DNA from: Candidatus Halocynthiibacter alkanivorans
GTDB taxonomy: Bacteria; Pseudomonadota; Alphaproteobacteria; Rhodobacterales; Rhodobacteraceae
NCBI RefSeq assembly: GCF_003333265.1
Contig: NZ_QOLB01000091.1
Span: forward strand, 1-64,000
Direction of reading: 5' to 3'
DNA length: 64,000 nucleotides
The notes under the pieces: generated by a model
Told to the model about the DNA's origin: nothing
Databases searched by the model: none
The model's input: only the letters and a program-made list of their open reading frames with translations
Translations under genes and position numbers: made by a program
Part shown: piece after piece, positions 1-64,000 of the stretch
How positions within the stretch are numbered: position 1 is the first letter of the stretch
Layout of the letters: each line of letters opens with the position of its first letter

Positions 1-151
1 TACTTTATCCCTAGAAGAAGTCCGTAAAGAACTATCAAATTCATCAGAAAATCTCGCAATTCGCGGCTGAATTAGCGAACGGTGAACACTTTTGCCGGAC
101 AAAGGACTCGCCCGGAGGCGACTGTACCGGGTCCCTTTTGGCAGGAATTTT

Positions 152-3076
152 ATGTCCCGTTCAGCTGAAGCACAGAGCAGATCAATCCGGCGGCGAAACC
201 ACTGGTTTCTGCCAACAATAATCACTGCTCTGGTGCTGACTGCAGCTTGGATCTTTGCAGAATGGCAGTACCACCAAATCACCCACCAGTCGGCGCGCAG
301 CCAGGTCACCAACAAAACCGCCCTGCTCCGGGCCAATCTGGAAGGGCTGCTGACCGCCAATACCCATATTGTACATGGGCTTGTGGCAACGCTGTCCACC
401 GAACCTGACATGACACAGCTCCGGTTCAGCCAGCTGAGCGAAATTATCATGGGCGATGCACCACAGGTCATTGCCACTGCGGCCGCGCCTGATCTGGTCG
501 TGACCCTGATCCAGCCCTATGACCCGGATTCGCCCGTCCTCGGACTGGACTACAATAAGAATGAAGCACAACGTGATGCCGCTTACAGGGTACGGGACCT
601 GGGCCAGATGGTGCTGGCCGGCCCGGTCAATCTTGTCCAGGGCGGCACGGCACTAATTGCGCGTTTTCCGGTATTTGTCGGCGCTGCCGGCAACAGCGAA
701 GGCAAGTTCTGGGGCATCGTCTCGGCGGTTATTGATATCGAACGGCTGTATACCGCCAGCGGATTGCTTGACCCGGATCTGGGACTTGATCTGGCGCTGG
801 TCGGCGCGGATGCCACCGGCGAGACCGGCAAACAGTTCTTTGGCAGTCCCGAAGTGCTCTCCAGCGATCCCGTTCTGATGGACATCACCCTGCCCTCCGG
901 CTCCTGGCAAATCGCCGCACGCCCCACCGGCGGCTGGGAGGCCGTTCCCTCGCCAAACAGTGCAATTCTGCGCCTGATCATGTTTCTGGCGAGCGCTTTG
1001 ATCCTGTGGCCGACCTATGTTGCCGGCCGCCGCGCGCAGCAACGCGCCGCAGCAATTGCGAAACTTGAACGTCGGGAACTGCAACTGCTGGTTCAGTCCC
1101 GCCGGCTGGATATCGCGCTTGAAAGTTCCAAAATCGGGATCTGGGAATTCAATACCGTCACAGATGAGGTCTTCTGGGACCGCCAGATGAACCTTCTATA
1201 TGGTTTTGAGGCGGATAAATCAGACCATGATTCAAAGACATGGGAGACCCGGGTACATCCCGAAGATCTGGACCGTGTCGAAACTGAATGCGCCCGGATC
1301 GTTGAAAACCAGAGCACCTCCTTGTCAAATTTCCGCATTCAGCTGCCGGATGGCTCAACCAAGTCCCTGCGCAGCATCGCAAAGACCTACACCAATGATG
1401 ACGGGCAACTTATTCTGATCGGTGTAGATTGGGACGTGACCGAAGATGTAATCCTCCAGGAGCGGCTTCAGTCATCCAACACCGAACTTGTGTCCCGTCA
1501 GGCCGAACTGGAACAGGCGCATGCTCATCTGAAAGAACAACAACGCGACTCCTACCAACTGGCGCTGATTGCCAAACACGCCAGCGACAGTATCATGATC
1601 GCCGACGCCGGCGCGAAGCTTCTGTGGGTCAATGACGCCTTTACAAAGATGACCGGTTATTCTCGAAGTGAAGCAATTGGAAAGCGCCCGGGCGATCTGC
1701 TGAACGGACCTGGTACCGACCCAGAAGTGGTCGAAGGTATCAACGCTCATATCGGGCGCGGCGAGGCACTGCACACCGAAATTTTGAATTACACCAAGTC
1801 CGGGGACGAAATTTGCGTTGAAATTACCATGCTGCCCATCGCTGGCGAAAATGGCGAACCCGATCTGGTGATCAGCATTGAACGCGACATCACCGCCGCC
1901 AAGAACCACCAGCAGGAACTGGCCGCAGCGAAAACCGCTGCCGAGACCGCCGACCGGGTCAAGTCCGAATTCCTGGCGACCATGAGCCATGAAATCCGCA
2001 CCCCGATGAATGGCATCATCGGTATGGCAGACCTGCTGCACAATGCCGGCCTGCCGCCGGAACAGGCGCTCTACCTGGAAACCATTCGCACCTCATCGAC
2101 GGCTTTGCTCGACATCATCAACGATATTCTTGATCTCTCGCGGCTTGATGAAGGCAAGTTGAGCGTTTCTCCCGTGGCTTTTGACCTGCGCTCTTGTCTC
2201 CGGTCCTCGGTGGAACTGCTGCGGCCGCTGGCGATCGAAAAGAATTTATACCTGACGCTCGACACCACTTACGATACGCCAACGCATGGGCTGGCCGATG
2301 ACGGGCGTCTGCGCCAGATCCTGGTCAACCTGGTCGGCAATGCGCTGAAATTCACCGAGACCGGCGGCGTATCTGTCCGGGTAAGCGCCAGGCCCACCGC
2401 AACCGGGCACCAGTTAGACATCGAGGTCCGCGACAGTGGAATCGGCATCAGCCCGGAAAATATCGGCCATATCTTTGACCGGTTTTCCCAGGAAGACGCA
2501 GCAATTACCCGCCGGTTTGGCGGCACAGGCCTCGGGTTGACCATTTCCAATATGCTGGCCCGGCTGATGGGGGGGGAAATCTCGGTCACTTCAGTGCAGG
2601 GCGAAGGCACCTGTTTTCATCTGAGCCTGCCGCTGGCACCTGCCACCGCCAAAAGCACGCTGGCCAAACAAAACAGCACGGCACCCGATCCGGACGAACT
2701 GTCCGGCAAAGTGGTGCTTGTGGCCGAGGACAACAAAACCAACCGCCTGCTTATTTCCAAGTTCCTCGAACATCTGCCGGTGGAACTGTATTTCGCTGAA
2801 AACGGTCGTGAAGCCGTTGTGCAGGCCCGTGCCACGGCGCCGGATATCATCCTGATGGATATGTCGATGCCGGTGATGAACGGGCTTGAAGCGACCCGTG
2901 AAATCCGTGCGATGGCAGGTATTCACCCGGTCATTATCGCCCTGACCGCCAACGCGTATGAGAGCGACCGTGAGGCGTGTTTTGAGGCTGGTATGGACTA
3001 TTTCCTCTCCAAACCACTGCGCAAGAACCAACTGCTTGAAGCGCTGCATGATGCGAAGTCTGTGTCACTGGCCTGA
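152..3076 (+). CDS. Hybrid sensor histidine kinase (CHASE-PAS-PAS-HisKA-HATPase-REC)
   Basis: Inner-membrane hybrid kinase of 974 residues that should sense a periplasmic ligand and pass phosphate from His to its own receiver. From the ATG at 152, a membrane segment (about 17-36) is followed by a CHASE-like periplasmic domain (about 60-255), a second segment (272-292) and two PAS domains (320-440 and 470-585). HisKA has MSHEIRTP with His613. The ATPase domain has Asn730, DSGIGIS and GGTGLGL. The receiver has Glu859/Asp860, phospho-acceptor Asp903 and Lys954. A TTG at 92 would add 20 residues, but AGGAA just before 152 favours the ATG. No separate response regulator is adjacent, so the signal and output are unknown. 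Confidence 0.9.
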   Translation: MSRSAEAQSRSIRRRNHWFLPTIITALVLTAAWIFAEWQYHQITHQSARSQVTNKTALLRANLEGLLTANTHIVHGLVATLSTEPDMTQLRFSQLSEIIMGDAPQVIATAAAPDLVVTLIQPYDPDSPVLGLDYNKNEAQRDAAYRVRDLGQMVLAGPVNLVQGGTALIARFPVFVGAAGNSEGKFWGIVSAVIDIERLYTASGLLDPDLGLDLALVGADATGETGKQFFGSPEVLSSDPVLMDITLPSGSWQIAARPTGGWEAVPSPNSAILRLIMFLASALILWPTYVAGRRAQQRAAAIAKLERRELQLLVQSRRLDIALESSKIGIWEFNTVTDEVFWDRQMNLLYGFEADKSDHDSKTWETRVHPEDLDRVETECARIVENQSTSLSNFRIQLPDGSTKSLRSIAKTYTNDDGQLILIGVDWDVTEDVILQERLQSSNTELVSRQAELEQAHAHLKEQQRDSYQLALIAKHASDSIMIADAGAKLLWVNDAFTKMTGYSRSEAIGKRPGDLLNGPGTDPEVVEGINAHIGRGEALHTEILNYTKSGDEICVEITMLPIAGENGEPDLVISIERDITAAKNHQQELAAAKTAAETADRVKSEFLATMSHEIRTPMNGIIGMADLLHNAGLPPEQALYLETIRTSSTALLDIINDILDLSRLDEGKLSVSPVAFDLRSCLRSSVELLRPLAIEKNLYLTLDTTYDTPTHGLADDGRLRQILVNLVGNALKFTETGGVSVRVSARPTATGHQLDIEVRDSGIGISPENIGHIFDRFSQEDAAITRRFGGTGLGLTISNMLARLMGGEISVTSVQGEGTCFHLSLPLAPATAKSTLAKQNSTAPDPDELSGKVVLVAEDNKTNRLLISKFLEHLPVELYFAENGREAVVQARATAPDIILMDMSMPVMNGLEATREIRAMAGIHPVIIALTANAYESDREACFEAGMDYFLSKPLRKNQLLEALHDAKSVSLA

Positions 3077-3248
3077 CACCTGTGGCCGCCGGCGCCGGGC
3101 TGGGCTGGGATTGCAACTGGGGCGTCCGGGGCTGAGACATGTGCTGGCAACCCCGGCGGACAGCTGCCGGGCGCGGCGCTGGCCGCGGGACCACCGGGTG
3201 GTTTGGCCACTGCCGCTGTCGCGCTGACGAGGCCCATATTCCAACCCG

Positions 3249-3284
3249 CTTGCCAACTCTCTTGCCAATTCACTTGCGTACCCA
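3249..3284. repeat. Three imperfect 12-bp tandem repeats
   Basis: CTTGCCAACTCT, CTTGCCAATTCA and CTTGCGTACCCA lie end to end in the gap between the sensor kinase and the desaturase. No gene was recognised in 3077-3386; the only other feature there is the hairpin at 3331-3359. Confidence 0.5.
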
Positions 3285-3330
3285 GCTGACTGCTGCCGCA
3301 CTGACGCCGGCAAGTCTTGTACCCAACAAA

Positions 3331-3359
3331 ACAGGCGCGCCGTTGACCGGCGCGCCTGT
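3331..3359 (-). terminator. Rho-independent terminator of the desaturase gene
   Basis: A perfect 11-bp stem (ACAGGCGCGCC with its complement) encloses a 7-nt loop. On the minus strand it is followed by TTTTGTT, which fits termination of the minus-strand desaturase ending at 3387. The plus-strand side has a poorer U-tract, so it may only partly stop reading from the sensor kinase. Confidence 0.85.
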
Positions 3360-3386
3360 ATAAATCTTGTTACTGCTGAGGCCAGA

Positions 3387-4433
3387 TCAGACGGTTGCCG
3401 GCCGGCGGCGCACCTCGGAGAAAGACACCAGCTTGCGCAGGTTTTCGTCCCACAGGTTCAGCCGCACGCAGCCAAAGCTTTCCAGCAGCGTCATGCGCTG
3501 TGCTTCGGCGAGCTCTTTGTGGTCGCGCAGCACTTCGGTCAGACGATAAAACGGGATACGGCTGTAGAGGTGATGCACGTGATGCACCCCGATATTGCCG
3601 GTCATCCACTGCAGTGCTGCGGGCAGCACATAGTGGGAACTGCCGTGCAGCGCCGCATCATGCAGCTGCCAGTCTTCTTCTTTGTCCCAGTGGGTGTCTT
3701 CAAACTGATGCTGGACATAGAACATCCACATGCCGGCACTTGCCGCAACAAATATGCTGGGAAGGAAAATCAGCAGGATCGGGGCCGCACCGCCAAACCA
3801 GGCAATAATGCTGAGCGACAATGCGATCATCAGATTGGTGCCCATGGCGGAGTACCAATATTTGCTGCCGGATTTCATCAGGCCGACAGGCAGACGATTC
3901 TGGAACAGGTACAGGTAGACCGGGCCCAGGCCAAACAGCACAAACGGGTTGCGATAGAGGCGATACATAAACCGGCCCCAGGCGCTCAGCTGCTGATACT
4001 CCGCAACGGTCATGGTATGAATATCACCAATGCCGCGCTGGTCCAGATTGCCGGCGGCGCCATGGTGCAACGCATGAGACCGCTGCCAGACCGCGTAGGG
4101 CGTCAGCGTCAGAACCCCAAGCACACGCCCGACCCAGTCACTGACTTTGCGGTTTTTGAAATAGCCGCCATGGCCACAATCATGCTGGATGATGAACATC
4201 CGCACCAGAAAGCCACCATTCAAACAGGACAGGGCGAAGGCCAGCCAGTAGCTGAAGGACAGCGACCACCAAGCCAGAGCCCAGAGCGCAAGAAACGGGC
4301 CAAAACTGACGCCAATTTCAAAGATACTGCGCCAGGTGACCGGTTCGCGGTACTGGGCAAGGATCCGGACCCAGTGACGGGCAGATTCCGGGGAGGATGG
4401 CTCTGAAAAGCTTTGGTGGCGCATGCTCGTCAT
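3387..4433 (-). CDS. Membrane fatty acid desaturase
   Basis: Integral-membrane di-iron desaturase of 348 residues, expected to put a double bond into acyl chains of membrane lipids. The three histidine boxes are visible: HDCGH (84-88), HALHH (120-124) and HHVHH (284-288), with extra His at 242 and 248 in an HQFEDTHW motif typical of omega-6/DesA-type enzymes. Hydrophobic stretches at about 40-80, 165-180 and 200-240 fit two membrane hairpins. ATG codons at residues 1 and 4 are both possible starts. It is a single gene on the minus strand, ended by the hairpin at 3331-3359. Substrate and position specificity cannot be read from sequence. Confidence 0.9.
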   Translation of the reverse strand: MTSMRHQSFSEPSSPESARHWVRILAQYREPVTWRSIFEIGVSFGPFLALWALAWWSLSFSYWLAFALSCLNGGFLVRMFIIQHDCGHGGYFKNRKVSDWVGRVLGVLTLTPYAVWQRSHALHHGAAGNLDQRGIGDIHTMTVAEYQQLSAWGRFMYRLYRNPFVLFGLGPVYLYLFQNRLPVGLMKSGSKYWYSAMGTNLMIALSLSIIAWFGGAAPILLIFLPSIFVAASAGMWMFYVQHQFEDTHWDKEEDWQLHDAALHGSSHYVLPAALQWMTGNIGVHHVHHLYSRIPFYRLTEVLRDHKELAEAQRMTLLESFGCVRLNLWDENLRKLVSFSEVRRRPATV

Positions 4434-4973
4434 TATCGCAGTATTCTCTTTTTAGTTCGTTACGTGGCGGGCGCGGCATCCCGGACGCCCCCAAAAGGCT
4501 CCCCCGGAGAATCAGTCCTGAACCGATATCCGCCACACGTTGTCGCAGTGTCTTTAGAACAGAGTGTGCGCCAAGTCGATCCGCTTCGGATATGTTAGCG
4601 TCGGATGTATCACATTTGTCCCGTAAACGCGTGGTCGCCGCTGCGCTGAGAAACACCGCTACGGGCCGGCTCGCGCGCACTGACGCGGATTTTACCGCGC
4701 GGCGCGCCTGGCAGGGAACTCCGAAGGTCAGTGGAATAAAGCCATTATTCACATGCAGTTATCCCCTGACCAACGTTTGATTTCGAATTGCGCACCCGGT
4801 TCTGGTTGTCGCGACGACCCGCAGGTCAGGACATGGCGCATCAAATCAACCAGGCGTATTCCCGCCGCCGCCACGTCCCGGGTGCAAAACCAGCAAACCA
4901 GGAAGGACGCTGGCCTGGCCCGGAAGACTGTCACGCTGATTGCGGTGCCGGCCCACTCTGCGCTGAGGCGAAC
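4434..4973. other. 540-bp gap, no gene recognised
   Basis: This lies downstream of nnrS and upstream of the desaturase, both on the minus strand. Short open frames on both strands have no recognisable domain and no good ribosome-binding site. It presumably holds the desaturase promoter and the nnrS 3' end. Confidence 0.5.
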
Positions 4974-6188
4974 TCAGTGCGTCTTTCCGGCGCTGCGCCG
5001 CCCGGCTTTGGGCAACCACAACCACGGTGCCAGCCGCAGGGTGAACAGCAGATAGCCCAGCGCCCAGGCCGCGGCGGCCAGGGTCATTGCCTCCTGAGAT
5101 GAGACCGGTGCGAAGGCGCGCAGCACGGCCGACAACACGATCAGAGCAAAGGCCGCCACCAGCACCCGCCCCGCCACAAGCGCCCGCCCGGTATGGCCCA
5201 TTGCAGCACGCATCATCACCGCAGTTGTCATGCCACCGATCGCGCCGATGCCGAGCAGATGCACGCCCGTGGCCACGCCGGTCAGCTCAGGAAATAACAC
5301 CGCCAGGCCCAGCGCGGTGAGCCCGGCCGGAATGAAAAGAAATGACAGGTGCAACATCATGAGCAACGGGGACGCCGCGCAGCGCGCGCCTTGCCAGCGG
5401 CCCAGACGCAGCAGGTTCAGGGTCGCCGCCACCAGCAAGGCCACGCCGGACCAATACAGGCCGGGAACCAGCGCCCAGAGCAGCAGCGCGACGGCCGTGA
5501 GCAGCAGGCACAGCGCGTCAAACCGCCCCACCGGTGCCGGCATCGCCCCACCCGGCGCCTGTTTATTGAGCCAGTTGCGGGTGAAACTGGGCACAATGCG
5601 TCCGCCAATCAGCGTGATCAGAAACACCAGCACGCCAAGCCCCAGCCGCAAGCCGGCATCAGTCGGCGCGCCGGTGATTTGTTCCAGGTGAAACACCAGG
5701 TTGGCCAGCAGAAAAATACCGAGCGGCAGCAGGATTTTCAGATTGCGCCAATTGCGCCCGGCGATGATCTCGACCGCGACCATGCCCAGCAGTGCCAGCG
5801 GGAAAGCCAGATCAGCCCCCATAAGCGCCACCGCGCCGAGGCCGCCAGCGCCAGCCATCGCCAGCCGGCCCAGGAGCCACAGCGTCACCAGCAGTGCCAG
5901 AGGCGCTCCGGTGCGCGGCATGCGGCCGGTCCAGTTGGGGATCGCGGTGAACAGAAACCCGGCCAGAACCGCGCCACTGTAACCAAAGATCATTTCATGC
6001 ATATGCCAGTCGCGGGCGCTGAGTGTACCGCCTGGCTCCACACCGCTGTAGAACATATAGATCCAGGCGGGCACCGCCACCGCTCCAAACAGCCCCGCCA
6101 GAAAGAAAAACGGCCTGAACCCGTAGCTTAAGATCGCCGGGCCGCTGTAGGGCGCGGGACGCCCTGAGGCAGGAGAAGGATTTGTCAT
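4974..6188 (-). CDS. nnrS: NnrS family haem/copper membrane protein
   Basis: NnrS proteins are 12-helix haem- and copper-containing membrane proteins linked to nitric-oxide stress and denitrification. The 404 residues are almost continuous hydrophobic helices. Family hallmarks are the N-terminal YGFRPFF motif, the W-H-x-HEM-x-FGY segment near residues 62-70 and a conserved TAIPNWTGR loop near 81-89. Its histidines are candidate metal ligands. The ATG at 6188 has GAGGA seven bases upstream; a GTG directly before it (6191) is less likely. It follows a pseudoazurin gene on the same strand with a 128-bp gap holding 17-bp tandem repeats. The pairing with a blue-copper protein supports a nitrogen-oxide role. 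Confidence 0.92.
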   Translation of the reverse strand: MTNPSPASGRPAPYSGPAILSYGFRPFFFLAGLFGAVAVPAWIYMFYSGVEPGGTLSARDWHMHEMIFGYSGAVLAGFLFTAIPNWTGRMPRTGAPLALLVTLWLLGRLAMAGAGGLGAVALMGADLAFPLALLGMVAVEIIAGRNWRNLKILLPLGIFLLANLVFHLEQITGAPTDAGLRLGLGVLVFLITLIGGRIVPSFTRNWLNKQAPGGAMPAPVGRFDALCLLLTAVALLLWALVPGLYWSGVALLVAATLNLLRLGRWQGARCAASPLLMMLHLSFLFIPAGLTALGLAVLFPELTGVATGVHLLGIGAIGGMTTAVMMRAAMGHTGRALVAGRVLVAAFALIVLSAVLRAFAPVSSQEAMTLAAAAWALGYLLFTLRLAPWLWLPKAGRRSAGKTH

Positions 6189-6200
6189 CACTCATTCCTC

Positions 6201-6268
6201 GTAAAGATGCGGGCCATGTAAAGTTGTGGGCCCCGTAAAGAAGTGACACCCGCAAAGAGGGGGCGTCC
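6201..6268. repeat. 17-bp iteron-like direct repeats ahead of nnrS
   Basis: GTAAAG occurs at 6201, 6218 and 6235 and the variant GCAAAG at 6252, exactly 17 bp apart. The first two units also share GGGCC in their second half. The array sits just upstream of the nnrS ribosome-binding site, so it lies in its promoter or leader. Confidence 0.7.
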
Positions 6269-6316
6269 GCCGCCCTTCTTTTTCCGTCGCCCGGTGTCGT
6301 CGGCGCAGCTGCGTCT

Positions 6317-6751
6317 TTAAAGCACCTGTTCAAACATGCGTTCAAATCGTCTGGCAGATTTCTTCGGATGGCCTACCGCAGCGCTTTCTTGCAGATTGAC
6401 CGCTTCCCCGACCTGGATCAGCCCAACCATACCCATGACGTAATGGGGGGCGCATTTAATGCCATAGAGCCCCTCGGCTTTGAGCGTCAGGGAAAAATCC
6501 GCGTTCAGTTTTGTTCTGAACGGTTCAGCCCCTTCGGGAAGCATGCCGGCGATAGACACCACATTGTGGCCTTTGGTGGTGGAGACGAATTCGATCGTAT
6601 CGCCCGGCTGCGCCGCAATGAACGCCGGCTCAAACACCATCAATCCGTCTTTGCCGCGGTCCAGCATTTCGACAATGAATATTTCTGCCGAAGCGGCGCC
6701 CGCCAGCAGCATCACAGAGGTGGCCGCGGCTGCGATCATTTTAACAAACAT
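6317..6751 (-). CDS. Pseudoazurin (periplasmic blue copper protein)
   Basis: A small type-1 copper electron carrier, 144 residues before processing. A signal peptide ends at ASA (residue 22). The cupredoxin fold carries copper ligands His62 (TKGHN) and the Cys100-x2-His103-x4-Met108 loop (KCAPHYVMGM), the signature of pseudoazurin. Such proteins donate electrons to copper nitrite reductase or other periplasmic reductases. The mature protein has an unusual basic C-terminal tail after about residue 118. It precedes nnrS on the same strand, and an FNR/NnrR-type site lies upstream at 6823-6836. A second pseudoazurin sits beside nirK at 61.5 kb. Confidence 0.93.
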   Translation of the reverse strand: MFVKMIAAAATSVMLLAGAASAEIFIVEMLDRGKDGLMVFEPAFIAAQPGDTIEFVSTTKGHNVVSIAGMLPEGAEPFRTKLNADFSLTLKAEGLYGIKCAPHYVMGMVGLIQVGEAVNLQESAAVGHPKKSARRFERMFEQVL

Positions 6752-6787
6752 AAAGGTATCCCTGGTCCATTAGGTCATCAGTTGAGT

Positions 6788-6836
6788 CACCATGTGTTTA
6801 GGCCAGGGGGAGATGCACCAGTTTGCGCGAGATCAA
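6788..6836 (-). promoter_or_regulatory. FNR/NnrR-type activator site and promoter of the pseudoazurin gene
   Basis: On the minus strand TTGATCTCGCGCAA (6836-6823) matches the TTG-N8-CAA core of FNR/NnrR/Dnr boxes, with one perfect TTGAT half. A -10-like TAAACA (6800-6795) lies where a class II promoter with an activator at -41.5 would place it, giving an inferred start near 6788. This implies induction by low oxygen or NO. Confidence 0.6.
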
Positions 6837-7003
6837 ACTCCGCGCCTGTATTGGTTAAAATATTAGGGAAACCAGACAAAACGGCGGCGCTCAGCGCCCG
6901 GCAAACACACCTCCGGCCCGTGCCGCCGCTGCGACGGCCACCGGGCTGCTGTCTGCACCCGGGTTGCGCCAGCCGCACGCGTCACAATCGCGCCCTGCCC
7001 GGC

Positions 7004-7612
7004 TCAGCGGGTGAACAGGCCAAAGCGGGCAATTTCTGCCGGTGACATCATGTGAATATCCTCGGAAGTGGCGGCTGTCAGGGTGAACCAGTAAAACCGG
7101 CGATCGATGCCCATATCCTCAAAGAACGCCAGATAGGGCTGATGCGCCGGATCGCCCCGCGCGAGATCCCGCCCTTCAACATTGAACCCACTCCAGGAGT
7201 GCACGCCGACCAGAATACCGGGCGCGGGGTAACGTTCGACGCCAGCGAGGAAAAACTCAACGCCGCCAGAAGCAATAACCGCTCCGGGCAGCAACCTTGT
7301 GTTCAGTCCTGCGGCGCGCACCATGCGGGCTGCGACAAGATTGGCAGCGTCGTCGACGGAGCCGGGCACATAGCCCATGACGATCTCCTGCAGGTCCGGA
7401 TTGCCCTGCAACAGGTCACGCAATTGCCCGGGCGTTTTCGAATTGATTATGCCGTCCATCTGCAACTGGTTGCCCGAGACCTGAAACCGCGTGGTCTCGC
7501 GCGCGTTCATCATAATGTTTTCGGCCAGACTGCAGCCGGCCAGCACGACGAGGCCAAACAGGATAAAAATCAGTCGCAGACGGAACCTGTTCAAAATCGC
7601 TGCGTGGCTCAT
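7004..7612 (-). CDS. Lipoprotein with ClpP/crotonase-like fold (COG3904-like)
   Basis: A 202-residue predicted lipoprotein: a hydrophobic N-terminus ends in the lipobox LAGC with Cys27. The body (GYVPGSVDDAANL at about 80-92, then ASGGVEFFLAG and GVHSW) resembles the periplasmic COG3904 family, which has a ClpP/crotonase-like fold; in ClpP-like enzymes the small-residue turn followed by His positions would be near the active site. No substrate is known. It is the first minus-strand gene upstream of pseudoazurin and nnrS, but the promoter at 6788-6836 separates them, so co-transcription is uncertain. Confidence 0.7.
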   Translation of the reverse strand: MSHAAILNRFRLRLIFILFGLVVLAGCSLAENIMMNARETTRFQVSGNQLQMDGIINSKTPGQLRDLLQGNPDLQEIVMGYVPGSVDDAANLVAARMVRAAGLNTRLLPGAVIASGGVEFFLAGVERYPAPGILVGVHSWSGFNVEGRDLARGDPAHQPYLAFFEDMGIDRRFYWFTLTAATSEDIHMMSPAEIARFGLFTR

Positions 7613-8178
7613 ACATACCCCCGGTCAGACGCTGCAAGATTGCCACAGATCCGCCAATACCGCACCGCAAAATATTCGCCCTACAGCTGCCGCCTGCTTC
7701 GCCGCCGCCAGAATGCGATGCTGCCTGCTCTGGCCAGGGCCCGCCTGGGGCGCGGTTTTTGCCCGTTCAGATGCGCCCGCCGGTTTACAGCGCTAAGGAA
7801 AAGTCTGCGCATACATTGTTTTATAGAATGCTGTTCGCAACGCCGGGCGCGCGCCCGCACAACGCTGGTTGCGGGCGTCTGTGACACCTGCCCAGACTGG
7901 CTTTGGAGCGAGACGGTCCGGCAACGGCGACACTAAAAATGCAGCCACGCCAAAAACCCTGCCAAAGCCTCGCGAATGCGCTGTCGTGGCCCTGTCGTGG
8001 TCTGAGACAGCCCGGTTGCAATGCGTCAGCCTGCCGGATGCGGAGCAACAGGCCCGGACCCGCGCACTCTTAGAAAAGTATGCGGCATGAACGGGCGCAG
8101 CCGCTGGCGCGCCAGGAAACAGGCCGCAAACAGACCGGCCACCACAGGCGTGCCGGTCTGCGTATTGTCAGAACGGTC
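7613..8178. other. 566-bp gap, no gene recognised
   Basis: Open frames here are short, GC-driven and without domains or convincing ribosome-binding sites. It should hold the promoter of the lipoprotein gene and the 3' end of the PAS-protein gene. Confidence 0.5.
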
Positions 8179-9417
8179 TCAACAGCCGTTGGCCTGAACA
8201 GCACAAGACTGAATGTCGCGCACTTTGTCATCAATCACGTCAAGCTGCGCTTCAATCGTGGTCTGGAAATCACCGAGCTGGGAAATAATCCCCGACATGC
8301 TTTCCATTTTGTCTCCGCCCAGGCGCGCGGCTTCAATTTTGCTCATCACCCGGGTCGCGCCCAGTCCGGAAATATAGCGTCGCATGGTAGAGATCGCCAC
8401 GGCGATATTTCTGACCTCGACGCCGATCTGATTCAAACCGCTTTCAGAATTTCGCTTACACAGGTCAGACAGCGACTCCAGATAGCGGAGTTCTTGTGGC
8501 ACGTTAATTTTTTCCCGCGATCTGCGTTCACGTTCGAATTGCTTGAATGATTCCCGCATGATCCGCAGGCTGCATTTCTGGAACAATCCTTCTTCGATCA
8601 CCCGCTGGATGGTGCCCATCGAATTGTCTGAATTGGAAATGAAATTGTTGAACCAGTTGGAGATCTCGTTCGACATCTGCTCATAATTCTGCGACAGCGA
8701 CGAAATCGGCCCGCCGGTGGGCTCAAGCCCCGAGGCGATCAGGCGCATATTGGTCGGCGTATTTCCTGCTTTACCAAAAGCAAGCGCCAGCGCATCGGTG
8801 AGCTTGTGCAACTCAATCACGTCGTCCATCATCTGGCGGTAGAGCACAATACTGCGGTCTTCGGCCTCATTCAGGACAACATCCCGCGCCGCAATCTCTT
8901 CGGCCAGCGCATGGGTGGCAAAGGTGCTGTAGCTGCCAAAGCCAAGCGCTTTGATCCGCGTCAGCAGCGCTTCGGAACTTTGCTCAGGCGTGACAGTGCC
9001 GGCCAGTTCCTGTTCCCGCAAAGCAGCGTATTCTTCCTGGATGGTGGCGAACAGTTCACTGCCGGGCTTCAGCCGCACCGACAAATAGCCTTCGCGCAGT
9101 GGAAAAACGATGGCATAGACCCAGTAATGCAAGCCGTCGCTGGCGTTATTTTTCACATAGGCGCCCATCGGCTGGCCGCTCTTGATCGTGTCCCAAAAAA
9201 GCTGAAAGACCCCTTTGGGCATATCCGGGTGACGGATGATTTTATGGGGCGCACCCAGCAGCTTGTCCCAGTCGTAATGTGCAACTCTGCGGAAAACTTC
9301 ATTACCGGCCTGGATGACACCACGTTTATCGGTGCGGGAGAAAAACGTCTCACTGAATTCAAACGGCGCCTCACCTGACTCCGGACGAATATCCACTCGG
9401 TTTTCTACAAAGCTCAT
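8179..9417 (-). CDS. Aer-type PAS domain protein without an MCP domain
   Basis: A 412-residue soluble protein. Residues about 24-130 form a PAS domain of the aerotaxis-receptor type, with FFSRTD, the motif IIRHPDMPKGVFQLFWDTI and the following YVKNN and WVYAIVFPL strands. In Aer this domain binds FAD and senses redox state. The rest (about 140-410) is mostly helical and lacks membrane segments, HAMP and the conserved methyl-accepting signalling hairpin. It may therefore act through protein contacts rather than classical chemotaxis coupling. The ATG at 9417 has AAGG eight bases upstream. No chemotaxis gene is adjacent. FAD binding is inferred from family resemblance only. Confidence 0.75.
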   Translation of the reverse strand: MSFVENRVDIRPESGEAPFEFSETFFSRTDKRGVIQAGNEVFRRVAHYDWDKLLGAPHKIIRHPDMPKGVFQLFWDTIKSGQPMGAYVKNNASDGLHYWVYAIVFPLREGYLSVRLKPGSELFATIQEEYAALREQELAGTVTPEQSSEALLTRIKALGFGSYSTFATHALAEEIAARDVVLNEAEDRSIVLYRQMMDDVIELHKLTDALALAFGKAGNTPTNMRLIASGLEPTGGPISSLSQNYEQMSNEISNWFNNFISNSDNSMGTIQRVIEEGLFQKCSLRIMRESFKQFERERRSREKINVPQELRYLESLSDLCKRNSESGLNQIGVEVRNIAVAISTMRRYISGLGATRVMSKIEAARLGGDKMESMSGIISQLGDFQTTIEAQLDVIDDKVRDIQSCAVQANGC

Positions 9418-10037
9418 AAAGCTGCCTTCTGCTTAAAATATTTGTTCCTGCCGCAGTCTTATCAGCCAAACCGTGTGTTCTTGCTTAACGCTGCCGGGTG
9501 ACGCGGACCCCGGAGCAAATCGCAATTTGCTGGATTTAGGGGGAATTTCAGCGGGATGGGCATCTGCTGGCAGAGACAAGACCCGGTCGCAGCAACAGAT
9601 GTCGTTGCTAATCTCTAAAATTTCTCAATAAAATCAATGCTATGACAACAACGCACGCAAGAAATCCAGGTTATTTCAATCCGCAATAAAACTTTGTGTA
9701 AGCCGCCTGATATCGCATTTTGTGACTACATTCAGCGTTGAAGCGTGAAAATATTTTTCGCGCATAAGAGTTCGAAATTGGATTTACGGCCGCGTTCCCC
9801 CCGGCCCGGCGATTTCAGCCCGCAATTGCCGCCCCCAATTGCCAGGCGCCGACTCACCGGGCTGTGGTGGCAGGTATTCCCGGCACGAGCCGCAATATTC
9901 TAAATGGTGGAAGCACTTCTGAACGGTCCGCCCTGGCGGCGCAGAGCGGTCCGGGACAGGCCCGCGGGCATATCGTCAACTCTGGCACCACGGCCCGGAA
10001 ATCGCCCGGGCCGCTCATCCCTCTCGGTGGCAGGGGC
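9418..10037. other. 620-bp gap, A/T-rich, no gene recognised
   Basis: The stretch 9600-9780 is clearly richer in A/T than the flanks and may hold promoters for the PAS gene. Near the rpe end a GC hairpin (8-bp arms at 9991-9998 and 10006-10013) could end rpe transcription, but it lacks a U-tract. No coding region was recognised. Confidence 0.45.
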
Positions 10038-10730
10038 TCAGCCGCGCGCCGCTTCAGCCGCGGCCCGGATGGTGCGGATATTGTCGCCATAAGGCGCCGG
10101 GTCGGAAACCGAGCCGCCGCGGAACACCGCGGAGCCGGCCACCAGCACATCAGCGCCGGCGGCAGCAACCAGTGGCGCGGTGACCGGGTCCACACCGCCA
10201 TCAATCTCGATATGGATCGGGCGGTCGCCGATCATCGCGCGCAGCTGGCGCACTTTGTCCACCTGACTGTGAATGAACTTCTGACCGCCAAAGCCCGGGT
10301 TCACCGTCATCACGCAGACCAGGTCGACCATATCAAGCAGGCAGCTGACGCTCTCCGCCGGCGTGCCCGGGTTCAGCGCAATGCCCGCTTTCGCCCCGGC
10401 GCCGCGGATCGCCTGCAAAGTGCGGTGAATATGCGCGCCGGCTTCCACGTGAGCGGTGATCACATCGGCACCGGCTTCGGCAAAGGCCTCAATATAGGGG
10501 TCCACCGGCGCGATCATCAGATGCACATCCATCACGCCTTTGATATGGGGCCGGATGGCTTTGCAGGTCGCCGGGCCAAAGGTGATATTGGGCACAAAAT
10601 GCCCGTCCATCACATCCACATGCACCCAGTCACAGCCCTGGGCTTCGATCGCAGCGCATTCTGCGCCAAAGTTGGCGAAATCAGCAGCAAGTATAGAGGG
10701 GGCGATCTTGATGGAACGATCAAAAGCCAT
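10038..10730 (-). CDS. rpe: Ribulose-phosphate 3-epimerase
   Basis: Interconverts ribulose-5-phosphate and xylulose-5-phosphate in the cytoplasmic pentose phosphate or Calvin pathways. Its 230 residues form a typical TIM barrel with family motifs APSILAADFA (10-19), HVDVMDGHFVPN (37-48) with metal-binding His/Asp, DVHLM (68-72), NPGFGGQKF (144-152) and the phosphate-binding IDGGV and AGSAVF near the C-terminus. The ATG at 10730 has AAAGGA eight bases upstream. It is a single minus-strand gene diverging from deoC, which also feeds sugar phosphates into central metabolism. No Calvin-cycle gene is visible nearby. Confidence 0.96.
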   Translation of the reverse strand: MAFDRSIKIAPSILAADFANFGAECAAIEAQGCDWVHVDVMDGHFVPNITFGPATCKAIRPHIKGVMDVHLMIAPVDPYIEAFAEAGADVITAHVEAGAHIHRTLQAIRGAGAKAGIALNPGTPAESVSCLLDMVDLVCVMTVNPGFGGQKFIHSQVDKVRQLRAMIGDRPIHIEIDGGVDPVTAPLVAAAGADVLVAGSAVFRGGSVSDPAPYGDNIRTIRAAAEAARG

Positions 10731-11068
10731 GGCGCGAATCCTTTGGTGGCGTGAAGTGGCAACGGGCGTTCGATACCTTTTCTGCGGCCGGCTGTCACCT
10801 CTGCCCGGGGCGGCAAAGCACCCGATACAACCGGATTAGACGCAAGTTGCGGCAGAATCAGCAAAATCGCCGCCCGCCCTCTGGTCCGCCCCTGCCCCGT
10901 CCGCGAGCAACGCAACAACAAACCAATCCCAAGCCAGTCCGGCACCATTGCCAAACCACTGGCCTGCAGGAGGGTGAAAAATCGCCGGATCCGGCTTTTG
11001 ACCAGCTGGTCAATCCTTGAAAAGCGAGCGCCGCCATGCCACCCTGAGCGCGACAAAAGGAGGCCACC
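10731..11068. other. 338-bp divergent intergenic region rpe/deoC
   Basis: This separates the divergent rpe and deoC genes and must hold both promoters. No gene or clear operator was recognised. The strong ribosome-binding site AAAGGAGG (11056-11063) for deoC is at its right end. Confidence 0.5.
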
Positions 11069-12067
11069 TTGCAAACATCCCCATCCCTTGCCGACGTCAC
11101 ATCGTCGCATCTGCCGCAGATCCATGAAGCCCGCAATCCGGGCATGGACCTGGACCTGGACTGGGTCCGCTCTGTTACCGCCAATACCTCCGCGATTGAG
11201 CGCCGTGCCGCCACACTTCCGGGCCGGCGCAGCGTGAAAAAGGACTATCAGGCGGCCTGGCTCTGCCGCGCCGTCAGCTTGATGGATCTGACAACGCTTT
11301 CTGGCGACGACACCGAGGGCCGGGTGCGCCGCCTTTGTGCCAAAGCGCGCCAGCCGGTGCGCGAAGACATCCTCAAAGATCTGGGCATGAGCGGGCTGAC
11401 CACCGGTGCGGTCTGCGTCTATCACGAAATGGTCGCCACCGCAGTGGCGGCTCTGGACGGCAGCAACATCCCGGTGGCGGCGGTCTCCACCGGTTTTCCC
11501 GCCGGGCTGTCGCCCTTCCACCTGCGGCTCGCCGAGATCGAGGACTCGGTAAAAGCCGGTGCCACGGAAATCGACATCGTTATCTCGCGCCGCCATGTGC
11601 TGACCGGGGACTGGCAGGCGCTGTACAATGAAATGCGCGCCTTCCGCACCGCCTGCGGCCCCGCCCATATCAAAGCCATTCTCGCCACCGGCGAACTCGG
11701 CTCGCTGCGCAATGTGGCGCGTGCGTCTTATGTCTGCATGATGGCGGGCGCGGATTTCATCAAAACCTCAACCGGCAAAGAAAGCGTCAACGCCACCCTG
11801 CCGGTCAGCCTGACGATGATCCGCACCATCCGCGACTATCACGCCCGCACCGGGGTGCGCATCGGCTACAAACCCGCCGGTGGCATTTCCAAGGCCAAGG
11901 ATTCACTGGTCTACCTGTCGCTGATCAAAGAGGAGCTTGGCGGGCGCTGGTTGAAACCGGACCTGTTCCGCTTTGGTGCCTCCTCGCTGCTGGGCGACAT
12001 TGAACGTCAGCTGGAACATCATCTGAGCGGCCACTATTCCGCCGCCAACCGCCACCCGATCGGATAA
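11069..12067 (+). CDS. deoC: Deoxyribose-phosphate aldolase
   Basis: Cleaves 2-deoxyribose-5-phosphate to acetaldehyde and glyceraldehyde-3-phosphate through a Schiff base. The 332-residue form matches the long DeoC subfamily. Active-site features are Asp169 in EIDIVI, the Schiff-base Lys232 in FIKTSTGK and the assisting Lys268 in GYKPAGG. Translation most likely starts at TTG 11069, because a near-perfect AAAGGAGG lies 5 bases before it; the first internal ATG (residue 26) has no such site. An aldehyde dehydrogenase starts 4 bases after the stop, so the acetaldehyde produced is probably oxidised by the next gene. Confidence 0.95.
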   Translation: MQTSPSLADVTSSHLPQIHEARNPGMDLDLDWVRSVTANTSAIERRAATLPGRRSVKKDYQAAWLCRAVSLMDLTTLSGDDTEGRVRRLCAKARQPVREDILKDLGMSGLTTGAVCVYHEMVATAVAALDGSNIPVAAVSTGFPAGLSPFHLRLAEIEDSVKAGATEIDIVISRRHVLTGDWQALYNEMRAFRTACGPAHIKAILATGELGSLRNVARASYVCMMAGADFIKTSTGKESVNATLPVSLTMIRTIRDYHARTGVRIGYKPAGGISKAKDSLVYLSLIKEELGGRWLKPDLFRFGASSLLGDIERQLEHHLSGHYSAANRHPIG

Positions 12068-12071
12068 GACC

Positions 12072-14420
12072 ATGAATGTGAAAGAGATATTTGAAACCAT
12101 GGATTATGGCCCCGCCCCTGAAAACTCCGATGAAGCGATGGCCTGGCTGATGCAACGTGGCGACGGGTTTGGTCATTTCATTGACGGCAAGATGACCGCA
12201 CACCACGACGGGTTCAAAAGCCGCAACCCGGCCACCGGCGTCACACTTGCCACCCTGTCTCAGGGCAGCAGCGAGGATGTGGACGCCGCCGTGTCCGCTG
12301 CCCGCAAAGCCCAGGGAAAATGGGCAAAACTACCCGGCCACAAACGGGCGCAGTATCTCTATGCGCTGGCACGCCTGGTGCAGAAACATTCGCGCCTGTT
12401 TGCGGTGCTGGAGACGCTGGACAACGGCAAACCGATCCGCGAAAGCCGCGACATCGACATCCCGCTGGTGGCACGGCATTTCTATTACCACGCCGGCATG
12501 GCCCAGCTGATGGATGAAGAGCTGCCCGGAGCGGAAGCGCTGGGGGTTTGCGGCCAGATCATCCCGTGGAACTTCCCGCTGTTGATGCTGTCGTGGAAAA
12601 TCGCCCCCGCCATCGCCATGGGCAATACCGTGGTGCTGAAACCGGCGGAATATACTTCACTCACCGCTTTGCTGTTTGCGCAGATCTGTCAGGAGGCTGG
12701 CCTGCCCAAAGGGGTGGTCAATATCGTTACCGGTGACGGCGCCACCGGCGAGCTGATCGTCAACCACAAGGACATCGACAAGATCGCCTTTACCGGCTCC
12801 ACCGCTGTGGGCCGCCGCATCCGCGAAGCCACTGCCGGGTCTGGCAAGGCGCTGACGCTCGAGCTGGGTGGAAAATCGCCTTATATCGTTTTTGATGATG
12901 CCGATATCGACAGCGCCATTGAAGGCCTGGTGGACGCGATCTGGTTCAACCAGGGCCAGGTCTGCTGTGCCGGCTCGCGCCTGATCGTGCAGGAAGGCAT
13001 TGCAGAGGACTTTTATGCCCGGCTGCGTCTGCGCATGGAAAAGCTGCGCATCGGCAACCCGCTGGACAAATGTGTCGATGTGGGCGCGCTGGTCGATCCG
13101 GTGCAGTTGAAAGCTGTGAGCAAACTGGTCAACGAGGGCGGCCACGAGGGCGAGGTGTTCCAATGCGGCACATTGCCGGAGGCGGGCTGTTTTTACCCGC
13201 CAACCCTGATCACCGGGCTGCACCCGGCCGCGCGTCTGATGCAGGAAGAAATCTTTGGTCCGGTGCTGGTCGCAACCACTTTCCGCACCCCGTCTGAGGC
13301 GGTGGAAATTGCCAACAACACCCGCTATGGCCTGGCGGCGACGCTGTGGACTGAAAACGTCAACCTGGCGCTGGACATCGCCCCCAAACTGGCGGCCGGC
13401 GTGGTCTGGACCAATGCCACCAACCTGTTTGACGCCGCCGCCGGTTTTGGTGGTGTGCGTGAAAGCGGCTTTGGCCGTGAAGGTGGCTGGGAAGGGCTGC
13501 GCGCCTATACCCGCCCCAACACAAAAGCTGCGAAACAGGCGCAGATCCTGCCGGTCGCAAGGCCCGCTACCGCGGAGGTCAACCAGCTGGACCGCACCGC
13601 CAAGCTATATGTCGGTGGCAAACAGGCGCGCCCGGATGCGGGGTATTCCAGCCCGGTGTTTTCGCCGCGTGGCCGGCAGCTGGGCCATGTCTCTCTGGCC
13701 AACCGCAAAGATGTGCGCAACGCGGTTGAAGCCGCTGCCGGTGCCAAAGCCTGGGGCAAAACGTCGGGCCATCTGCGGGCACAGATCCTCTATTACATCG
13801 CAGAAAACCTGTCGGCGCGTGCGGACGAGTTCGCCGCCCGGATCCGCGATCTGACCGGCGCCACCGAGGCCCGCGCAAAGGCTGAGGTGGAGGCCAGCAT
13901 ATCCACCCTGTTCACCGCCGGGGCCTGGGCTGACAAATTTGACGGCGCCACCAAGGCGGTGCCGATGCGCGCCCTGGCGGTGGCGGTGAATGAACCGGTC
14001 GGCATAATCGGCGCGATCTGTTCTGATGATCAGCCGCTGCTGGGTCTGATCGGGGCGATGGCACCGGCGCTGGCGATGGGCAACCGGGTGGTTCTGGTGG
14101 CCTCAGAAGCGGCGCCGCTGGCGGCAACCGACTTTTATCAGGTGCTGGAAACTTCAGACGTGCCCGCAGGTGTGGTCAACATCCTCACCGGCAGCCATTC
14201 TGAACTGGCGCGGCCGCTGGCGGGCCATATGGGCGTTGACGCGATCTGGTGTTTCTCCTCCTGCGACCTCTCGAAGGTGGTTGAAGCGGAATCCGCCAGC
14301 AATCTCAAACGCAGCTGGGTCAACAACGGCCTGGCGCGGGACTGGGCCACCACGCCGATGCGCGATGTGCTGCCTCAGACGACAGAGGTCAAAACCATCT
14401 GGGTGCCCTACGGCGAATAA
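12072..14420 (+). CDS. Tandem aldehyde dehydrogenase (active N-half, inactive C-half)
   Basis: A 782-residue protein made of a full aldehyde dehydrogenase (about 30-490) fused to a second, shortened ALDH-like region (about 510-780). The first half has Asn167 (PWNFP), Glu264 (LELGGK) and the catalytic Cys298/Cys299 (GQVCCAG). The second half keeps NAD-fold-like segments but no recognisable catalytic Cys motif, so it is probably structural or regulatory. The gene follows deoC by 4 bases. Oxidation of DeoC-derived acetaldehyde to acetate with NAD(P)+ is the likely role. A good terminator follows at 14453. Confidence 0.9.
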
Positions 14421-14452
14421 GCGCCCTGCCTCTCGCACACACACACAAAGAA

Positions 14453-14490
14453 AGCCCCGGCAGCACAATGCTCCGGGGCTTTTTCGTTTT
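14453..14490 (+). terminator. Rho-independent terminator of the deoC operon
   Basis: AGCCCCGG (14453-14460) pairs with CCGGGGCT (14473-14480), followed by TTTTCGTTTT. It ends the deoC-ALDH transcript 33 bases after the stop codon. Confidence 0.88.
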
Positions 14491-14609
14491 CGGGTTTGTA
14501 GCGGGCAGCCAGAGATTAAAGCGGCATGTGGCCGGAAACACGTACTGACTGAGCCGCCCTGCCGGGCCCGCAGACGTATGGGGCGAAGCAGAAGGAGTGA
14601 AGCGGCGTG

Positions 14610-15149
14610 TTACCAGCTGAAATCAGCGGCGGTATTGGCAAAACTGCGCGTTAACATCGCCTTGTCATCCGTGCTGCCCTGGGCGCGCACCGCCACGTCG
14701 ATCCGCTGGGCGGCATTAAAGCCCTGCGCGGCGTCAGCGGTTGGCGCCTGGCCATAGGCCGAGCTGTAGGCGACTACAAAGCGGGCGACGCCAGCTTGTT
14801 CTGCGTCTGCAAAGGGGGACTGTCCGGGGCGCAGGACAACCGCGCTCAATTCGCCATCGACCGTCACGGATGCGGGGAGCACCACAATATCGGTGCCGTC
14901 TGCAACAGCGCCCAGCGCAGGCACCACGCTGACATAGAAATCCAGCCCGCCGAGGTGGCCATCGGAGGTCTCGTCCGGATGGCTGTCACGCAGGGTTGTG
15001 GCCAGCATGAACCCCATGCGAAATTGCTCTGCCTCAGCAGAAGATGCGGGTTGAACAAGGGCGACATTAAAGCTGTGGGCAAGAGCGGGGCTGGCAGCGA
15101 AAGCGAGGCCAAGCAGCGCGAGAACGGCGAGGGGATTTTTATGTTTCAT
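14610..15149 (-). CDS. Exported protein, truncated periplasmic-binding-protein-like
   Basis: A 179-residue protein with a clear signal peptide (cleavage after ALA, about residue 24). The mature start (HSFNVALVQPAS, then an acidic helix and GGLDFYVSVVPALG) resembles the first lobe of leucine/isoleucine/valine-type binding proteins, but the protein is too short to have two lobes. No transporter genes are adjacent; it converges on the deoC-ALDH operon. Function is unknown, and a free-standing sensor or degraded binding protein are both possible. The ribosome-binding site before 15149 is weak. Confidence 0.6.
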   Translation of the reverse strand: MKHKNPLAVLALLGLAFAASPALAHSFNVALVQPASSAEAEQFRMGFMLATTLRDSHPDETSDGHLGGLDFYVSVVPALGAVADGTDIVVLPASVTVDGELSAVVLRPGQSPFADAEQAGVARFVVAYSSAYGQAPTADAAQGFNAAQRIDVAVRAQGSTDDKAMLTRSFANTAADFSW

Positions 15150-15894
15150 ACCGACAGTTCACACGGATCTGTACCCTGTTCAATACACATGTCCGGGAGC
15201 CTTGGCCTGGAGGCAGCTCTCCGCCCACAGGCGTTTTTCGGACAGCGGCAGGCAGTGGCTGTGAGGGATGCGCCAGGTCAGATACCGGTGCAGATACCGG
15301 CGCAGATATGCCTGCCCAATACGCTTGCGCGTTGCGCCTGCCCACCCGCGGGCAAACGACCCTCCAGCAAAGCGGACATGGGATTTCGCTGTTCACGCTC
15401 AATGTCCAGCTGAGCGCGGACCCGGGCGGATTGGCCCATATTGGCGGGGGCATTCGCCCAGAGATCATGCCCCGCGCGGTTCTGATGGTGGGCATCCGGT
15501 GCAAGCCAGGCCACCCGGCCCCGCGGTATGCAGAGCACGAGTCCGGCGGCGAAAATGAGACCCTAATACAGGGAAATTCCGGGGTCCGTCGCCGGATATC
15601 TACCTGTTCAGAGCGGTCACAAATCATGGTGACACGTCCGGCGTGAAGGGCCGCGTCAGAAAAGACGACGCGCCAATTTCTGCGGTTTCAGACGCGCCGT
15701 CTGATCCACATTCATCAGGCGAGGTGCAAACGGGCCGCGCCGGGCACTCCGGCTTGATCATCGGCGGTGAGTATGACGATATGGCCGGGCGTGACGCCTG
15801 AAGCGGCTGGCGGCGCCATGCTGCCACCCGGTATTAGTCCAAACCGGCTGGCGGAGCACGCTACAGAGACCTGAGCGCAAATTGCGGAGAAAGA
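15150..15894. other. 745-bp gap with a 12-bp triple repeat
   Basis: No coding region was recognised. Three 12-bp units beginning CAGATA occur in tandem at about 15279-15314; the first two differ at one base and the third is degenerate. The rest is GC-rich and has only short unsupported frames. Confidence 0.5.
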
Positions 15895-16758
15895 ATGCAG
15901 CAACGTCAAATACTACAGGCTATCGGACTTATGCTTATCGCCATGGTCCTGATCCCGTCCGGCGATGCCGCCGGCAAGCTGCTGGTGGCGAACCACGGCG
16001 TTTCGCCACTGTTTGTCGCCTGGAGTCGTTTTCTCATCGGCGCGGTGGTCTTCCTGCCTTTTGCCGGGCGCTTTGAAGCCCGCTTGTTTCTCGACTGGCG
16101 CATCTGGCTGCGGGCTGTGTTTATCGTCGGTGGTATCAGTTCGATCCTGACGGCACTCCGCACCGAGCCGATATCCAACGTCTATGCCATTTTCTTTGTC
16201 GGCCCGATCCTGTCTTATTTCCTCTCCGCAATGCTGCTCAAAGAACAGATCAGCCGCAGTCGCACCACGCTGTTGCTGATTGGCTTTGGCGGCGTATTGC
16301 TGGTGGTAAAACCCGGGTCAGACATGGGGGCGGGTGCCGTCTATGCCCTGCTCGCCGGCGCATTTTATGGCTGCTACCTGGTCGCGAACCGCTGGCTCGT
16401 CACCGTTGCGCGCCCGCGGATGATGCTGTTGTCCCAGCTGATCATCGGTGCCTTGCTTCTGACCCCATTGGGTATCGCCGGAATCCCGCAGCTGAGCGCA
16501 CCGGTATTCAGCCTGTCGATGCTCAGCGCGATTGCCTCCCTTCTTGGAAATCTCGCGTTGATCCTTGCCTATCGACGCGCAGAGGCCAGCAAGCTCGCAC
16601 CATTGCTGTATGTGCAACTGATCAGCGCCGCCACACTTGGCGCCGTGCTGTTTGACAGCTGGCCGGACACGCTGGCGCTGCTCGGGATTTCAATACTGCT
16701 GACCACCGGTTTTGCCTCATTCCTGATCCGGCCGAAGCCGGCGGCAGCCCTGTCCTGA
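15895..16758 (+). CDS. EamA/DMT family transporter
   Basis: A 287-residue inner-membrane protein with about ten hydrophobic helices in two EamA repeats (about 8-138 and 148-280). Family landmarks include PLFVAWSRFLIGA early in repeat one, LLKEQISR near residue 115 and VKPG at the repeat junction (about 139-142). The second repeat shows SLLGNLALILAYRRAEASKLAPLLYVQL. These carriers usually export amino acids or other metabolites by a proton-coupled route; the substrate cannot be inferred. It is a lone plus-strand gene, and AGAAAG just before the ATG can serve as ribosome-binding site. Confidence 0.88.
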   Translation: MQQRQILQAIGLMLIAMVLIPSGDAAGKLLVANHGVSPLFVAWSRFLIGAVVFLPFAGRFEARLFLDWRIWLRAVFIVGGISSILTALRTEPISNVYAIFFVGPILSYFLSAMLLKEQISRSRTTLLLIGFGGVLLVVKPGSDMGAGAVYALLAGAFYGCYLVANRWLVTVARPRMMLLSQLIIGALLLTPLGIAGIPQLSAPVFSLSMLSAIASLLGNLALILAYRRAEASKLAPLLYVQLISAATLGAVLFDSWPDTLALLGISILLTTGFASFLIRPKPAAALS

Positions 16759-16908
16759 CCGGGGGAAGACCGCTCCCTGGTTCAGAATGCCGTCGTCCCC
16801 CCGCCACTGCCGGTTCAGATAAAAGCCGCCAACCGGCAAAACGATCCGGAACGACGGCACTGGCATGAGGCTGACGCAGAGCCCACGCCAGTTCTGATCA
16901 CGCGACAC

Positions 16909-17799
16909 TCAGTCGGCGATGCCGTTTACGATTTGGGCGATGTTTTTCCTGAAGTGCCGGACCAGGTTTTTCAGCGGCTTGTTGTCGGTCGAGACCCATC
17001 TGGCTTCAAATGAGATCCGGGCAGGTTCATCAGGCTTCCAGATCTGCTTCTTGGGAATATGCGGCAGAATTTTGCTTCTGGGCAGCACCGCCGAGCCCAG
17101 CCCGTGTGCTGCCCAATCGGCCAGCACCTGGTAGCTGAGTGCTTTGCCTTCATATTCTTTGATCTCTTTGCGTGTGGTGCGCAGCAGAGATCTGGTGATT
17201 TCTGACAGACCGCAGGAGTCCGGAACCATCACAAATGTTTCGTCGCGGATGTCATCCACCATCACAGTGGAACTGGCCGCGTCGCCGTGGTCATTGATCA
17301 GGAACAGGTCTTCCTCATACAGCGGCAGGGCATTTTTATCGGAGATTTTCTTCAGAGACGGCACCAGGATGAGATCAAGTTCCAGGTTTTTCAGTTTCGC
17401 ATCGAGCACGCTCAGATTGTCCTCGATCAGCAGCACTTCATGTTTGCTGTTCTGCGCCTTGTAGGAGTTGGTAAGCGGGGTAATGAACATGGTGCTGACC
17501 AACGGCGACATACCGATTTTCAACACCACGGAACCGGGATTGGAGAATTCTTTAGCGCTCTGGATTATCAAGTCCTCCAGCTGCAAAATCGACGCAATTT
17601 TGGGCAGTAACATATCCCCGAACGGGGTGATCTTTACCGATCGTGTGGTTCGGGTGAAGATTTTTTCGCCCAGTTCTTCTTCCAGTTTTGACACCCCGTT
17701 GGACAGGGTGGGTTGCGTCACATTGCAAAACTCAGCGGCTCTGCTAAAGGAGCTGAGCTCTGCTGTGGCTTTCACAAATTTCAGGTGAGACAGGTTCAT
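16909..17799 (-). CDS. LysR family transcriptional regulator
   Basis: A 296-residue LysR-type regulator. The helix-turn-helix (SSFSRAAEFCNVTQPTLSN, about 15-33, then VSKLEEELGEKIFTRT) is followed by an effector-binding domain (about 90-290). The start is placed at ATG 17799 because the domain begins immediately after it; an upstream GTG-type extension of 49 residues is not family-like. It is divergent from the 94-residue protein gene at 18061, and a candidate T-N11-A site lies between them (17957-17971). It probably regulates that gene or its cluster. The ligand is unknown; the effector domain is rich in Lys and Glu. Confidence 0.88.
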   Translation of the reverse strand: MNLSHLKFVKATAELSSFSRAAEFCNVTQPTLSNGVSKLEEELGEKIFTRTTRSVKITPFGDMLLPKIASILQLEDLIIQSAKEFSNPGSVVLKIGMSPLVSTMFITPLTNSYKAQNSKHEVLLIEDNLSVLDAKLKNLELDLILVPSLKKISDKNALPLYEEDLFLINDHGDAASSTVMVDDIRDETFVMVPDSCGLSEITRSLLRTTRKEIKEYEGKALSYQVLADWAAHGLGSAVLPRSKILPHIPKKQIWKPDEPARISFEARWVSTDNKPLKNLVRHFRKNIAQIVNGIAD

Positions 17800-17956
17800 G
17801 GCGCGCCGTTCATTGCTGTTTTCGATCAATAGAATCGTTTCACTCAGATTTCCTATAATGCGGGGTTCTGGTGCGTTTGACCACCTGGCCCCCTGCCCTT
17901 TGCCCAGCGCAGTCAGGTATCGGACCGTTGCCGCGCCGCCTGCCACGCGGCATTCA

Positions 17957-17971
17957 TATCATTATTCGATA
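17957..17971. promoter_or_regulatory. Candidate LysR-type operator
   Basis: TATC-N7-GATA in the A/T-rich gap between the lysR gene and the divergent 94-residue gene. Within it, T17959 and A17971 fit the T-N11-A core of LysR sites. This is positional inference only. Confidence 0.35.
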
Positions 17972-18060
17972 AATAGTATTTTTTAAATCAATTTCAAAAT
18001 GAAAGCGGCGTTATTTATATCTGTGTCTGTCGAACAACCCCACAGACGAAGGAACACAAT

Positions 18061-18345
18061 ATGTCTGCTTACCTGCAAATCACCCTCAAGATCTCTGACA
18101 AAAACCGTGGCGCTGCTGCAGCTGTCTACAGCAAATATAAAGCCCCGTTTCTGAACACCGTTGCTGGCGCTGAGTCCAAATCGCTTCTGGTGCGCGACGA
18201 AGATGTTCAGGTTCTGCACGGTTTCGCCTCTACCGATGCGGCAAACGCCTACCTGAAAAGCGACATTTTCAACAATGACGTTGTCGGCGAACTTGGCCCG
18301 CTTCTGGATGCGGATCCCGTAGTGAGCATCTACGAAGCCCACTAA
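18061..18345 (+). CDS. Small dimeric alpha/beta-barrel-like protein
   Basis: A 94-residue soluble protein with the length and strand-helix pattern of the dimeric alpha/beta barrel (ABM-like) superfamily: strand SAYLQITLKI, helix AAAAVYSKYKAPF, strand LLVRDEDVQVLHGF, helix TDAANAYLKSDIF and a last strand VVSIYEAH. Such proteins include heme-degrading and quinol mono-oxygenases, but no catalytic residue set can be assigned here. It has its own terminator (18403) and a divergent LysR gene upstream. A truncated relative lies 2.1 kb downstream at 20150. The function is unknown, but the gene is clearly coding. Confidence 0.8.
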   Translation: MSAYLQITLKISDKNRGAAAAVYSKYKAPFLNTVAGAESKSLLVRDEDVQVLHGFASTDAANAYLKSDIFNNDVVGELGPLLDADPVVSIYEAH

Positions 18346-18402
18346 TTCACTTTGCCACTCACGGCAAAATGCGTCTCTCCTGAAAACGGGTTGCGCATGT
18401 GA

Positions 18403-18430
18403 CTGAGGGCGGGCAACCGCCCTCAGTTTC
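18403..18430 (+). terminator. Rho-independent terminator after the 94-residue gene
   Basis: A perfect 10-bp stem, CTGAGGGCGG (18403-18412) with CCGCCCTCAG (18417-18426), closed by a GCAA tetraloop and followed by TTTCC. The U-tract is short but the stem is strong. It separates the 94-residue gene from the next operon. Confidence 0.75.
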
Positions 18431-18577
18431 CAGAAGACATACAAATCGAAATGACCGCCATGTCCGTCTGAAATGCCGATAAGATCATCATGTGGGCAAC
18501 AGATTTGGAACGTACAAAACATCACACGGTTGCACGGAAGTTTGACTTGGTGTGTCGGCCTCAAAGGAGCGAAAGTA

Positions 18578-18751
18578 GTGACAGATTCTATGACAGGAAG
18601 TTCCGTTGGCATGATGCTGGCTATGGGCTCGTTTTGCGTTCTGATATTGGTGCTGATGCTGCTGTCGGTCGCAGCGCTTGTTAAATACCTGTCTGGCAAC
18701 CGCCAGAATATGAAACACGTGGAGAATTCCGATGCTGAATATGGACTTTAA
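18578..18751 (+). CDS. Single-pass mini membrane protein
   Basis: A 57-residue protein starting at GTG 18578, which has AAAGGAG nine bases upstream; an in-frame ATG at 18590 is a weaker alternative. One long hydrophobic helix (about residues 10-33, with MLAMGSFCVLILVLMLL) is followed by a short polar tail. Its last 20 bases overlap the start of the bicupin gene, so the two are translationally coupled. No family was recognised. The coupling suggests a membrane partner or anchor for the bicupin or for later genes in this thiol-related cluster. Confidence 0.65.
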   Translation: MTDSMTGSSVGMMLAMGSFCVLILVLMLLSVAALVKYLSGNRQNMKHVENSDAEYGL

Positions 18752-19382
18752 ACAACGCGTGGTCATCGACACGCAGCAACAAGACTGGCTGGCAAGCCCG
18801 AGCAAAGGTGTCTCGCGCAAACCACTGGCGCGTGAAGACGCGGAACGCGGGCACGCAACCAGCATCGTGCGCTTTGAGGCCGGCTCGGCTTTTAGCGAGC
18901 ATACCCACCCGGGTGGCGAAGAAATTCTGGTGCTGGAAGGCACGTTTTCCGACGAAAATGGCGACTACCCGGCGGGCAGTTATATCCGCAACCCTGAAGG
19001 ATCGCACCATGCGCCGTTCAGCAAAGAGGGCTGCGTATTGCTGGTCAAACTGCATCAGTTTGAAGACGGTGACGATGAACAACTGACAATCGACACCAAC
19101 AGCACGGACTGGTTTGAAGGTCATGGAAACCTGCAAGTCATGCCGCTGCATAACTTTAACGGCGCATCGACAGCGCTGGTGCACTGGCCGGCGGGCGAGC
19201 AGTTTCTGCCGCATGTGCATTCTGGTGGTGAAGAGATTTATGTCATCAGCGGTGAGTTCATCGATGAGCACGGCCGTTACCCTGCCGGCAGCTGGATCAG
19301 AAGCCCTCATATGAGCAAGCATGACCCCCGCGTTGAAGTGGACACCACGATTCTGGTTAAGGTCGGGCACCTGCGGCCCTGA
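18732..19382 (+). CDS. Bicupin protein, ChrR-like
   Basis: A 216-residue cytoplasmic protein of two cupin domains (about 30-105 and 130-210). Each has a metal-binding pattern: HTHPGGEE...G around residues 56-63 and HVHSGGEE around 158-165, with the second-motif PAGSYIRNPEGSHH and PAGSWIRSPHMSKH. The layout matches the ChrR-like cupin family related to the C-terminal domain of anti-sigma factor ChrR; no zinc-binding anti-sigma N-domain is present, so it is not an anti-sigma factor itself. The start overlaps the mini membrane protein gene. A dioxygenase or redox/peroxide-response role is possible but unproven. Confidence 0.82.
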   Translation: MLNMDFKQRVVIDTQQQDWLASPSKGVSRKPLAREDAERGHATSIVRFEAGSAFSEHTHPGGEEILVLEGTFSDENGDYPAGSYIRNPEGSHHAPFSKEGCVLLVKLHQFEDGDDEQLTIDTNSTDWFEGHGNLQVMPLHNFNGASTALVHWPAGEQFLPHVHSGGEEIYVISGEFIDEHGRYPAGSWIRSPHMSKHDPRVEVDTTILVKVGHLRP

Positions 19383-19506
19383 CCAGGGCGCGGGGCAATG
19401 AAAATCGCCGCGACAGAAGAAACGCCATGCACTGCAGTCCGCAAACGCGGACAGCAAAAACGAAATGATGGCCAATGACTGGCCATCCCCATCTCAGGAG
19501 AAGCCC

Positions 19507-19887
19507 ATGTCCAAATCCATCATGAATGACGTCGCCGACGCAAAATCAGCTGTGCCGTCAATCAGCCCTGAAGAACTCATCAAAGTACTGGGCCAGGACA
19601 ATGTCCTGGTGGTTGACGTCCGCGATGCGCCAGAACTAGCCGGCACCGGAAAAGTCAAAGGCGCGCTCAACGTGTCGCGGGGCATGTTGGAGTTTCGCGC
19701 CGATGGAACGACCAAATTCCACGACGCCAGGTTTTCAAAAGACAAGATGATCGTAACCTATTGCTCTTCAGGAGGGCGCGCGGCACTGGCGGCGAAGGCT
19801 CTTATGGATCTTGGCTATCGTGACGTGAGACGGCTGGGCACCATTTCGGACTGGGTCGACGCCGGCGGGGAAGTTGAGCAGCCATAA
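19507..19887 (+). CDS. Single-domain rhodanese
   Basis: A 126-residue sulfurtransferase domain. The active-site loop is CSSGGRA with catalytic Cys86, preceded by the strand MIVTY; VVDVRDAPELAGTGKVKGALNV is the family CH2A-like segment. Cysteine persulfide transfer to cyanide or a thiol acceptor is the family reaction. The ATG at 19507 has AGGAG six bases upstream. It lies 124 bases after the bicupin gene on the same strand and 1.8 kb before a persulfide dioxygenase/rhodanese fusion, supporting a local sulfane-sulfur theme. Confidence 0.9.
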   Translation: MSKSIMNDVADAKSAVPSISPEELIKVLGQDNVLVVDVRDAPELAGTGKVKGALNVSRGMLEFRADGTTKFHDARFSKDKMIVTYCSSGGRAALAAKALMDLGYRDVRRLGTISDWVDAGGEVEQP

Positions 19888-20149
19888 ACCAGATGTCGTT
19901 TCGTTTCTGGGCGTTAAAACGATCCGCTGACGCTCAGGGATTGGCGCCGCGAAAGCACAGGCAGGGCGGGCTGTCGGGGATTCTGAAGAGGTTCAGACAC
20001 GGGATCAGTCTGAACAGCAATGCCCTGGTTTCGCTTTGGTCATATTCAGTTTCAGATTCAACCATTGACATTCAATTGATCGATTGAATAATGAAACAAC
20101 TACATCCTCCTTTGCAACCCGTGCTCCGACGAACCGAAAGCAACGCCTC

Positions 20150-20347
20150 ATGTCCGTATACGTCCCAATCCCCCTTCAGGCCGTTGGCACTGACTGTGCC
20201 GCAACCACTGCAGTCTGTAGCAAATATATAGATCCGTTTCTGAATTCACGTCCTGGCGCGGTGAGCAAATCGCTTCTGAAAAGGGCTCAAACCTCAAATT
20301 TCAACAGCGCAGAAACCTCTAAACTGACGAACGGACCAAGACGTTGA
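20150..20347 (+). pseudogene. Truncated paralogue of the 94-residue barrel protein
   Basis: The first 47 or so codons resemble the start of the 18061 gene: both read SKY, then PFLN, then SKSLL at matching positions, and the DNA is similar there too. After about position 20290 the resemblance stops and the frame runs into unrelated sequence, ending inside the start of the MFS gene. The second half of the fold is lost, so the copy is probably dead. A 7-bp inverted repeat (20070-20089) lies upstream. It points to an old local duplication. Confidence 0.65.
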
Positions 20348-21555
20348 CCCATGTATCTGACCAAAAACGCAATGTGCTGGTGCTTGCCGGTGCCCAGGCC
20401 CTGTTTCAAACCAGCTCGGTGCTGACCATGACCCTTGCGGGTCTGGTTGGCTTTCTGCTTGCAACGGACAAAAGCCTCGCCACCCTGCCGGTTGCGGCGA
20501 TGATGGTGGCGGTTGCAGCGGTTTTGATCCCGGCCTCGCTGGTGATGCAGCGCTATGGGCGCAAAGCCGGCTTTCAAATCGGCTCTATGCTGGGGGTTTT
20601 CGCCGGATTGGCCGCCGCAGCGGCGATCTGGTCCGGGAGTTTCTGGCTGTTTGTAGGTGCCACGATGCTGATGGGCGGCTTTCAGGCCTTTGCGCAATAT
20701 TACCGGTTTGCCGCCGCAGAGGCCGCCGATGACAAGTTCCGCAGCCGGGCCATTTCCTGGGTGATTGCAGGCGGGCTGGTTGCGGCATTCGCCGGGCCGA
20801 ATATTGCCAGGGTAACTCAGGATATCGGTCCGGTGTCCTATATCGTTCCATTTTTGGCACTGTCGGCGCTGTCGCTCGTCTCAATGGCCCTGCTAACCCG
20901 CCTTTCCCTGCCAGATGTCGCGACCGGCGCGTCTGCAGAAAGCACCGCTGCCCAGGAACCCGCCCGCAGCCTGTGGGAAATCATGGGTCAAAAAGTGTTT
21001 CTGACCGCGCTCATTGGTTCGACGGTCGGGTTCAGCATGATGATTATGGTGATGACGGCCACACCGCTGGCGATGCAGATGCAAGACTATCTGCCCGGGG
21101 ATTTTGCCACAGTGATCCAGTGGCACGTGCTGGCGATGTTCCTGCCATCGTTCTTTACCGGCAGCCTGATTGCGCGCTTTGGCGTCCTTTCGGTCATGGC
21201 GATGGGTATTGGCTTTATTGCAGGGCATGTCGCCATCGCGATGAGTGGAACTAGTTTTTGGCATTTTCTCTCCGGATTAGTTTTGATGGGGCTTGGGTGG
21301 AATTTTCTGTTCATCGGCGGCACGACGCTGCTGACGGAAGCATACCGCCCGGCTGAGAAAGCCAAGACACAAGCCGCGCATGATTTCCTGATGTTTGGCG
21401 CCGTCAGCCTTGCCTCGTTTTCCGCAGGCGGGCTGCTTGAACGCTGGGGCTGGGACGCGGTGACGCAGGCAGTGGTGCCGTTTCTTTTCATTGCGATCAT
21501 CGCCGTTCTGAGCCTGGCCATATCCCGGAGAAACCTCAGGCTTTCAGAAATTTGA
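20344..21555 (+). CDS. Major facilitator superfamily transporter
   Basis: A 403-residue inner-membrane carrier with about twelve hydrophobic helices in two halves joined by a polar loop near residues 190-210. The motif QRYGRKAGFQIGS (about 69-81) corresponds to the MFS loop 2-3 signature. The only start that keeps helix 1 whole is TTG at 20344, which overlaps the stop of the decayed paralogue; its ribosome-binding site is weak, so the start is uncertain. It sits between a rhodanese and a persulfide dioxygenase gene. The substrate is unknown; a sulfur compound is only a neighbourhood guess. Confidence 0.85.
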   Translation: MTHVSDQKRNVLVLAGAQALFQTSSVLTMTLAGLVGFLLATDKSLATLPVAAMMVAVAAVLIPASLVMQRYGRKAGFQIGSMLGVFAGLAAAAAIWSGSFWLFVGATMLMGGFQAFAQYYRFAAAEAADDKFRSRAISWVIAGGLVAAFAGPNIARVTQDIGPVSYIVPFLALSALSLVSMALLTRLSLPDVATGASAESTAAQEPARSLWEIMGQKVFLTALIGSTVGFSMMIMVMTATPLAMQMQDYLPGDFATVIQWHVLAMFLPSFFTGSLIARFGVLSVMAMGIGFIAGHVAIAMSGTSFWHFLSGLVLMGLGWNFLFIGGTTLLTEAYRPAEKAKTQAAHDFLMFGAVSLASFSAGGLLERWGWDAVTQAVVPFLFIAIIAVLSLAISRRNLRLSEI

Positions 21556-21696
21556 CGCCCCTGCTGGCCGCCGCAAGCAGGGAAAAATTCAGCCTGACGA
21601 CCTGCCGCTGAACACTTTGGCCTGCCTGCGGCGGCGCCCGGCTTACAAAATTCGCGATTTCGTCCTATGATGGCGCGCAAAAGAAGGAGACCAAAC

Positions 21697-22731
21697 ATGC
21701 TCTTCCGACAACTTTTTGACAAAACCTCCAGCACTTACACCTATCTTCTGGCCAGTCGGCGCGGCGGCGAAGCGCTATTGATTGATCCGGTTTTTGAGCA
21801 GACGCAGCGCTATCTGAAGCTGCTGGAAGAGCTGGATCTGAAGCTGGTAAAAGTTGTCGACACCCATGTTCATGCCGACCACGTCAGTGCCATGGGCAAA
21901 CTTCGTGACGCGACCCGCTGTGTCACGGTTATGGGCGAAGAATCCCCCGCAGATGTGGTTTCCCTCCGCGTGCGGGACAATGATAAACTGACCATTGAAG
22001 GCGTCTCACTGACCGCGCTGCACACCCCGGGTCACACCATTGAAAGCTATAGTTTTCTGATGGGGGACCGGGTGTTTACCGGCGACACGCTGCTGATCCG
22101 CGGCACCGGGCGCACCGATTTTCAGAATGGCGACCCCTATGATCAGTATCACTCGATTTTCGACAGGCTGTTAAAACTGCCGGACAATACGCTGGTCTAT
22201 CCCGGTCACGATTATAAGGGCGACACCGTCAGCACCATAGAAGAAGAAAAAGCCTGGAACCCGCGTTTGCAAGTGCGTTCGGCCGATGAATATGCCGAGA
22301 TCATGAACAATCTCAACCTTGCCAATCCGGCGATGATGGATGTGGCGGTGCCTGAAAACCTGCACCCTGGCCTGCGTTCATCCGCGCAGCACCGGGTGCC
22401 GGTCAGGGAAGTTGCCGATATCCTCGCTGGCTGGCCGCTGAAGGGGTGCCGCTTTATTGACATTCGCGAGACAAGCGAACGCCGCCGTTATGGGGCGATC
22501 CCTGGCTCGATCCATGCGCCCTACGGCCATTTCGACCAGTATTTCAAGTCCTCTGAGGCGCTTGCTGCCCGCGAAAACTCTGACTGTTTCCTGCTCTATT
22601 GTGCAGTTGGCGAGCGCTCCACGCTTGCGGTGGAAATCGCCTCTGAACTCGGGCTGACAAATGTGTCACATATTCCCGGCGGGTTCACGGCCTGGATGAA
22701 CGCAGGCGGACCGGTCGAAGAGATCAGCTGA
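21697..22731 (+). CDS. Persulfide dioxygenase-like MBL-rhodanese fusion
   Basis: A 344-residue cytoplasmic protein. Residues 1-235 form an ETHE1-type metallo-beta-lactamase domain with ligands H57-x-H59-x-D61-H62, His113, Asp130 and His171. Residues about 245-344 form a rhodanese domain with Cys302 in YCAVGERS. ETHE1 enzymes oxidise glutathione persulfide to sulfite; fusion to a rhodanese couples this to sulfur transfer. The ATG at 21697 has AAGGAG seven bases upstream, so an upstream 10-residue extension is unlikely. A weak terminator follows at 22736. Confidence 0.92.
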   Translation: MLFRQLFDKTSSTYTYLLASRRGGEALLIDPVFEQTQRYLKLLEELDLKLVKVVDTHVHADHVSAMGKLRDATRCVTVMGEESPADVVSLRVRDNDKLTIEGVSLTALHTPGHTIESYSFLMGDRVFTGDTLLIRGTGRTDFQNGDPYDQYHSIFDRLLKLPDNTLVYPGHDYKGDTVSTIEEEKAWNPRLQVRSADEYAEIMNNLNLANPAMMDVAVPENLHPGLRSSAQHRVPVREVADILAGWPLKGCRFIDIRETSERRRYGAIPGSIHAPYGHFDQYFKSSEALAARENSDCFLLYCAVGERSTLAVEIASELGLTNVSHIPGGFTAWMNAGGPVEEIS

Positions 22732-22735
22732 TCAC

Positions 22736-22756
22736 AGCCCCAATACGGGGCTTTCC
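22736..22756 (+). terminator. Short Rho-independent terminator
   Basis: AGCCCC (22736-22741) and GGGGCT (22747-22752) around AATAC, followed by TTTCC-like bases, start 5 bases after the persulfide dioxygenase stop. The stem is short and the U-tract is poor. The remaining bases to 23032 hold no recognised gene. Confidence 0.6.
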
Positions 22757-23032
22757 TGAGGTTTCGGTGCGGCTGGGCCATAATCCCCCTGGGTTCAGAC
22801 CGTTCTCCCTGAAGGTTTTGGAGATAACGGAGTTGACGCTGCCTCGCTGACCGCGCTCTATCTGCGAGCCAGGTGGTCACATTGGGGTATTCAGAGCGTT
22901 GCAAACCAGTCAAAACAATCCCGCCGGCATGTCCCTGGCCTCAAGTCTGTCCGCAACGACAGGCCCTTTTCAGCGCGGCCAGCCTGCTTGCCCGGTCCCG
23001 TCGAGCGCAGCCACCAAAATCTCAAAGAAAAT

Positions 23033-24055
23033 ATGGGGAAACAATCAGTGACGGAAAAGATGTCATCAACCATGCGCTGCTGGGTCGCCGGGGAAGAACC
23101 CGGGCTTGAAAATATGGAACTGACAACACGCCCGAGACCTGTAGCAAAACCTGGATATGTTGTGGTCAAAACCGAAGCGGCTGCGTTGAACTTTTCCGAT
23201 ATTCTGATGGTTGACGAAAAATACCAGGTCCGCCCGCCGCGCCCGTTCACCCCTGGTCAGGAAGTGGCAGGCACAATTGTGGAAGTCGCAGCGGTCAGCC
23301 AGTGGAACGTTGGGGACCGGATCGCCAGTAAAGTCCTCTGGGGCGGCTTCGCGGAATATACCTCGGTGCGCGAGGATATGATGATCCCGGTTCCCGACCA
23401 GATGAGTTTTTCTGAGGCGGCCGCTCTGCCGGTGGTCTATCTGACATCTATGGTGGCGCTGCACGATTGTGTCTCTGTCGGCCCTGATGACCGCGTGCTG
23501 GTCCATGCGGCAGCGGGCGGCGTTGGCCTTGCGGCGGTGGAAATTGCCCATGCTGCCGGCGCTCAGGTGATCGCCACCGCAGGCAGCACTGACAAACTGG
23601 CGCTGGCCGCCGAGCACGGCGCGGACGTGCTGATCAACTACCGGGACGAGGACTGGAAAGACCAGGTCAATGCCGCCACAGACGGGCTTGGCGCCACGAT
23701 CATCGTGGACCCGGTTGGCGGCGATGTGGCCATTCAGAGTCTGCGCTGCATTGCGCGGCGCGGCGCGCTTTTGATTGTCGGTTTTGCCTCGGGTAAAATT
23801 GCGCAACTGCCTTCAAATTACCTGCTGCTGAAAAATGTCACCGCCAGAGGTGTGGTGTTGGATCACGACCGTGACGCAGACGTGATCCGGCGTTTGACCG
23901 GGCTGACCGCCGCGTTGCTGGAGCAGGGGAAGATCAAACCGGTTGTGGACACCCGGTTTGAGCTTTCTGACCTGCCACAGGCGCTCAAGGCGCTCGGGCG
24001 GCGCGAAACGGTTGGCAAACTGGTCTTGCGAGTTCACTCGCAGGACGTGGCATGA
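23033..24055 (+). CDS. NADPH:quinone oxidoreductase family protein (zinc-free MDR)
   Basis: A medium-chain reductase of about 340 residues that transfers hydride from NADPH to quinones or enals. The N-terminal GroES-like domain has ALNFSDILM and PFTPGQEVAGTI. The nucleotide-binding fold shows VHAAAGGVGLAAVEIAHAAGA with the AxxGGVG turn. The usual zinc-binding cysteines are absent, as in QOR-type members. The exact start is unclear: ATG 23033, GTG 23048 and ATG 23060 all have modest ribosome-binding sites. It is the last plus-strand gene before the convergent katG and fits an oxidative/electrophile-stress setting. Confidence 0.88.
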   Translation: MGKQSVTEKMSSTMRCWVAGEEPGLENMELTTRPRPVAKPGYVVVKTEAAALNFSDILMVDEKYQVRPPRPFTPGQEVAGTIVEVAAVSQWNVGDRIASKVLWGGFAEYTSVREDMMIPVPDQMSFSEAAALPVVYLTSMVALHDCVSVGPDDRVLVHAAAGGVGLAAVEIAHAAGAQVIATAGSTDKLALAAEHGADVLINYRDEDWKDQVNAATDGLGATIIVDPVGGDVAIQSLRCIARRGALLIVGFASGKIAQLPSNYLLLKNVTARGVVLDHDRDADVIRRLTGLTAALLEQGKIKPVVDTRFELSDLPQALKALGRRETVGKLVLRVHSQDVA

Positions 24056-24319
24056 GCGGCGCTGAACCCTGAACGACATCCGCATTCCGGATCTGACCCG
24101 GGGATGTCGGGGCTGTGTTGCACTTCCGTGCTTACTGTCCAGGGGTTGGGGATATCAGGATCGGGATGCCCGGGTTCGGTGATCGAAGCTGACATGCGCC
24201 AAAAGGCGCAAAATGTTTTCAGAAAATAAGCCCGGAGGGAATTTAGCTGCGTCGCCCTGAGGCTGCCTGCGGGACATTCCGTGCACGGCGGGTTCTGCTG
24301 AGCAACGGTAGTACGAAAG

Positions 24320-24354
24320 GTAAATGGGCGCAGCTTCGGGGAAGCCGCGCCCAT
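24320..24354 (-). terminator. Terminator of katG
   Basis: ATGGGCGCAGCTTC (24324-24337) pairs with GAAGCCGCGCCCAT (24341-24354) with one mismatch and a 3-nt loop. Read on the minus strand it is followed by TTTACCTTT. It lies about 20 bases past the katG stop. The rest of 24056-24319 holds no recognised gene. Confidence 0.75.
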
Positions 24355-24373
24355 CAATTCGGATCGGTTCAGA

Positions 24374-27473
<3,100 letters not shown>

Positions 27474-27917
27474 GTGATCTGTGAAACTATTCTGGCGGGT
27501 GGCGGCGCCCACTGGGGGCTGCGCGTCTCCGTCCGCGACAGGCATTGCGAAATGGACCCTGCATGCCTGCGGGACGTTTCTCTGACAAAAGCCCGTCAAT
27601 ACGCTGAAAAATGGCGCGCCGTTCTTCGTCTGGGCAAAAACCAGGTCAAGGCGTGGAAGACGCAAAGACGGCAAATGTCAGGACAGGCCATACCCTTGAA
27701 AAAGTTGCCGCTGAAACATTTGGGCAGCGGAAAGCCGAACTCAGCGGGAATGGGACGGCGGGCCGGCGAAACTCACGTCTCACGGTTCATGGGTTTCTGC
27801 ATATGGGGAATTCATCTATGTCTGGAACGCCTGAAACATTGTACAATTCAGTGGCAGGTCACGGGGCCTGCCCCCAGGCACTTGCACCCCGCCCGTTCAC
27901 ATCGCTTCCCCTGTTAA
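27474..27917 (+). pseudogene. Decayed tyrosine recombinase (phage/island integrase) remnant
   Basis: Two overlapping frames together spell the N-terminal part of a P4-type integrase. The first (27474 to about 27670) gives GGAHWGLRVSV, CEMDPACLRDVSLTKAR and the following arm-binding helix. The second (about 27660-27790) gives HTLEKVAAETFGQRKAEL and GTAGRRNSRLTVH, matching the core-binding domain. The frame change and the absence of the catalytic R-H-R-Y region show it is dead. It marks the edge of a former island next to katG; no attachment site or tRNA was recognised. Confidence 0.65.
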
Positions 27918-27930
27918 GTGAGACTTAATC

Positions 27931-28986
27931 ATGCCCCTTTCCAAGCCGCCTGCAGTCAACACGTCTGTCGAGGAACGCCAGACCAACGCGGCGGCCCGCC
28001 GCGCCAAAGGCGAGTTCGTTCGCGGTATCAGCGGGTTTCGCTCTGTTCTGGGTAAAGACGCCGACTTCCCCGCCGAGCCGGGCCGCTACCACCTTTTTGT
28101 TGCGCTGAACTGCCCGTGGTGCCACCGGGTGACACTGGCGCGAAATATCCTTGGCCTGGCTGACAGCATCACCCTGGACGTCGCCTTTCCCAGCCGGACA
28201 AATGGCGACGACGCTGTTGAGGCAAACCGCTGGGAATTCAACCCGCAACGGATCGCGCCCCTGACGGGAACGACGTTGCCGGAATGCACAGCAGAGACCG
28301 GCACAGGTCAGCAGTTCCGGCTGGCCAAACAGATCTACGAGGCTGAGGGTTCGGATGAAGCCAGCGTGCCGATCCTCTACGACAAGAAGACCAGCCGGAT
28401 CGTGGCAAATGAAAGCGCCGAAATTATCCGGATGTTGAATGCGCAGGCCGGTCGGCTCGGCAGCACCCTGCCTGACACGGCCCGGCCCGATCTATATCCA
28501 TCAGGCGATGAAAACGCGCCTCTGCGTGCAGAGATCGACACGCTGAATGAGCAGATTTACACTCACATCAACAATGGCGCCTACAAAGCGGGATTCTCCT
28601 CCAGCCAGGAGGTCTACGCCGAAGCCTTCGCGACCTATTTTGATACCCTGGGCGCGCTGGAGGCACGGCTCAAAGCCGATGACCGTCCCTACCTCGCCGG
28701 CGACAGGTTCACCGAGGCTGACCTGCGCCTGTTCCCAACGCTCTACCGGCACGATCCGGTGTATTATGTGCGGATGAAGCTGAACGGTGCCATGATCCTC
28801 GACTACCCACATCTCTGGCGCTGGTTGTGCCGCGTCTACGCGCTCCCGGGTGTGGCGGCGAGCAATTCGCTGGTGCACTGCCGGCAGGGATACTTTGGCC
28901 GGTCATGGAATAATGTTGTGCCGCTGGGACCGCTGCGTCCGATGGGCTATCCCGAAGCCTACGCCCATCCCGAACTGGCACGCTAG
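27931..28986 (+). CDS. Glutathionyl-hydroquinone reductase (Xi-class GST)
   Basis: Reduces glutathionyl-hydroquinones with glutathione; cytoplasmic, 351 residues, the normal size of the YqjG/PcpF family. The thioredoxin-like N-domain carries CPWCHR with catalytic Cys61. The helical C-domain has NNGAYKAGFSSSQEVY and PTLYRHDPVYYVRMKLN, both family hallmarks that place the Tyr residues at the active site. The ATG at 27931 is preceded by a GAG-containing weak ribosome-binding site. It is a lone gene next to the integrase remnant and katG, in keeping with quinone or oxidative stress defence. Confidence 0.93.
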   Translation: MPLSKPPAVNTSVEERQTNAAARRAKGEFVRGISGFRSVLGKDADFPAEPGRYHLFVALNCPWCHRVTLARNILGLADSITLDVAFPSRTNGDDAVEANRWEFNPQRIAPLTGTTLPECTAETGTGQQFRLAKQIYEAEGSDEASVPILYDKKTSRIVANESAEIIRMLNAQAGRLGSTLPDTARPDLYPSGDENAPLRAEIDTLNEQIYTHINNGAYKAGFSSSQEVYAEAFATYFDTLGALEARLKADDRPYLAGDRFTEADLRLFPTLYRHDPVYYVRMKLNGAMILDYPHLWRWLCRVYALPGVAASNSLVHCRQGYFGRSWNNVVPLGPLRPMGYPEAYAHPELAR

Positions 28987-29429
28987 CCGGGATACGCTCA
29001 AGACTTGCGGGCAAAGCTGTCAGACAAGGTGACCTGCTTTTCCCGCCTCACGGGCCGGTATTTGCTCCGCCGCTTACAGCCAGTTCTGACTTTCTTGGGT
29101 CCCTCAATATGCGCCTATATTTTCGGTATAATGAAGAATGGAATGGTGCCAGGCGTGCCGGGCAAATCTCCAGTGTCATATTTTGCGCACCATCGTCAGT
29201 TGCTTGTGGTGCAAGATCGGTGAACTCAGGGGCATTGCTCCGGTGCTTGTCAGCGGCCCCTCCCTATTCAAAATCGCTGGCTGGAGGCCTCCGCTTTCGG
29301 GCGTACCGTGCCGCGCGTGATCTCTGCTGCCCCCGCATGGTCCGGTTCCTGAGGGCGCCCTGTGCCGGGTACTGAACGTGTCTGTGGGCGTGCCCGCCGG
29401 CCCGTTCAGCGCCTGATCCGGATGAAGTT
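28987..29429. other. 443-bp gap between convergent genes
   Basis: This lies between the convergent hydroquinone reductase and LysR genes. No gene, terminator with a clear U-tract, or repeat was recognised. Confidence 0.5.
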
Positions 29430-30353
29430 TTACTCCGCCGAGGCAATTTCAGACTGAAACCAGTCGTAGATCTGATCCCGGCGTGTGGCTGGAATCCGGT
29501 TGGTTTCGAACTCGATAAATGTTGCGCCGGTCTGGTGGCTGATGCTCTGGCCAATTCTGATCAGATCGCCCCGTTTCAGGGACTCGTCAATCAGCCCGGA
29601 ATACCCCAGCGCAACGCCCTCGCCTTCAATCGCCGCCTGAATGGTGAACTGATAGGTGTCATAGACATACCGCAGATCCTCCGGCACAAACCCGATTTTC
29701 AGCGCCCGAAACCACTCTTCCCAGTCCAGCCGGTCAGAGCCACTGGACTGGCTGTACAATAGCGGCAGGTTGCGAAAACTTTCAGGCGCCAGTTCCCCGG
29801 TCACAGGAAATCCCTCTTTTTCCGCAAACCAGGGGCTGCAGACCGGAAAAATATCATCGGGGAAAAGAGGCCGCATTTCACGCCCAAGCCAGCACTTTTC
29901 TCCCCAGAGGATACGGATGTCGATCATTTTGGGGTCCAGAACCTCGGGAAATTCAGAGGCGATCAGACGCAGCTCAATACCGTCCAGCATTTTGCGCAGC
30001 CGCGAAAACCTCGATTGCAGCCACATGGAGGAAAAACTGAAGCCGCAGGCGATGGTCAGCTTTCTGCGGTCCGATTTCCGGGTGAGCTGGGAGGTCACGT
30101 TGTTGAGATGTTCGAGGCTGATCTCGACGGCGGACAACAGTTCACGCCCGTCCGCTGTGAGTTGCAGCTTGTTGTGATCCCGCTCGAACAGAAACAGGTT
30201 CAACCGCTCTTCAAGCGCTGAAATGCGCCGGCTTACCGCGGGCTGGGTCAGGTTCAGCTCCCGGGCGGCTTTGGTAAAGCTCTTGAGCCGTGCCGCGCTT
30301 TCAAAAACGTGAAGTGCGCCGAGAACGCCGGTCAGTGTTGGATATCTTTGCAT
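29430..30353 (-). CDS. LysR family regulator of the amino-acid cluster
   Basis: A 307-residue GcvA-like LysR regulator. The N-terminal helix-turn-helix includes SFTKAARELNLTQPAVSRRISALEERL (about 25-51), followed by FERD and an effector domain to the C-terminus. It is divergent from the amino-acid ABC operon with a 172-bp gap, the usual arrangement for a regulator of the next operon. An inverted repeat TTGCAT-N11-ATGCAA overlaps its own start codon (30348-30370) and may mediate autoregulation. No clear ribosome-binding site precedes the ATG. The inducer is unknown, presumably the transported amino acid or a product. Confidence 0.9.
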   Translation of the reverse strand: MQRYPTLTGVLGALHVFESAARLKSFTKAARELNLTQPAVSRRISALEERLNLFLFERDHNKLQLTADGRELLSAVEISLEHLNNVTSQLTRKSDRRKLTIACGFSFSSMWLQSRFSRLRKMLDGIELRLIASEFPEVLDPKMIDIRILWGEKCWLGREMRPLFPDDIFPVCSPWFAEKEGFPVTGELAPESFRNLPLLYSQSSGSDRLDWEEWFRALKIGFVPEDLRYVYDTYQFTIQAAIEGEGVALGYSGLIDESLKRGDLIRIGQSISHQTGATFIEFETNRIPATRRDQIYDWFQSEIASAE

Positions 30354-30370
30354 GCAAAAAAGTTATGCAA
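30348..30370. promoter_or_regulatory. Candidate LysR operator overlapping the regulator start
   Basis: Perfect 6-bp arms TTGCAT (30348-30353) and ATGCAA (30365-30370) spaced by 11 bases. The left arm contains the regulator's start codon. Position in a divergent LysR/operon gap suggests self-repression and control of the ABC operon. Confidence 0.45.
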
Positions 30371-30525
30371 TGACTGAGAATTTGTCCAGTTTTTTTGACC
30401 TTCCTGCCGTGGTTTACTGTCACACGCACATGCAGTGATCAATTCAGACAGCCCGCCGTGGCCGCCATTTGAACAGTTTCTGCAAGGACATGCCCGGTCA
30501 GGGTGATTTTGGGAGGAATAAAAAT

Positions 30526-31374
30526 ATGACCACACTCAGAAAAAGCGGTTTTGTGGCCGCAGCTGTGACGGGGCTTTTGCTGTCGTTGTCAGGCGCGGCA
30601 TCCGCTGCGGAAGTTTTGAGAATCGGAACAGACGGCGGCGCTGAGCCCTGGACATTTACCAATTCCGGTGGCGAACTGATTGGCTATGACATCGACGTGG
30701 GCAACGAAATCTGCGCCCGGATCAGTGCCGAATGCGAGTGGATCACAACCGATTGGAACGGCATTTTCCCCGCTCTGAACCTGGGCAAATTCGACATTAT
30801 CATGGCCGGCGTGAACGTCACTGATGAGCGCAAGCAGTCGATGGATTTCACCCGCAGCTACGCGGTCAGCCTGTCCAGTTTTGCTGCCAAGGAAGGCTCC
30901 AGCCTTGCGGCGTATCAGGCCTCCGTCGATGTGGTAAACCTTGATGACATGACGCCTGCCGCGCAGGCAGAAATCATTGCGTTACGGGCCGTTATGCAGG
31001 ACCAGTCCGTTGGCATTCAGACCGGTAACAACACGGTGCCGTTTGTCGAAGAATTCTTCGGTGATCTCGATCTGCGTGAATATGATAAACTGGAAACCCG
31101 CGATCTTGATATGCAGGCTGAGCGGTTGGATCTTGGCATGGCCGGCGAATCCTACTGGAAAAAACTGGCGACCAAAGAAGAGGTCTCGGTTGTTGCTTTT
31201 GGTCCGAAGTTTGGCGGTGGCATCATCGGCGGTGACATCGCAGCGCCGATGAAACAAGGCCGTCCGGAGCTGAAAGCCAGCATCGACGCTGCGCTCAGCT
31301 CAATGGTTGCCGACGGAACCCTGGCGGAACTGGCGGTCAAGTGGCTCGGCTCTGACGCCTCGCCTAAAAAATAA
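30526..31374 (+). CDS. Polar amino-acid ABC transporter substrate-binding protein
   Basis: A periplasmic binding protein of family 3, 282 residues. The signal peptide ends near ASA (about residue 27). The mature part begins LRIGTDGGAEPWTF and has GYDIDVGNEIC and the MDFTRSYA segment, which shape the amino-acid pocket in this family. The Asp/Arg pair that grips the alpha-amino and carboxyl groups cannot be fixed by eye. The ATG at 30526 has GGGAGG upstream. The ATPase gene follows 16 bases later. The ligand could be a basic or modified amino acid; the sequence alone does not decide. Confidence 0.92.
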   Translation: MTTLRKSGFVAAAVTGLLLSLSGAASAAEVLRIGTDGGAEPWTFTNSGGELIGYDIDVGNEICARISAECEWITTDWNGIFPALNLGKFDIIMAGVNVTDERKQSMDFTRSYAVSLSSFAAKEGSSLAAYQASVDVVNLDDMTPAAQAEIIALRAVMQDQSVGIQTGNNTVPFVEEFFGDLDLREYDKLETRDLDMQAERLDLGMAGESYWKKLATKEEVSVVAFGPKFGGGIIGGDIAAPMKQGRPELKASIDAALSSMVADGTLAELAVKWLGSDASPKK

Positions 31375-31390
31375 CCAGGGAGTTGGTTCA

Positions 31391-32194
31391 TTGGTCTCTT
31401 CGCTTACTCAACCCGCACTCGAGGTTATCGACCTGCACAAGTCGTTCGGCAGCCTCGAGGTGCTCAAAGGCATTTCCCTGCAAGCTCAGGAAGGGGATGT
31501 CATTTCCCTGATCGGCAGCAGCGGGTCGGGCAAAAGCACGTTTTTGCGCTCCGTCAACATGCTGGAAATCCCGACATCGGGCACTATCCGGGTCGGTGGC
31601 GAAGAGATCAGACTCAAACCAGGACGGAACGGCGCCACCGCCATCGCCGACCGGCGTCAGATCGAACGGATCCGCGCCTCGCTTGGCATGGTGTTCCAGA
31701 ACTTTAATCTCTGGCCACATATGACGGTGCTGGAAAACGTGATGGAATGCCCGCTTCACGTGTTGAAGAAACCCCGCGCCGAATGCCTCGACGAGGCGAT
31801 GGAGTTTCTCAGCAAAGTGGGCATCGCCGACAAACGCGACCAATTCCCAAATCAGCTTTCGGGCGGGCAGCAGCAGCGCTGTGCCATTGCCCGGGCGCTG
31901 GCCATGCATCCGAAAGTGATGTTGTTTGATGAGCCCACATCGGCGCTGGATCCGGAACTTGTTAACGAGGTGCTGCAGGTGATCCGGTTGCTGGCAGAAG
32001 AAGGCCGGACCATGTTGGTGGTGACGCATGAAATGCGCTTCGCCCGGGACGTTTCCAGTGTTGTTGCATTCCTCAGCGACGGGCAGATCGAAGAGCAGGG
32101 GCCACCAGAGCAGCTGTTTGGCAATCCTGAATCGCAACGTTGCAGAGACTTCCTCTCCCATTTCCGGGACGAGGCCAAAAGCAAGCACGGCTAG
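31391..32194 (+). CDS. Amino-acid ABC transporter ATP-binding protein
   Basis: A cytoplasmic ATPase of 267 residues in the GlnQ/HisP family. Walker A is GSSGSGKST (42-50), the signature is LSGGQQQR, Walker B with the catalytic Glu is MLFDEPTSALD and the switch is VTHEM. A TTG at 31391 is the likely start, as AGGGAG lies nine bases upstream; no ATG or GTG is available between the upstream stop and the first beta strand. It follows the binding protein gene by 16 bases and precedes two permease genes. Confidence 0.95.
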   Translation: MVSSLTQPALEVIDLHKSFGSLEVLKGISLQAQEGDVISLIGSSGSGKSTFLRSVNMLEIPTSGTIRVGGEEIRLKPGRNGATAIADRRQIERIRASLGMVFQNFNLWPHMTVLENVMECPLHVLKKPRAECLDEAMEFLSKVGIADKRDQFPNQLSGGQQQRCAIARALAMHPKVMLFDEPTSALDPELVNEVLQVIRLLAEEGRTMLVVTHEMRFARDVSSVVAFLSDGQIEEQGPPEQLFGNPESQRCRDFLSHFRDEAKSKHG

Positions 32195-32217
32195 TACAGC
32201 AGAACTGGATCAGGATC

Positions 32218-32925
32218 ATGGAACTTCTCATATGGGGTGACCAGGGCTGGGGAGATGAGCTCTTCACCGCCTCGCTGATGACCATCGCAATCAGCCTGTC
32301 ATCTTACGCTGTCGGGCTTGTCTTTGGCTGCATCGGTGCCGCGCTCAAACTGGTTGAAAACCGGTGGGCGAATATTTTGGGCGAGATTTACACCACGGTG
32401 TTCCGGGGCATTCCCGAGTTGTTGGTGGTTTATCTCTTCTTTTTCGGCGGCAGCCTTGCCGTCATGTCCGTTGCAAGTGTGTTTGGTTACAACGGCTATA
32501 TCGAAGTGGATGCGTTCATCGTCGGCATGCTCGCGATCGGGGTGGTTGCCGGTGCTTATGCCGCGGAGTCTTTACGCGGCGGGTATCTCGCGATCCCCAA
32601 AGGCCTGATCGAAGCCGGGCTCGCCTGTGGCATGACCCGCAGTCACCTGGCCCGGCGGGTCATTTTCCCGCAGACGTTGCAATACGCACTGCCAGGACTG
32701 AGCAATCTGTGGCTGATCAATCTGAAATCCACCGCGCTGCTGTCCGTCACCGGGTTGGTAGAGCTGACGCGTCAGGCCAATATCGCGGCGGGGTCGACTT
32801 ACAAATTCCTCTACTTCTACATTGTGGCGGCGCTGATCTATGCCGCTTTGTCGTTCTTTTCCACAATTGTCATCAAGCGGATCGAGACCTGGTCCAATCG
32901 TGGCACCGTCCGGATAAAGGTGTAA
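32218..32925 (+). CDS. Amino-acid ABC transporter permease 1
   Basis: A 235-residue HisMQ-type permease with five or six membrane helices. The ATPase-contact loop is seen as ESLRGGYLAIPKGLIEAGLACGMT (about 117-140; family pattern EAA-x3-G-x9-I-x-LP). The ATG at 32218 has AGGA upstream and sits 23 bases after the ATPase stop. It forms a heterodimer with the next gene's product. Confidence 0.93.
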   Translation: MELLIWGDQGWGDELFTASLMTIAISLSSYAVGLVFGCIGAALKLVENRWANILGEIYTTVFRGIPELLVVYLFFFGGSLAVMSVASVFGYNGYIEVDAFIVGMLAIGVVAGAYAAESLRGGYLAIPKGLIEAGLACGMTRSHLARRVIFPQTLQYALPGLSNLWLINLKSTALLSVTGLVELTRQANIAAGSTYKFLYFYIVAALIYAALSFFSTIVIKRIETWSNRGTVRIKV

Positions 32926-32930
32926 ACGCC

Positions 32931-33608
32931 ATGGATTTTGAACTCATGTGGGATGCGATCCCAAAAATCGCGGCGGGCATTCCGACAACGTTGCTTCTGG
33001 CGTTTGCCGCCGTCAGTTTTGGTTTTGTGATCGCGATCTGCGCCGCCATCGCCATTACCACCCAACGCCCTGTCGCCGGGCCGGTCGCACGCAGCTACAT
33101 CTATCTGTTTCGCAGCACGCCGCTGCTGATTCAGCTGTTTCTGATCTATTTTGGTCTGGGTCAGTCGGAAGCCGTGCGGGCCAGTTTTCTCTGGCCGGTT
33201 CTGCAGTCCCCCATGTGGTGTGCCATCATTGCGCTGGCCCTGAACACCGGCGCGTTTTCGGCTGAGATTTTCCGTGGCGCATTGTCAGCAGTGCCAAACG
33301 GGCAAATGGAGGCGGCCCGGGCCGGCGGCATGTCCTGGTGGCTGAGCTTCCGGCGCATCCAGTTTCCGGTCGGCATGCGGATCGCGCTGCCTAGTTATGG
33401 CAACGAGTTGATTATGATGATCAAAGCGACGGCGCTTGCCAGCACGGTGACGGTTCTTGATGTGACCGGCATTGCCCAAAAACTGATCTCGGCAACCTAC
33501 AAGCCCATCGAAATCTTTATCGTTGCCGGCGCTTTCTACCTGATCATGAACCTGGTGCTGACCCGTGTCTTGAAAGTGGTCGAAAACCGGGTCTCCAAGC
33601 ATTTGTGA
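32931..33608 (+). CDS. Amino-acid ABC transporter permease 2
   Basis: A 226-residue HisMQ-type permease starting at ATG 32931, five bases after the stop of permease 1. It has the same helix pattern, with the coupling loop EIFRGALSAVPNGQMEAARAGGMS. Family members with this gene order import polar amino acids. A long upstream extension of the frame overlaps permease 1 and is not real. Confidence 0.93.
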   Translation: MDFELMWDAIPKIAAGIPTTLLLAFAAVSFGFVIAICAAIAITTQRPVAGPVARSYIYLFRSTPLLIQLFLIYFGLGQSEAVRASFLWPVLQSPMWCAIIALALNTGAFSAEIFRGALSAVPNGQMEAARAGGMSWWLSFRRIQFPVGMRIALPSYGNELIMMIKATALASTVTVLDVTGIAQKLISATYKPIEIFIVAGAFYLIMNLVLTRVLKVVENRVSKHL

Positions 33609-33642
33609 TCCCCACATGACGCTTCTGCAAGAAAGTACTGAA

Positions 33643-34890
33643 ATGACATTTCCTCTGTCCAGGGTTCGCGCCAGTTTTCCCGCTTTGCATGTGAAAGACC
33701 AGGGCCGGCCGCGGGTCTATCTCGACAATTCGGCGGGCACGCTGATCGCGGGCCAGGCGGCGGACGCGGTTGCCAAAACCTATTGCGAGCACAACACTTA
33801 TACCGGCGTATTTGACAGTTTTTCGACCGATATCGATGCGCTGGTCGATCACAGCTATGCGTCGATGGCCGCGTTTCTGGGATCATCAGATCCGGGCGAA
33901 ATCATCATCGGCGCCAATGCGACGACGGCCACGTTTCAGCTGGTCAACTCGATGCGTCATATGTTCGGGCCCGGCGATGAAATCATCGTCACCCACAGGG
34001 ATCATGAGGGCAATATTTCTCCCTGGCTCCGACTGGCGGAAGAAACCGGCGCCACCATCCGCTGGCTCGGCTTCAACACTGACAGCTGGCAGAATGAAAC
34101 AGATGAGCTGCGCGGGTTGCTGAATGAGAACACCAAACTGGTGGCGTTGAACTATGTCAGCAACCTGACCGGCACCATTGCCGATGTGGCCGGCATGACG
34201 AAGATGGCCAAGTCTGCAGGCGCGCTGGTGTTTGTCGACGGCGTGCAATACGCGCCGCATTTCCTGGTGGATGCACCGGCGATTGGCTGCGATTTTTTCT
34301 CCTGCGCGCCATACAAGTTTTTTGGCCCCCACCTTGGGGTCATCTGGGGCCGCCGCGCGGTTCTGGAAAATTGCCGCCCCTACAAGACCCGGGTGTCGCC
34401 GGAACAATTGCCCGACCGTTTTATGGTGGGATGTCCGCCGTTTGAGTTGCTCGCCGGATTGTCGGGCGCGATAGGGTATTTTGAAAGCCTTGGGCAATGG
34501 GCTGGCGGAACGGGATCCCGCCGCGAACTGCTCAGCAGTGCTTTTCAATCGATTGAGGCCTGTGAGGCGGCGCTTTTTGCACGTCTGCTTTCAAAACTTC
34601 AGGATTTTCCGCAGTTAAAGTTTTTGGGCCCTGGTGTCACCCCAACCAAGGGTGCAAGGGCGCCAATCCTGTCGTTCTACAGCAAAGACGGTCAGCTTGC
34701 TCAGGTTTCAAAGGCGCTCACTGCGCGCGGCATCCACTTCCACTGGGGCAAGAAGTTTGCCTTTGAAGCGAGCAACTACCTGGGGCTGGGTCCCGACGGG
34801 CTTATGCGGATCGGCCTGTCTCACTATAATTCCGTCGAAGATGTTGATGCTTTTGCCGACGGCCTGACGGCAGCTTTTTCAAAAGCATAA
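33643..34890 (+). CDS. Class V PLP-dependent aminotransferase/cysteine desulfurase-like enzyme
   Basis: A 415-residue cytoplasmic PLP enzyme. YLDNSAG (26-32), the cofactor Asp199 in VFVDG and Schiff-base Lys225 in CAPYKFFGPH are in the expected order. The fold matches cysteine desulfurase, selenocysteine lyase and isopenicillin-N epimerase relatives, but the C-terminal loop that bears the desulfurase Cys is not recognisable, so desulfurase activity is doubtful. ATG 33643 has AAGAAAG upstream; ATG 33616 has no ribosome-binding site. It is placed directly behind an amino-acid importer and before an ornithine-cyclodeaminase-like gene, so it probably degrades or racemises the imported amino acid. 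Confidence 0.85.
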   Translation: MTFPLSRVRASFPALHVKDQGRPRVYLDNSAGTLIAGQAADAVAKTYCEHNTYTGVFDSFSTDIDALVDHSYASMAAFLGSSDPGEIIIGANATTATFQLVNSMRHMFGPGDEIIVTHRDHEGNISPWLRLAEETGATIRWLGFNTDSWQNETDELRGLLNENTKLVALNYVSNLTGTIADVAGMTKMAKSAGALVFVDGVQYAPHFLVDAPAIGCDFFSCAPYKFFGPHLGVIWGRRAVLENCRPYKTRVSPEQLPDRFMVGCPPFELLAGLSGAIGYFESLGQWAGGTGSRRELLSSAFQSIEACEAALFARLLSKLQDFPQLKFLGPGVTPTKGARAPILSFYSKDGQLAQVSKALTARGIHFHWGKKFAFEASNYLGLGPDGLMRIGLSHYNSVEDVDAFADGLTAAFSKA

Positions 34891-34978
34891 CCGGACGGCG
34901 TAGCGGTTCAACCCTGCGCTGCCATCCGCCGCCGCATACGACCGGTCTGTCCCTGAGGCCCTGGAGAAAGAGCACGTT

Positions 34979-35935
34979 ATGACACAGATTTACAGCCTGG
35001 CAGATATCGAGGCCGTCCTGCCAAAAATTGATCTGGTGAAAGAGATTGCATCCGGCTTTGCTGCCTACTCGCAAGGACTGGTCGAGGTGCCGCCGGTGGG
35101 CGAGTTGCTGTTCCCCGGGCGCCACGGTGAGATGCACATCAAATACGGCGCAATCGGCGGCGATGATGTTTTTGTGATCAAAATCGCCACCGGTTTTTTT
35201 GAAAACCCCAAACTCGGACTGCCGCCTTTCGGGGGCTGCATGCTGGTGCTCAGCCAGACCACCGGCCAGGTTGAGGCTGTGCTGCTGGAAGAGGGCGTGC
35301 TGACCAACCACAGAACCGCAGCAGCGGGCGCGGTGGCGGCACAATATCTGCAGCCCGCCAGCGTCAACCGGATCGGCATTGTCGGCACCGGCGTTCAGGC
35401 CCGTCTGCAGGCGCTGTACCTGAAGCGGGTAAACCCGTGCCGCGCGGTCACGCTCTGGGGGCGGACAAGATCTGCGGCCGAAGCGGCGGCGCGTGACATT
35501 GCGGCTTTTGGCTTTGAGGTCCGGATTGCTGAGACGATTGAGGAACTGTGCGATGACTGCCGGTTGATCGTCACCACCACCCCCTCCGGAACCCCGCTTC
35601 TGGACGCCGGCATGATCCGGCCAGGCACCCATATCACCGCCATGGGTTCAGACACGCCGCACAAACAAGAAATCTCGGCAGACGTGATCAGAATGGCCGA
35701 TCTGGTGGTGGTCGACAGTATTGATCAATGCCAGAGCAGGGGCGAGATATCGCGCGCCCTCAAAGCCAGGGCGATAACGGCGCAAGAGGTAAGCGAGCTT
35801 GGTGACATCGTCGCGAACAAGAAGCCGGGCCGTCGCCGGGACACGGATATCACCGTCGCGGACCTGACCGGCGTGGCTGTGCAGGACATCGTGATCGCAA
35901 AAGCCGTGATGCAGCAAATGCGGCTTCAGGACTAG
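34979..35935 (+). CDS. Ornithine cyclodeaminase/mu-crystallin family dehydrogenase
   Basis: A 318-residue NAD(P)-dependent enzyme. Landmarks are HIKYGAIGGDDVFVIKIATGFF (substrate lysine region, about 50-71), the Rossmann motif GIVGTGVQARLQALYL (about 131-146) and TTTPSGTPLLD. Family members act as ornithine cyclodeaminase, alanine dehydrogenase, or imine/ketimine reductase. The ATG at 34979 has GGAGAAAG eight bases upstream. It is the last gene of the cluster. With the PLP enzyme it could convert a cyclic or beta-substituted amino acid through an imine; the true substrate is open. Confidence 0.88.
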   Translation: MTQIYSLADIEAVLPKIDLVKEIASGFAAYSQGLVEVPPVGELLFPGRHGEMHIKYGAIGGDDVFVIKIATGFFENPKLGLPPFGGCMLVLSQTTGQVEAVLLEEGVLTNHRTAAAGAVAAQYLQPASVNRIGIVGTGVQARLQALYLKRVNPCRAVTLWGRTRSAAEAAARDIAAFGFEVRIAETIEELCDDCRLIVTTTPSGTPLLDAGMIRPGTHITAMGSDTPHKQEISADVIRMADLVVVDSIDQCQSRGEISRALKARAITAQEVSELGDIVANKKPGRRRDTDITVADLTGVAVQDIVIAKAVMQQMRLQD

Positions 35936-36255
35936 CGGCTGATATTCCGGGCGGCAGCCCGTCGCCAGCGACGCGTGAGGCCCGATCTGAGCCTGCAGAC
36001 GTCGTTGCCGGCCTGCCGGGCTGCGCCGGGAACTCCGCCCGGGAACCATGTGATTTCAGGGCATTCGCATCGTCGCGTATGTGGCCTTCATTTCGCAGCG
36101 GAAAGGCATCGGACCCGCCTGTATGCCGCCGCAAGACGGGTGCCCGCGCGCTGCAGCCTGGAGCCATTTCCTGCCGGTCCCGATACAGACCTGTTGGACT
36201 CCGCCACGGCTTCGGGCATTCTGGGTACAATACTGCCCATAGTGAGGTCTTGCCC
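35936..36255. other. 320-bp gap, no gene recognised
   Basis: This lies between the amino-acid cluster and the small exported protein gene. No clear terminator or promoter was recognised. Confidence 0.5.
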
Positions 36256-36603
36256 ATGCGCAATTTTCCCGCCCTTTTGCTTGCCCTTACGCTGCCTCTG
36301 ATGCCAGTCGATGCGCTGGCGGGGAACCATAAGTTCAAGGCCAACAGAGGTCAGGGTGTCGGGGTCGGCGGTTGCCCGCCCGGGCTGGCCAAGAAAAACC
36401 CGCCTTGCGTGCCTCCGGGCCAGGCCCGTAAGCATGGGTACGGGATCGGCGATATTTTTGATATTCAGCGCTATGACCGTCTGGAGGATCCCTGGAATTA
36501 CGGCCTGCTGGGCAGCGGCCCCTATTATCGCTTTGGCAATGAGTTCATCCGTGTCGACCCCGAAACCTTTATCGTTCTCGAGTTTCTGAAACTGCTGGAC
36601 TAG
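36256..36603 (+). CDS. Small exported protein with CPPGLAKKNPPCVPPGQ motif
   Basis: A 115-residue protein with a signal peptide (cleaved near ALA, about residue 22). The mature part has the compact CPPGLAKKNPPCVPPGQARKHG motif region and a C-terminal DPWNYGLLGSGPYYRFGNEFIRVDPET segment. This is a common alphaproteobacterial exported family, RcnB-like, often misnamed in databases as an excinuclease subunit. Two Cys in the motif could form a disulfide. Its function is unknown. The ATG at 36256 has GAGG upstream. Confidence 0.78.
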   Translation: MRNFPALLLALTLPLMPVDALAGNHKFKANRGQGVGVGGCPPGLAKKNPPCVPPGQARKHGYGIGDIFDIQRYDRLEDPWNYGLLGSGPYYRFGNEFIRVDPETFIVLEFLKLLD

Positions 36604-36752
36604 GCGCTGACAAACCAGAGCCCGGCGAAAGCAGCCAGCGAAAGATCCCGGGCCAACATTCGTTTAGAACGCAGTGAACGGTCGCTCCGAGCGCAAACTG
36701 TCTGATGCTGCAGTCCACACCATGCTGTTTGACAAATGACGGCATGGATGTG

Positions 36753-37438
36753 TCAAGCAACCCGTAAAGCGCCAATATTCCCGACTTCACGGACGATCTC
36801 TTGTGTAAGAATTTCAACGGCTTTTGACCGGGATTTTCTGTTTGAACGAATGACATATGCGACGTCAGGCGGCGGCGTGAAAATATTGTCGATCACTTGC
36901 ATTTCAGGCGTAATATGGCGCCCGTTTAACAAAGACACACCCAGGCCCGATACAATCGCAGAGGCGATGCCAGCGGTGCTGGAACATTCCAGTACGATAT
37001 CGATAATATGTTCTTGCGACCGTCCGCACTCCAGCGCCCAATGTCTGAAAAAGCAGTTTTCGTCGAATGAAAGAAAGGGAATAGGTTTGGAAATATCAAA
37101 CTCGTAATCAAAGGATTTGATCCAGTGCAACTGATCTTCGTACAGGACGATATCTGTGGGCTGCACGTTCGATTTGAATATTTGCATCACGGCAACATCT
37201 ATAAGTCCGTCATTCAGCTCATACGCATCAAGAGCTGTGTGTGCAGCATCAATCAATCGCCCGTCATTGGACAGGCCCAGATAATTATTCGAACACAGGT
37301 TGATCAGCGAACGCGTTTCGTACCCGGTTTGCATTTCAACCGTCCCGCCGTGGGGCGAAACAAACGGACGTTCGGATTTAAACAGCTTTGATTTTTCAAA
37401 GCTTCAAGTTCTGACCTTAGACTATCAATCAGCGTCAT
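36753..37438 (-). pseudogene. Chimeric remnant: kbl-like 5' end joined to lysR 3' end
   Basis: Reading the minus strand from ATG 37438, the first part resembles the start of 2-amino-3-ketobutyrate CoA ligase or 8-amino-7-oxononanoate synthase, with INLCSNNYLGLSND as the hallmark; a frameshift occurs near 37380. At about 37220 the frame passes directly into the last 145 residues of a LysR effector-binding domain (ELNDGLIDVAVM onward, with SSTAGIASAIVSGLGVSLL). No intact gene has this order, so a deletion probably fused two genes. Neither part should be functional. Confidence 0.7.
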
Positions 37439-37636
37439 GTGATGGGTTCCGGGTTATTTGGAGGCATTTTCACTAAGCATACGCAATTGAATACGCACCT
37501 TCACAAGCAACAAAACCTGTTGGCCGCGCATGCTTTTTTATGTGTGGCCTCCTGCCAGGAATCCATTATCCCGAAAAAACGGACGCAACCGTATCCTGGA
37601 TTGGCGCCTTCAGCGGAATGGAGAATTTCTACATTG

Positions 37637-39031
37637 ATGTTTGTAAGCACCCGCAGCGATGGAGATCTGAAGCAATTTGACGACACACTGTTGTCTGCTT
37701 TGGCAAGCGATGGTGGTCTGTATCTGCCAGCTGGGTTGCCAGGCTATTCTGTTGAAAAAATGCGCGAAATGCAAAAGTTGGGATATTGCGATCTTGCAAG
37801 TGAAATTCTGCCTGATTTACCTGGATCGGGCATTCCACGAAACGATCTGAAGGACCTGATCTCAAGCGCTTATGCAGAATTTGACCACTCCGCGATTGCA
37901 CCTTTGAAATCCATGCAGTCTGGAATTTGGTTGTTGGAACTGTTCCACGGTCCAACGCTGGCGTTCAAAGATTTCGACTAGCAACTGTTGTGCCGCAGTC
38001 TGGATTACAAACTGAGCCAAAGAGGTGAACGGGCGCTCATCATTGGAGCAACATCGGGGGATACAGGCTCAGCGGCGATACATGCCTGCAAATCAGTCAA
38101 AGCAGTCGACTTGTTTATGCTGCATCCAAAAGGTCGGGTTTCAGACGTCCAACGCCGCCAGATGACCACAGTATCCGCGCCCAACCTTCATAACTTTGCA
38201 GTGGATGGTACATTTGATGATTGCCAGACAGCGGTGAAAGCGCTGCTGAACGATCCTGACTTGAATAGGGTTCAGCATGTCACCGCCGTAAATTCCGTTA
38301 ACTGGACCCGGGTTGCGGCCCAGGTGGTGTACTATTTCTATGCCGGCCTTGCTCTTGGTGCGCCGGACAGGAAAATTGATTTCGTTGTTCCGACCGGAAA
38401 CTTTGGGAACATCTGCGTTGGCCATGTCGCACGCAAGATGGGGCTGTCTGTCGGGAATTTAACGATTGCGTCTAACCGCAACGATATCCTGACCCGTTTC
38501 TTCGAAAACAGCAGCATGAAAACGCAGCTAGTTCAGCCATCCCTGACACCAAGTATGGACATTCAGAATTCCAGTAACTTTGAACGCTTGTTATTTGAGC
38601 TTCTGGACGGCAACGGAGCGAATGTTGCACAGCTGATGCAAACTTTCAAAGAGACAGGTGAGTTCTCTGTTTCGGCTGAGGTTATGTCAAAAGCACGTGA
38701 TCTGTTCTCCGCTGTCCGGGTGTCAGATGATGAAACCAAAGCGGAAATGGCTCGAATATTATCAGAAACTTCCGAGATCGTAGATCCCCATACTGCGGTG
38801 GGTCTGGCCGCTGCGCGCCAGTCTCTGAGCTCTGCCGACAATGCAATGGTTGTGCTTGGAACCGCTCATCCGGCAAAATTCCCCGACGCCGTGATGGCAG
38901 CAACCGGCCGTGTACCTGATGTCCCTGAATCGCTGCATATCTTGCAGGGCCGCGAAGAATTCGAGTCCGATATTGCGAATGACATTGACGTTCTCAAGGG
39001 CAAAATATTGTCCACTCTGCAGAATTCATAA
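37637..39031 (+). pseudogene. thrC: Threonine synthase interrupted by one amber codon
   Basis: Threonine synthase makes threonine from O-phosphohomoserine. The reading frame covers the full family length (464 codons) in one frame, from MFVSTRSDGD to the C-terminus, including the PLP lysine motif LAFKDF and GATSGDTGSAA. A single TAG (37979-37981) follows KDFD, just after the PLP lysine, at a position usually filled by Leu or Met. Downstream sequence is intact and domain-like (PTGNFGN and others). Unless the codon is read through or is an error, the gene is inactive. It heads a thrC-thrB-glxA-like operon. Confidence 0.85.
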
Positions 39032-39048
39032 GAACTGGCTAAGCACAA

Positions 39049-40025
39049 ATGGCTGTATACACAATAATCGAAGCGGACGTCATGGCGTCGCTATTGACCC
39101 CCTATTCGATTGGTGAGCTCATCAGTTTGGAGCGAATATCCAATGGAGTGGAAAATACCAATTACAGGCTTCGAACCACTTCTGGCCGGTTCATCGTAAC
39201 AATATACGAAGATCGCGTGAATACCGATGATTTGCCCTACTTCCTGTCTGTAAAACAGAACCTTGCCCAATCTTCTCTGCTGGTTCCGAAACCCATCGGG
39301 AATAAGAGCGGCCAGGTCGTCTTCGAATTCGGCAATAAATTTGGCGCGATCTTTTCGCATCTGAATGGGCATGAAGTTCAGGCCATCGGGAAAGACGAAT
39401 GTTTCCTCGTTGGCGAGACGCTTGCCAAAATTCACAGTGCAAAAATGCCCAACGCTCTCAACCGCCCCAACAATATGGGCCCGGATAACTGGGTGGAAAT
39501 GTAGGAGGATTTTGCAGGACGCCAGGATATCAGCATCGAAAGCGACCTGAGCTGGTTTCCCGAAGGCTTTAGTTTGTCGTGAGAAATTGGCCTGAAAATC
39601 TCGAAAAGGGCGTGATCCAAGCCGATCTTTTCCCCGATAATGTTCTGTTTGAACAGGGGCAGATTTCTGGCGTACTCGATTTCTATTTCGCTTGTAACGA
39701 TATGTTCGCATATGACTTAGCGATAGCAATAACCGCTTGGTGTTTAGATAAAAACAATGATTTCGCGCCCCAGTTAGCCATCGCTTTACTTGATGGATAC
39801 ACGTCATGCCGTTCTCTGAAACATGCCGAACAATTGGCCCTGCCCATCTTACTCAGAGGGGCCGCTATCCGGTTCAGCCTTACCCGGCTTGCAGACAGTT
39901 TTGCCAAAAAGGCCGACGCGGGTTTGCAAAAAAGCCCTGCCGAATTTTTGCAACGTTTACAGTTCTTTCGCTCTGAAGCGGAAAACGCCGCAACAGACAA
40001 GCCAGTCTGGAGACAACGGTTATGA
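39049..40025 (+). pseudogene. thrB: Homoserine kinase (type II) with amber codon and frameshift
   Basis: Homoserine kinase of the aminoglycoside-phosphotransferase fold: VENTNYRL near the start and the catalytic loop GVIQADLFPDNVLF with the metal-binding DFYFACND. The frame is broken twice: TAG at 39502-39504 after NWVEM, and a frameshift near 39572, after which the second half reads in another phase from 39579. The sequence on both sides is clearly ThrB, so decay is recent. It starts 17 bases after thrC and overlaps the next gene by 4 bases (ATGA). Confidence 0.85.
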
Positions 40026-41065
40026 GCTCCAAACTGACAGAATTGTGGCCCGAAGTTTATGATAAAACATCGGTTGGGTCAGATCGGTTTTTAACGCCCG
40101 GTCCTTCCTTTCTGAAACTGGAAAACGCGGTAAAAACCCGGCACTATTATTTCGTTCTTTTGCCAAAAATGACGATGCTTGCTTTCAGCTCTGCTGTGGA
40201 GCCTCTGCGTGTTGCCAACCAACTGACCGGGCAGTGCATTTACCGCTGGTATGTGATTTCGGAGGACGGCAAGTCTGTAGTTTGTTCAAATGGAATTTCG
40301 GTTGCCGTCGATTTTGCTTTGCACCCGGTTGAGCGGCAAGACACCATCATTGTGTGCTCGGGTCATGATGGCTATTCGGCGGCTGGATCAAAGACCCTGG
40401 GGATGCTGCAGTTGCACCATCGCCGCGGAGGTCAGGTCGGGGGCATATACACAGGCGCCTATACTTTGGCCCGTGCAGGGCTTCTTGAAGACTAGAAATT
40501 TACCCTGCACTGGGGCAACCAGCCCGCCTTTGAAGAGCGCTTTTCCAGGCTTGAGGTCTCGGCGCAGATTTATGAAAAAGACGCCGGTATAATTAACTGC
40601 GGCGGCGGGACTGCGGTCACGGATATGATGCTTGCGATAATTGAAGAAGATTATGGCCGCAAACTGACTCATCTGGTCATGGACATGTGTGTTCATGGCA
40701 AAAAACGGAATGCAGACACCAGGCAGAAAGCGTCGATTGCAACTACAATCAACAGCCGCAACGGGCGATTGATCAGGATCGTTCACCGGATGCAGGAAAA
40801 TACCGGAGAGCCGCTGAGTTTCGACGAACTGACGTGTCTCGAAGGTATTTCAAAACGTCCGATGGAACGGCTTTTCAAGCGGCATCCTGGTGTTGGCCCC
40901 TCACAACATTATATTAGTATTCGACTGGACTACGGTCGCAGCCTGGTCTTTGAAACCGACATGTCAGTAACGGAAATTTCGGTAGCTTGCGGCTTTTCCA
41001 GCTCGTCAGATTTTTTAAAGTCATACAAAAAACGATTTGGCGTATGTCAGAGTGCGGATATGTGA
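40022..41065 (+). pseudogene. GlxA-type AraC family regulator with one amber codon
   Basis: The frame of about 347 codons encodes an N-terminal DJ-1/PfpI-like domain (YFVLLPKMTMLAFSSAVEPLR, GGIYTGAYTLARAGLL) and a C-terminal AraC helix-turn-helix (MSVTEISVACGFSSSSDFLKSYKKRFG). A TAG at 40493-40495 follows LLED within the first domain, and the same frame continues with KFTLHW. The position corresponds to a residue often Tyr or Arg in relatives. The family Cys before TGA is replaced here by Tyr. It overlaps thrB by 4 bases; it probably once regulated the operon or neighbours. Confidence 0.82.
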
Positions 41066-41292
41066 GCGATACCTGTTGTCAACGCCGCAGCACCCTTGGG
41101 GGGGGCCAGCCCTGGTTGCATTTGCAGGCCAGCCGTAGTCCCACAGATATTGAAACTGAGACGTTTCAAAGCAGCAAAAGCAGGTCAAATTGGAAATATG
41201 GCCTTGGGCATCCAGTTACCAAGGTTGTCTGGGAACTGATCCCATATGTCCAGCGCTCCGGACTCCGGTGTTTCCGGAGCGTATGCGCCGGC

Positions 41293-42465
41293 TCAAAGCG
41301 AGGCCCGATAAATCCGGCGCGCATCTTGCCGCGTGAGGTTGCGGGGGTTGTTGGCCAACAGGCGGGTTTGCTTCATCGCGTCCCCGGCCAGGCGGTCGAG
41401 ATCGCTTTCCTTAATGCCGACGGCGCTCAGGTTTTTCTCCAGTCCCAGATCGACATTCAGCCGGATCAGGCGGGTGATGAAGTCATCGCAGATATCCTGA
41501 TCTGGTCGGTTTTTGTCGATCTCAGGAAACACATGTGGCGCAAGTTCTGCATATGCAACGCTGCAACATGGCGCGTTGAAACGCATCACCTCGGCCAAAA
41601 CCAGCGCATTCGAAAGACCATGCGGGACGTGAAACAAGCTGCCGATCGGATAGGCAAGCGCATGAACGGCGGCCACCGGCGAATTGGCAAAGGCTTGCCC
41701 GGCGAGCATCGAACCCAGCAGCATGTTGCTGCGGGCCTCGATATTGCTGCCGTTGCTGACCGCCTCGCGGATATTGGCCCCCAACAGATCCAGCGCCTGC
41801 ACCGCAAGGGACCTGGAGATCGGGTTATTGTTGGCGCTGGCTGAGGTATAGGCCTCAATCGCATGGACCATCGCGTCAACACCGGTCGCGGCGGTGATAT
41901 GGGGTGGCAGACCAACCGTGAGTTCGGCATCAAGCAGCGCAATATCAGGCAGAATGATCGGTGAGACAATTCCTTTTTTCTCTTGGCTGCCGGTGGTCAG
42001 GATGGACACCGCCGTGACCTCGGACCCGGTGCCTGCGGTGGTGGGGACCAGCACCAGCGGCAATCGGGTGCCGGTGGCCTGGTTAACCCCATAGGCGGCA
42101 TCAATCGGTTGCTCAGAGGCCGCCAGAAGGGCAATCACCTTGGCGACGTCCATCGAGCTGCCGCCGCCAAAGCCAACCACGCAGGCGATGTCACCGGCCC
42201 GCGCAATGTCAACGCCGTGAAGAACCGTCGTCGATTTCGGGTCAGGTTCAACCTGGTCAAAGACAGTGACCTTGAAACCGCAGGCCAGCAGGCTCGCCAG
42301 AGCAGGTTTGCAAAGCCCAAGTTTGACGATGCCCGGGTCGGTTACAAACAAGACTTCGCGGTGTGTCGTCGCGAATGGCAGCCCCTCCAGGATCTCCCCC
42401 AGTTGACCGGCACCCCCGATCAATTGACGGATCGACGCCGTGGTATTGAATACAAAATCGGTCAT
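41293..42465 (-). CDS. Iron-containing alcohol dehydrogenase
   Basis: A 390-residue NAD(P)-dependent dehydrogenase of the group III (Fe-ADH) family. GFGGGSSMDVAK (about 98-109) binds the cofactor, TTAGTGSE (about 141-148) binds phosphate, and the metal site is DAMVHAIEAY with PHGLSNAL further on, giving the Asp and His ligands. The substrate range of this family is broad (lactaldehyde, butanediol, maleylacetate and others) and not decidable here. Its start overlaps the last codon of a short upstream remnant (ATGA), suggesting it once formed an operon with that gene. Confidence 0.92.
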   Translation of the reverse strand: MTDFVFNTTASIRQLIGGAGQLGEILEGLPFATTHREVLFVTDPGIVKLGLCKPALASLLACGFKVTVFDQVEPDPKSTTVLHGVDIARAGDIACVVGFGGGSSMDVAKVIALLAASEQPIDAAYGVNQATGTRLPLVLVPTTAGTGSEVTAVSILTTGSQEKKGIVSPIILPDIALLDAELTVGLPPHITAATGVDAMVHAIEAYTSASANNNPISRSLAVQALDLLGANIREAVSNGSNIEARSNMLLGSMLAGQAFANSPVAAVHALAYPIGSLFHVPHGLSNALVLAEVMRFNAPCCSVAYAELAPHVFPEIDKNRPDQDICDDFITRLIRLNVDLGLEKNLSAVGIKESDLDRLAGDAMKQTRLLANNPRNLTRQDARRIYRASL

Positions 42466-42600
42466 GGTTCCCCCAATGCGACATCACGGGTCGTCATGAC
42501 GCTTATCTGCCCACGCTCAATTGCACAGACTTTATCCACCAGCCGCCCGGATTGGGTGCAATCAGGCTCTGAAACCAGCACCGATATGCGCCTGGATTTC
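42462..42600 (-). pseudogene. Possible ABC transporter ATPase C-terminal remnant
   Basis: On the minus strand a frame ending in TGA (overlapping the Fe-ADH ATG) reads ISVLVSEPDCTQSGRLVDKVCAIERGQI, resembling the H-loop and following strands of LivF-like ATPases (VLLVEQ, LADR, LERG). No Walker motifs are found upstream; a different frame occupies 42600-42660. It may be the tail of a deleted transporter gene. The call rests on one short segment. Confidence 0.35.
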
Positions 42601-43419
42601 AGATCGCGATCACCCCCACCAACCGCTGCGCCAAAACACTGCGCTGGCGGGCGATGAGCGTCAACCGCGCGAACAAATAATTATGAGCAAAAATCGCTCA
42701 TGTTGATGTTTGACCGCCTGCTCTCACAAGTGACTTGTAGAGAATGGTAAAATGGGTGTCAGCCTGACGACGCGGAACCGCTTGAATGCGCCTGGAGCCG
42801 CAAAGCTCCCATTCGTTGCATCGCGGATTGCTGTAATTCCGGGCTCGAACCAGCCGTTCGCTGTGGTCTGAATGAAGGTCAGCTAAGAGCCTGAAGTAGA
42901 ATAATACTGCGATTCAATGCAACGAGACCTGATATTAAGAACGCTCCGAATTTGACGCTGATCAGTGTCATCACCCGCCAACAATTTTTAAGCATGACTG
43001 CACCTCACGTGCCCGATAGCGACGGCGCGAAAAACCGACATGTCGCTCAGATGCTACGCTAACTGACAAAGTTAGCCACGGGTCCCAACCCGTCTCATCA
43101 ACGAGCGGTTTACCGGGACAAGACAGGCACAATTTAACAGGTGGACAGAACGCTGGGTTAAAAAACATCCACCACCGTCAACCATCTGATTTACATGATT
43201 AAATATGATTTAGATACCGCCCCCACACGGCTCTACGCTACTCGCTTACGCGTTGTTTTAAAAGATTATCAGGGCATCCATATCAGAGTGTGCAGGCGTT
43301 TGGGCAGGTGGACACAACAGACCCAAGGCGATCTCCAGACAGGGATTCCGAAAATTCGTTTTCCGACGCCCCTTTAGCCACTGCGGACAAACGTCAGGAA
43401 TTCTTCCGAATTGTGTCGA
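42601..43419. other. Gene-poor stretch with one dispersed repeat
   Basis: Only short unsupported frames are present. The segment 42853-42880 (GCCGTTCGCTG, then CTGAATGAAGG) matches a similar segment at 59214-59240. A T-loop-like GGTTCGAGCCC on the minus strand at 42841-42851 is not part of a tRNA. Codon-free composition and lower GC suggest eroded accessory DNA. Confidence 0.5.
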
Positions 43420-43659
43420 TCATTGATCGAAACCGGAGTCACCGAAACGCATCGCAGAGCCGGGGTCGGCTGGAAAAAAAATCGCCAGCTGATCCGCCAC
43501 TCTCACACAGATAACCCGGTTGTTCACTTTTGGGCTTGGCAACTTCTTGTCTGCAGCACTCCACGCTCTGAAGCACTCAGCCATAGTGTCATATTCCCCT
43601 AACCGACTTAATGTGTCGCCATTTGCCGAAATAGAAATCAAAAACAAGACCCATTTCAT
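43420..43659 (-). CDS. Small hypothetical protein
   Basis: A 79-residue protein starting at ATG 43659, with GGTGAG five bases upstream. The start MKWVLFLIS, followed by YDTMAECFRAW and an ICVRVADQ segment, gives the look of a real small protein family seen in proteobacteria rather than random sequence. One weak hydrophobic N-terminal stretch could act as a signal or anchor. No domain was recognised and it has no operon partner. Confidence 0.5.
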   Translation of the reverse strand: MKWVLFLISISANGDTLSRLGEYDTMAECFRAWSAADKKLPSPKVNNRVICVRVADQLAIFFPADPGSAMRFGDSGFDQ

Positions 43660-44134
43660 ACGTCTCACCATTTATCTATTTGTTTTTAAGCAGCAATCCC
43701 GCGGCCGGGTCAAACTCGCGTCACGTCAGCAGCCCCATGTACAAACCCGAGTATACTCTCATTCAAATTCCACGTCAGTTGACCAGAGTATCTATATGCA
43801 AAGAAGTTCCGTTTGCTTCCAGATTTCACTGCGCAAAGCCTGAATGAAACACCACGGAATATCAGACGGGGACGCAAGGTCCCATGCCCTGACGTTGCAC
43901 CCTTCAACCAACCAAAAGGTTCCGCCGCCCGGGACCCTTCGATTGCCTGGCGTCAGCGCATTTGGGTCCAATTCGGCTGATATACCGTTTCAGCTGAGCT
44001 TTCTGAAGGTTGATACTTCTTGCCACAACGCCGTCGGCAGGCATAACTTTAGCCTCAGGCCCCGCCTATTTGGGAAATATCTGATTATTTGAAGCTTAAC
44101 TCTGGTTGTTGATCGAAACTCTGGAACGAGAAAG
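43660..44134. other. 475-bp gap, no gene recognised
   Basis: This lies upstream of the MetE-C-like gene and presumably holds its promoter. No repeat or hairpin stands out. Confidence 0.45.
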
Positions 44135-45223
44135 GTGCATATTGTGCCGGTACAGAAAAAACCAATCGAAACCACCACCATAGGGTCCTTCCCCAAGCCG
44201 TCTTATGTCCCGGTACGCGACTGGTTTGACTTTGCCCGCGAGACCGGCGGCATGAACACCAGCCAGACCACGCGAGATTTTACCGCTGACAGTCAGAAAG
44301 ACACTGACAAGCATGAAGCGCTGTTCCTCCGTGCTGCCAAAGAGGTGATCGGCATTCAGGTCCGGGCTGGCATCTCCATCCCCACCGACGGCGAAGTGCG
44401 GCGCGAGAACTATATCCACTACCACTGCCGTCATCTGGAAGGGTTCGATTTTGTCGACCTGGAAAACCGGGTGCTGCGGGACGGGGCTTATGAAACTGAC
44501 CTGCCCGCGATCCGTCAGGCCGTCAGACACACTGGTAATTTCTACGGCGCGCATGATTTTAAGGCGAGCCAGGGTGTCAGTTCACGGCCCGTCAAGTTTA
44601 CGCTGCCCGGCCCGCTCACGATTATGGATACAACGGCCGACTGTTTCTACAACGACCGGCCCAGGCTGAATGCCGCGCTGGCAGAAACGGTGAACAAGGA
44701 GATACTCGCCCTGGTCGACGCCGGCTGCCAGTACATCCAGGTCGACGAGCCGCTGTTTGCCCGTCAGACCGCCGATGCTCTGAGCTTTGGCATGGAAGGG
44801 TTGGAGCGTTGCTTTCACGGCGTGCCCAAATCGGTAACCCGCGTGGTGCATATGTGCTGCGGATATCCCGATCACCTGGATGATCACGATTACAAAAAAG
44901 CGGACCCCGACAGCTATCACCGGTTAAGTGCGGCGATTGACGCGGCGGCCTTTGACCAGGTGTCTATTGAAGACGCTCATTGCTGCAACAATCTGGATCT
45001 GCTGGACAAGATGCCGTCCAAAACGGTGATATTTGGCGCGGTGGCCATTGCCAGCAGCCGGGTGGAAACCGTGGACGAAGTGGTCGCGCGTCTGCGCTTA
45101 GCACTTGAACACATTGACCGCGACCGCCTGGTGGTGGCGCCGGATTGCGGCCTCGGGCTGTTGCCCGCCGATCTGGCCGAGGCAAAGCTTACCGTGATGT
45201 GCAAGGCAGCGGCTTTGGTCTGA
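44135..45223 (+). CDS. MetE C-terminal-domain-like methyltransferase
   Basis: A 362-residue zinc enzyme equal to the catalytic C-terminal half of cobalamin-independent methionine synthase, without the N-terminal half. Zinc ligands are His239, Cys241, Glu279 and Cys338 (VHMC, IED, APDCGLG), and Asp204 in QVDEP is typical. Such stand-alone enzymes move methyl groups to homocysteine or a related thiol from methylated compounds. A GTG at 44135 is the likely start, though GTG 44144 is possible. The N-terminal TTTIGSFPKPSYVP is characteristic of the family. No methyl donor genes are adjacent, so the donor is unknown. Confidence 0.9.
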   Translation: MHIVPVQKKPIETTTIGSFPKPSYVPVRDWFDFARETGGMNTSQTTRDFTADSQKDTDKHEALFLRAAKEVIGIQVRAGISIPTDGEVRRENYIHYHCRHLEGFDFVDLENRVLRDGAYETDLPAIRQAVRHTGNFYGAHDFKASQGVSSRPVKFTLPGPLTIMDTTADCFYNDRPRLNAALAETVNKEILALVDAGCQYIQVDEPLFARQTADALSFGMEGLERCFHGVPKSVTRVVHMCCGYPDHLDDHDYKKADPDSYHRLSAAIDAAAFDQVSIEDAHCCNNLDLLDKMPSKTVIFGAVAIASSRVETVDEVVARLRLALEHIDRDRLVVAPDCGLGLLPADLAEAKLTVMCKAAALV

Positions 45224-45449
45224 CATCGGCACTAAAACGCCACGCAGTTGTTCGGTGGCCGTGTGCGGCTGGTCCGGGCGCTTTGCTGCCTTAGAATTCA
45301 TCAGCGCCATCGTCGTGGATAGCCAATTCAGTGGCATATCCCGGCGGCCAAGATCCGTTGATTACAGCGACACATCAGGACGCCGTCGTTTGGAGCAGGC
45401 GACCGCAGACTGAGTGCTTAACGTGTCCACTTTGGGCTCAGGCAGCCGT

Positions 45450-46703
45450 TCACCCTGCTCTCCCTGAATGCCCACTGTGTGGACGACGTGGACCTTGATC
45501 TGCCTGAGTTCTGGTCGTTTCATGTTGGCGTTGAAGGCGTTTGGATTTTGGCAAAAACAACCCCGCCGCAAATATGATCGCCGACGACATTGCGAGACCT
45601 GCGAACTGGAGATCAAATCCAAGCCCCGTGCGTTGCAGGAACGCAATTAGTGGTACTGCTGACGAGCCAACACCAAGCGACAGAACATATTCCACCGATA
45701 CAGCGCGAGAACGTACGCCCGCATCGAGATAATGCCCGATCAACCAAGTCGTTATCGGTATGGCCGCGAAGATCAGGGTGACTGCGAGCAGAGCCAGAGC
45801 AAGCGCGGCCCACCCTGTTGCCTGAGTAAGGGCGAGCAATAGAAATGTTTCTCCAGCGAGCAGGCTGAGAAAAACCGGGCGAGCACCGATCCGATCCAAA
45901 AGCTCACCGACGGGTAATTGAGCAAAGGCGGCAACCGCGAATACCAGCCCTGCTGATACCCCAACCCAAGCCAAATCAGCATTTTCATTCACAAGTCTTT
46001 CAGCGAGAAATTTGGGCAGAGAGATTGTCACCATGTTGAACACCATTCCGCCAAAAAGTGCCGCAACACAGATCACCAGAAACACGCTCCATTGAACGCG
46101 CCTGTTATGCTTTGTAACGACACACTTGTTGTTCACCGGGCTCGATACTGCAAGACGGCGATTTTTTCTGTTTCGAAGGATGAGCAAGCAACCGATGGCA
46201 ACTGATGCGACACCAGGCAATGCAAAAGCGGTTTGCCAGCTAAAGAACTGCGCAAGTATACCAGTCATGATCGCTGCTCCGGCCAGCCCCATGTTGCCAA
46301 AAACGCCATTGACCGCCAGCGCCCGACCAGAACGCAACCCGATTTGCGTCACATGGGCCAGTCCCACGGGATGGTAAATGGCCGCGAACAGGCCGAGCGA
46401 TGCAAGCCCAAACGTCATCGCCTTCGGCCCGGTCGCCAGAGAAATCCAGATGCTCGAAGCGCCGCACCCGATAAAAAAAACCGCAATGAGAGTGAGCCTG
46501 TCGATCCGGTCCCCAAACCAACCAGCCGGTAGGGTTCCAAGAGCAAACATGACGTAGAGTGGCGTTCCGAACAACAGCACATCGGCAAAGCTCATGCCCC
46601 AGGCAGGAGCAATGGCCAGCGCAGCTGTTGGAAAAATCAACAGGAAGAAGTGATCAAAAAAATGAGCCACGTTGATGAATTGAAGGGCTTCGTTGCGTGA
46701 CAT
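45450..46703 (-). CDS. Major facilitator superfamily transporter
   Basis: A 417-residue carrier with about twelve helices. GWFGDRIDRLTLIAV (about 61-75) is the MFS loop 2-3 motif, and ELLDRIGARPVFL is the matching motif in the second half. The C-terminal tail from about 385 is hydrophilic and Arg/His-rich. The ATG at 46703 has GGAGAG upstream. It is divergent from an AraC-family gene (68-bp gap), which is likely its regulator and suggests drug or metabolite export. Confidence 0.88.
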   Translation of the reverse strand: MSRNEALQFINVAHFFDHFFLLIFPTAALAIAPAWGMSFADVLLFGTPLYVMFALGTLPAGWFGDRIDRLTLIAVFFIGCGASSIWISLATGPKAMTFGLASLGLFAAIYHPVGLAHVTQIGLRSGRALAVNGVFGNMGLAGAAIMTGILAQFFSWQTAFALPGVASVAIGCLLILRNRKNRRLAVSSPVNNKCVVTKHNRRVQWSVFLVICVAALFGGMVFNMVTISLPKFLAERLVNENADLAWVGVSAGLVFAVAAFAQLPVGELLDRIGARPVFLSLLAGETFLLLALTQATGWAALALALLAVTLIFAAIPITTWLIGHYLDAGVRSRAVSVEYVLSLGVGSSAVPLIAFLQRTGLGFDLQFAGLAMSSAIIFAAGLFLPKSKRLQRQHETTRTQADQGPRRPHSGHSGRAG

Positions 46704-46771
46704 CTGTATCTCTCCGAGTTGTTTCTCGTAGTTGATATACCGCAGCTCTTATCTTACTGTCTGTCGACATA

Positions 46772-47527
46772 ATGACAAATTATACGCCTGAAATGCCAGA
46801 AAGTGACACGCTGGGGGTTGTCGGGTTAGCTTCGACCTACGATGCCGGCACCCTTATCGCATCCCATTCGCACACGGCGCACCAGATAGTGCACGCGATA
46901 TCGGGCACAATGCGGGTAACCGTGCAAAACAAAGTGTGGTTCGTGCCTCCGGCGCGCGCCTTGTGGATACCCGCCAAAACAATGCATGCTATACAATGCG
47001 TCGGACCTGTCGAAATGCGGACGGCTTACTTGAGCAAAGCCTGTCCTTCAGCGCATCCGGATGTTCTCGTGGTCTCAGTTTCTTCACTGATGCGCGAAAT
47101 TCTTATCCGTTTGACCGAACGTGATGGCACTGCCCTGAAACTGCTTTTGGCCGATGTCCTGCTTCTTGAAATGAGGCAAAGCATACGGGAACCGTTCAGC
47201 CTTCCCATCCCCAGTGATCCACGCATCGCAAGGCTCGCACTCCATTTGCAAAACACACCGGCAGACGGGACACCGCTCAATGTATGGGCAAAACGGTTGG
47301 GGTTTTCAGAGAGAAACCTTATTCGTCAAATCCGCACCCAAACCGGAATGACATTCAGAGAGCTCAGGCGCCTGACACGGATCATGATTGCTCTTGATAA
47401 GCTTTCGGCAGGACAATCCGTTACAACAACAGCGTTCGATGTAGGCTTTGAAACGCCAAGCGCCTTCATCCATGCGTTTAAGTCTCTAACCGGGAAAACG
47501 CCGCGACAGTTCATGTCCGGGAATTGA
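46772..47527 (+). CDS. AraC family regulator with cupin sensor domain
   Basis: A 251-residue regulator. Residues about 18-90 form a cupin (HSHTAHQIVHAISGTMRVTV and VPPARALWIPAKTMHAI), and residues 150-251 an AraC DNA-binding domain with helix-turn-helix TTTAFDVGFETPSAFIHAFKSLTGKTPRQFM. Family members with this layout control neighbouring transporter genes in response to a small molecule. The divergent MFS gene is the obvious target. The start at ATG 46772 has a weak ribosome-binding site. Confidence 0.9.
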   Translation: MTNYTPEMPESDTLGVVGLASTYDAGTLIASHSHTAHQIVHAISGTMRVTVQNKVWFVPPARALWIPAKTMHAIQCVGPVEMRTAYLSKACPSAHPDVLVVSVSSLMREILIRLTERDGTALKLLLADVLLLEMRQSIREPFSLPIPSDPRIARLALHLQNTPADGTPLNVWAKRLGFSERNLIRQIRTQTGMTFRELRRLTRIMIALDKLSAGQSVTTTAFDVGFETPSAFIHAFKSLTGKTPRQFMSGN

Positions 47528-47618
47528 AAGTTCAATCTCTGTTACACTTGTACAATTTTCGATAGCTACAAGGGGCTTACACCTGCCCTTCACCGCAGTG
47601 GGCACCACCGGCAGCAAT

Positions 47619-47684
47619 GGGCCGTTCGTGACAGGAATGGGAGCTGTTTACTGCGCCAGGCAAATTTCGGCGCGAAGGGCGGAT
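47619..47684. repeat. Dispersed degenerate repeat, copy 1
   Basis: About 66 bp, starting GGGCCGTTC and ending CGGCGCGAAGGGCGGAT, matching 49711-49787. The last 32 bp differ at 4 positions. It lies in the 388-bp gap (47528-47915) between the AraC gene and the MYG1-like gene, where nothing else was recognised. Confidence 0.6.
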
Positions 47685-47915
47685 CGCATGCGCAATTGGG
47701 CCGCCTCTGATCTGAAGCCGAGCTCCCGACAGGACCACAAGATATCTGTGATGTCGTTGATCGGGCGAAGATTTAGCAAGACGTAACCGCACTGATTGGT
47801 GGGCATTTTCTTTCGTGCAAATTAAATCTTGATCTGACTGCATACCTTTGACATCCATCTGAGGGCGGCCGGGCTGGTCGCCTTTTCCATTTGACCAACT
47901 CGTTGGAACGCGCTC

Positions 47916-48833
47916 ATGACCATCACCCATCTTGTCACCCATTCTGGCGGCTTCCATGCGGACGAACTGTTGTCCTCTGCCGTGCTCACCCGCCTGTTCC
48001 CTCAGGCGGAGCTGCTGCGCAGTCGGGATCGGCAATGGGTCACGCCGGCGGCCCATAAGATCATTTTTGATGTCGGGGGGGCCTGTGACGGCGAGGCACA
48101 GATTTTTGACCACCACCAACGTCCCGGCCCGCTGCGAGAGGATGGCCAGCCATTCAGCTCCTTTGGTCTGATATGGGCGCATTACGGGCGGGCGTATCTG
48201 GCAGCGATGGACGTGCCTGCGAATGACGTCGAGGCCATCCACAGCAAGTTTGACACCAAATTTGTACTGCCGATTGACCTGCTGGACAACGGCGCAATGG
48301 ATCCGTCTGTCGCCGGGCCACTGTCAATACTGACCCTGCCCGCGCTTTTGGGAAGCTTGAAGCCGGTATTTGACGATACGTCGCCAACGGCTGACGACGA
48401 TGCATTCTTTGCAGCTTTGCCCATTGCGCGGAGTTTTGTCGAAGCCCACATCCACAATCTCGCGGCGAAAGCCCGGGCACAGGGCATCGTGATCGAAGCA
48501 ATCGCCAAAGCTGACACATCGGCCATACTCGAGCTTCCCATGGGCATGCCCTACCGCTCTGCGCTCGATCAGGCGGAGGCCGACCACATGCTGTTCGTGA
48601 TCCATCCGCGCGGCGATGACTGGATACTCAACGGCATCAAGCTGTCAAATGATACCTTCGAGCAACGCGCCGATCTGCCCGCCGCCTGGGCTGGCCTGAC
48701 GGATAGCGCACTCGAAGATGTGAGCGGTGTCAAAGGCGCAAAATTTTGCCATAACGCTCGCTTTATTGCTGTTGCCAGCACACGCGAGGCGATCCTGGAA
48801 ATGGCTGATATTGCGGTGCAAGACGTTCAATAA
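47916..48833 (+). CDS. MYG1/UPF0160 family metal-dependent hydrolase
   Basis: A 305-residue protein of the MYG1 family, whose members are DHH-like metal-dependent exonucleases in eukaryotes. Key motifs are THSGGFHADE (8-17) near the N-terminus and IFDHHQ (about 63-68), matching the metal-binding set. The C-terminal half has PMGMPYRSALDQAEADHMLFVIHP. Bacterial function is uncertain; it may act on nucleic acids or nucleotides. The ATG at 47916 has GGAA upstream. It is a lone gene in a variable region. Confidence 0.9.
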   Translation: MTITHLVTHSGGFHADELLSSAVLTRLFPQAELLRSRDRQWVTPAAHKIIFDVGGACDGEAQIFDHHQRPGPLREDGQPFSSFGLIWAHYGRAYLAAMDVPANDVEAIHSKFDTKFVLPIDLLDNGAMDPSVAGPLSILTLPALLGSLKPVFDDTSPTADDDAFFAALPIARSFVEAHIHNLAAKARAQGIVIEAIAKADTSAILELPMGMPYRSALDQAEADHMLFVIHPRGDDWILNGIKLSNDTFEQRADLPAAWAGLTDSALEDVSGVKGAKFCHNARFIAVASTREAILEMADIAVQDVQ

Positions 48834-48884
48834 GGGCGGAAAGGAGCCGTTCGCTGCACACGTCGCCAAGTTCCGCTTACCCGA

Positions 48885-49032
48885 GACTGAGTATACTGAG
48901 TCCAACCGGGTCAAGTCACTCGGGAAGGACAGGCGGTTGGAAAGCCACGTTAACAGCGATCAGATTGACTGCGCCGAATGCTATATAATCAGTCCTTCTG
49001 GTATATTGCTCCTCGCACCAGTTGAGGGGCAA
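48885..49032 (+). repeat. Partial copy of the 82-residue gene 3' part (dead duplicate)
   Basis: A 148-bp segment about 80 percent identical by eye to 49261-49408. It preserves the codons for HVNSDQIDCAEC and the downstream bases, but lacks any signal-peptide part; the 5' end abuts sequence after the MYG1 gene. The reading runs on past the CxxC. It is likely a relic of a tandem duplication of the small secreted protein gene. Confidence 0.75.
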
Positions 49033-49112
49033 TATCGTAGAGAGGATATAGTTGACAAGCGGGCAGTCCGGATTCAGGAACGGAAATTCCTGACCAAATG
49101 GAGGTCTGAATT

Positions 49113-49361
49113 ATGCGATTATTAGGTACCCTGGTAGTGGCCGCAATGCTTGTTTTTACCACCGCTGCGGCGTCATATGCTGATTTGACGTTGCCGACGC
49201 CAGACGACAAGAAAGTTTTTGATGGCTTTGACAATCCGGCTCCTGGTGCCACGCATCCGAGTCTGAGTAAACCGAGTCCAACCGGTTCAGGTCACTCAGG
49301 AAGGACTGGCGCCTGGGAAGCCCACGTTAACAGCGATCAGATTGACTGCGCCGACTGCTAA
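49113..49361 (+). CDS. Small secreted protein with C-terminal CxxC
   Basis: An 82-residue protein: signal peptide ending near SYA (about residue 23), a short Pro/Ser/Gly-rich body and the terminal motif IDCADC (Cys79, Cys82). GGAGG lies eight bases before ATG 49113. The last part (about residues 50-82) and the following bases are duplicated at 48885. A C-terminal CxxC could bind metal or form a disulfide. No family was recognised. Confidence 0.65.
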   Translation: MRLLGTLVVAAMLVFTTAAASYADLTLPTPDDKKVFDGFDNPAPGATHPSLSKPSPTGSGHSGRTGAWEAHVNSDQIDCADC

Positions 49362-50174
49362 ACAGTCAGTTCTTCTGGTATATTGCCCTGCACACCAGTT
49401 GCGGGGCACTTCTGTAGTCGCCGTGATTTCAAGTACCGCATTGATCTTGTGTTCGGCCAATTCGCCGTCGCATAACAGAGCGCGTCCTTAAATGGCGCTG
49501 CTTCTGCCTTTTTCCAGCTCAAAATCAATCGAGCGAAACAAAGTCACCTGTGCCTCGCAAGGCAGACCAAAACGCGGTCGTGTTTCAAAGCCAGGGCCGA
49601 CAGCCATTCGCTCGTTGCGAACGCGAAGAACATCCGAATTAACTTACCAAACCATATCCGCTGAGGTCTCGAAGCCGTCGTTCGCTGCAATCGAGACAGA
49701 CGTCGGCTCAGGGCCGTTCTTGACAGTGATGGCAGAGGGACGTGGTCCGATTGTCGCACCAGGTACATCTCGGCGCGAAGGGCGGATTCCGGACCTTCGC
49801 CGCGCGTCGCACCAATGTCTGCTGTGCGGGACAAACCTGCCGCCTGTGTAAAACGGACGAATGTTGGGGCTTGGTCGATGGAAGCGGAGATTTCTGGCTA
49901 CCCGGAGATTTGAAGCCACAGCCCGTAACGGACATTCATCGAGCAAGGCCGCGCCACGGTGAACAGATTTAGAACGCGGACAACGGGATTTCGGATAAAG
50001 CCCCTGGCCCTCAGATCCTGCCAAACGGTGACCACACTCGTTTCCGTGAACTGGCTATGGAGCGCAGGATGGCAAGCCAAATTGAGGGTCTCCATGAACG
50101 TCCTGACTTGCATGTATTCCACATCGCGGACGCAGACGTAACCGGGTCGGGAATGGCACCGCGAAAGGTGAAGA
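49362..50174. other. 813-bp gap with dispersed repeats
   Basis: This holds the 3' end of the duplicated segment, a CGTTCGCTGCAAT element at 49674-49690 and the degenerate repeat at 49711-49787. A minus-strand frame around 49898-50386 is not convincing. The region looks like eroded intergenic DNA typical of repeat-rich Rhodobacterales genomes. Confidence 0.5.
49711..49787. repeat. Dispersed degenerate repeat, copy 2
   Basis: This 77-bp segment is the partner of 47619-47684. An insertion of about 11 bp in the middle and scattered mismatches separate them. Both copies lie between genes. Confidence 0.6.
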
Positions 50175-51110
50175 TTATGAAGCTGCGCCAGGTATTTCAT
50201 CGGCGTGTGGAGGATTAGCTCCCACGCGTGACACGGTGACCGCAGCAACCTGGTGAGCGAAAAGTAAAGCGTTTCGCAAATCAGACAGGCTGACGGTCTG
50301 CAAAACGCCCATCCGCAACAATCCAGCTTGAAACAACCGCGCCAGGAAGCCCGCATTGAATGTGTCGCCGGCACCAACCGTATCAACGACTGTCACCTTT
50401 TGGGCAGGGACATGAATGGAGGTCCCATCGGCCAGGTATGCGGTGGCCCCGGTGCCCCCTTCTGTGACGATGACAATCGAAGGACCCGAGATGGCCGCGA
50501 CCTTGCCGCAGAGTGACTGAGACCCGGGAACCAGCCAGGCAAGATCTTTGTCCGAGACCTTCAAAATATCGCAAGCCGCGATGATGCGGCTCAGCCGGAC
50601 ACGGTAACTGACTTCATCGGTAATGAACCCGGGGCGGATATTGGGATCAACCATGATCGGCCGCGTGCCTGCGTATTGCTCAATCAACGCGGCATAGGCT
50701 TCTGCTGCAGGTTCCACAACAAGGCTGATCCCCCCAAAATACAGGGTGTTCACCGTCTCGGGGAGGGTCGGAAGATCATGCGGACCGATCATTCGCCCCG
50801 CGGAGTTTTCGTCATAGAACGTGTAGTCCGCCTGTCCGTTTTCCAACTGCACAAAGGCCAGTGTCGTGGGCCGGCGGGATCGTATCGAGAAGGTCGGATC
50901 GACGAATGAAGCCTTCAGGTCAGCCTCTATTGCCTGGCCATGAAGATCCGTGGAAAGCCCCGTAAGCATACCAACAGGGATGCCCAGCCGGCCCAGCGCA
51001 ATCGCGGTGTTGAAAATGGCGCCTCCGGTGTGGGGGACGTATGCTGTCTGGCCTGTGTCTGTATGAAAGGGGATCATGTCGATCAAGGCCTCGCCGCAGC
51101 ATAGGATCAT
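50175..51110 (-). CDS. mtlZ: PfkB family sugar kinase, probable fructokinase
   Basis: A 311-residue cytoplasmic kinase that should phosphorylate the fructose made by the polyol dehydrogenases upstream. GGAIFNTAIALGRLG (29-43) is the PfkB N-terminal signature, and DTVGAGDTFNAGFLARL is the catalytic/ATP-site motif with the catalytic Asp in GAGDTF. The gene is last in the sorbitol/mannitol operon, 53 bases after mtlK. The ATG at 51110 has AAAGGTG upstream. The order matches the Rhodobacter polyol operon, where a fructokinase called mtlZ is known; the symbol is by analogy. Confidence 0.88.
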   Translation of the reverse strand: MILCCGEALIDMIPFHTDTGQTAYVPHTGGAIFNTAIALGRLGIPVGMLTGLSTDLHGQAIEADLKASFVDPTFSIRSRRPTTLAFVQLENGQADYTFYDENSAGRMIGPHDLPTLPETVNTLYFGGISLVVEPAAEAYAALIEQYAGTRPIMVDPNIRPGFITDEVSYRVRLSRIIAACDILKVSDKDLAWLVPGSQSLCGKVAAISGPSIVIVTEGGTGATAYLADGTSIHVPAQKVTVVDTVGAGDTFNAGFLARLFQAGLLRMGVLQTVSLSDLRNALLFAHQVAAVTVSRVGANPPHADEIPGAAS

Positions 51111-51163
51111 GGGGCACCTTTTGTATTGAGTGGATTTCGTGGTTGCATTGTTTCGGGGACAAG

Positions 51164-52642
51164 TTACTCGTCCAGATAGGCTCTGATTGTCGCCTCAATG
51201 CCATCGGCTTGAATTCGGGAATGCCAGGTTGCGAACGCGTTCGAGAAGCGGGCGTCGCTGGAAAGCCCTCCATAGACCTGACGCATTCCAAGCCATTGTT
51301 CGGGCGCACCAATCGCAGACCGGGCGGTCAATGTCAGCATGTCCCAACACGGGTCGTTTGGTTCGATTGTGCTGTCATCCTCGCGCGTGCCCTCGCAATA
51401 CCGCGCCCAGGCGGCGGAGACGAGTGCAAGACCAGTTACGGGCGTCGCTGCTTTCAGACCATCGCGGATGGATGGAACGATAAAGCCAGGGTGGCGACTG
51501 GAGCCGTCAAAAGCAACGCGACGGGTGGTGTCCGCGATTTCGGGATTGGAGAAGCGTCGCTCAATCAGCCCGAGATATTCCAACGGTGTATAGCCGGGAA
51601 CTGGCGCCACATGCGGCGCGATCTCTTCACTCACAACCTTGCGCAGCAGCGCGCGAATAGTGGGATTGGCCATCGTTTCGGCGATGGTTTCAAGCCCCAT
51701 GAGCTCACCCGGACCGGCGATAATCTGGTGCCCACCGTTCAGGATACGGATCTTCATCGTCTCGAAATCATGTACCCGGTCCGAGAAGGTGGCGCCGGCC
51801 TTGTCCCAATCCGGGCGCCCGGCACAAAAGTCGTCCTCGATCACCCATTGACGGAAGTTTTCGTGGGTGACCGGGACTGCATCGTTGATGCCGAAGCCTT
51901 GCACCAGCGCAATTTCGTTCCGGCCGGTGGCGGGGACGATGCAATCGACCATGGCGTTGGGAAAGCTGCAGTTGCGGTCGATCCAGTCGGCAAGCGCGGG
52001 GTCCGACAGAGCCGCAAGCGACACAATCGTCTGGCGCAGCACCGTCCCGTTACCCTGCAAGTTGTCACAGCTTTGACAGGTGAATGGTCCCTGGCCACCT
52101 TCACGACGCCGGCGCAAGGCAGCGATGATCGCACCAAAAGCCGTACGCGGGTGTTCTGGATTGGCCGCGTCATACCGGATGTCCGGGTGGGTCGCGTCGA
52201 ATCCGCCGGTCGCCGCATCAATGAAATAACCACCTTCGGTCACAGTCAGAGAAACGATGCGAATAGCAGCATCGGCCATCTGCGCGATCAGTGTGGCATT
52301 TCCCTCTTCCACGGGAAGGAAATCAATCATCGCGCCGCAGACCTCGGCGGATTTACCCGAAGGGTCCAGCTCAATCAGGGTCGTCAGGCAATCCTGCGCC
52401 AACAGCTTTTCCCGCTGTGTGGCATCGCCCGGACGCACACCGGCGCCGATGATGGCCCAGTCCTGGCACAGCCCCATATCGAACAGCCGGTGCAGATACC
52501 ACGCCTGGTGCGCGCGGTGGAAATTTCCGAGACCAATATGGACGATGCCTGGGGAAAGCCGGCTGCGGTCGTAGCGCGGCGTGCGCACATTGCCGGGCAG
52601 TTGCGAAAGGGTTGCGTCGGACAGGGGGATCAGTTCAACCAT
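51164..52642 (-). CDS. mtlK: Mannitol 2-dehydrogenase (long-chain polyol dehydrogenase)
   Basis: Oxidises D-mannitol (also sorbitol or arabitol) to fructose with NAD+; 492 residues, typical of MtlK. The Rossmann motif is GLGNFHRAHQAWY (about 37-49), and the catalytic region has K-x5-NGGHQ-x3 (ILNGGHQIIAGPGELMG, about 303-319), typical for the family. It overlaps the end of smoS by 13 bases, so the two are co-translated. Confidence 0.96.
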   Translation of the reverse strand: MVELIPLSDATLSQLPGNVRTPRYDRSRLSPGIVHIGLGNFHRAHQAWYLHRLFDMGLCQDWAIIGAGVRPGDATQREKLLAQDCLTTLIELDPSGKSAEVCGAMIDFLPVEEGNATLIAQMADAAIRIVSLTVTEGGYFIDAATGGFDATHPDIRYDAANPEHPRTAFGAIIAALRRRREGGQGPFTCQSCDNLQGNGTVLRQTIVSLAALSDPALADWIDRNCSFPNAMVDCIVPATGRNEIALVQGFGINDAVPVTHENFRQWVIEDDFCAGRPDWDKAGATFSDRVHDFETMKIRILNGGHQIIAGPGELMGLETIAETMANPTIRALLRKVVSEEIAPHVAPVPGYTPLEYLGLIERRFSNPEIADTTRRVAFDGSSRHPGFIVPSIRDGLKAATPVTGLALVSAAWARYCEGTREDDSTIEPNDPCWDMLTLTARSAIGAPEQWLGMRQVYGGLSSDARFSNAFATWHSRIQADGIEATIRAYLDE

Positions 52643-53403
52643 TGGCCACCATCCACGTTATAGGTTTGTGCCACGATATAATCGGCCTCGGCGCTGGCCA
52701 GGAAGATGGCCATGCCAGTCAGGTCTTCGGCCGTGCCCATGCGCCCAAAGGGGACGGCGTCGCCGACCTCCTGCTTTTTCTGACCCGGCGCCTTGTTTTC
52801 ATGTTTGGCAAAGAACGCATCGACCCCGTCCCAATGTTCGCCATCCACCACGCCGGGGGAAATGGCGTTCACGTTGATGCCGTGCTTGATGAGATCCAGC
52901 CCCGCTGACTGGGTCAGCGAAATGACCGCGGCCTTGGTGGCGCAGTAAACCGCGACCAGCGGTTCTCCGCGGCGACCCGCCTGACTGGCCATGTTGATGA
53001 TCTTGCCGCCACCGCCGCGCTGTATCATATACTTGGCGACGGCCTGCAAAGTGAACAGCGTGCCCGCAACGTTTATCTCGAAAACGCGTGCAAATTCGGC
53101 GCGGTCGATTTCCACGACCGGGGCGGCGGTGAACAAGGCAGCGTTGTTGATCAGGATGTCGATACCACCCAGTGCCCTGGCCGTTTTAGCCACAGCATTG
53201 TCGATGCTCTCCTGAGAGGTCACATCCATTTCAACCGCTATCGCTGCCGCGCCAATTTCAGACGCCGTTGCCTGCGCTCGCGCGGTGTCGATATCGGCGA
53301 TCGCAACCCGCGCGCCTTCGCGTACGTATGCCTCTGCAAATGCGCGCCCGATGCCACGTGCGGCGCCGGTGATCAGCGCCGTTTTTCCATCCAGCCGTTT
53401 CAT
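52630..53403 (-). CDS. smoS: Sorbitol dehydrogenase (short-chain, SmoS type)
   Basis: A 257-residue short-chain dehydrogenase oxidising sorbitol to fructose (or galactitol) with NAD+. [16 protein letters not shown] (12-27) binds the cofactor, NNAA sits near residue 86, and the catalytic Ser-Tyr-Lys triad is in MASQAG and VYCATKAAV (Tyr152, Lys156). [21 protein letters not shown] is characteristic of the Rhodobacter SmoS enzyme. It overlaps smoK by 4 bases and mtlK by 13. Confidence 0.95.
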
Positions 53404-54404
53404 GCGATCCGCAGCCCTTGCGCATCGAACCGATGGAATTGGTCCTGCCGCGGGTTCAGATGGATGATGTCGCCGTGACTTACCTCGATGTCACCGGAGA
53501 TCCGAACGGTCATCATATCCGTCAGGCCGGTGTCATGGACATGGATGAAAGTGTCAGAGCCAAGATGTTCGGCAACGCCGACACGCCCCGTCCATGTTCC
53601 TTCCGTCCTGCTGACGTCGATGTGCTCGGGGCGGATACCGACTGTTTCCGCACTATGTTTCTGCGCCTCCGGACCTGAAAAGATGTTCATCTTCGGCGAA
53701 CCGATGAAACCGGCCACGAAGAGGTTGCGCGGCGTGTGATACAGTTCCAGTGGACTGCCTACCTGTTCGATGTACCCTGCCCGCAGGACGACGATTTTGT
53801 CGGCCATGGTCATGGCTTCGACCTGGTCGTGAGTGACATAAACCATCGTCGTTGCCAGCCGTTTGTGCATCTCACTAATTTCCAGCCGCATCCCCACGCG
53901 CAAGGCGGCATCAAGGTTTGACAGCGGTTCATCAAACAGAAATGCCGAAGGTTCGCGCACGATGGCGCGACCGATGGCGACCCGTTGGCGTTGGCCGCCG
54001 GACAGTTGGCCAGGCCGGCGGTCGAGGTAATCGGTCAGGTTCAGCGCCGCTGCAGCCTGATCAATGCGACGCTTTTGCTCTGCCTGGTCGATCCTGGCCA
54101 TGCGCAGTGGGAAAGCGATGTTCTTTCTCACCGTCATATGTGGATAAAGCGCATAAGACTGGAACACCATTGCAAGACCGCGCTTGGCCGGGGCCACGTC
54201 TGTGGCGTCCTGGCCGTCGATCATCATCTTGCCCGAGGTCACGTCCTCAAGCCCGGCAATCAGCCTGAGCAACGTGGACTTGCCACAACCCGAGGGGCCG
54301 ACAAAAACCGTGAACTCCCCGTCTTCGATGGTCAGGTCCAGCGGCGGAATGACTTCCACATCGCCGAATTTCTTGGTGACTTTTTCAAGCGTGATCTGTC
54401 CCAT
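53400..54404 (-). CDS. smoK: Polyol ABC transporter ATP-binding protein
   Basis: A 334-residue UgpC/MalK-type ATPase. Walker A is GPSGCGKST (37-45), the signature is LSGGQRQR, and Walker B is [12 protein letters not shown], followed by the C-terminal MalK-like regulatory domain (about 235-334). It energises SmoFG. The ATG at 54404 has AAGGAA upstream and lies 11 bases after smoG. Confidence 0.96.
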
Positions 54405-54415
54405 GGTGATGTTCC

Positions 54416-55246
54416 TTATTTAACCGCGCCAAAGGTGAGACCGCGCACGAGTTGTTTCTGGCTGAACCAGCCCAGGATGAGTATCGGAGCAATGGCCATG
54501 GTCGAGGCGGCCGAAAGCTTGGCGTAGAAGAGCCCTTCGGGGCTGGAGTAGCTGGCGATGAAAGCGGTGAGTGGCGCCGCTTTGGCCGCCGTCAGGTTGA
54601 GCGTCCAGAAGGCTTCGTTCCAGGCCAGGATGAAGTTCAGAAGCAATGTCGAGGCGATGCCGGGCACGGCCAGGGGGATCAACACGAAGAGGATTTCCGA
54701 GCGCAGCGTCGCGCCGTCCATCCGGGCGGCTTCCAGGATTTCGCCCGGGATTTCGCGGAAATATGTGTAGAGCATCCAGATGATAATCGGCAGGTTGATC
54801 AGCATCAGCACGAGAGTGAGACCAAGGCGGCTGTCGAGAAGTCCCATTTTAATGAAGAGCAGGTAGATCGGGTACAACACGCCGACGGCCGGCAGCATCT
54901 TGGTCGACAGCATCCAGAGCAGGATGTCTTTGGTACGGCGCGACGGCACAAAGGCCATGGACCAGGCCGCCGGCACCGCGACGAGGATGCCCAGAAGCGT
55001 GGAGCCACCTGCGATAAAGATCGAGTTCCACAGGAACCGTGCATAGTCAGAGCGCTCGGTCACGACTTTGTAGTTTTCAAACGTCCAGTCGAAGAACAGG
55101 AAGACCGGCGGGTCGGCGATGGCCGTGGCCTCGGTCTTGAAGCTGGTCAGGACGGTCCAGAGGATCGGGAAGAAGATCAGCAGACCGACGGCCCAGGCGG
55201 CGGCGGTGTTGATGATCTTGCGTTGTGTGGTTACGGCGCGGGCCAT
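54416..55246 (-). CDS. smoG: Polyol ABC transporter permease (MalG type)
   Basis: A 276-residue inner-membrane permease with six helices. The ATPase-contact loop is [25 protein letters not shown] (EAA motif). It starts 16 bases after smoF. SmoF and SmoG form the channel for sorbitol, mannitol and related polyols. Confidence 0.95.
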
Positions 55247-55262
55247 GGTCAGTTCTTCCTAC

Positions 55263-56126
55263 TCAGTCCAGATTTTTGCCAACGATGCGCATCAGGAACA
55301 GCGCGATGATATTGGCAAGGATGACGGCATAGATGCCCCCGGCCGAGCCAAGGCCGACGTTCTGGCTTTCCAGCACACGCTGGTAGATCAGATAGGTCAG
55401 CGTGCGGGTGCCAAAGCTGCCCTGGGTGGTCACGAAAATCTCAGCGAAGATCGACAGAAGAAAGATCGTCTGGATCAGCACCACGATGGTGATCGCGCGC
55501 GACAGGTGCGGCAGGGTGATGAAACCGAAGCGGGCCAGTGGCGGGGCGCCGTCCATTTCCGCCGCTTCCATCTGTTCACTGTCCAGCGACTGGATCGCGG
55601 TCAGCAGGATCAACGTTGCAAAGGGCAGCCATTGCCAGGACACGATTATCACGATGGATACCAGGGACGCCTGGCTAAGCCATTCCACCGGGGTAAGTCC
55701 GAAGGCTTTCCACAGATGGGCTAACAGGCCGTTCACCGGATCCATGAACATGTTCTTCCACACCAGCGCGGTGACGGTCGGCATCACAAAAAAGGGTGCG
55801 ATCACAAGGATGCGGACAATGCCTTGCCCCCACATCGGTTGATCCAGCAGGATGGCCAGCAGCACACCGAAGCAAACCGTGATCAACAGCACACCGCCGA
55901 CGATGATCAGCGTCGCCAGAACGGACGGCCAAAAGGCGCTGGAGGTCACAAAACGGATATAGTTGTCAAACCCGACCCAGCCCAGGTCTCCGCCACGCAG
56001 CGGCAGGTATTTCTTAAACGAGAAAAAGAGCGTCATTGTCAGAGGCACTAACATCCACCCAAGAAGCAAAATGACTGCAGGTGCCATCATCAATCGGGCG
56101 GCGGATCGCGAATGCTGCGTTGCCAT
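55263..56126 (-). CDS. smoF: Polyol ABC transporter permease (MalF type)
   Basis: A 287-residue inner-membrane permease with six helices. The contact loop is EAAEMDGAPPLARFGFITLPHL. The ATG at 56126 has GAGGAG upstream. A stem with a T-rich tail in the 107-bp gap before it may lower expression relative to smoE. Confidence 0.95.
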   Translation of the reverse strand: MATQHSRSAARLMMAPAVILLLGWMLVPLTMTLFFSFKKYLPLRGGDLGWVGFDNYIRFVTSSAFWPSVLATLIIVGGVLLITVCFGVLLAILLDQPMWGQGIVRILVIAPFFVMPTVTALVWKNMFMDPVNGLLAHLWKAFGLTPVEWLSQASLVSIVIIVSWQWLPFATLILLTAIQSLDSEQMEAAEMDGAPPLARFGFITLPHLSRAITIVVLIQTIFLLSIFAEIFVTTQGSFGTRTLTYLIYQRVLESQNVGLGSAGGIYAVILANIIALFLMRIVGKNLD

Positions 56127-56180
56127 GGGGATCTCCTCGCGGACTGTATGTGCCGCGGTTGTTGTGGGCCGTCAGGATAC

Positions 56181-56219
56181 GGAAAAAGTGCTCCGGAGAC
56201 AGGTTGCCCTACCCCCGGA
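56181..56219 (-). terminator. Possible attenuating hairpin between smoE and smoF
   Basis: On the minus strand CTCCGG (56219-56214) can pair with CCGGAG (56195-56190), followed by CACTTTTTCC. The stem is only 6 bp with a long loop, so it would be a partial stop at best, keeping the binding protein in excess over the permeases. Confidence 0.35.
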
Positions 56220-56233
56220 GTTGGGAGAAAGGA

Positions 56234-57541
56234 TCAGTAGCCTGCGGCTTCCATCTCTTCAGCAGTCAGGATCTGCGCCTTAGCAAGCGCCTCTTCCACG
56301 GTTTGCTGACCCGCGAGTGCTGCCGAGAATTCCTGCCCCACCTGGGTGGCGATGCCTGCAAACTCCGGGATCGCGACAAACTGCACACCGGTGTAAGGCA
56401 CGGGGTCCACGGTCGGTGCGGTCGGGTCAGCCGAGTTGATCGAGTTGAGCGTCATCGCTGCAAACGGAACCTTCGCGTATTCAGGGTTCTCATAAAGCGA
56501 GGTGCGCGTGCCGGGAGGCACGTTGGCCCAACCTTCGTTCGCAGCAACCAAAGCTGTGTATTCCTTGCTGGTGGCCCAGGCGACGAACTTTTTGGCTTCT
56601 TCCGTGGCATCAGACCCTGTCGGGATCGCCAGCGACCAGGCCCAGAGCCAGTTGCCGCGCTTGCCAAGCCCAGCATCAGCTGCGAGGGCGAAGCCAACTT
56701 TGTCAGCAACGGTGGAATCGGTGGGGTTGGTCACGAAAGACGCTGCAACGGTGGCGTCGATCCACATGCCGCATTTGCCCTGCTGAAACAACGACAGGTT
56801 TTCGTTGAAACCGTTGGTCGAGGCACCCGGAGGACCGTAGTTGTTCATCAGGTCCATATAGGTGTTCAGCGTGGTCGCCCATTGCTCGCTGTCGAACTGG
56901 GGGCGCCAATTCTCGTCAAACCATCGCGCGCCAAAGGAGTTCGACATGGCGGTCAGGAAGGCCATGTTCTCGCCCCAGCCCGCTTTACCGCGCAGGCAAA
57001 TGCCATAAATACCGTTGTCCTTGTCGGTCATCGCGGCAGCGGCTTCTTTGATGAAGCCCCAGGACGGTGCCTCGGGCATCTCAAGACCGGCCTGCTCCAT
57101 CAGGTCTGTGCGGTACATAACCATCGAGCTTTCGCCATAAAACGGTGCAGCGTAGAGCTCGCCATCGACCGTCAGACCGCCCCGGATCGCGGGCAGAATG
57201 TCGTCGGCGTCCCATTCGTCAGGCAGATCGTTCAACGACACCAGCCAGTCCTGGGCGCCCCAGATCGGAACTTCGTAGGTGCCGATTGTCATCACATCGA
57301 ACTGACCACCTTTGGCGGCGATGTCCTGGGTGACGCGCTGGCGCAGCACGTTTTCTTCGAGCGTGACCCATTCCAGTTTGATGTCGGGGTTCTGCGCGGT
57401 GAAGTCATCGGTCAGACCCTGCATTCGGATCATGTCGCCGTTGTTTACGGTCGCAATGGTGATGGTGGTTTCGGCGTGGACTGCGGTGGCTGCAAGGATT
57501 GCGGCCACGCTGACCAGGCTAAGTGACGTGTTCTGTTTCAT
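56234..57541 (-). CDS. smoE: Polyol ABC transporter substrate-binding protein
   Basis: A 435-residue periplasmic binding protein of the extracellular family 1 type, for sorbitol and mannitol. The signal peptide ends at VHA (about residue 23). The mature part (TTITIATVNNGDMIRMQGL) and CLRGKAGWGENMAF are characteristic of SmoE/mannitol-binding proteins. GGGAGG precedes ATG 57541. It is first in the structural operon, with a LacI-type palindrome upstream at 57614. Confidence 0.95.
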   Translation of the reverse strand: MKQNTSLSLVSVAAILAATAVHAETTITIATVNNGDMIRMQGLTDDFTAQNPDIKLEWVTLEENVLRQRVTQDIAAKGGQFDVMTIGTYEVPIWGAQDWLVSLNDLPDEWDADDILPAIRGGLTVDGELYAAPFYGESSMVMYRTDLMEQAGLEMPEAPSWGFIKEAAAAMTDKDNGIYGICLRGKAGWGENMAFLTAMSNSFGARWFDENWRPQFDSEQWATTLNTYMDLMNNYGPPGASTNGFNENLSLFQQGKCGMWIDATVAASFVTNPTDSTVADKVGFALAADAGLGKRGNWLWAWSLAIPTGSDATEEAKKFVAWATSKEYTALVAANEGWANVPPGTRTSLYENPEYAKVPFAAMTLNSINSADPTAPTVDPVPYTGVQFVAIPEFAGIATQVGQEFSAALAGQQTVEEALAKAQILTAEEMEAAGY

Positions 57542-57613
57542 TGTTAGTCCTCCCTTTTTGCATCAAATGCCTGGAGAAGCCTAGGTTCAATACTACGCGG
57601 CGTCAATAATAAA

Positions 57614-57627
57614 TTTACGCGCGTAAA
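57614..57627. promoter_or_regulatory. LacI-type operator upstream of smoE
   Basis: A perfect 14-bp palindrome TTTACGCGCGTAAA with the central CG typical of LacI-family operators. It lies 73 bases upstream of the smoE start and next to the lacI stop. Related sequences precede the regulator gene itself at 58747. Confidence 0.75.
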
Positions 57628-57639
57628 GTTTGCAGTGTT

Positions 57640-58668
57640 TCAAGCAGATGCGCGCATCACCAGCTTGCCTTCAAACAACGTCTCGTGCCTCGAATCACCG
57701 GTGCCCCCGCTTTCGATCAGAGCAAGCAGCGTCTCCACACTGCGTTCTGAAATCGCCTCGTAGTCTTGTGAAACGGTCGTGAGAGACGGACAGGTGAAAC
57801 GCGAAAACGGGTGATCGTCATGGCCGGCGACCCGAATATCGCAATCTGCTTTATGGCCCACGCGCAGACCCTGTTCGTAGCAGGCCGCGAGAAAACCAAT
57901 CGCAAGCCGGTCGTTGCTGCACAGTACTGATTTTGTCGGCAGGCTGCGCTCAGAAATCAATTTTAGACCCCCTTTGTATCCAATCTCCTCAAACCCCCAG
58001 CCTTCGCCGTCGACGCGCACGATATGTGGTTCAAATCCCAATCGCTCCATCGTCTGGATAAACGCGTTTCGGCGCTTGTTGGCGTTGGGGTTCACCGGCG
58101 ACATTTCCAGGAATATCGGTGGTTCACCCGTGCGGCACAGGTATTCAACGCTCAACTGAACGAATTGCATATTGTTTGAACCTACAAACGCTTCGCCGAC
58201 GCCTTCAATATTGCTGTCAAAAAGCACAGTGGGCACGTCATCACAGAACTTCTCGATACTGCTGCGGTCAGACGCCCGCCCCAGCGGCGCCATCAAAACG
58301 CCCGCCGGACGTATTGAGCGAAGTGTGTCGAGAATTTCATTCTCATGCTGAGGGCTGCCATGTGAACTGAATGTTGTCGGGGAAAATCCAGCCGCGATAA
58401 AGCGCTGTTCGATGTTGCGGGCGAGTTCAGCGAAAAACGGATCGGCCACGAAAGGCACCACGATTCCGATATTCTTGGTCAACCGTCGGTTTTGGTTGAT
58501 GGCATAGACATTTGGACGATAGTCGTAGCGCTCCAGTGCCGCTTCGATGCGAATTCTTGTCGATTTTCGAACGCTGTTCGGATCGTTGAAATATTTAGAA
58601 ACTGTCGGCCGCGAGACACCGCTCCTGGCCGCGAACTCTTCCATATTCTTAATTTTGTCTTCGCCCAT
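57640..58668 (-). CDS. LacI family transcriptional regulator of the polyol operon
   Basis: A 342-residue repressor. The start is placed at ATG 58668 because the HTH (MEEFAARSGVSRPTVSKYFNDP) follows almost at once and GAGAA lies just upstream; a 44-residue extension is not family-like. The effector domain (about 65-340) includes NIGIVVPFVADPFFAEL, SNDRLAIGFL and VAGHDDHPFSRFT. The gene directly precedes smoE. It should release its operators when polyols are present; operator-like palindromes lie at 57614 and 58747. Confidence 0.93.
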   Translation of the reverse strand: MGEDKIKNMEEFAARSGVSRPTVSKYFNDPNSVRKSTRIRIEAALERYDYRPNVYAINQNRRLTKNIGIVVPFVADPFFAELARNIEQRFIAAGFSPTTFSSHGSPQHENEILDTLRSIRPAGVLMAPLGRASDRSSIEKFCDDVPTVLFDSNIEGVGEAFVGSNNMQFVQLSVEYLCRTGEPPIFLEMSPVNPNANKRRNAFIQTMERLGFEPHIVRVDGEGWGFEEIGYKGGLKLISERSLPTKSVLCSNDRLAIGFLAACYEQGLRVGHKADCDIRVAGHDDHPFSRFTCPSLTTVSQDYEAISERSVETLLALIESGGTGDSRHETLFEGKLVMRASA

Positions 58669-58714
58669 TTCTCGACCTCGAACTAAAATGTTGAATGCCG
58701 GTCGCCTGCCAGCG

Positions 58715-58760
58715 GATGCGCGCGCAAATCTTGCCGGGCAGGCACTTTGACGCGCGCAAA
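58715..58760. promoter_or_regulatory. Two LacI-type half-symmetric operators upstream of the regulator
   Basis: TTGACGCGCGCAAA (58747-58760) matches the smoE palindrome at 12 of 14 bases, and GATGCGCGCGCAAA (58715-58728) at 10 of 14. They lie upstream of the regulator start at 58668 and support autoregulation by looping or tandem binding. Confidence 0.6.
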
Positions 58761-58800
58761 TATTTGTATTTACATTGGAAGTTTTCGTGTCAATCGTCAA

Positions 58801-59766
58801 GGATCGCCATTCTGCAATTGTGGCGTGAGATCGGGGCGCACTGGAAAACGCGTTTCAAGAAACAGGCAGCCGTCACCGCTCTACCTGCGCCGCTCCGATT
58901 GTGCCTGCCAGCACTGTTACCGGACAAAAGGAAACGGCCGGCAGCGGATTTTGCGTGGTGGCGTATGGCGGCTTCTCTAATTGGGTGTTCGGGTTGAGCG
59001 CGTTTTCCTTCTTTCTTCCGGGTCATCGTCGCTCATCCAAGTCACGCTTCTCTCCGCAGTCTGTTTTGGCGCTCTGATGGCACCGCTGTTCACAGCTATC
59101 CTGTGATCCTATGGGGAGCGCGACCTCAGAACAGAGGCAGCCCAGTTACGCATGCTCGCCGCCCATACTGACAAATTTCTGCAGCAGCAACATCGGTACA
59201 TTGGGCTCAAATCAACCGTTCGCTGCAGCCTGAATGAACGGACGCTGTGCGGACTTAATTCTGCCATTCGGAAGTGGCCTTTGAATGGCAGAATTCGGCG
59301 CATCGCGACGTCAATCCCGGCTGGACGGGCGGAAGCAGCTCGACGCTACAGACACAAAACCAGCAAAAACTGCGCTGGACACGGACATTTTATGGATGCT
59401 TGTATCGCACATGTTTGCGTTGGCAACAGACTGAGTAAGGCGCAAACATCCGGCATCATTCGAAAGTGCTTAGCGATTATCGAGAGGCGTAGCACGCTGA
59501 TACCTTCCACGTTGCCGACCCCTAATGTCGGGACTGAATTGCAGGTGTCTCGCGAAGCTGTGAATATCTACAATGAGTGCGACTTCTTCTCCGTGGCCAT
59601 TTCCCGATGGGCCGATTCAGCCCTGAGTGTTATTTGCGGCAGCGTGATAGCCTCGTGCAAAACACCTCTTGAATGATTTTCACCTCAGATATGACAGGGC
59701 CAGGGTGCGCGCCTTTTTTGCTGCTCCGGGATCAGAACAGATTGTTTTTGTGAACAAGGATGGAGT
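58801..59766. other. Gene-poor stretch with an inverted repeat
   Basis: No coding region was supported. A perfect inverted repeat has 13-bp arms AATTCTGCCATTC (59257-59269) and GAATGGCAGAATT (59283-59295) with a 13-nt loop. Just before it lies the AACCGTTCGCTGC element (59214-59240) also seen at 42853. Possible functions are a repeat-borne hairpin or a remnant; nothing else is visible. Confidence 0.5.
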
Positions 59767-59775
59767 ATGCTACTT
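59767..59775. promoter_or_regulatory. Half-site shared with the nirK operon palindrome
   Basis: ATGCTACTT lies 44 bases before the nsrR start codon and is identical to one arm of the palindrome at 63205-63224. The other arm is not conserved here. It may be a weak NsrR site for autoregulation. Confidence 0.4.
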
Positions 59776-59818
59776 ATATTTCCCGGATCGTTCATTTGTT
59801 GCTGCGGAGGCACTGGAA

Positions 59819-60259
59819 TTGCGTTTGACCACCTACACTGATTACACGTTGCGGGTGCTGATGTATGTCAGCCTGAAGAATGGCGAAAAGGCGACGATGA
59901 AGGGGATTTGTGAGAGCTACGGCATCTCCAGAAACCATGTGATGAAAATCGTGCAGGACCTGGCCCGCGAGGGTCTGTTGGAAACCTCGCGCGGGAAAAC
60001 TGGTGGCATATTGCTGGCCAGAGCACCGGAAGACATCTCATTGCGCAAAGTCATCCAGAAATCAGAACCCGATTTCAGGATCGTTGAGTGTTTCGAATGC
60101 GGTTTGTCCACTTGCCCGCTGGTGGGGAACTGTGTGCTGACCGGCGTGCTGGCCGAGGCGATGAACGCCTTTTTGGATGTGCTGGGCAAATATACCCTGG
60201 CCGATCTGGTGCGGCCGAAAAATGCCCTGGCCAGGATGCTGAACCTGCCCGAGCTCTGA
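59819..60259 (+). CDS. nsrR: NsrR, Rrf2-family nitric-oxide-sensing repressor
   Basis: A 146-residue Rrf2 protein that carries an iron-sulfur cluster and releases DNA on reaction with NO. The winged helix (residues 3-60) includes MKGICESYGISRNHVMKIVQDL. The cluster cysteines Cys94-x4-Cys99-x5-Cys105 match the E. coli NsrR spacing, and the YTLADLV tail segment is conserved. The start is TTG 59819 because GGAGG lies eight bases upstream and the fold begins at once; longer frames upstream are not family-like. It converges on nirK across a shared terminator and is likely the regulator of that operon. Confidence 0.93.
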   Translation: MRLTTYTDYTLRVLMYVSLKNGEKATMKGICESYGISRNHVMKIVQDLAREGLLETSRGKTGGILLARAPEDISLRKVIQKSEPDFRIVECFECGLSTCPLVGNCVLTGVLAEAMNAFLDVLGKYTLADLVRPKNALARMLNLPEL

Positions 60260-60281
60260 CCACATTGGCGTTGGCGAACAA

Positions 60282-60320
60282 AAAGGCCGCCAGAGTGTCT
60301 CCGGCGGCCTTTGTTTTCTC
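60282..60320. terminator. Bidirectional terminator between nsrR and nirK
   Basis: AAAGGCCGCC (60282-60291) pairs perfectly with GGCGGCCTTT (60303-60312). The plus strand continues TGTTTTC and the minus strand TTGTTC, so it can end both convergent transcripts. Confidence 0.85.
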
Positions 60321-60328
60321 AGCGGGCT

Positions 60329-61417
60329 TTATTTGCCTGTGTCGAGGATCTCAGGCTGCTCATCGCCGATCACTTCGATCTGAGCAGCGTTACCTTTGGC
60401 GGTCACCCGCGACAGCGCGTGATCGACCAGGGTCACAAGGCCCGGAACCGGCAGCTTCATATCACCGACAAAGGCGGAGCCCGGCGACACCGGCCAGGTC
60501 TGGATATATTGCAGCGGTGCATTGGCCAGGCCACCCTGGGGCCAGGCGCGGGACCAGATGTTGCCCACCGGGTGGAAGCTGGAGGTTTTGTTCGGCCCGC
60601 CGGAGACGAGGAACACGCGCACGGTTTCGCCAACTTCGGCTTTCATAGTGCCAAAACGGCTGGCCACAAACGGGGCCACGGCGCCGTTGAACATCACATA
60701 GGTGGGGTTTTCTGCCGCCATGTCGCGGCCGCTGAATGTCGCCTCACCCGGCTGGCCAAAGCCTTCTTTGGTGTAAAGTTCGTGCTGACCCAGATAAAAT
60801 TCACGGTCCACCTCGGGCAGGCCTTCTTCGGGCTCGATCACGATCATACCGAACATGCCGCGGCTGATGTGCTCATCCATATTGCTGACACCGCAGTGAT
60901 AGATGAAAGCGCCGGGGAACAGGGCTTTGAAGCTGAAGCTTTTGGATTCGCCGGGCGCGACTTCGGTAAAGGCGCCACCACCGCCGGTGCCATAAACAGC
61001 GTGCAGATCGATCGAATGTGAGGCCTCGTTTTCCGCCGGGTTGGTGACGGTGATATTGAGTGTGTCGCCCTGACGCGCCCGGATCATCGGCGCCGGCACC
61101 TGGCCGTTGAAGGTCATGAAGGAATGGGTCACGCCGGGCAGGATTTCCGACACCACCCGTTTGGACACCAGTTCGATGTTGTGGGTGCGCGGGCTGTTCC
61201 AGGTCACCGGGGCCGGCAGCACCGTAGGGTCGGCCACAACCAGGTCCGGAGTGATGGTTGCGCCGGCAAAACTGCCCTCAACCACGGGCGGCTTTGGCAC
61301 CGCCGCATGTGCTTTGGCCGTGCTGGCCAGCGCCGTTGCGCCGGAGGCCGCAAGCCCGAGCCCGGCCATTTGAACAAATTTGCGCCGGTTGGTGGTAAAC
61401 GTATTTGAGTCAGACAT
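60329..61417 (-). CDS. nirK: Copper-containing nitrite reductase, class II (AniA-like)
   Basis: Reduces nitrite to nitric oxide in the periplasm; 362 residues. A twin-arginine signal (RRKFVQMAG, about residues 11-19) exports the folded enzyme. Type 1 copper ligands are His134, Cys175, His183 and Met188. Type 2 ligands are His139, His174 and His333, with catalytic Asp137 and His282. SSFHPVGNIWS and LVDHAL place it with the AniA-like class II enzymes. AAGGAGA precedes ATG 61417. It is the last gene of the operon, after a pseudoazurin and a multicopper oxidase. Electrons probably come from pseudoazurin. Confidence 0.97.
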   Translation of the reverse strand: MSDSNTFTTNRRKFVQMAGLGLAASGATALASTAKAHAAVPKPPVVEGSFAGATITPDLVVADPTVLPAPVTWNSPRTHNIELVSKRVVSEILPGVTHSFMTFNGQVPAPMIRARQGDTLNITVTNPAENEASHSIDLHAVYGTGGGGAFTEVAPGESKSFSFKALFPGAFIYHCGVSNMDEHISRGMFGMIVIEPEEGLPEVDREFYLGQHELYTKEGFGQPGEATFSGRDMAAENPTYVMFNGAVAPFVASRFGTMKAEVGETVRVFLVSGGPNKTSSFHPVGNIWSRAWPQGGLANAPLQYIQTWPVSPGSAFVGDMKLPVPGLVTLVDHALSRVTAKGNAAQIEVIGDEQPEILDTGK

Positions 61418-61483
61418 CGGATGTCTCCTTGAGTGTTTCTCAGTGAGTGGGTGTTCAGAATTGAGGATGGGAAGACGCGGGGC

Positions 61484-61984
61484 CTACTCAGATTTGAGTG
61501 CGTCCAGCAGCGCGCCGACGCGGGCGATACCCGGTTCAGACAGCGCCATGTTGCCCTGATAGCTGGCCAGGACCGCATCAAGATTCACCTTCGGGTCGCC
61601 GACAACAACGAGGCCAACCATGCCCACCGCTTTATGGGCGGCGCATTGGTAGACATAGACACCTTCGCTGTCAAAACTCACCGAAGTATCGGCGTTTTTA
61701 TAGCCCTTGAACCCGGGCGCACCGGCAGGCAGCAACCCGTCGACCGCAATCAGGTCATGGCCAAAATCCCAGGCCACAAAATCCACGGTCTCACCCGGCT
61801 GGATCCGGATCACCGCCGGTTCAAACACTTTGGCCGCACCATCGGTGCCGCGGTCCAGCGCGCGGACTTCAAACGGTACAATTACCTGGGCATAGGCCAT
61901 GCCGCTCACGCTCAGCGCCAGCGGGCTCAGAGACAGTTGCAGCGCCACCAGCGCCGGTACGGGCAATTTATTACGAAGTTTCAT
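61484..61984 (-). CDS. Pseudoazurin-like blue copper protein
   Basis: A 166-residue periplasmic type 1 copper protein. The signal peptide ends at AYA (residue 32). Copper ligands are His76 (DFGHD) and the Cys114-x2-His117-x4-Met122 loop (YQCAAHKAVGM). A C-terminal helix-rich extension (about 130-166) is longer than in classical pseudoazurins. It lies between nirK (66 bp) and the multicopper oxidase (28 bp), so it is most likely the electron donor to NirK. Confidence 0.92.
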   Translation of the reverse strand: MKLRNKLPVPALVALQLSLSPLALSVSGMAYAQVIVPFEVRALDRGTDGAAKVFEPAVIRIQPGETVDFVAWDFGHDLIAVDGLLPAGAPGFKGYKNADTSVSFDSEGVYVYQCAAHKAVGMVGLVVVGDPKVNLDAVLASYQGNMALSEPGIARVGALLDALKSE

Positions 61985-62012
61985 TTCAGGTCTTCTTTCG
62001 TGGGAGGGGCTG

Positions 62013-63122
62013 TTATTTTTCCAGTCTCGCGGCTCTGAAGCCCGACTGGGTGATAAGTCCGTGACCGCGTTTCATGCTGTCAACGAAGTAGAAATCGGGG
62101 TCATATTTTTTGCGGGCCCAGAGATACCAGGGGTCGTCGCGGCCGACTTCCTCATACTCAACCACGGTGAACAGGCCACCCGGCGCATTGCCATTGTTGC
62201 TGAGGTGACCGTCATCATGGTCATGCGCCGGCCAGCGCCCGGGATTGTCCATGCGCACAATCACATCGACCCGCTGCCCCATCGCCACATGTACGGTATC
62301 AGCATAATAAGGCGCCGGCACAGGCAGCCCGTCGCGGTGGGTCACCAGCATATCGTGGCCATGAAGGTGGAAGGACACCGGCACGCTGGCCGCAAAAAGC
62401 CGCAACCGCAGCACGTCGCCCTCGCGCACGCGGATCGGCTGGTTGTAGGGGAAGGACTTGCCGTTGATCGAAAAATAATTCAGCCCGCCGGTGGGGTCTT
62501 CCTTGGCGAAAAAGTCATCGGCAACTTCGCTGTTCCATCCCGAGAACATCAGGATCGCGTCTTTGGTCACTTCTTTCTCGATCGGCAACGGATCAATCGG
62601 ATCGACAATCAACGGTCCCCACATGCCGCGCACGCCAACATGGTTGGGCACTTCCACATGGCAGTGATACCAAAGGCTGCCCGGACGGTTCGCAGTGAAG
62701 CGATACGTCTCGTTGGCGCCGCCTGAATCAATCGCCAGCCCATTGATCCCCGGGGCGCCGTCATTGCGCCAGGTCCCTTTCTGGTGGATGCCGTGCCAGT
62801 GGATTGTATGGGTGCCGGTGGTATTGTTGGTGACATTGGCTTCAATGGTATCGCCCTGGCGCACCCGGATCAGCGGGCCGGGGACCTGACCGTTATAGGC
62901 CCAGACATTGGTGTCAAAACCCCGCGCCACGCTCAGGCGGGTCTCTTCGATTGTCATGTCAAATTTATGGGTTGTGGCCTCGCCGGGGTCCACTGGTGTT
63001 TCTGCGGCGGCGGTCTGCTCCTGCGCCAGCGTGCCGCCCGCCAGGGCCGCTGTTGTCGATGCAACTGCGCCCAGACCCGCAAGCTTTACCAGGTTGCGAC
63101 GTGAGATAGCTGAGTGTTCCAT
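62013..63122 (-). CDS. Two-domain multicopper oxidase, type 1 copper only in domain 1
   Basis: A 369-residue periplasmic oxidase exported by the Tat route (SRRNLVKLAG). Domain 1 has HTIHWH (105-110) and WYHCHVEVPNHVGVRGM with Cys154, His161 and Met167 as type 1 copper set. Domain 2 has HLHGH (252-256) and HDHDDGH (300-306) for the trinuclear cluster, but no Cys. This is the type C two-domain class, like the blue copper oxidase NcgA of the Nitrosomonas nirK cluster. The ATG at 63122 has AAGGAAA upstream. It is first in the nirK operon. It may oxidise copper(I) or protect against reactive nitrogen species. Confidence 0.93.
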   Translation of the reverse strand: MEHSAISRRNLVKLAGLGAVASTTAALAGGTLAQEQTAAAETPVDPGEATTHKFDMTIEETRLSVARGFDTNVWAYNGQVPGPLIRVRQGDTIEANVTNNTTGTHTIHWHGIHQKGTWRNDGAPGINGLAIDSGGANETYRFTANRPGSLWYHCHVEVPNHVGVRGMWGPLIVDPIDPLPIEKEVTKDAILMFSGWNSEVADDFFAKEDPTGGLNYFSINGKSFPYNQPIRVREGDVLRLRLFAASVPVSFHLHGHDMLVTHRDGLPVPAPYYADTVHVAMGQRVDVIVRMDNPGRWPAHDHDDGHLSNNGNAPGGLFTVVEYEEVGRDDPWYLWARKKYDPDFYFVDSMKRGHGLITQSGFRAARLEK

Positions 63123-63190
63123 TGACCATTTCCTTCATGCAGATCACGTATTCCGCGGAATTTTCTGGCCCTCTGTCAGGGTTGATTCCG

Positions 63191-63230
63191 AAGATGCATT
63201 TTAGATGCTACTTCAAAGTAGCATTGTCAA
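63191..63230 (-). promoter_or_regulatory. Palindromic operator and promoter of the nirK operon
   Basis: A perfect inverted repeat with 9-bp arms ATGCTACTT and AAGTAGCAT (63205-63224). On the minus strand TTGACA (63230-63225) is a -35 candidate and TAAAAT (63203-63198) a -10 candidate, with the palindrome filling a long 21-bp spacer. The arm sequence recurs before nsrR, so NsrR is the best candidate binder; a MerR-type activator is an alternative because of the long spacer. Confidence 0.65.
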
Positions 63231-63239
63231 TACCAGTTT

Positions 63240-64000
63240 TGAAGTTGCGCTGTATTCACGATATTTGCCGGGCACCTGCAGCCTGGACGGAGCCAATCGT
63301 TTCATTTGTCAGAGTTGCGAGGGAATTGTGCTGAGAGGCAAACTCACCTCAGGATGGTCAACGGGCGCCGGTCATTTTACTGGCTCTGACGGGTCAGGGT
63401 TTTGCGCATCAAACGCGCTCGTGGACGTCCATCTGAGCGATGGCCCGTCCGCAGGGCAAGGGGACTCGGGCGCAGACCGCTGCCGCAGCGATCAACTTCT
63501 GAGACGCAAACGCAGCGTGTTTCCCGCATGTGGTCCCGCCGCAGCAGAGACGTGGATCTGGCGCAACAGATCCGCAATGACGGCACCATCCCGCACCGTT
63601 CCAGTGCGTAAGCCTGCTCTTGATGGTCACATTGTTTCGATGGCCCAGGCTGTAAAATTCATCGCACGGATTATGACAGACAGAATGCTTTACCGCAGTG
63701 CGAAGCCTTTCGGAAAACGCGCCTTCGGTCACCTGGCGGGCAGGCACAGGCTCGCATGCAAAAACCCCACGCCGCGCCAGCCTCAACGATTGTTGAAAGT
63801 AGTCTCTAACCAAGGCGTTTCGCGCCGTTCAATGTCGTTGTGCCCAGGCGCCCACATGGAACGAGACGCTCGTGTGCGGGCCCTGTCCGGTCCGATTCCA
63901 CCTTGTTTTCCTGAGAAATTGGCACCCCTTGCATATGGCGTAAAAAGCCAGACACTAGAGCGCATGACTGATTCCGGCACAAAGCCCACCTCTCCCGCCA
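63240..64000. other. Window end, no gene recognised
   Basis: About 760 bases beyond the nirK promoter. Frames on both strands (for example the minus-strand 63409-63813 frame) are Cys- and Arg-rich without domains, so none is annotated. Confidence 0.45.

Follow-up and report, generated by a model that had tools for sequence, protein, structure and literature searches.

The block of adjacent thrC, thrB and regulator genes described here is, with high confidence, a decaying and probably foreign accessory threonine operon, in which TAG acts as the normal stop codon and the all-amber nonsense pattern is a coincidence. This is ordinary gene decay, a kind of phenomenon that is already known. The window, defined as the whole stretch of 64,000 nucleotides of contig NZ_QOLB01000091.1 (Candidatus Halocynthiibacter alkanivorans) that was analysed, contains the following features:

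36753-37205, minus strand: C-terminal portion of a LysR-type regulator in an in-frame fusion with the kbl remnant (matches the Pfam LysR_substrate profile at 50-205, with no HTH part; the junction near 37205 is approximate)
37205-37436, minus strand: N-terminal remnant of kbl (2-amino-3-ketobutyrate CoA ligase), frameshifted near its start (phmmer matches to KBL chains)
37637-39031, plus strand: thrC pseudogene, the third thrC of the genome, outside the thrC clade of the family (TIGR00260 match; tree)
37979-37981, plus strand: premature TAG of thrC; Leu or Met in relatives (translation; residues of relatives)
39049-40025, plus strand: thrB pseudogene, an APH-fold homoserine kinase of the TIGR00938 type, carrying a TAG and lacking 1 nt (TIGR00938 halves; codon spacing)
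39502-39504, plus strand: premature TAG of thrB; F, A, Y or V in relatives (translation; residues of relatives)
39505-39580, plus strand: interval of thrB containing the 1-nt deletion (spacing against relatives; genome profile search)
40022-41065, plus strand: pseudogene of a GlxA/GbdR-like AraC-family regulator, DJ-1/PfpI plus HTH_18 (profile matches; an open relative, 58% identical)
40493-40495, plus strand: premature TAG of the regulator; R, K, H or M in relatives (translation; residues of relatives)

Translation of 37637-39031, 39049 to about 40025 and 40022-41065 confirmed the in-frame TAG that the initial annotation had reported in thrC, thrB and the GlxA/AraC-type regulator. Its description of the frames as long and domain-complete apart from the stops also held, as the profile matches extend across the breaks. 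With the TAG read as X, thrC scored 246.9 bits against the threonine synthase profile TIGR00260 (cut-off 167.1), the two halves of thrB matched positions 1-152 and 180-306 of TIGR00938 with 123.6 and 148.4 bits, and the regulator matched DJ-1/PfpI and HTH_18. A full-length TIGR00938 match above the cut-off of 255.9 was not reached by thrB, in which the HxD motif is absent too. The frames past the TAGs are still open, and that of thrC keeps the PLP lysine. The three frames therefore resemble the TIGR00260 ThrC, TIGR00938 ThrB and GbdR-GlxA AraC regulator families, each being interrupted here, with thrB lacking the HxD histidine.

The frameshift previously noted in thrB was borne out by codon spacing. 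Between N39487 and the last base of PDNV (39644) there are 158 nt, whereas the corresponding segment, GW through HADLFPDNV, measures exactly 53 codons (159 nt) in each of six relatives. The loss of one nucleotide can be placed only to the interval 39505-39580, and if it lies upstream of 39570, a TAG at that position also falls in the thrB frame. The whole-genome profile search reads the deletion in this way, while the sequence is compatible with either placement; the amber total is thus three and possibly four. The claim of exactly one amber per gene accordingly stands for the three clear TAGs, but thrB may have a second.

Changes at conserved sites accompany these breaks. The thrC frame differs from its relatives at 5 of 91 near-invariant columns, compared with a mean of 0.35 and a maximum of 3 among the relatives, and with 0 and 1 deviations in the other two thrC loci of the genome. 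One of the five, A114D, places a charged Asp in the near-invariant Ala position adjoining the TAG. In thrB, the HxD motif has changed from HAD to QAD, its His being present in 11/11 relatives; other counts of conserved-site change in this gene are confounded by divergence. The regulator carries C143Y, where 18/19 relatives have Cys. The thrC deviations and the His-to-Gln change in thrB indicate that constraint on conserved positions has been relaxed.

The block is more damaged than first described, since the divergent minus-strand kbl remnant is also broken. The remnant was recognised by a phmmer match to 7bxp_A (E 6.7e-9); its frame is interrupted by stops upstream of 'SKLFKSERPF' and is frameshifted after about 15 codons. 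At 36753-37436 on the minus strand, the start of kbl continues without a frame change into the C-terminal portion of a LysR gene. This chimera is likely a deletion scar, and its frame may be called as a gene by automated annotation. Inactivating lesions are thus found in more than one gene and are of more than one kind, comprising the TAGs, the 1-nt loss in thrB, the kbl frameshift and the kbl-LysR fusion. Such varied lesions in neighbouring genes support recent decay, which had been offered as the simple reading. The decay would be recent, and weak translation possible, given that the frames away from the breaks are long and domain-complete.

The tree places the thrC of the window outside the Rhodobacteraceae/Paracoccaceae clade, to which the genome's own copy on contig C4 belongs. 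It clusters with a pair of gammaproteobacterial MAG sequences (99/85), on a long branch that leaves its exact position unsure. The GC3 of the block is about 0.5, against 0.6-0.73 in most intact neighbours. A search with the thrB half against 393 other genomes of the family returned only generic APH proteins (best 30.7 bits), and no full TIGR00938 match was found among 79 further family genomes, whereas a thrB of this type occurs in most families sampled from the class. Given the foreign grouping of thrC, the low GC3 and a thrB type not found in any of the other family members sampled, the block was probably acquired horizontally from outside the host family. Its relatives are distant, at most about 56% identical for thrB in a class-wide search and about 52% for the closest thrC. 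The best relative of the regulator (58% identical, frame open) lies in a different neighbourhood, without thrC or thrB nearby. No intact copy of the block was detected in a close relative, among the 393 other family genomes searched with the thrB half or in plasmids, nor was an intact donor copy found; viral contigs held one distant partial thrC. The search for flanking repeats marking an insertion gave only weak, chance-level matches. Separately, about 1.7 kb at 42466-44134 is without a long intact gene and gave no Pfam match in six frames.

We propose that the thrC-thrB-regulator operon and the divergent kbl would have been acquired from outside the family by a Rhodobacteraceae-like bacterium, presumably as a single unit. 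Each of its genes would have been inactivated, through several independent lesions: nonsense mutations, small indels and a deletion that fused kbl to a LysR gene. A full-length product is expected to be absent.

The genome has two further thrC loci, both of which are open. One, at 10886-12244 of contig C4, is of the family's own kind, and the other, near 40035-41357 of contig C114, groups near Aurantimonadaceae sequences (87/85). Judged from these groupings, thrC-like genes may have entered the genome on more than one occasion. No other recognised homoserine kinase was found in the genome, so that the broken thrB at 39049-40025 is the only recognisable one. This counts against decay, as it might favour keeping thrB. 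However, neither Phaeobacter inhibens nor Dinoroseobacter shibae needs added threonine for growth, although both lack any known ThrB (PMC5764234, PMC7311316), and the native ThrB of the family is still to be identified (PMC7311316). As the family lacks a known ThrB yet makes threonine, losing an acquired thrB need not harm the cell.

An in-frame TAG within a long frame is also what pyrrolysine or other UAG recoding would present, and the initial annotation had asked that amber read-through or a recoding donor be excluded. At the thrC TAG, the relatives have L or M in 81/81 sequences; at that of thrB, F, A, Y or V (7 sequences); and at that of the regulator, R in 14, K in 4, H in 3 and M in 1, duplicate loci counted. 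No amino acid is common to the three columns. At every site the relatives include a residue with a codon that differs from TAG by a single base (Leu TTG, Tyr TAY, Lys AAG), the pattern that ordinary nonsense mutation would leave. Release factor RF1 is present in the genome (482 bits, cut-off 423). A search for suppressor tRNA or pyl genes, the check proposed earlier, turned up 44 tRNAs in the draft genome, in which some may be unassembled, and none of the 44 has a CTA anticodon; the one tRNA cut by a contig end has the anticodon CAT. No pyrrolysyl-tRNA synthetase scored above the cut-off of 178.15 bits in the genome, the best matches (28.5 and 20.4 bits) sitting in frames of 716 and 614 aa. 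Intact neighbours terminate in TAG, as had been observed before, one example being a 318-aa protein of the OCD family that ends at 35935, with its domain covering residues 6-314. Nothing in the genome sequence suggests that TAG would be read other than as a stop, and there is no sign of a recoding donor for the block. The residues, the missing tRNA and PylS, RF1, the TAG-ended neighbours and the additional lesions, including the thrB frameshift, all oppose the recoding proposal.

The absence of any other stop type had been considered striking. For one-step nonsense mutation in each of three genes, modelled by the one-base paths to each stop from the codons present, transitions being weighted 1 to 4, the probability that all are TAG is 0.05-0.08, and that all are of one stop type 0.13. 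As the pattern was selected after viewing, these values do not make it striking, and the amber-only pattern is a coincidence.

Reassignment of TAG to one amino acid, whether in this genome or in the block's donor, would account for all three clear premature stops being TAG. Its probability is close to negligible, since the three sites share no residue in relatives, the decoding machinery was not found while RF1 was, intact genes end in TAG and an all-TAG set is expected by chance in 5-8% of cases. Near-cognate tRNAs might read through the ambers, in a leaky or regulated way, and yield a little full-length protein from one or more genes; this has a precedent in bacterial genes whose in-frame stops persist under purifying selection and are sometimes read through (PMC7918605). 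Such genes resemble these in their in-frame TAG and the open frame beyond it, and the retained PLP lysine of thrC would agree with read-through. We nevertheless consider it very unlikely: the same TAGs occur in no relative, the thrB frameshift and His-to-Gln change are beyond rescue, an Asp has replaced the near-invariant Ala beside the thrC TAG and the neighbouring kbl is truncated. That thrC and the regulator are still weakly expressed in this way, the operon being dimmed rather than dead, is very unlikely indeed, and a functioning operon is likewise made very unlikely by the frameshift, the catalytic-residue change and the gene fusion.

Assembly or sequencing error might be suspected in a draft of 170 contigs. 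It is extremely unlikely here, as several lesion types, with a gene fusion and conserved-site missense changes, are clustered in one compositionally distinct block while the genes flanking it are intact. Gene decay remains the preferred reading, and the block resembles bacterial pseudogenes and decaying acquired islands in having nonsense, indel and fusion lesions in adjacent genes, an atypical GC3, a thrC function that is redundant and no close kin in the family. The sole difference is that its three clear nonsense codons all happen to be TAG.

The result removes one candidate for amber recoding. For the family, it is of modest value: a recognisable homoserine kinase would have entered a lineage whose own enzyme is unidentified and then been lost, which fits the presence of a working native enzyme.

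Follow-up and report, generated by a model that had tools for sequence, protein, structure and literature searches.

Background

Among the described systems, the closest to the locus reported here is the ncgABC-nirK operon of Nitrosomonas europaea, where, according to PMC5080386, nirK and ncgABC together provide nitrite tolerance and nirK becomes harmful without ncgABC. The same source gives an alphaproteobacterium, Nitrobacter winogradskyi, as a carrier of ncgABC-nirK, which reduces the surprise that a first-pass annotation of the present DNA had attached to an alphaproteobacterial host. Operons of this type, also present in Zetaproteobacteria, share with our locus an NcgA-type oxidase, NirK and an adjoining Rrf2 regulator, although, as detailed below, they differ from it in putative electron carrier, NirK affinity, regulator orientation and protein leaders. 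In the titles and abstracts surveyed, no oxidase-pseudoazurin-nirK trio is described.

The locus and its relatives

The analysed DNA (the window) is a stretch of 64,000 nt from Candidatus Halocynthiibacter alkanivorans (assembly GCF_003333265.1, contig NZ_QOLB01000091.1, positions 1 to 64,000), a bacterium of marine type whose genome measures 4.77 Mb with a completeness of 99.77%. The translations bear out the first-pass annotation in that a regulator, a NirK, a pseudoazurin and a multicopper oxidase (MCO) are encoded at 59819-63122. The features are the following:

59767-59775, plus strand: candidate operator half-site, ATGCTACTT, located 43 bp upstream of the regulator start codon
59819-60259, plus strand: Rrf2-family regulator, NsrR-like (146 aa, TTG start; PF02082)
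60276-60318, no strand assigned: terminator-like inverted repeat between both convergent 3' ends (20-nt arms, 85% complementary, 3-nt gap)
60329-61417, minus strand: NirK, class II-like, with a Tat-type leader (TIGR02376 and ligand columns)
61484-61984, minus strand: pseudoazurin-type cupredoxin with a signal peptide (PF00127, TIGR02375, PDB 3tu6, type 1 copper motifs)
62013-63122, minus strand: two-domain MCO, NcgA-like, with a Tat-type leader (2zwn and 3g5w matches, tree)
63205-63224, no strand assigned: perfect palindrome ATGCTACTT-CA-AAGTAGCAT, candidate operator upstream of the operon (site counts)

Since the MCO, pseudoazurin and NirK genes lie on the same strand with gaps of only 28 and 66 bp, they are regarded as an operon. 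The regulator does adjoin it, but the description of an "operon facing nsrR" has to be amended, because the two are convergent, tail to tail at the 3' end of the operon. The inverted repeat between them was missed by a consensus terminator scan, and the matches of the sigma-70 promoter and terminator scan were at chance level. By their translations, the flanking genes are of LacI, MocR-like and ABC-transporter types, and nirK adjoins the regulator gene on one side and the pseudoazurin gene on the other, with no nirV next to it. Recent import could not be read from composition, the G+C content of the operon (0.56-0.62) being like that of its flanks.

The same trio, in the same order, is found in Pseudovibrio japonicus, a member of a different family, with identities of 77/57/77% for oxidase, pseudoazurin and NirK, and its occurrence in that independent assembly makes an artefact unlikely. 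It was present in only one of 16 Pseudovibrio genomes (that of P. japonicus), and the oxidase is otherwise nearly absent from Alphaproteobacteria in the samples searched; no NcgA-like oxidase appeared among 600 plasmid records either, all below 60% identity (best 37.5%). This patchy distribution fits, and suggests, the horizontal spread of the module proposed in the first pass.

Other loci share only parts of the arrangement. A Maritalea plasmid has an Rrf2 regulator, a pseudoazurin and a class II NirK close by but, unlike the window, no MCO in its annotated stretch. Haloarchaeal nirK loci encode the nearest NirKs by identity, often with a halocyanin (a cupredoxin) nearby, whereas their annotated stretches have no adjacent MCO, the single one present being about 32% identical and about 12 kb away. 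On an Agrobacterium plasmid, a class II nirK is located amid copper genes.

The oxidase and its putative electron carrier

Judged from its sequence, the MCO is an NcgA homologue. Its best solved relatives are 2zwn (415 bits) and 3g5w (341 bits), it shares 47-62% identity with its counterparts in ncg-nirK loci of Nitrosomonadaceae-like, gammaproteobacterial and Campylobacterota origin, and in the tree it joins the gammaproteobacterial and Campylobacterota ones with a support of 95/92, which upholds the parallel with NcgA drawn in the first pass. The type 1 copper ligands, assigned by analogy with NirK (H105, C154, H161 and M167), are confined to domain 1, and their columns show no variation among all 38 homologues; the same holds for the HxH motifs providing the trinuclear-site histidines in both domains. 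The domain-2 motifs have no cysteine. This agrees with the earlier assignment to type C, the label for two-domain MCOs with type 1 copper in domain 1 only.

Pseudoazurin is an established electron donor of NirK. The protein encoded between the oxidase and NirK matches PF00127 and scores 104.8 bits with TIGR02375, just below the cut-off (109.85), and its best matches among solved structures are pseudoazurins (PDB 3tu6, E 7e-26), for which reason it is called here pseudoazurin-type. Its type 1 motifs are FGHDL and YQCAAHKAVGM, and the "extended tail" formerly ascribed to it is hardly longer than usual, with 21 residues past the aligned core against 16 in 3tu6. This cupredoxin takes the place of NcgB and NcgC, no c-type cytochrome (CxxCH protein) being found among the translations of the operon. 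Cytochrome genes lie beside the oxidase in all eight named ncg-type loci and in 28 of 29 ncg-type loci from family f188, and an ncg-type NirK is within the fetched stretch in six of those eight (the other two end before one could show); both alphaproteobacterial cases, i.e., the window and P. japonicus, have a pseudoazurin instead.

Affinities of NirK

The copper nitrite reductase NirK, class II-like by its sequence, matches TIGR02376 with 322 bits (cut-off 296), and its type 1 and type 2 ligand columns and the catalytic D137 and H282 are kept in 39 or 40 of 40 sequences. Haloarchaeal NirKs are the closest by identity (45-54% overall, and 45-52% for 12 of them in a single alignment), compared with 29.6-37.4% for the nine ncg-type rows of the same alignment, which form a separate clade (support 100/99). 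At the sites separating both groups, the window NirK matches the haloarchaea at 27 and the ncg type at 4.

These data bear on the proposal that the locus is a true Nitrosomonas-type ncgABC-nirK locus, horizontally transferred, which we consider quite unlikely. The homology and tree position of the oxidase and the adjoining regulator speak for it, and so does the AU test in which the window NirK was joined to the ncg clade, which did not reject the joining (p 0.266, i.e., 0.27), together with S133, F150 and R186, common only to the window and ncg-type NirKs within the compared set. Nonetheless, NcgB and NcgC are absent, the oxidase and NirK leaders are, by eye, Tat-type and not Sec-type as in ncg systems, and the identities (30-37% to the nine ncg-type NirKs versus 45-52% to the 12 haloarchaeal ones) go against a NirK of Nitrosomonas type. 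Overall, the AU tests leave the haloarchaeal, class II and ncg placements without a firm decision, and one earlier test of the ncg placement was uninformative because it lacked an outside root. The count of exclusive shared residues is by itself meaningless, since there are three with ncg and three with haloarchaea (two in one of three alignments). S133 and R186, beside the type 1 copper ligands, occur in 11 of 11 NirKs of oxidase-linked groups and in none of the others compared (0/33 and 0/34). Of the idea of an ncgABC-nirK kind of module, the NcgA homologue stands, NcgB and NcgC are missing, and NirK, by identity, appears unlike the Nitrosomonas type.

Regulator and candidate operator

The regulator belongs to the Rrf2 family (PF02082, E 1e-33) and has, by eye, a C-x4-C-x5-C motif. 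It scores higher with the RirA profile (145.8 bits) than with that of NsrR (112.9), both below cut-off, its closest solved structure is the NsrR 5n07, and, of eight Rrf2 proteins compared, the nearest is the Pseudovibrio one that adjoins a class I nirK (61/138 identical). Even with three mismatches allowed, the palindrome upstream of the operon is the single such site in the 4.77 Mb genome (in the window, 1 observed versus 0.01 expected), and its 9-mer half-site occurs three times in the window versus 0.25 expected, two of the copies constituting the palindrome. The regulator may repress itself and the operon via half-site and palindrome. To the published NsrR consensus, gATGyAT-N5-ATrCATc (PMC1274295), the palindrome fits no better than chance, the window having 4 matches with three or fewer mismatches versus 7.3 expected; a 2-mismatch match at 63193 overlaps the palindrome, which proves nothing.

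Regulation is not conserved, since in P. japonicus another Rrf2 regulator (37%) lies divergent and upstream of the operon and the palindrome is missing; no operator common to both was found. As for the trio being an unused acquired cassette, or its oxidase a general laccase for some organic substrate, rarity and patchiness would fit, but the reading frames are whole, the copper-ligand motifs of the three proteins are intact, the palindrome is unique in the genome and a second family has retained the operon with identities of 57-77%, all of which makes it very improbable.

Denitrification genes elsewhere in the genome

A check for NO reductase genes elsewhere, suggested in the first pass, was run for NorB and returned four heme-copper oxidases (COX1-family matches), none of them NorB; the same search did detect the qNOR of P. 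japonicus. NosZ is absent as well (0 nos_propeller matches), whereas NarG and NnrS are both encoded. No FNR/NnrR-like box (TTG-N8-CAA) occurs past position 57678 of the window, hence none upstream of the operon, and together these absences corroborate that this is not a classical nirK-nirV cluster. Lack of an NO reductase does not always go with the trio, because P. japonicus has, in addition to qNOR, two NosZ matches and a second, class I-like NirK.

A possible, though doubtful, alternative is a truncated denitrification, in which a pseudoazurin-fed NirK would respire nitrite to NO and the oxidase would only assist in supplying copper or in detoxification, e.g., by Cu(I) oxidation during NirK loading. 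The donor role of pseudoazurin, its adjacency to class II nirK in Maritalea, the presence of NarG and the Agrobacterium arrangement are in its favour. However, the oxidase is NcgA-type and accompanied by NirK in the six named loci long enough to show it, CopA/CueO-type models score far below cut-off on it, and the lack of NorB, NosZ and an FNR/NnrR-like box also speaks against it.

Proposed function

Our preferred reading, at about even odds (a probability of roughly 0.5), is that the trio would be an NO- and nitrite-management module resembling ncgABC-nirK, in which a cupredoxin would relay the electrons, and we read the operon as a variant of that theme, not as a Nitrosomonas-type member. 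The NsrR-like repressor, which presumably senses nitrite-derived NO through an iron-sulphur cluster, would act on its own gene and on the operon through the ATGCTACTT half-sites, and its release would lead to the production of NirK, pseudoazurin and the NcgA-type oxidase, all predicted to be periplasmic copper proteins. The pseudoazurin would wire the type 1 copper of NirK to that of the oxidase, the part that the NcgB and NcgC cytochromes would play in Nitrosomonas. Without O2, electrons would flow from the respiratory chain via pseudoazurin to NirK, reducing nitrite to NO; with O2, the oxidase would drain the pseudoazurin into O2, keeping NirK oxidised and limiting NO release, and the oxidised NirK may even convert NO back to nitrite. 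The purpose would be to tolerate nitrite and NO in a bacterium that respires nitrate but has no heme-copper NO reductase. Rather unlikely, in our estimation, is that the trio forms an O2-driven NO oxidase chain, with NO converted to nitrite at NirK and the electrons passing through pseudoazurin and the NcgA-type oxidase to O2; the ncgABC-nirK of ammonia oxidisers would then be the same machine, wired by cytochromes instead, and S133 and R186 would take part in a shared docking.

Significance

With the cytochromes replaced by one cupredoxin, the constant part is the oxidase plus NirK, which suggests that the exchangeable part of ncg-like operons is the electron carrier. P. japonicus is a named heterotroph carrying the trio, experimentally free of the slow growth of nitrifiers, and the position of the pseudoazurin hints at what the puzzling oxidase of these operons may be wired to.

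Gene layout and copper ligands

The four genes that the first-pass annotation had placed at 59819-63122 (MCO, pseudoazurin, NirK and nsrR, here the Rrf2 regulator) are all present.

Features of the window discussed here
62013-63122, minus: two-domain multicopper oxidase (MCO), 369 aa, first transcribed
61484-61984, minus: pseudoazurin-type cupredoxin, 166 aa, second transcribed
60329-61417, minus: NirK, 362 aa, third transcribed
59819-60259, plus: Rrf2 regulator, TTG start, running towards the operon 3' end
63205-63224: perfect palindrome ATGCTACTT-CA-AAGTAGCAT, upstream of the oxidase gene
6317-6751, minus: a second, canonical pseudoazurin, which passes the TIGR02375 cut-off (153.7 bits); NnrS comes after it
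4974-6191, minus: NnrS, the one found in the genome
6823-6836: FNR/NnrR-like box TTGATCTCGCGCAA, upstream of the canonical pseudoazurin

The intergenic gaps of the operon are 28 bp (MCO-pseudoazurin) and 66 bp (pseudoazurin-NirK), and a terminator-like inverted repeat separates its 3' end from the regulator. By eye, twin arginines mark Tat-type leaders on the MCO and NirK, the cupredoxin having a Sec-type one. The copper ligands of both enzymes look intact in the alignments; those of the MCO occupy invariant columns (38/38 homologues), and the T1/T2 ligand columns of NirK, together with the catalytic D137 and H282, are conserved in 39 or 40 of 40. The tail of the pseudoazurin, previously described as extended, is ordinary (21 residues past the core vs 16 in 3tu6).

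Relatives and neighbourhoods of the oxidase

Among solved structures, the MCO is closest to 2zwn (415 bits), followed by 3g5w from Nitrosomonas europaea (341 bits). Used as a single-protein query against genome contigs, the MCO matched nine loci: Pseudovibrio japonicus (77%), six gammaproteobacterial MAGs (48-62%) and two Campylobacteraceae MAGs (55%). Among sampled genomes, it occurs at E 1e-60 in the own genome alone of 121 relatives, and at E 1e-40 in 2/385 of the class (own and one at 36%) and 34/398 of the phylum, the latter comprising the own genome, two in the class at 36-37% and 31 in a single family, f188, at 47-51%. We infer f188 to be Nitrosomonadaceae because of its small genomes and its ncg-type NirK, whose gammaproteobacterial relative best matches 4kns (343 bits), the N. 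europaea NirK. In the MCO tree, weakly rooted on an outgroup of two rows, both on very long branches, the alphaproteobacterial pair joins gammaproteobacterial and Campylobacterota ncg-locus oxidases (95/92).

Cytochrome c genes directly adjoin the oxidase in all eight named ncg-type loci (L007-L014) and in 28 of the 29 f188 loci (L017-L045), the exception, L045, being a contig end. An ncg-type NirK lies within the fetched stretch in six of the eight, the others being L007, whose stretch starts just ahead of the oxidase, and L009, whose stretch stops shortly past the cytochromes. In fourteen f188 loci (L018, L019, L022, L025, L026, L028, L030, L031, L035, L036, L039-L042), the oxidase-adjacent cytochromes are encoded as a single reading frame containing three CxxCH motifs, which may be an NcgB-NcgC fusion. 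Neither the trio of the window nor that of P. japonicus has cytochromes, a pseudoazurin being there instead; across loci, the oxidase and NirK are thus the constant part, and what lies between them the exchanged one.

Affinities of NirK and spread of the trio

Among plasmid records, the nearest NirK relatives are haloarchaeal (49-54%), followed by alphaproteobacterial ones (43-46%). In one alignment, the window NirK shares 44.9-51.9% identity with 12 haloarchaeal rows, 37.5-44.2% with 17 other class II rows, 29.6-37.4% with nine ncg-type rows and 28.0-31.5% with five class I rows; at sites separating haloarchaeal from ncg-type NirK, it agrees with the former at 27 and with the latter at 4. A separate clade unites the ncg-type rows (100/99), and the alphaproteobacterial pair groups with haloarchaea at 89/90; an AU test with outgroup does not reject joining the pair to ncg (p 0.266), and its position is not firm. 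The window NirK shares S133, F150 and R186, the first and last of which flank type 1 copper ligands, with ncg-type rows only (11/11 vs 0/33, 0/33 and 0/34 of the others). Since the window NirK has about as many exclusive residues with haloarchaea, this sharing is a lead only. Haloarchaeal nirK often lies amid DUF2249 proteins, CGCGG-family rSAM-modified peptides and halocyanins (loci L061-L064, L097-L099, L119, L120).

The presence of this NirK in 1/16 Pseudovibrio genomes, and of the oxidase in 1/121 relatives, speaks for horizontal spread of the trio genes. The operon has the same G+C as its flanks, and thus no visible sign of recent import. The best matches of window positions 40001-64000 are Rhodobacteraceae plasmids (76-78%), which would probably put the organism itself in this family.

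Regulation

Even with up to three mismatches allowed, the genome holds no further copy of the palindrome. The window has three copies of its half-site against 0.25 expected, two of them making up the palindrome and the third lying 43 bp ahead of the regulator gene; this would tie the regulator to the operon. Beside the P. japonicus trio, the regulator is a different one (37%) and the palindrome is missing. The identity of the window regulator is less sure: it scores 145.8 with the RirA model (cut-off 193) and 112.9 with that of NsrR (cut-off 182), its best solved structure is NsrR, and the published NsrR consensus gave no match above chance. In a comparison with eight Rrf2 proteins, it comes nearest to the one that P. 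japonicus has next to a class I nirK (61/138 identical), followed by that of a Maritalea plasmid (56/136); P. japonicus RirA gives 53/145. The product of that class I nirK (L086, G813:C7), the second NirK-like protein in P. japonicus, has 119 bits to the window NirK and groups with class I NirK.

Counting the canonical pseudoazurin, one 64 kb stretch has two pseudoazurins, apparently under different control. The frequency of FNR/NnrR-like boxes in the window does not exceed chance expectation.

Denitrification genes

The genome encodes a respiratory NarG (2091 bits), one of eight molybdopterin enzymes. The COX1 family has four members here, of which one is CcoN, two are CtaD-like and one is a further COX1-like protein. 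The last (L075, G000:C49:21456-22784) is a divergent oxidase of 566 aa, with 261 bits to CtaD, far under the cut-off; its contig also carries a CtaD-like oxidase, about 8 kb away. The COX1-family search found no NorB in this genome, and the identical search finds qNOR in P. japonicus; likewise, NosZ was not found here, and the same search gives two matches there. With NarG and NirK but no NorB, nitrate could be converted to nitrite and NO, no heme-copper-type NO reductase following.

Reading of the trio

It is already known that ncg-type loci extend beyond Nitrosomonas, to Nitrobacter (PMC5080386) and Zetaproteobacteria (PMC3603346). The proposed Nitrosomonas-like module holds here as regards an NcgA-type oxidase accompanied by NirK; NcgB and NcgC are absent, and NirK is nearer by identity to the haloarchaeal ones. 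We file the trio as a variant of the NcgA-NirK kind that would work like ncgABC-nirK yet is not a member of it, because it lacks NcgB and NcgC. The pseudoazurin would be the wire joining NirK and the oxidase; the main argument for this electron link, drawn from gene order in two genomes, is that a carrier of different fold replaces the cytochromes. The trio would likely serve nitrite/NO tolerance.
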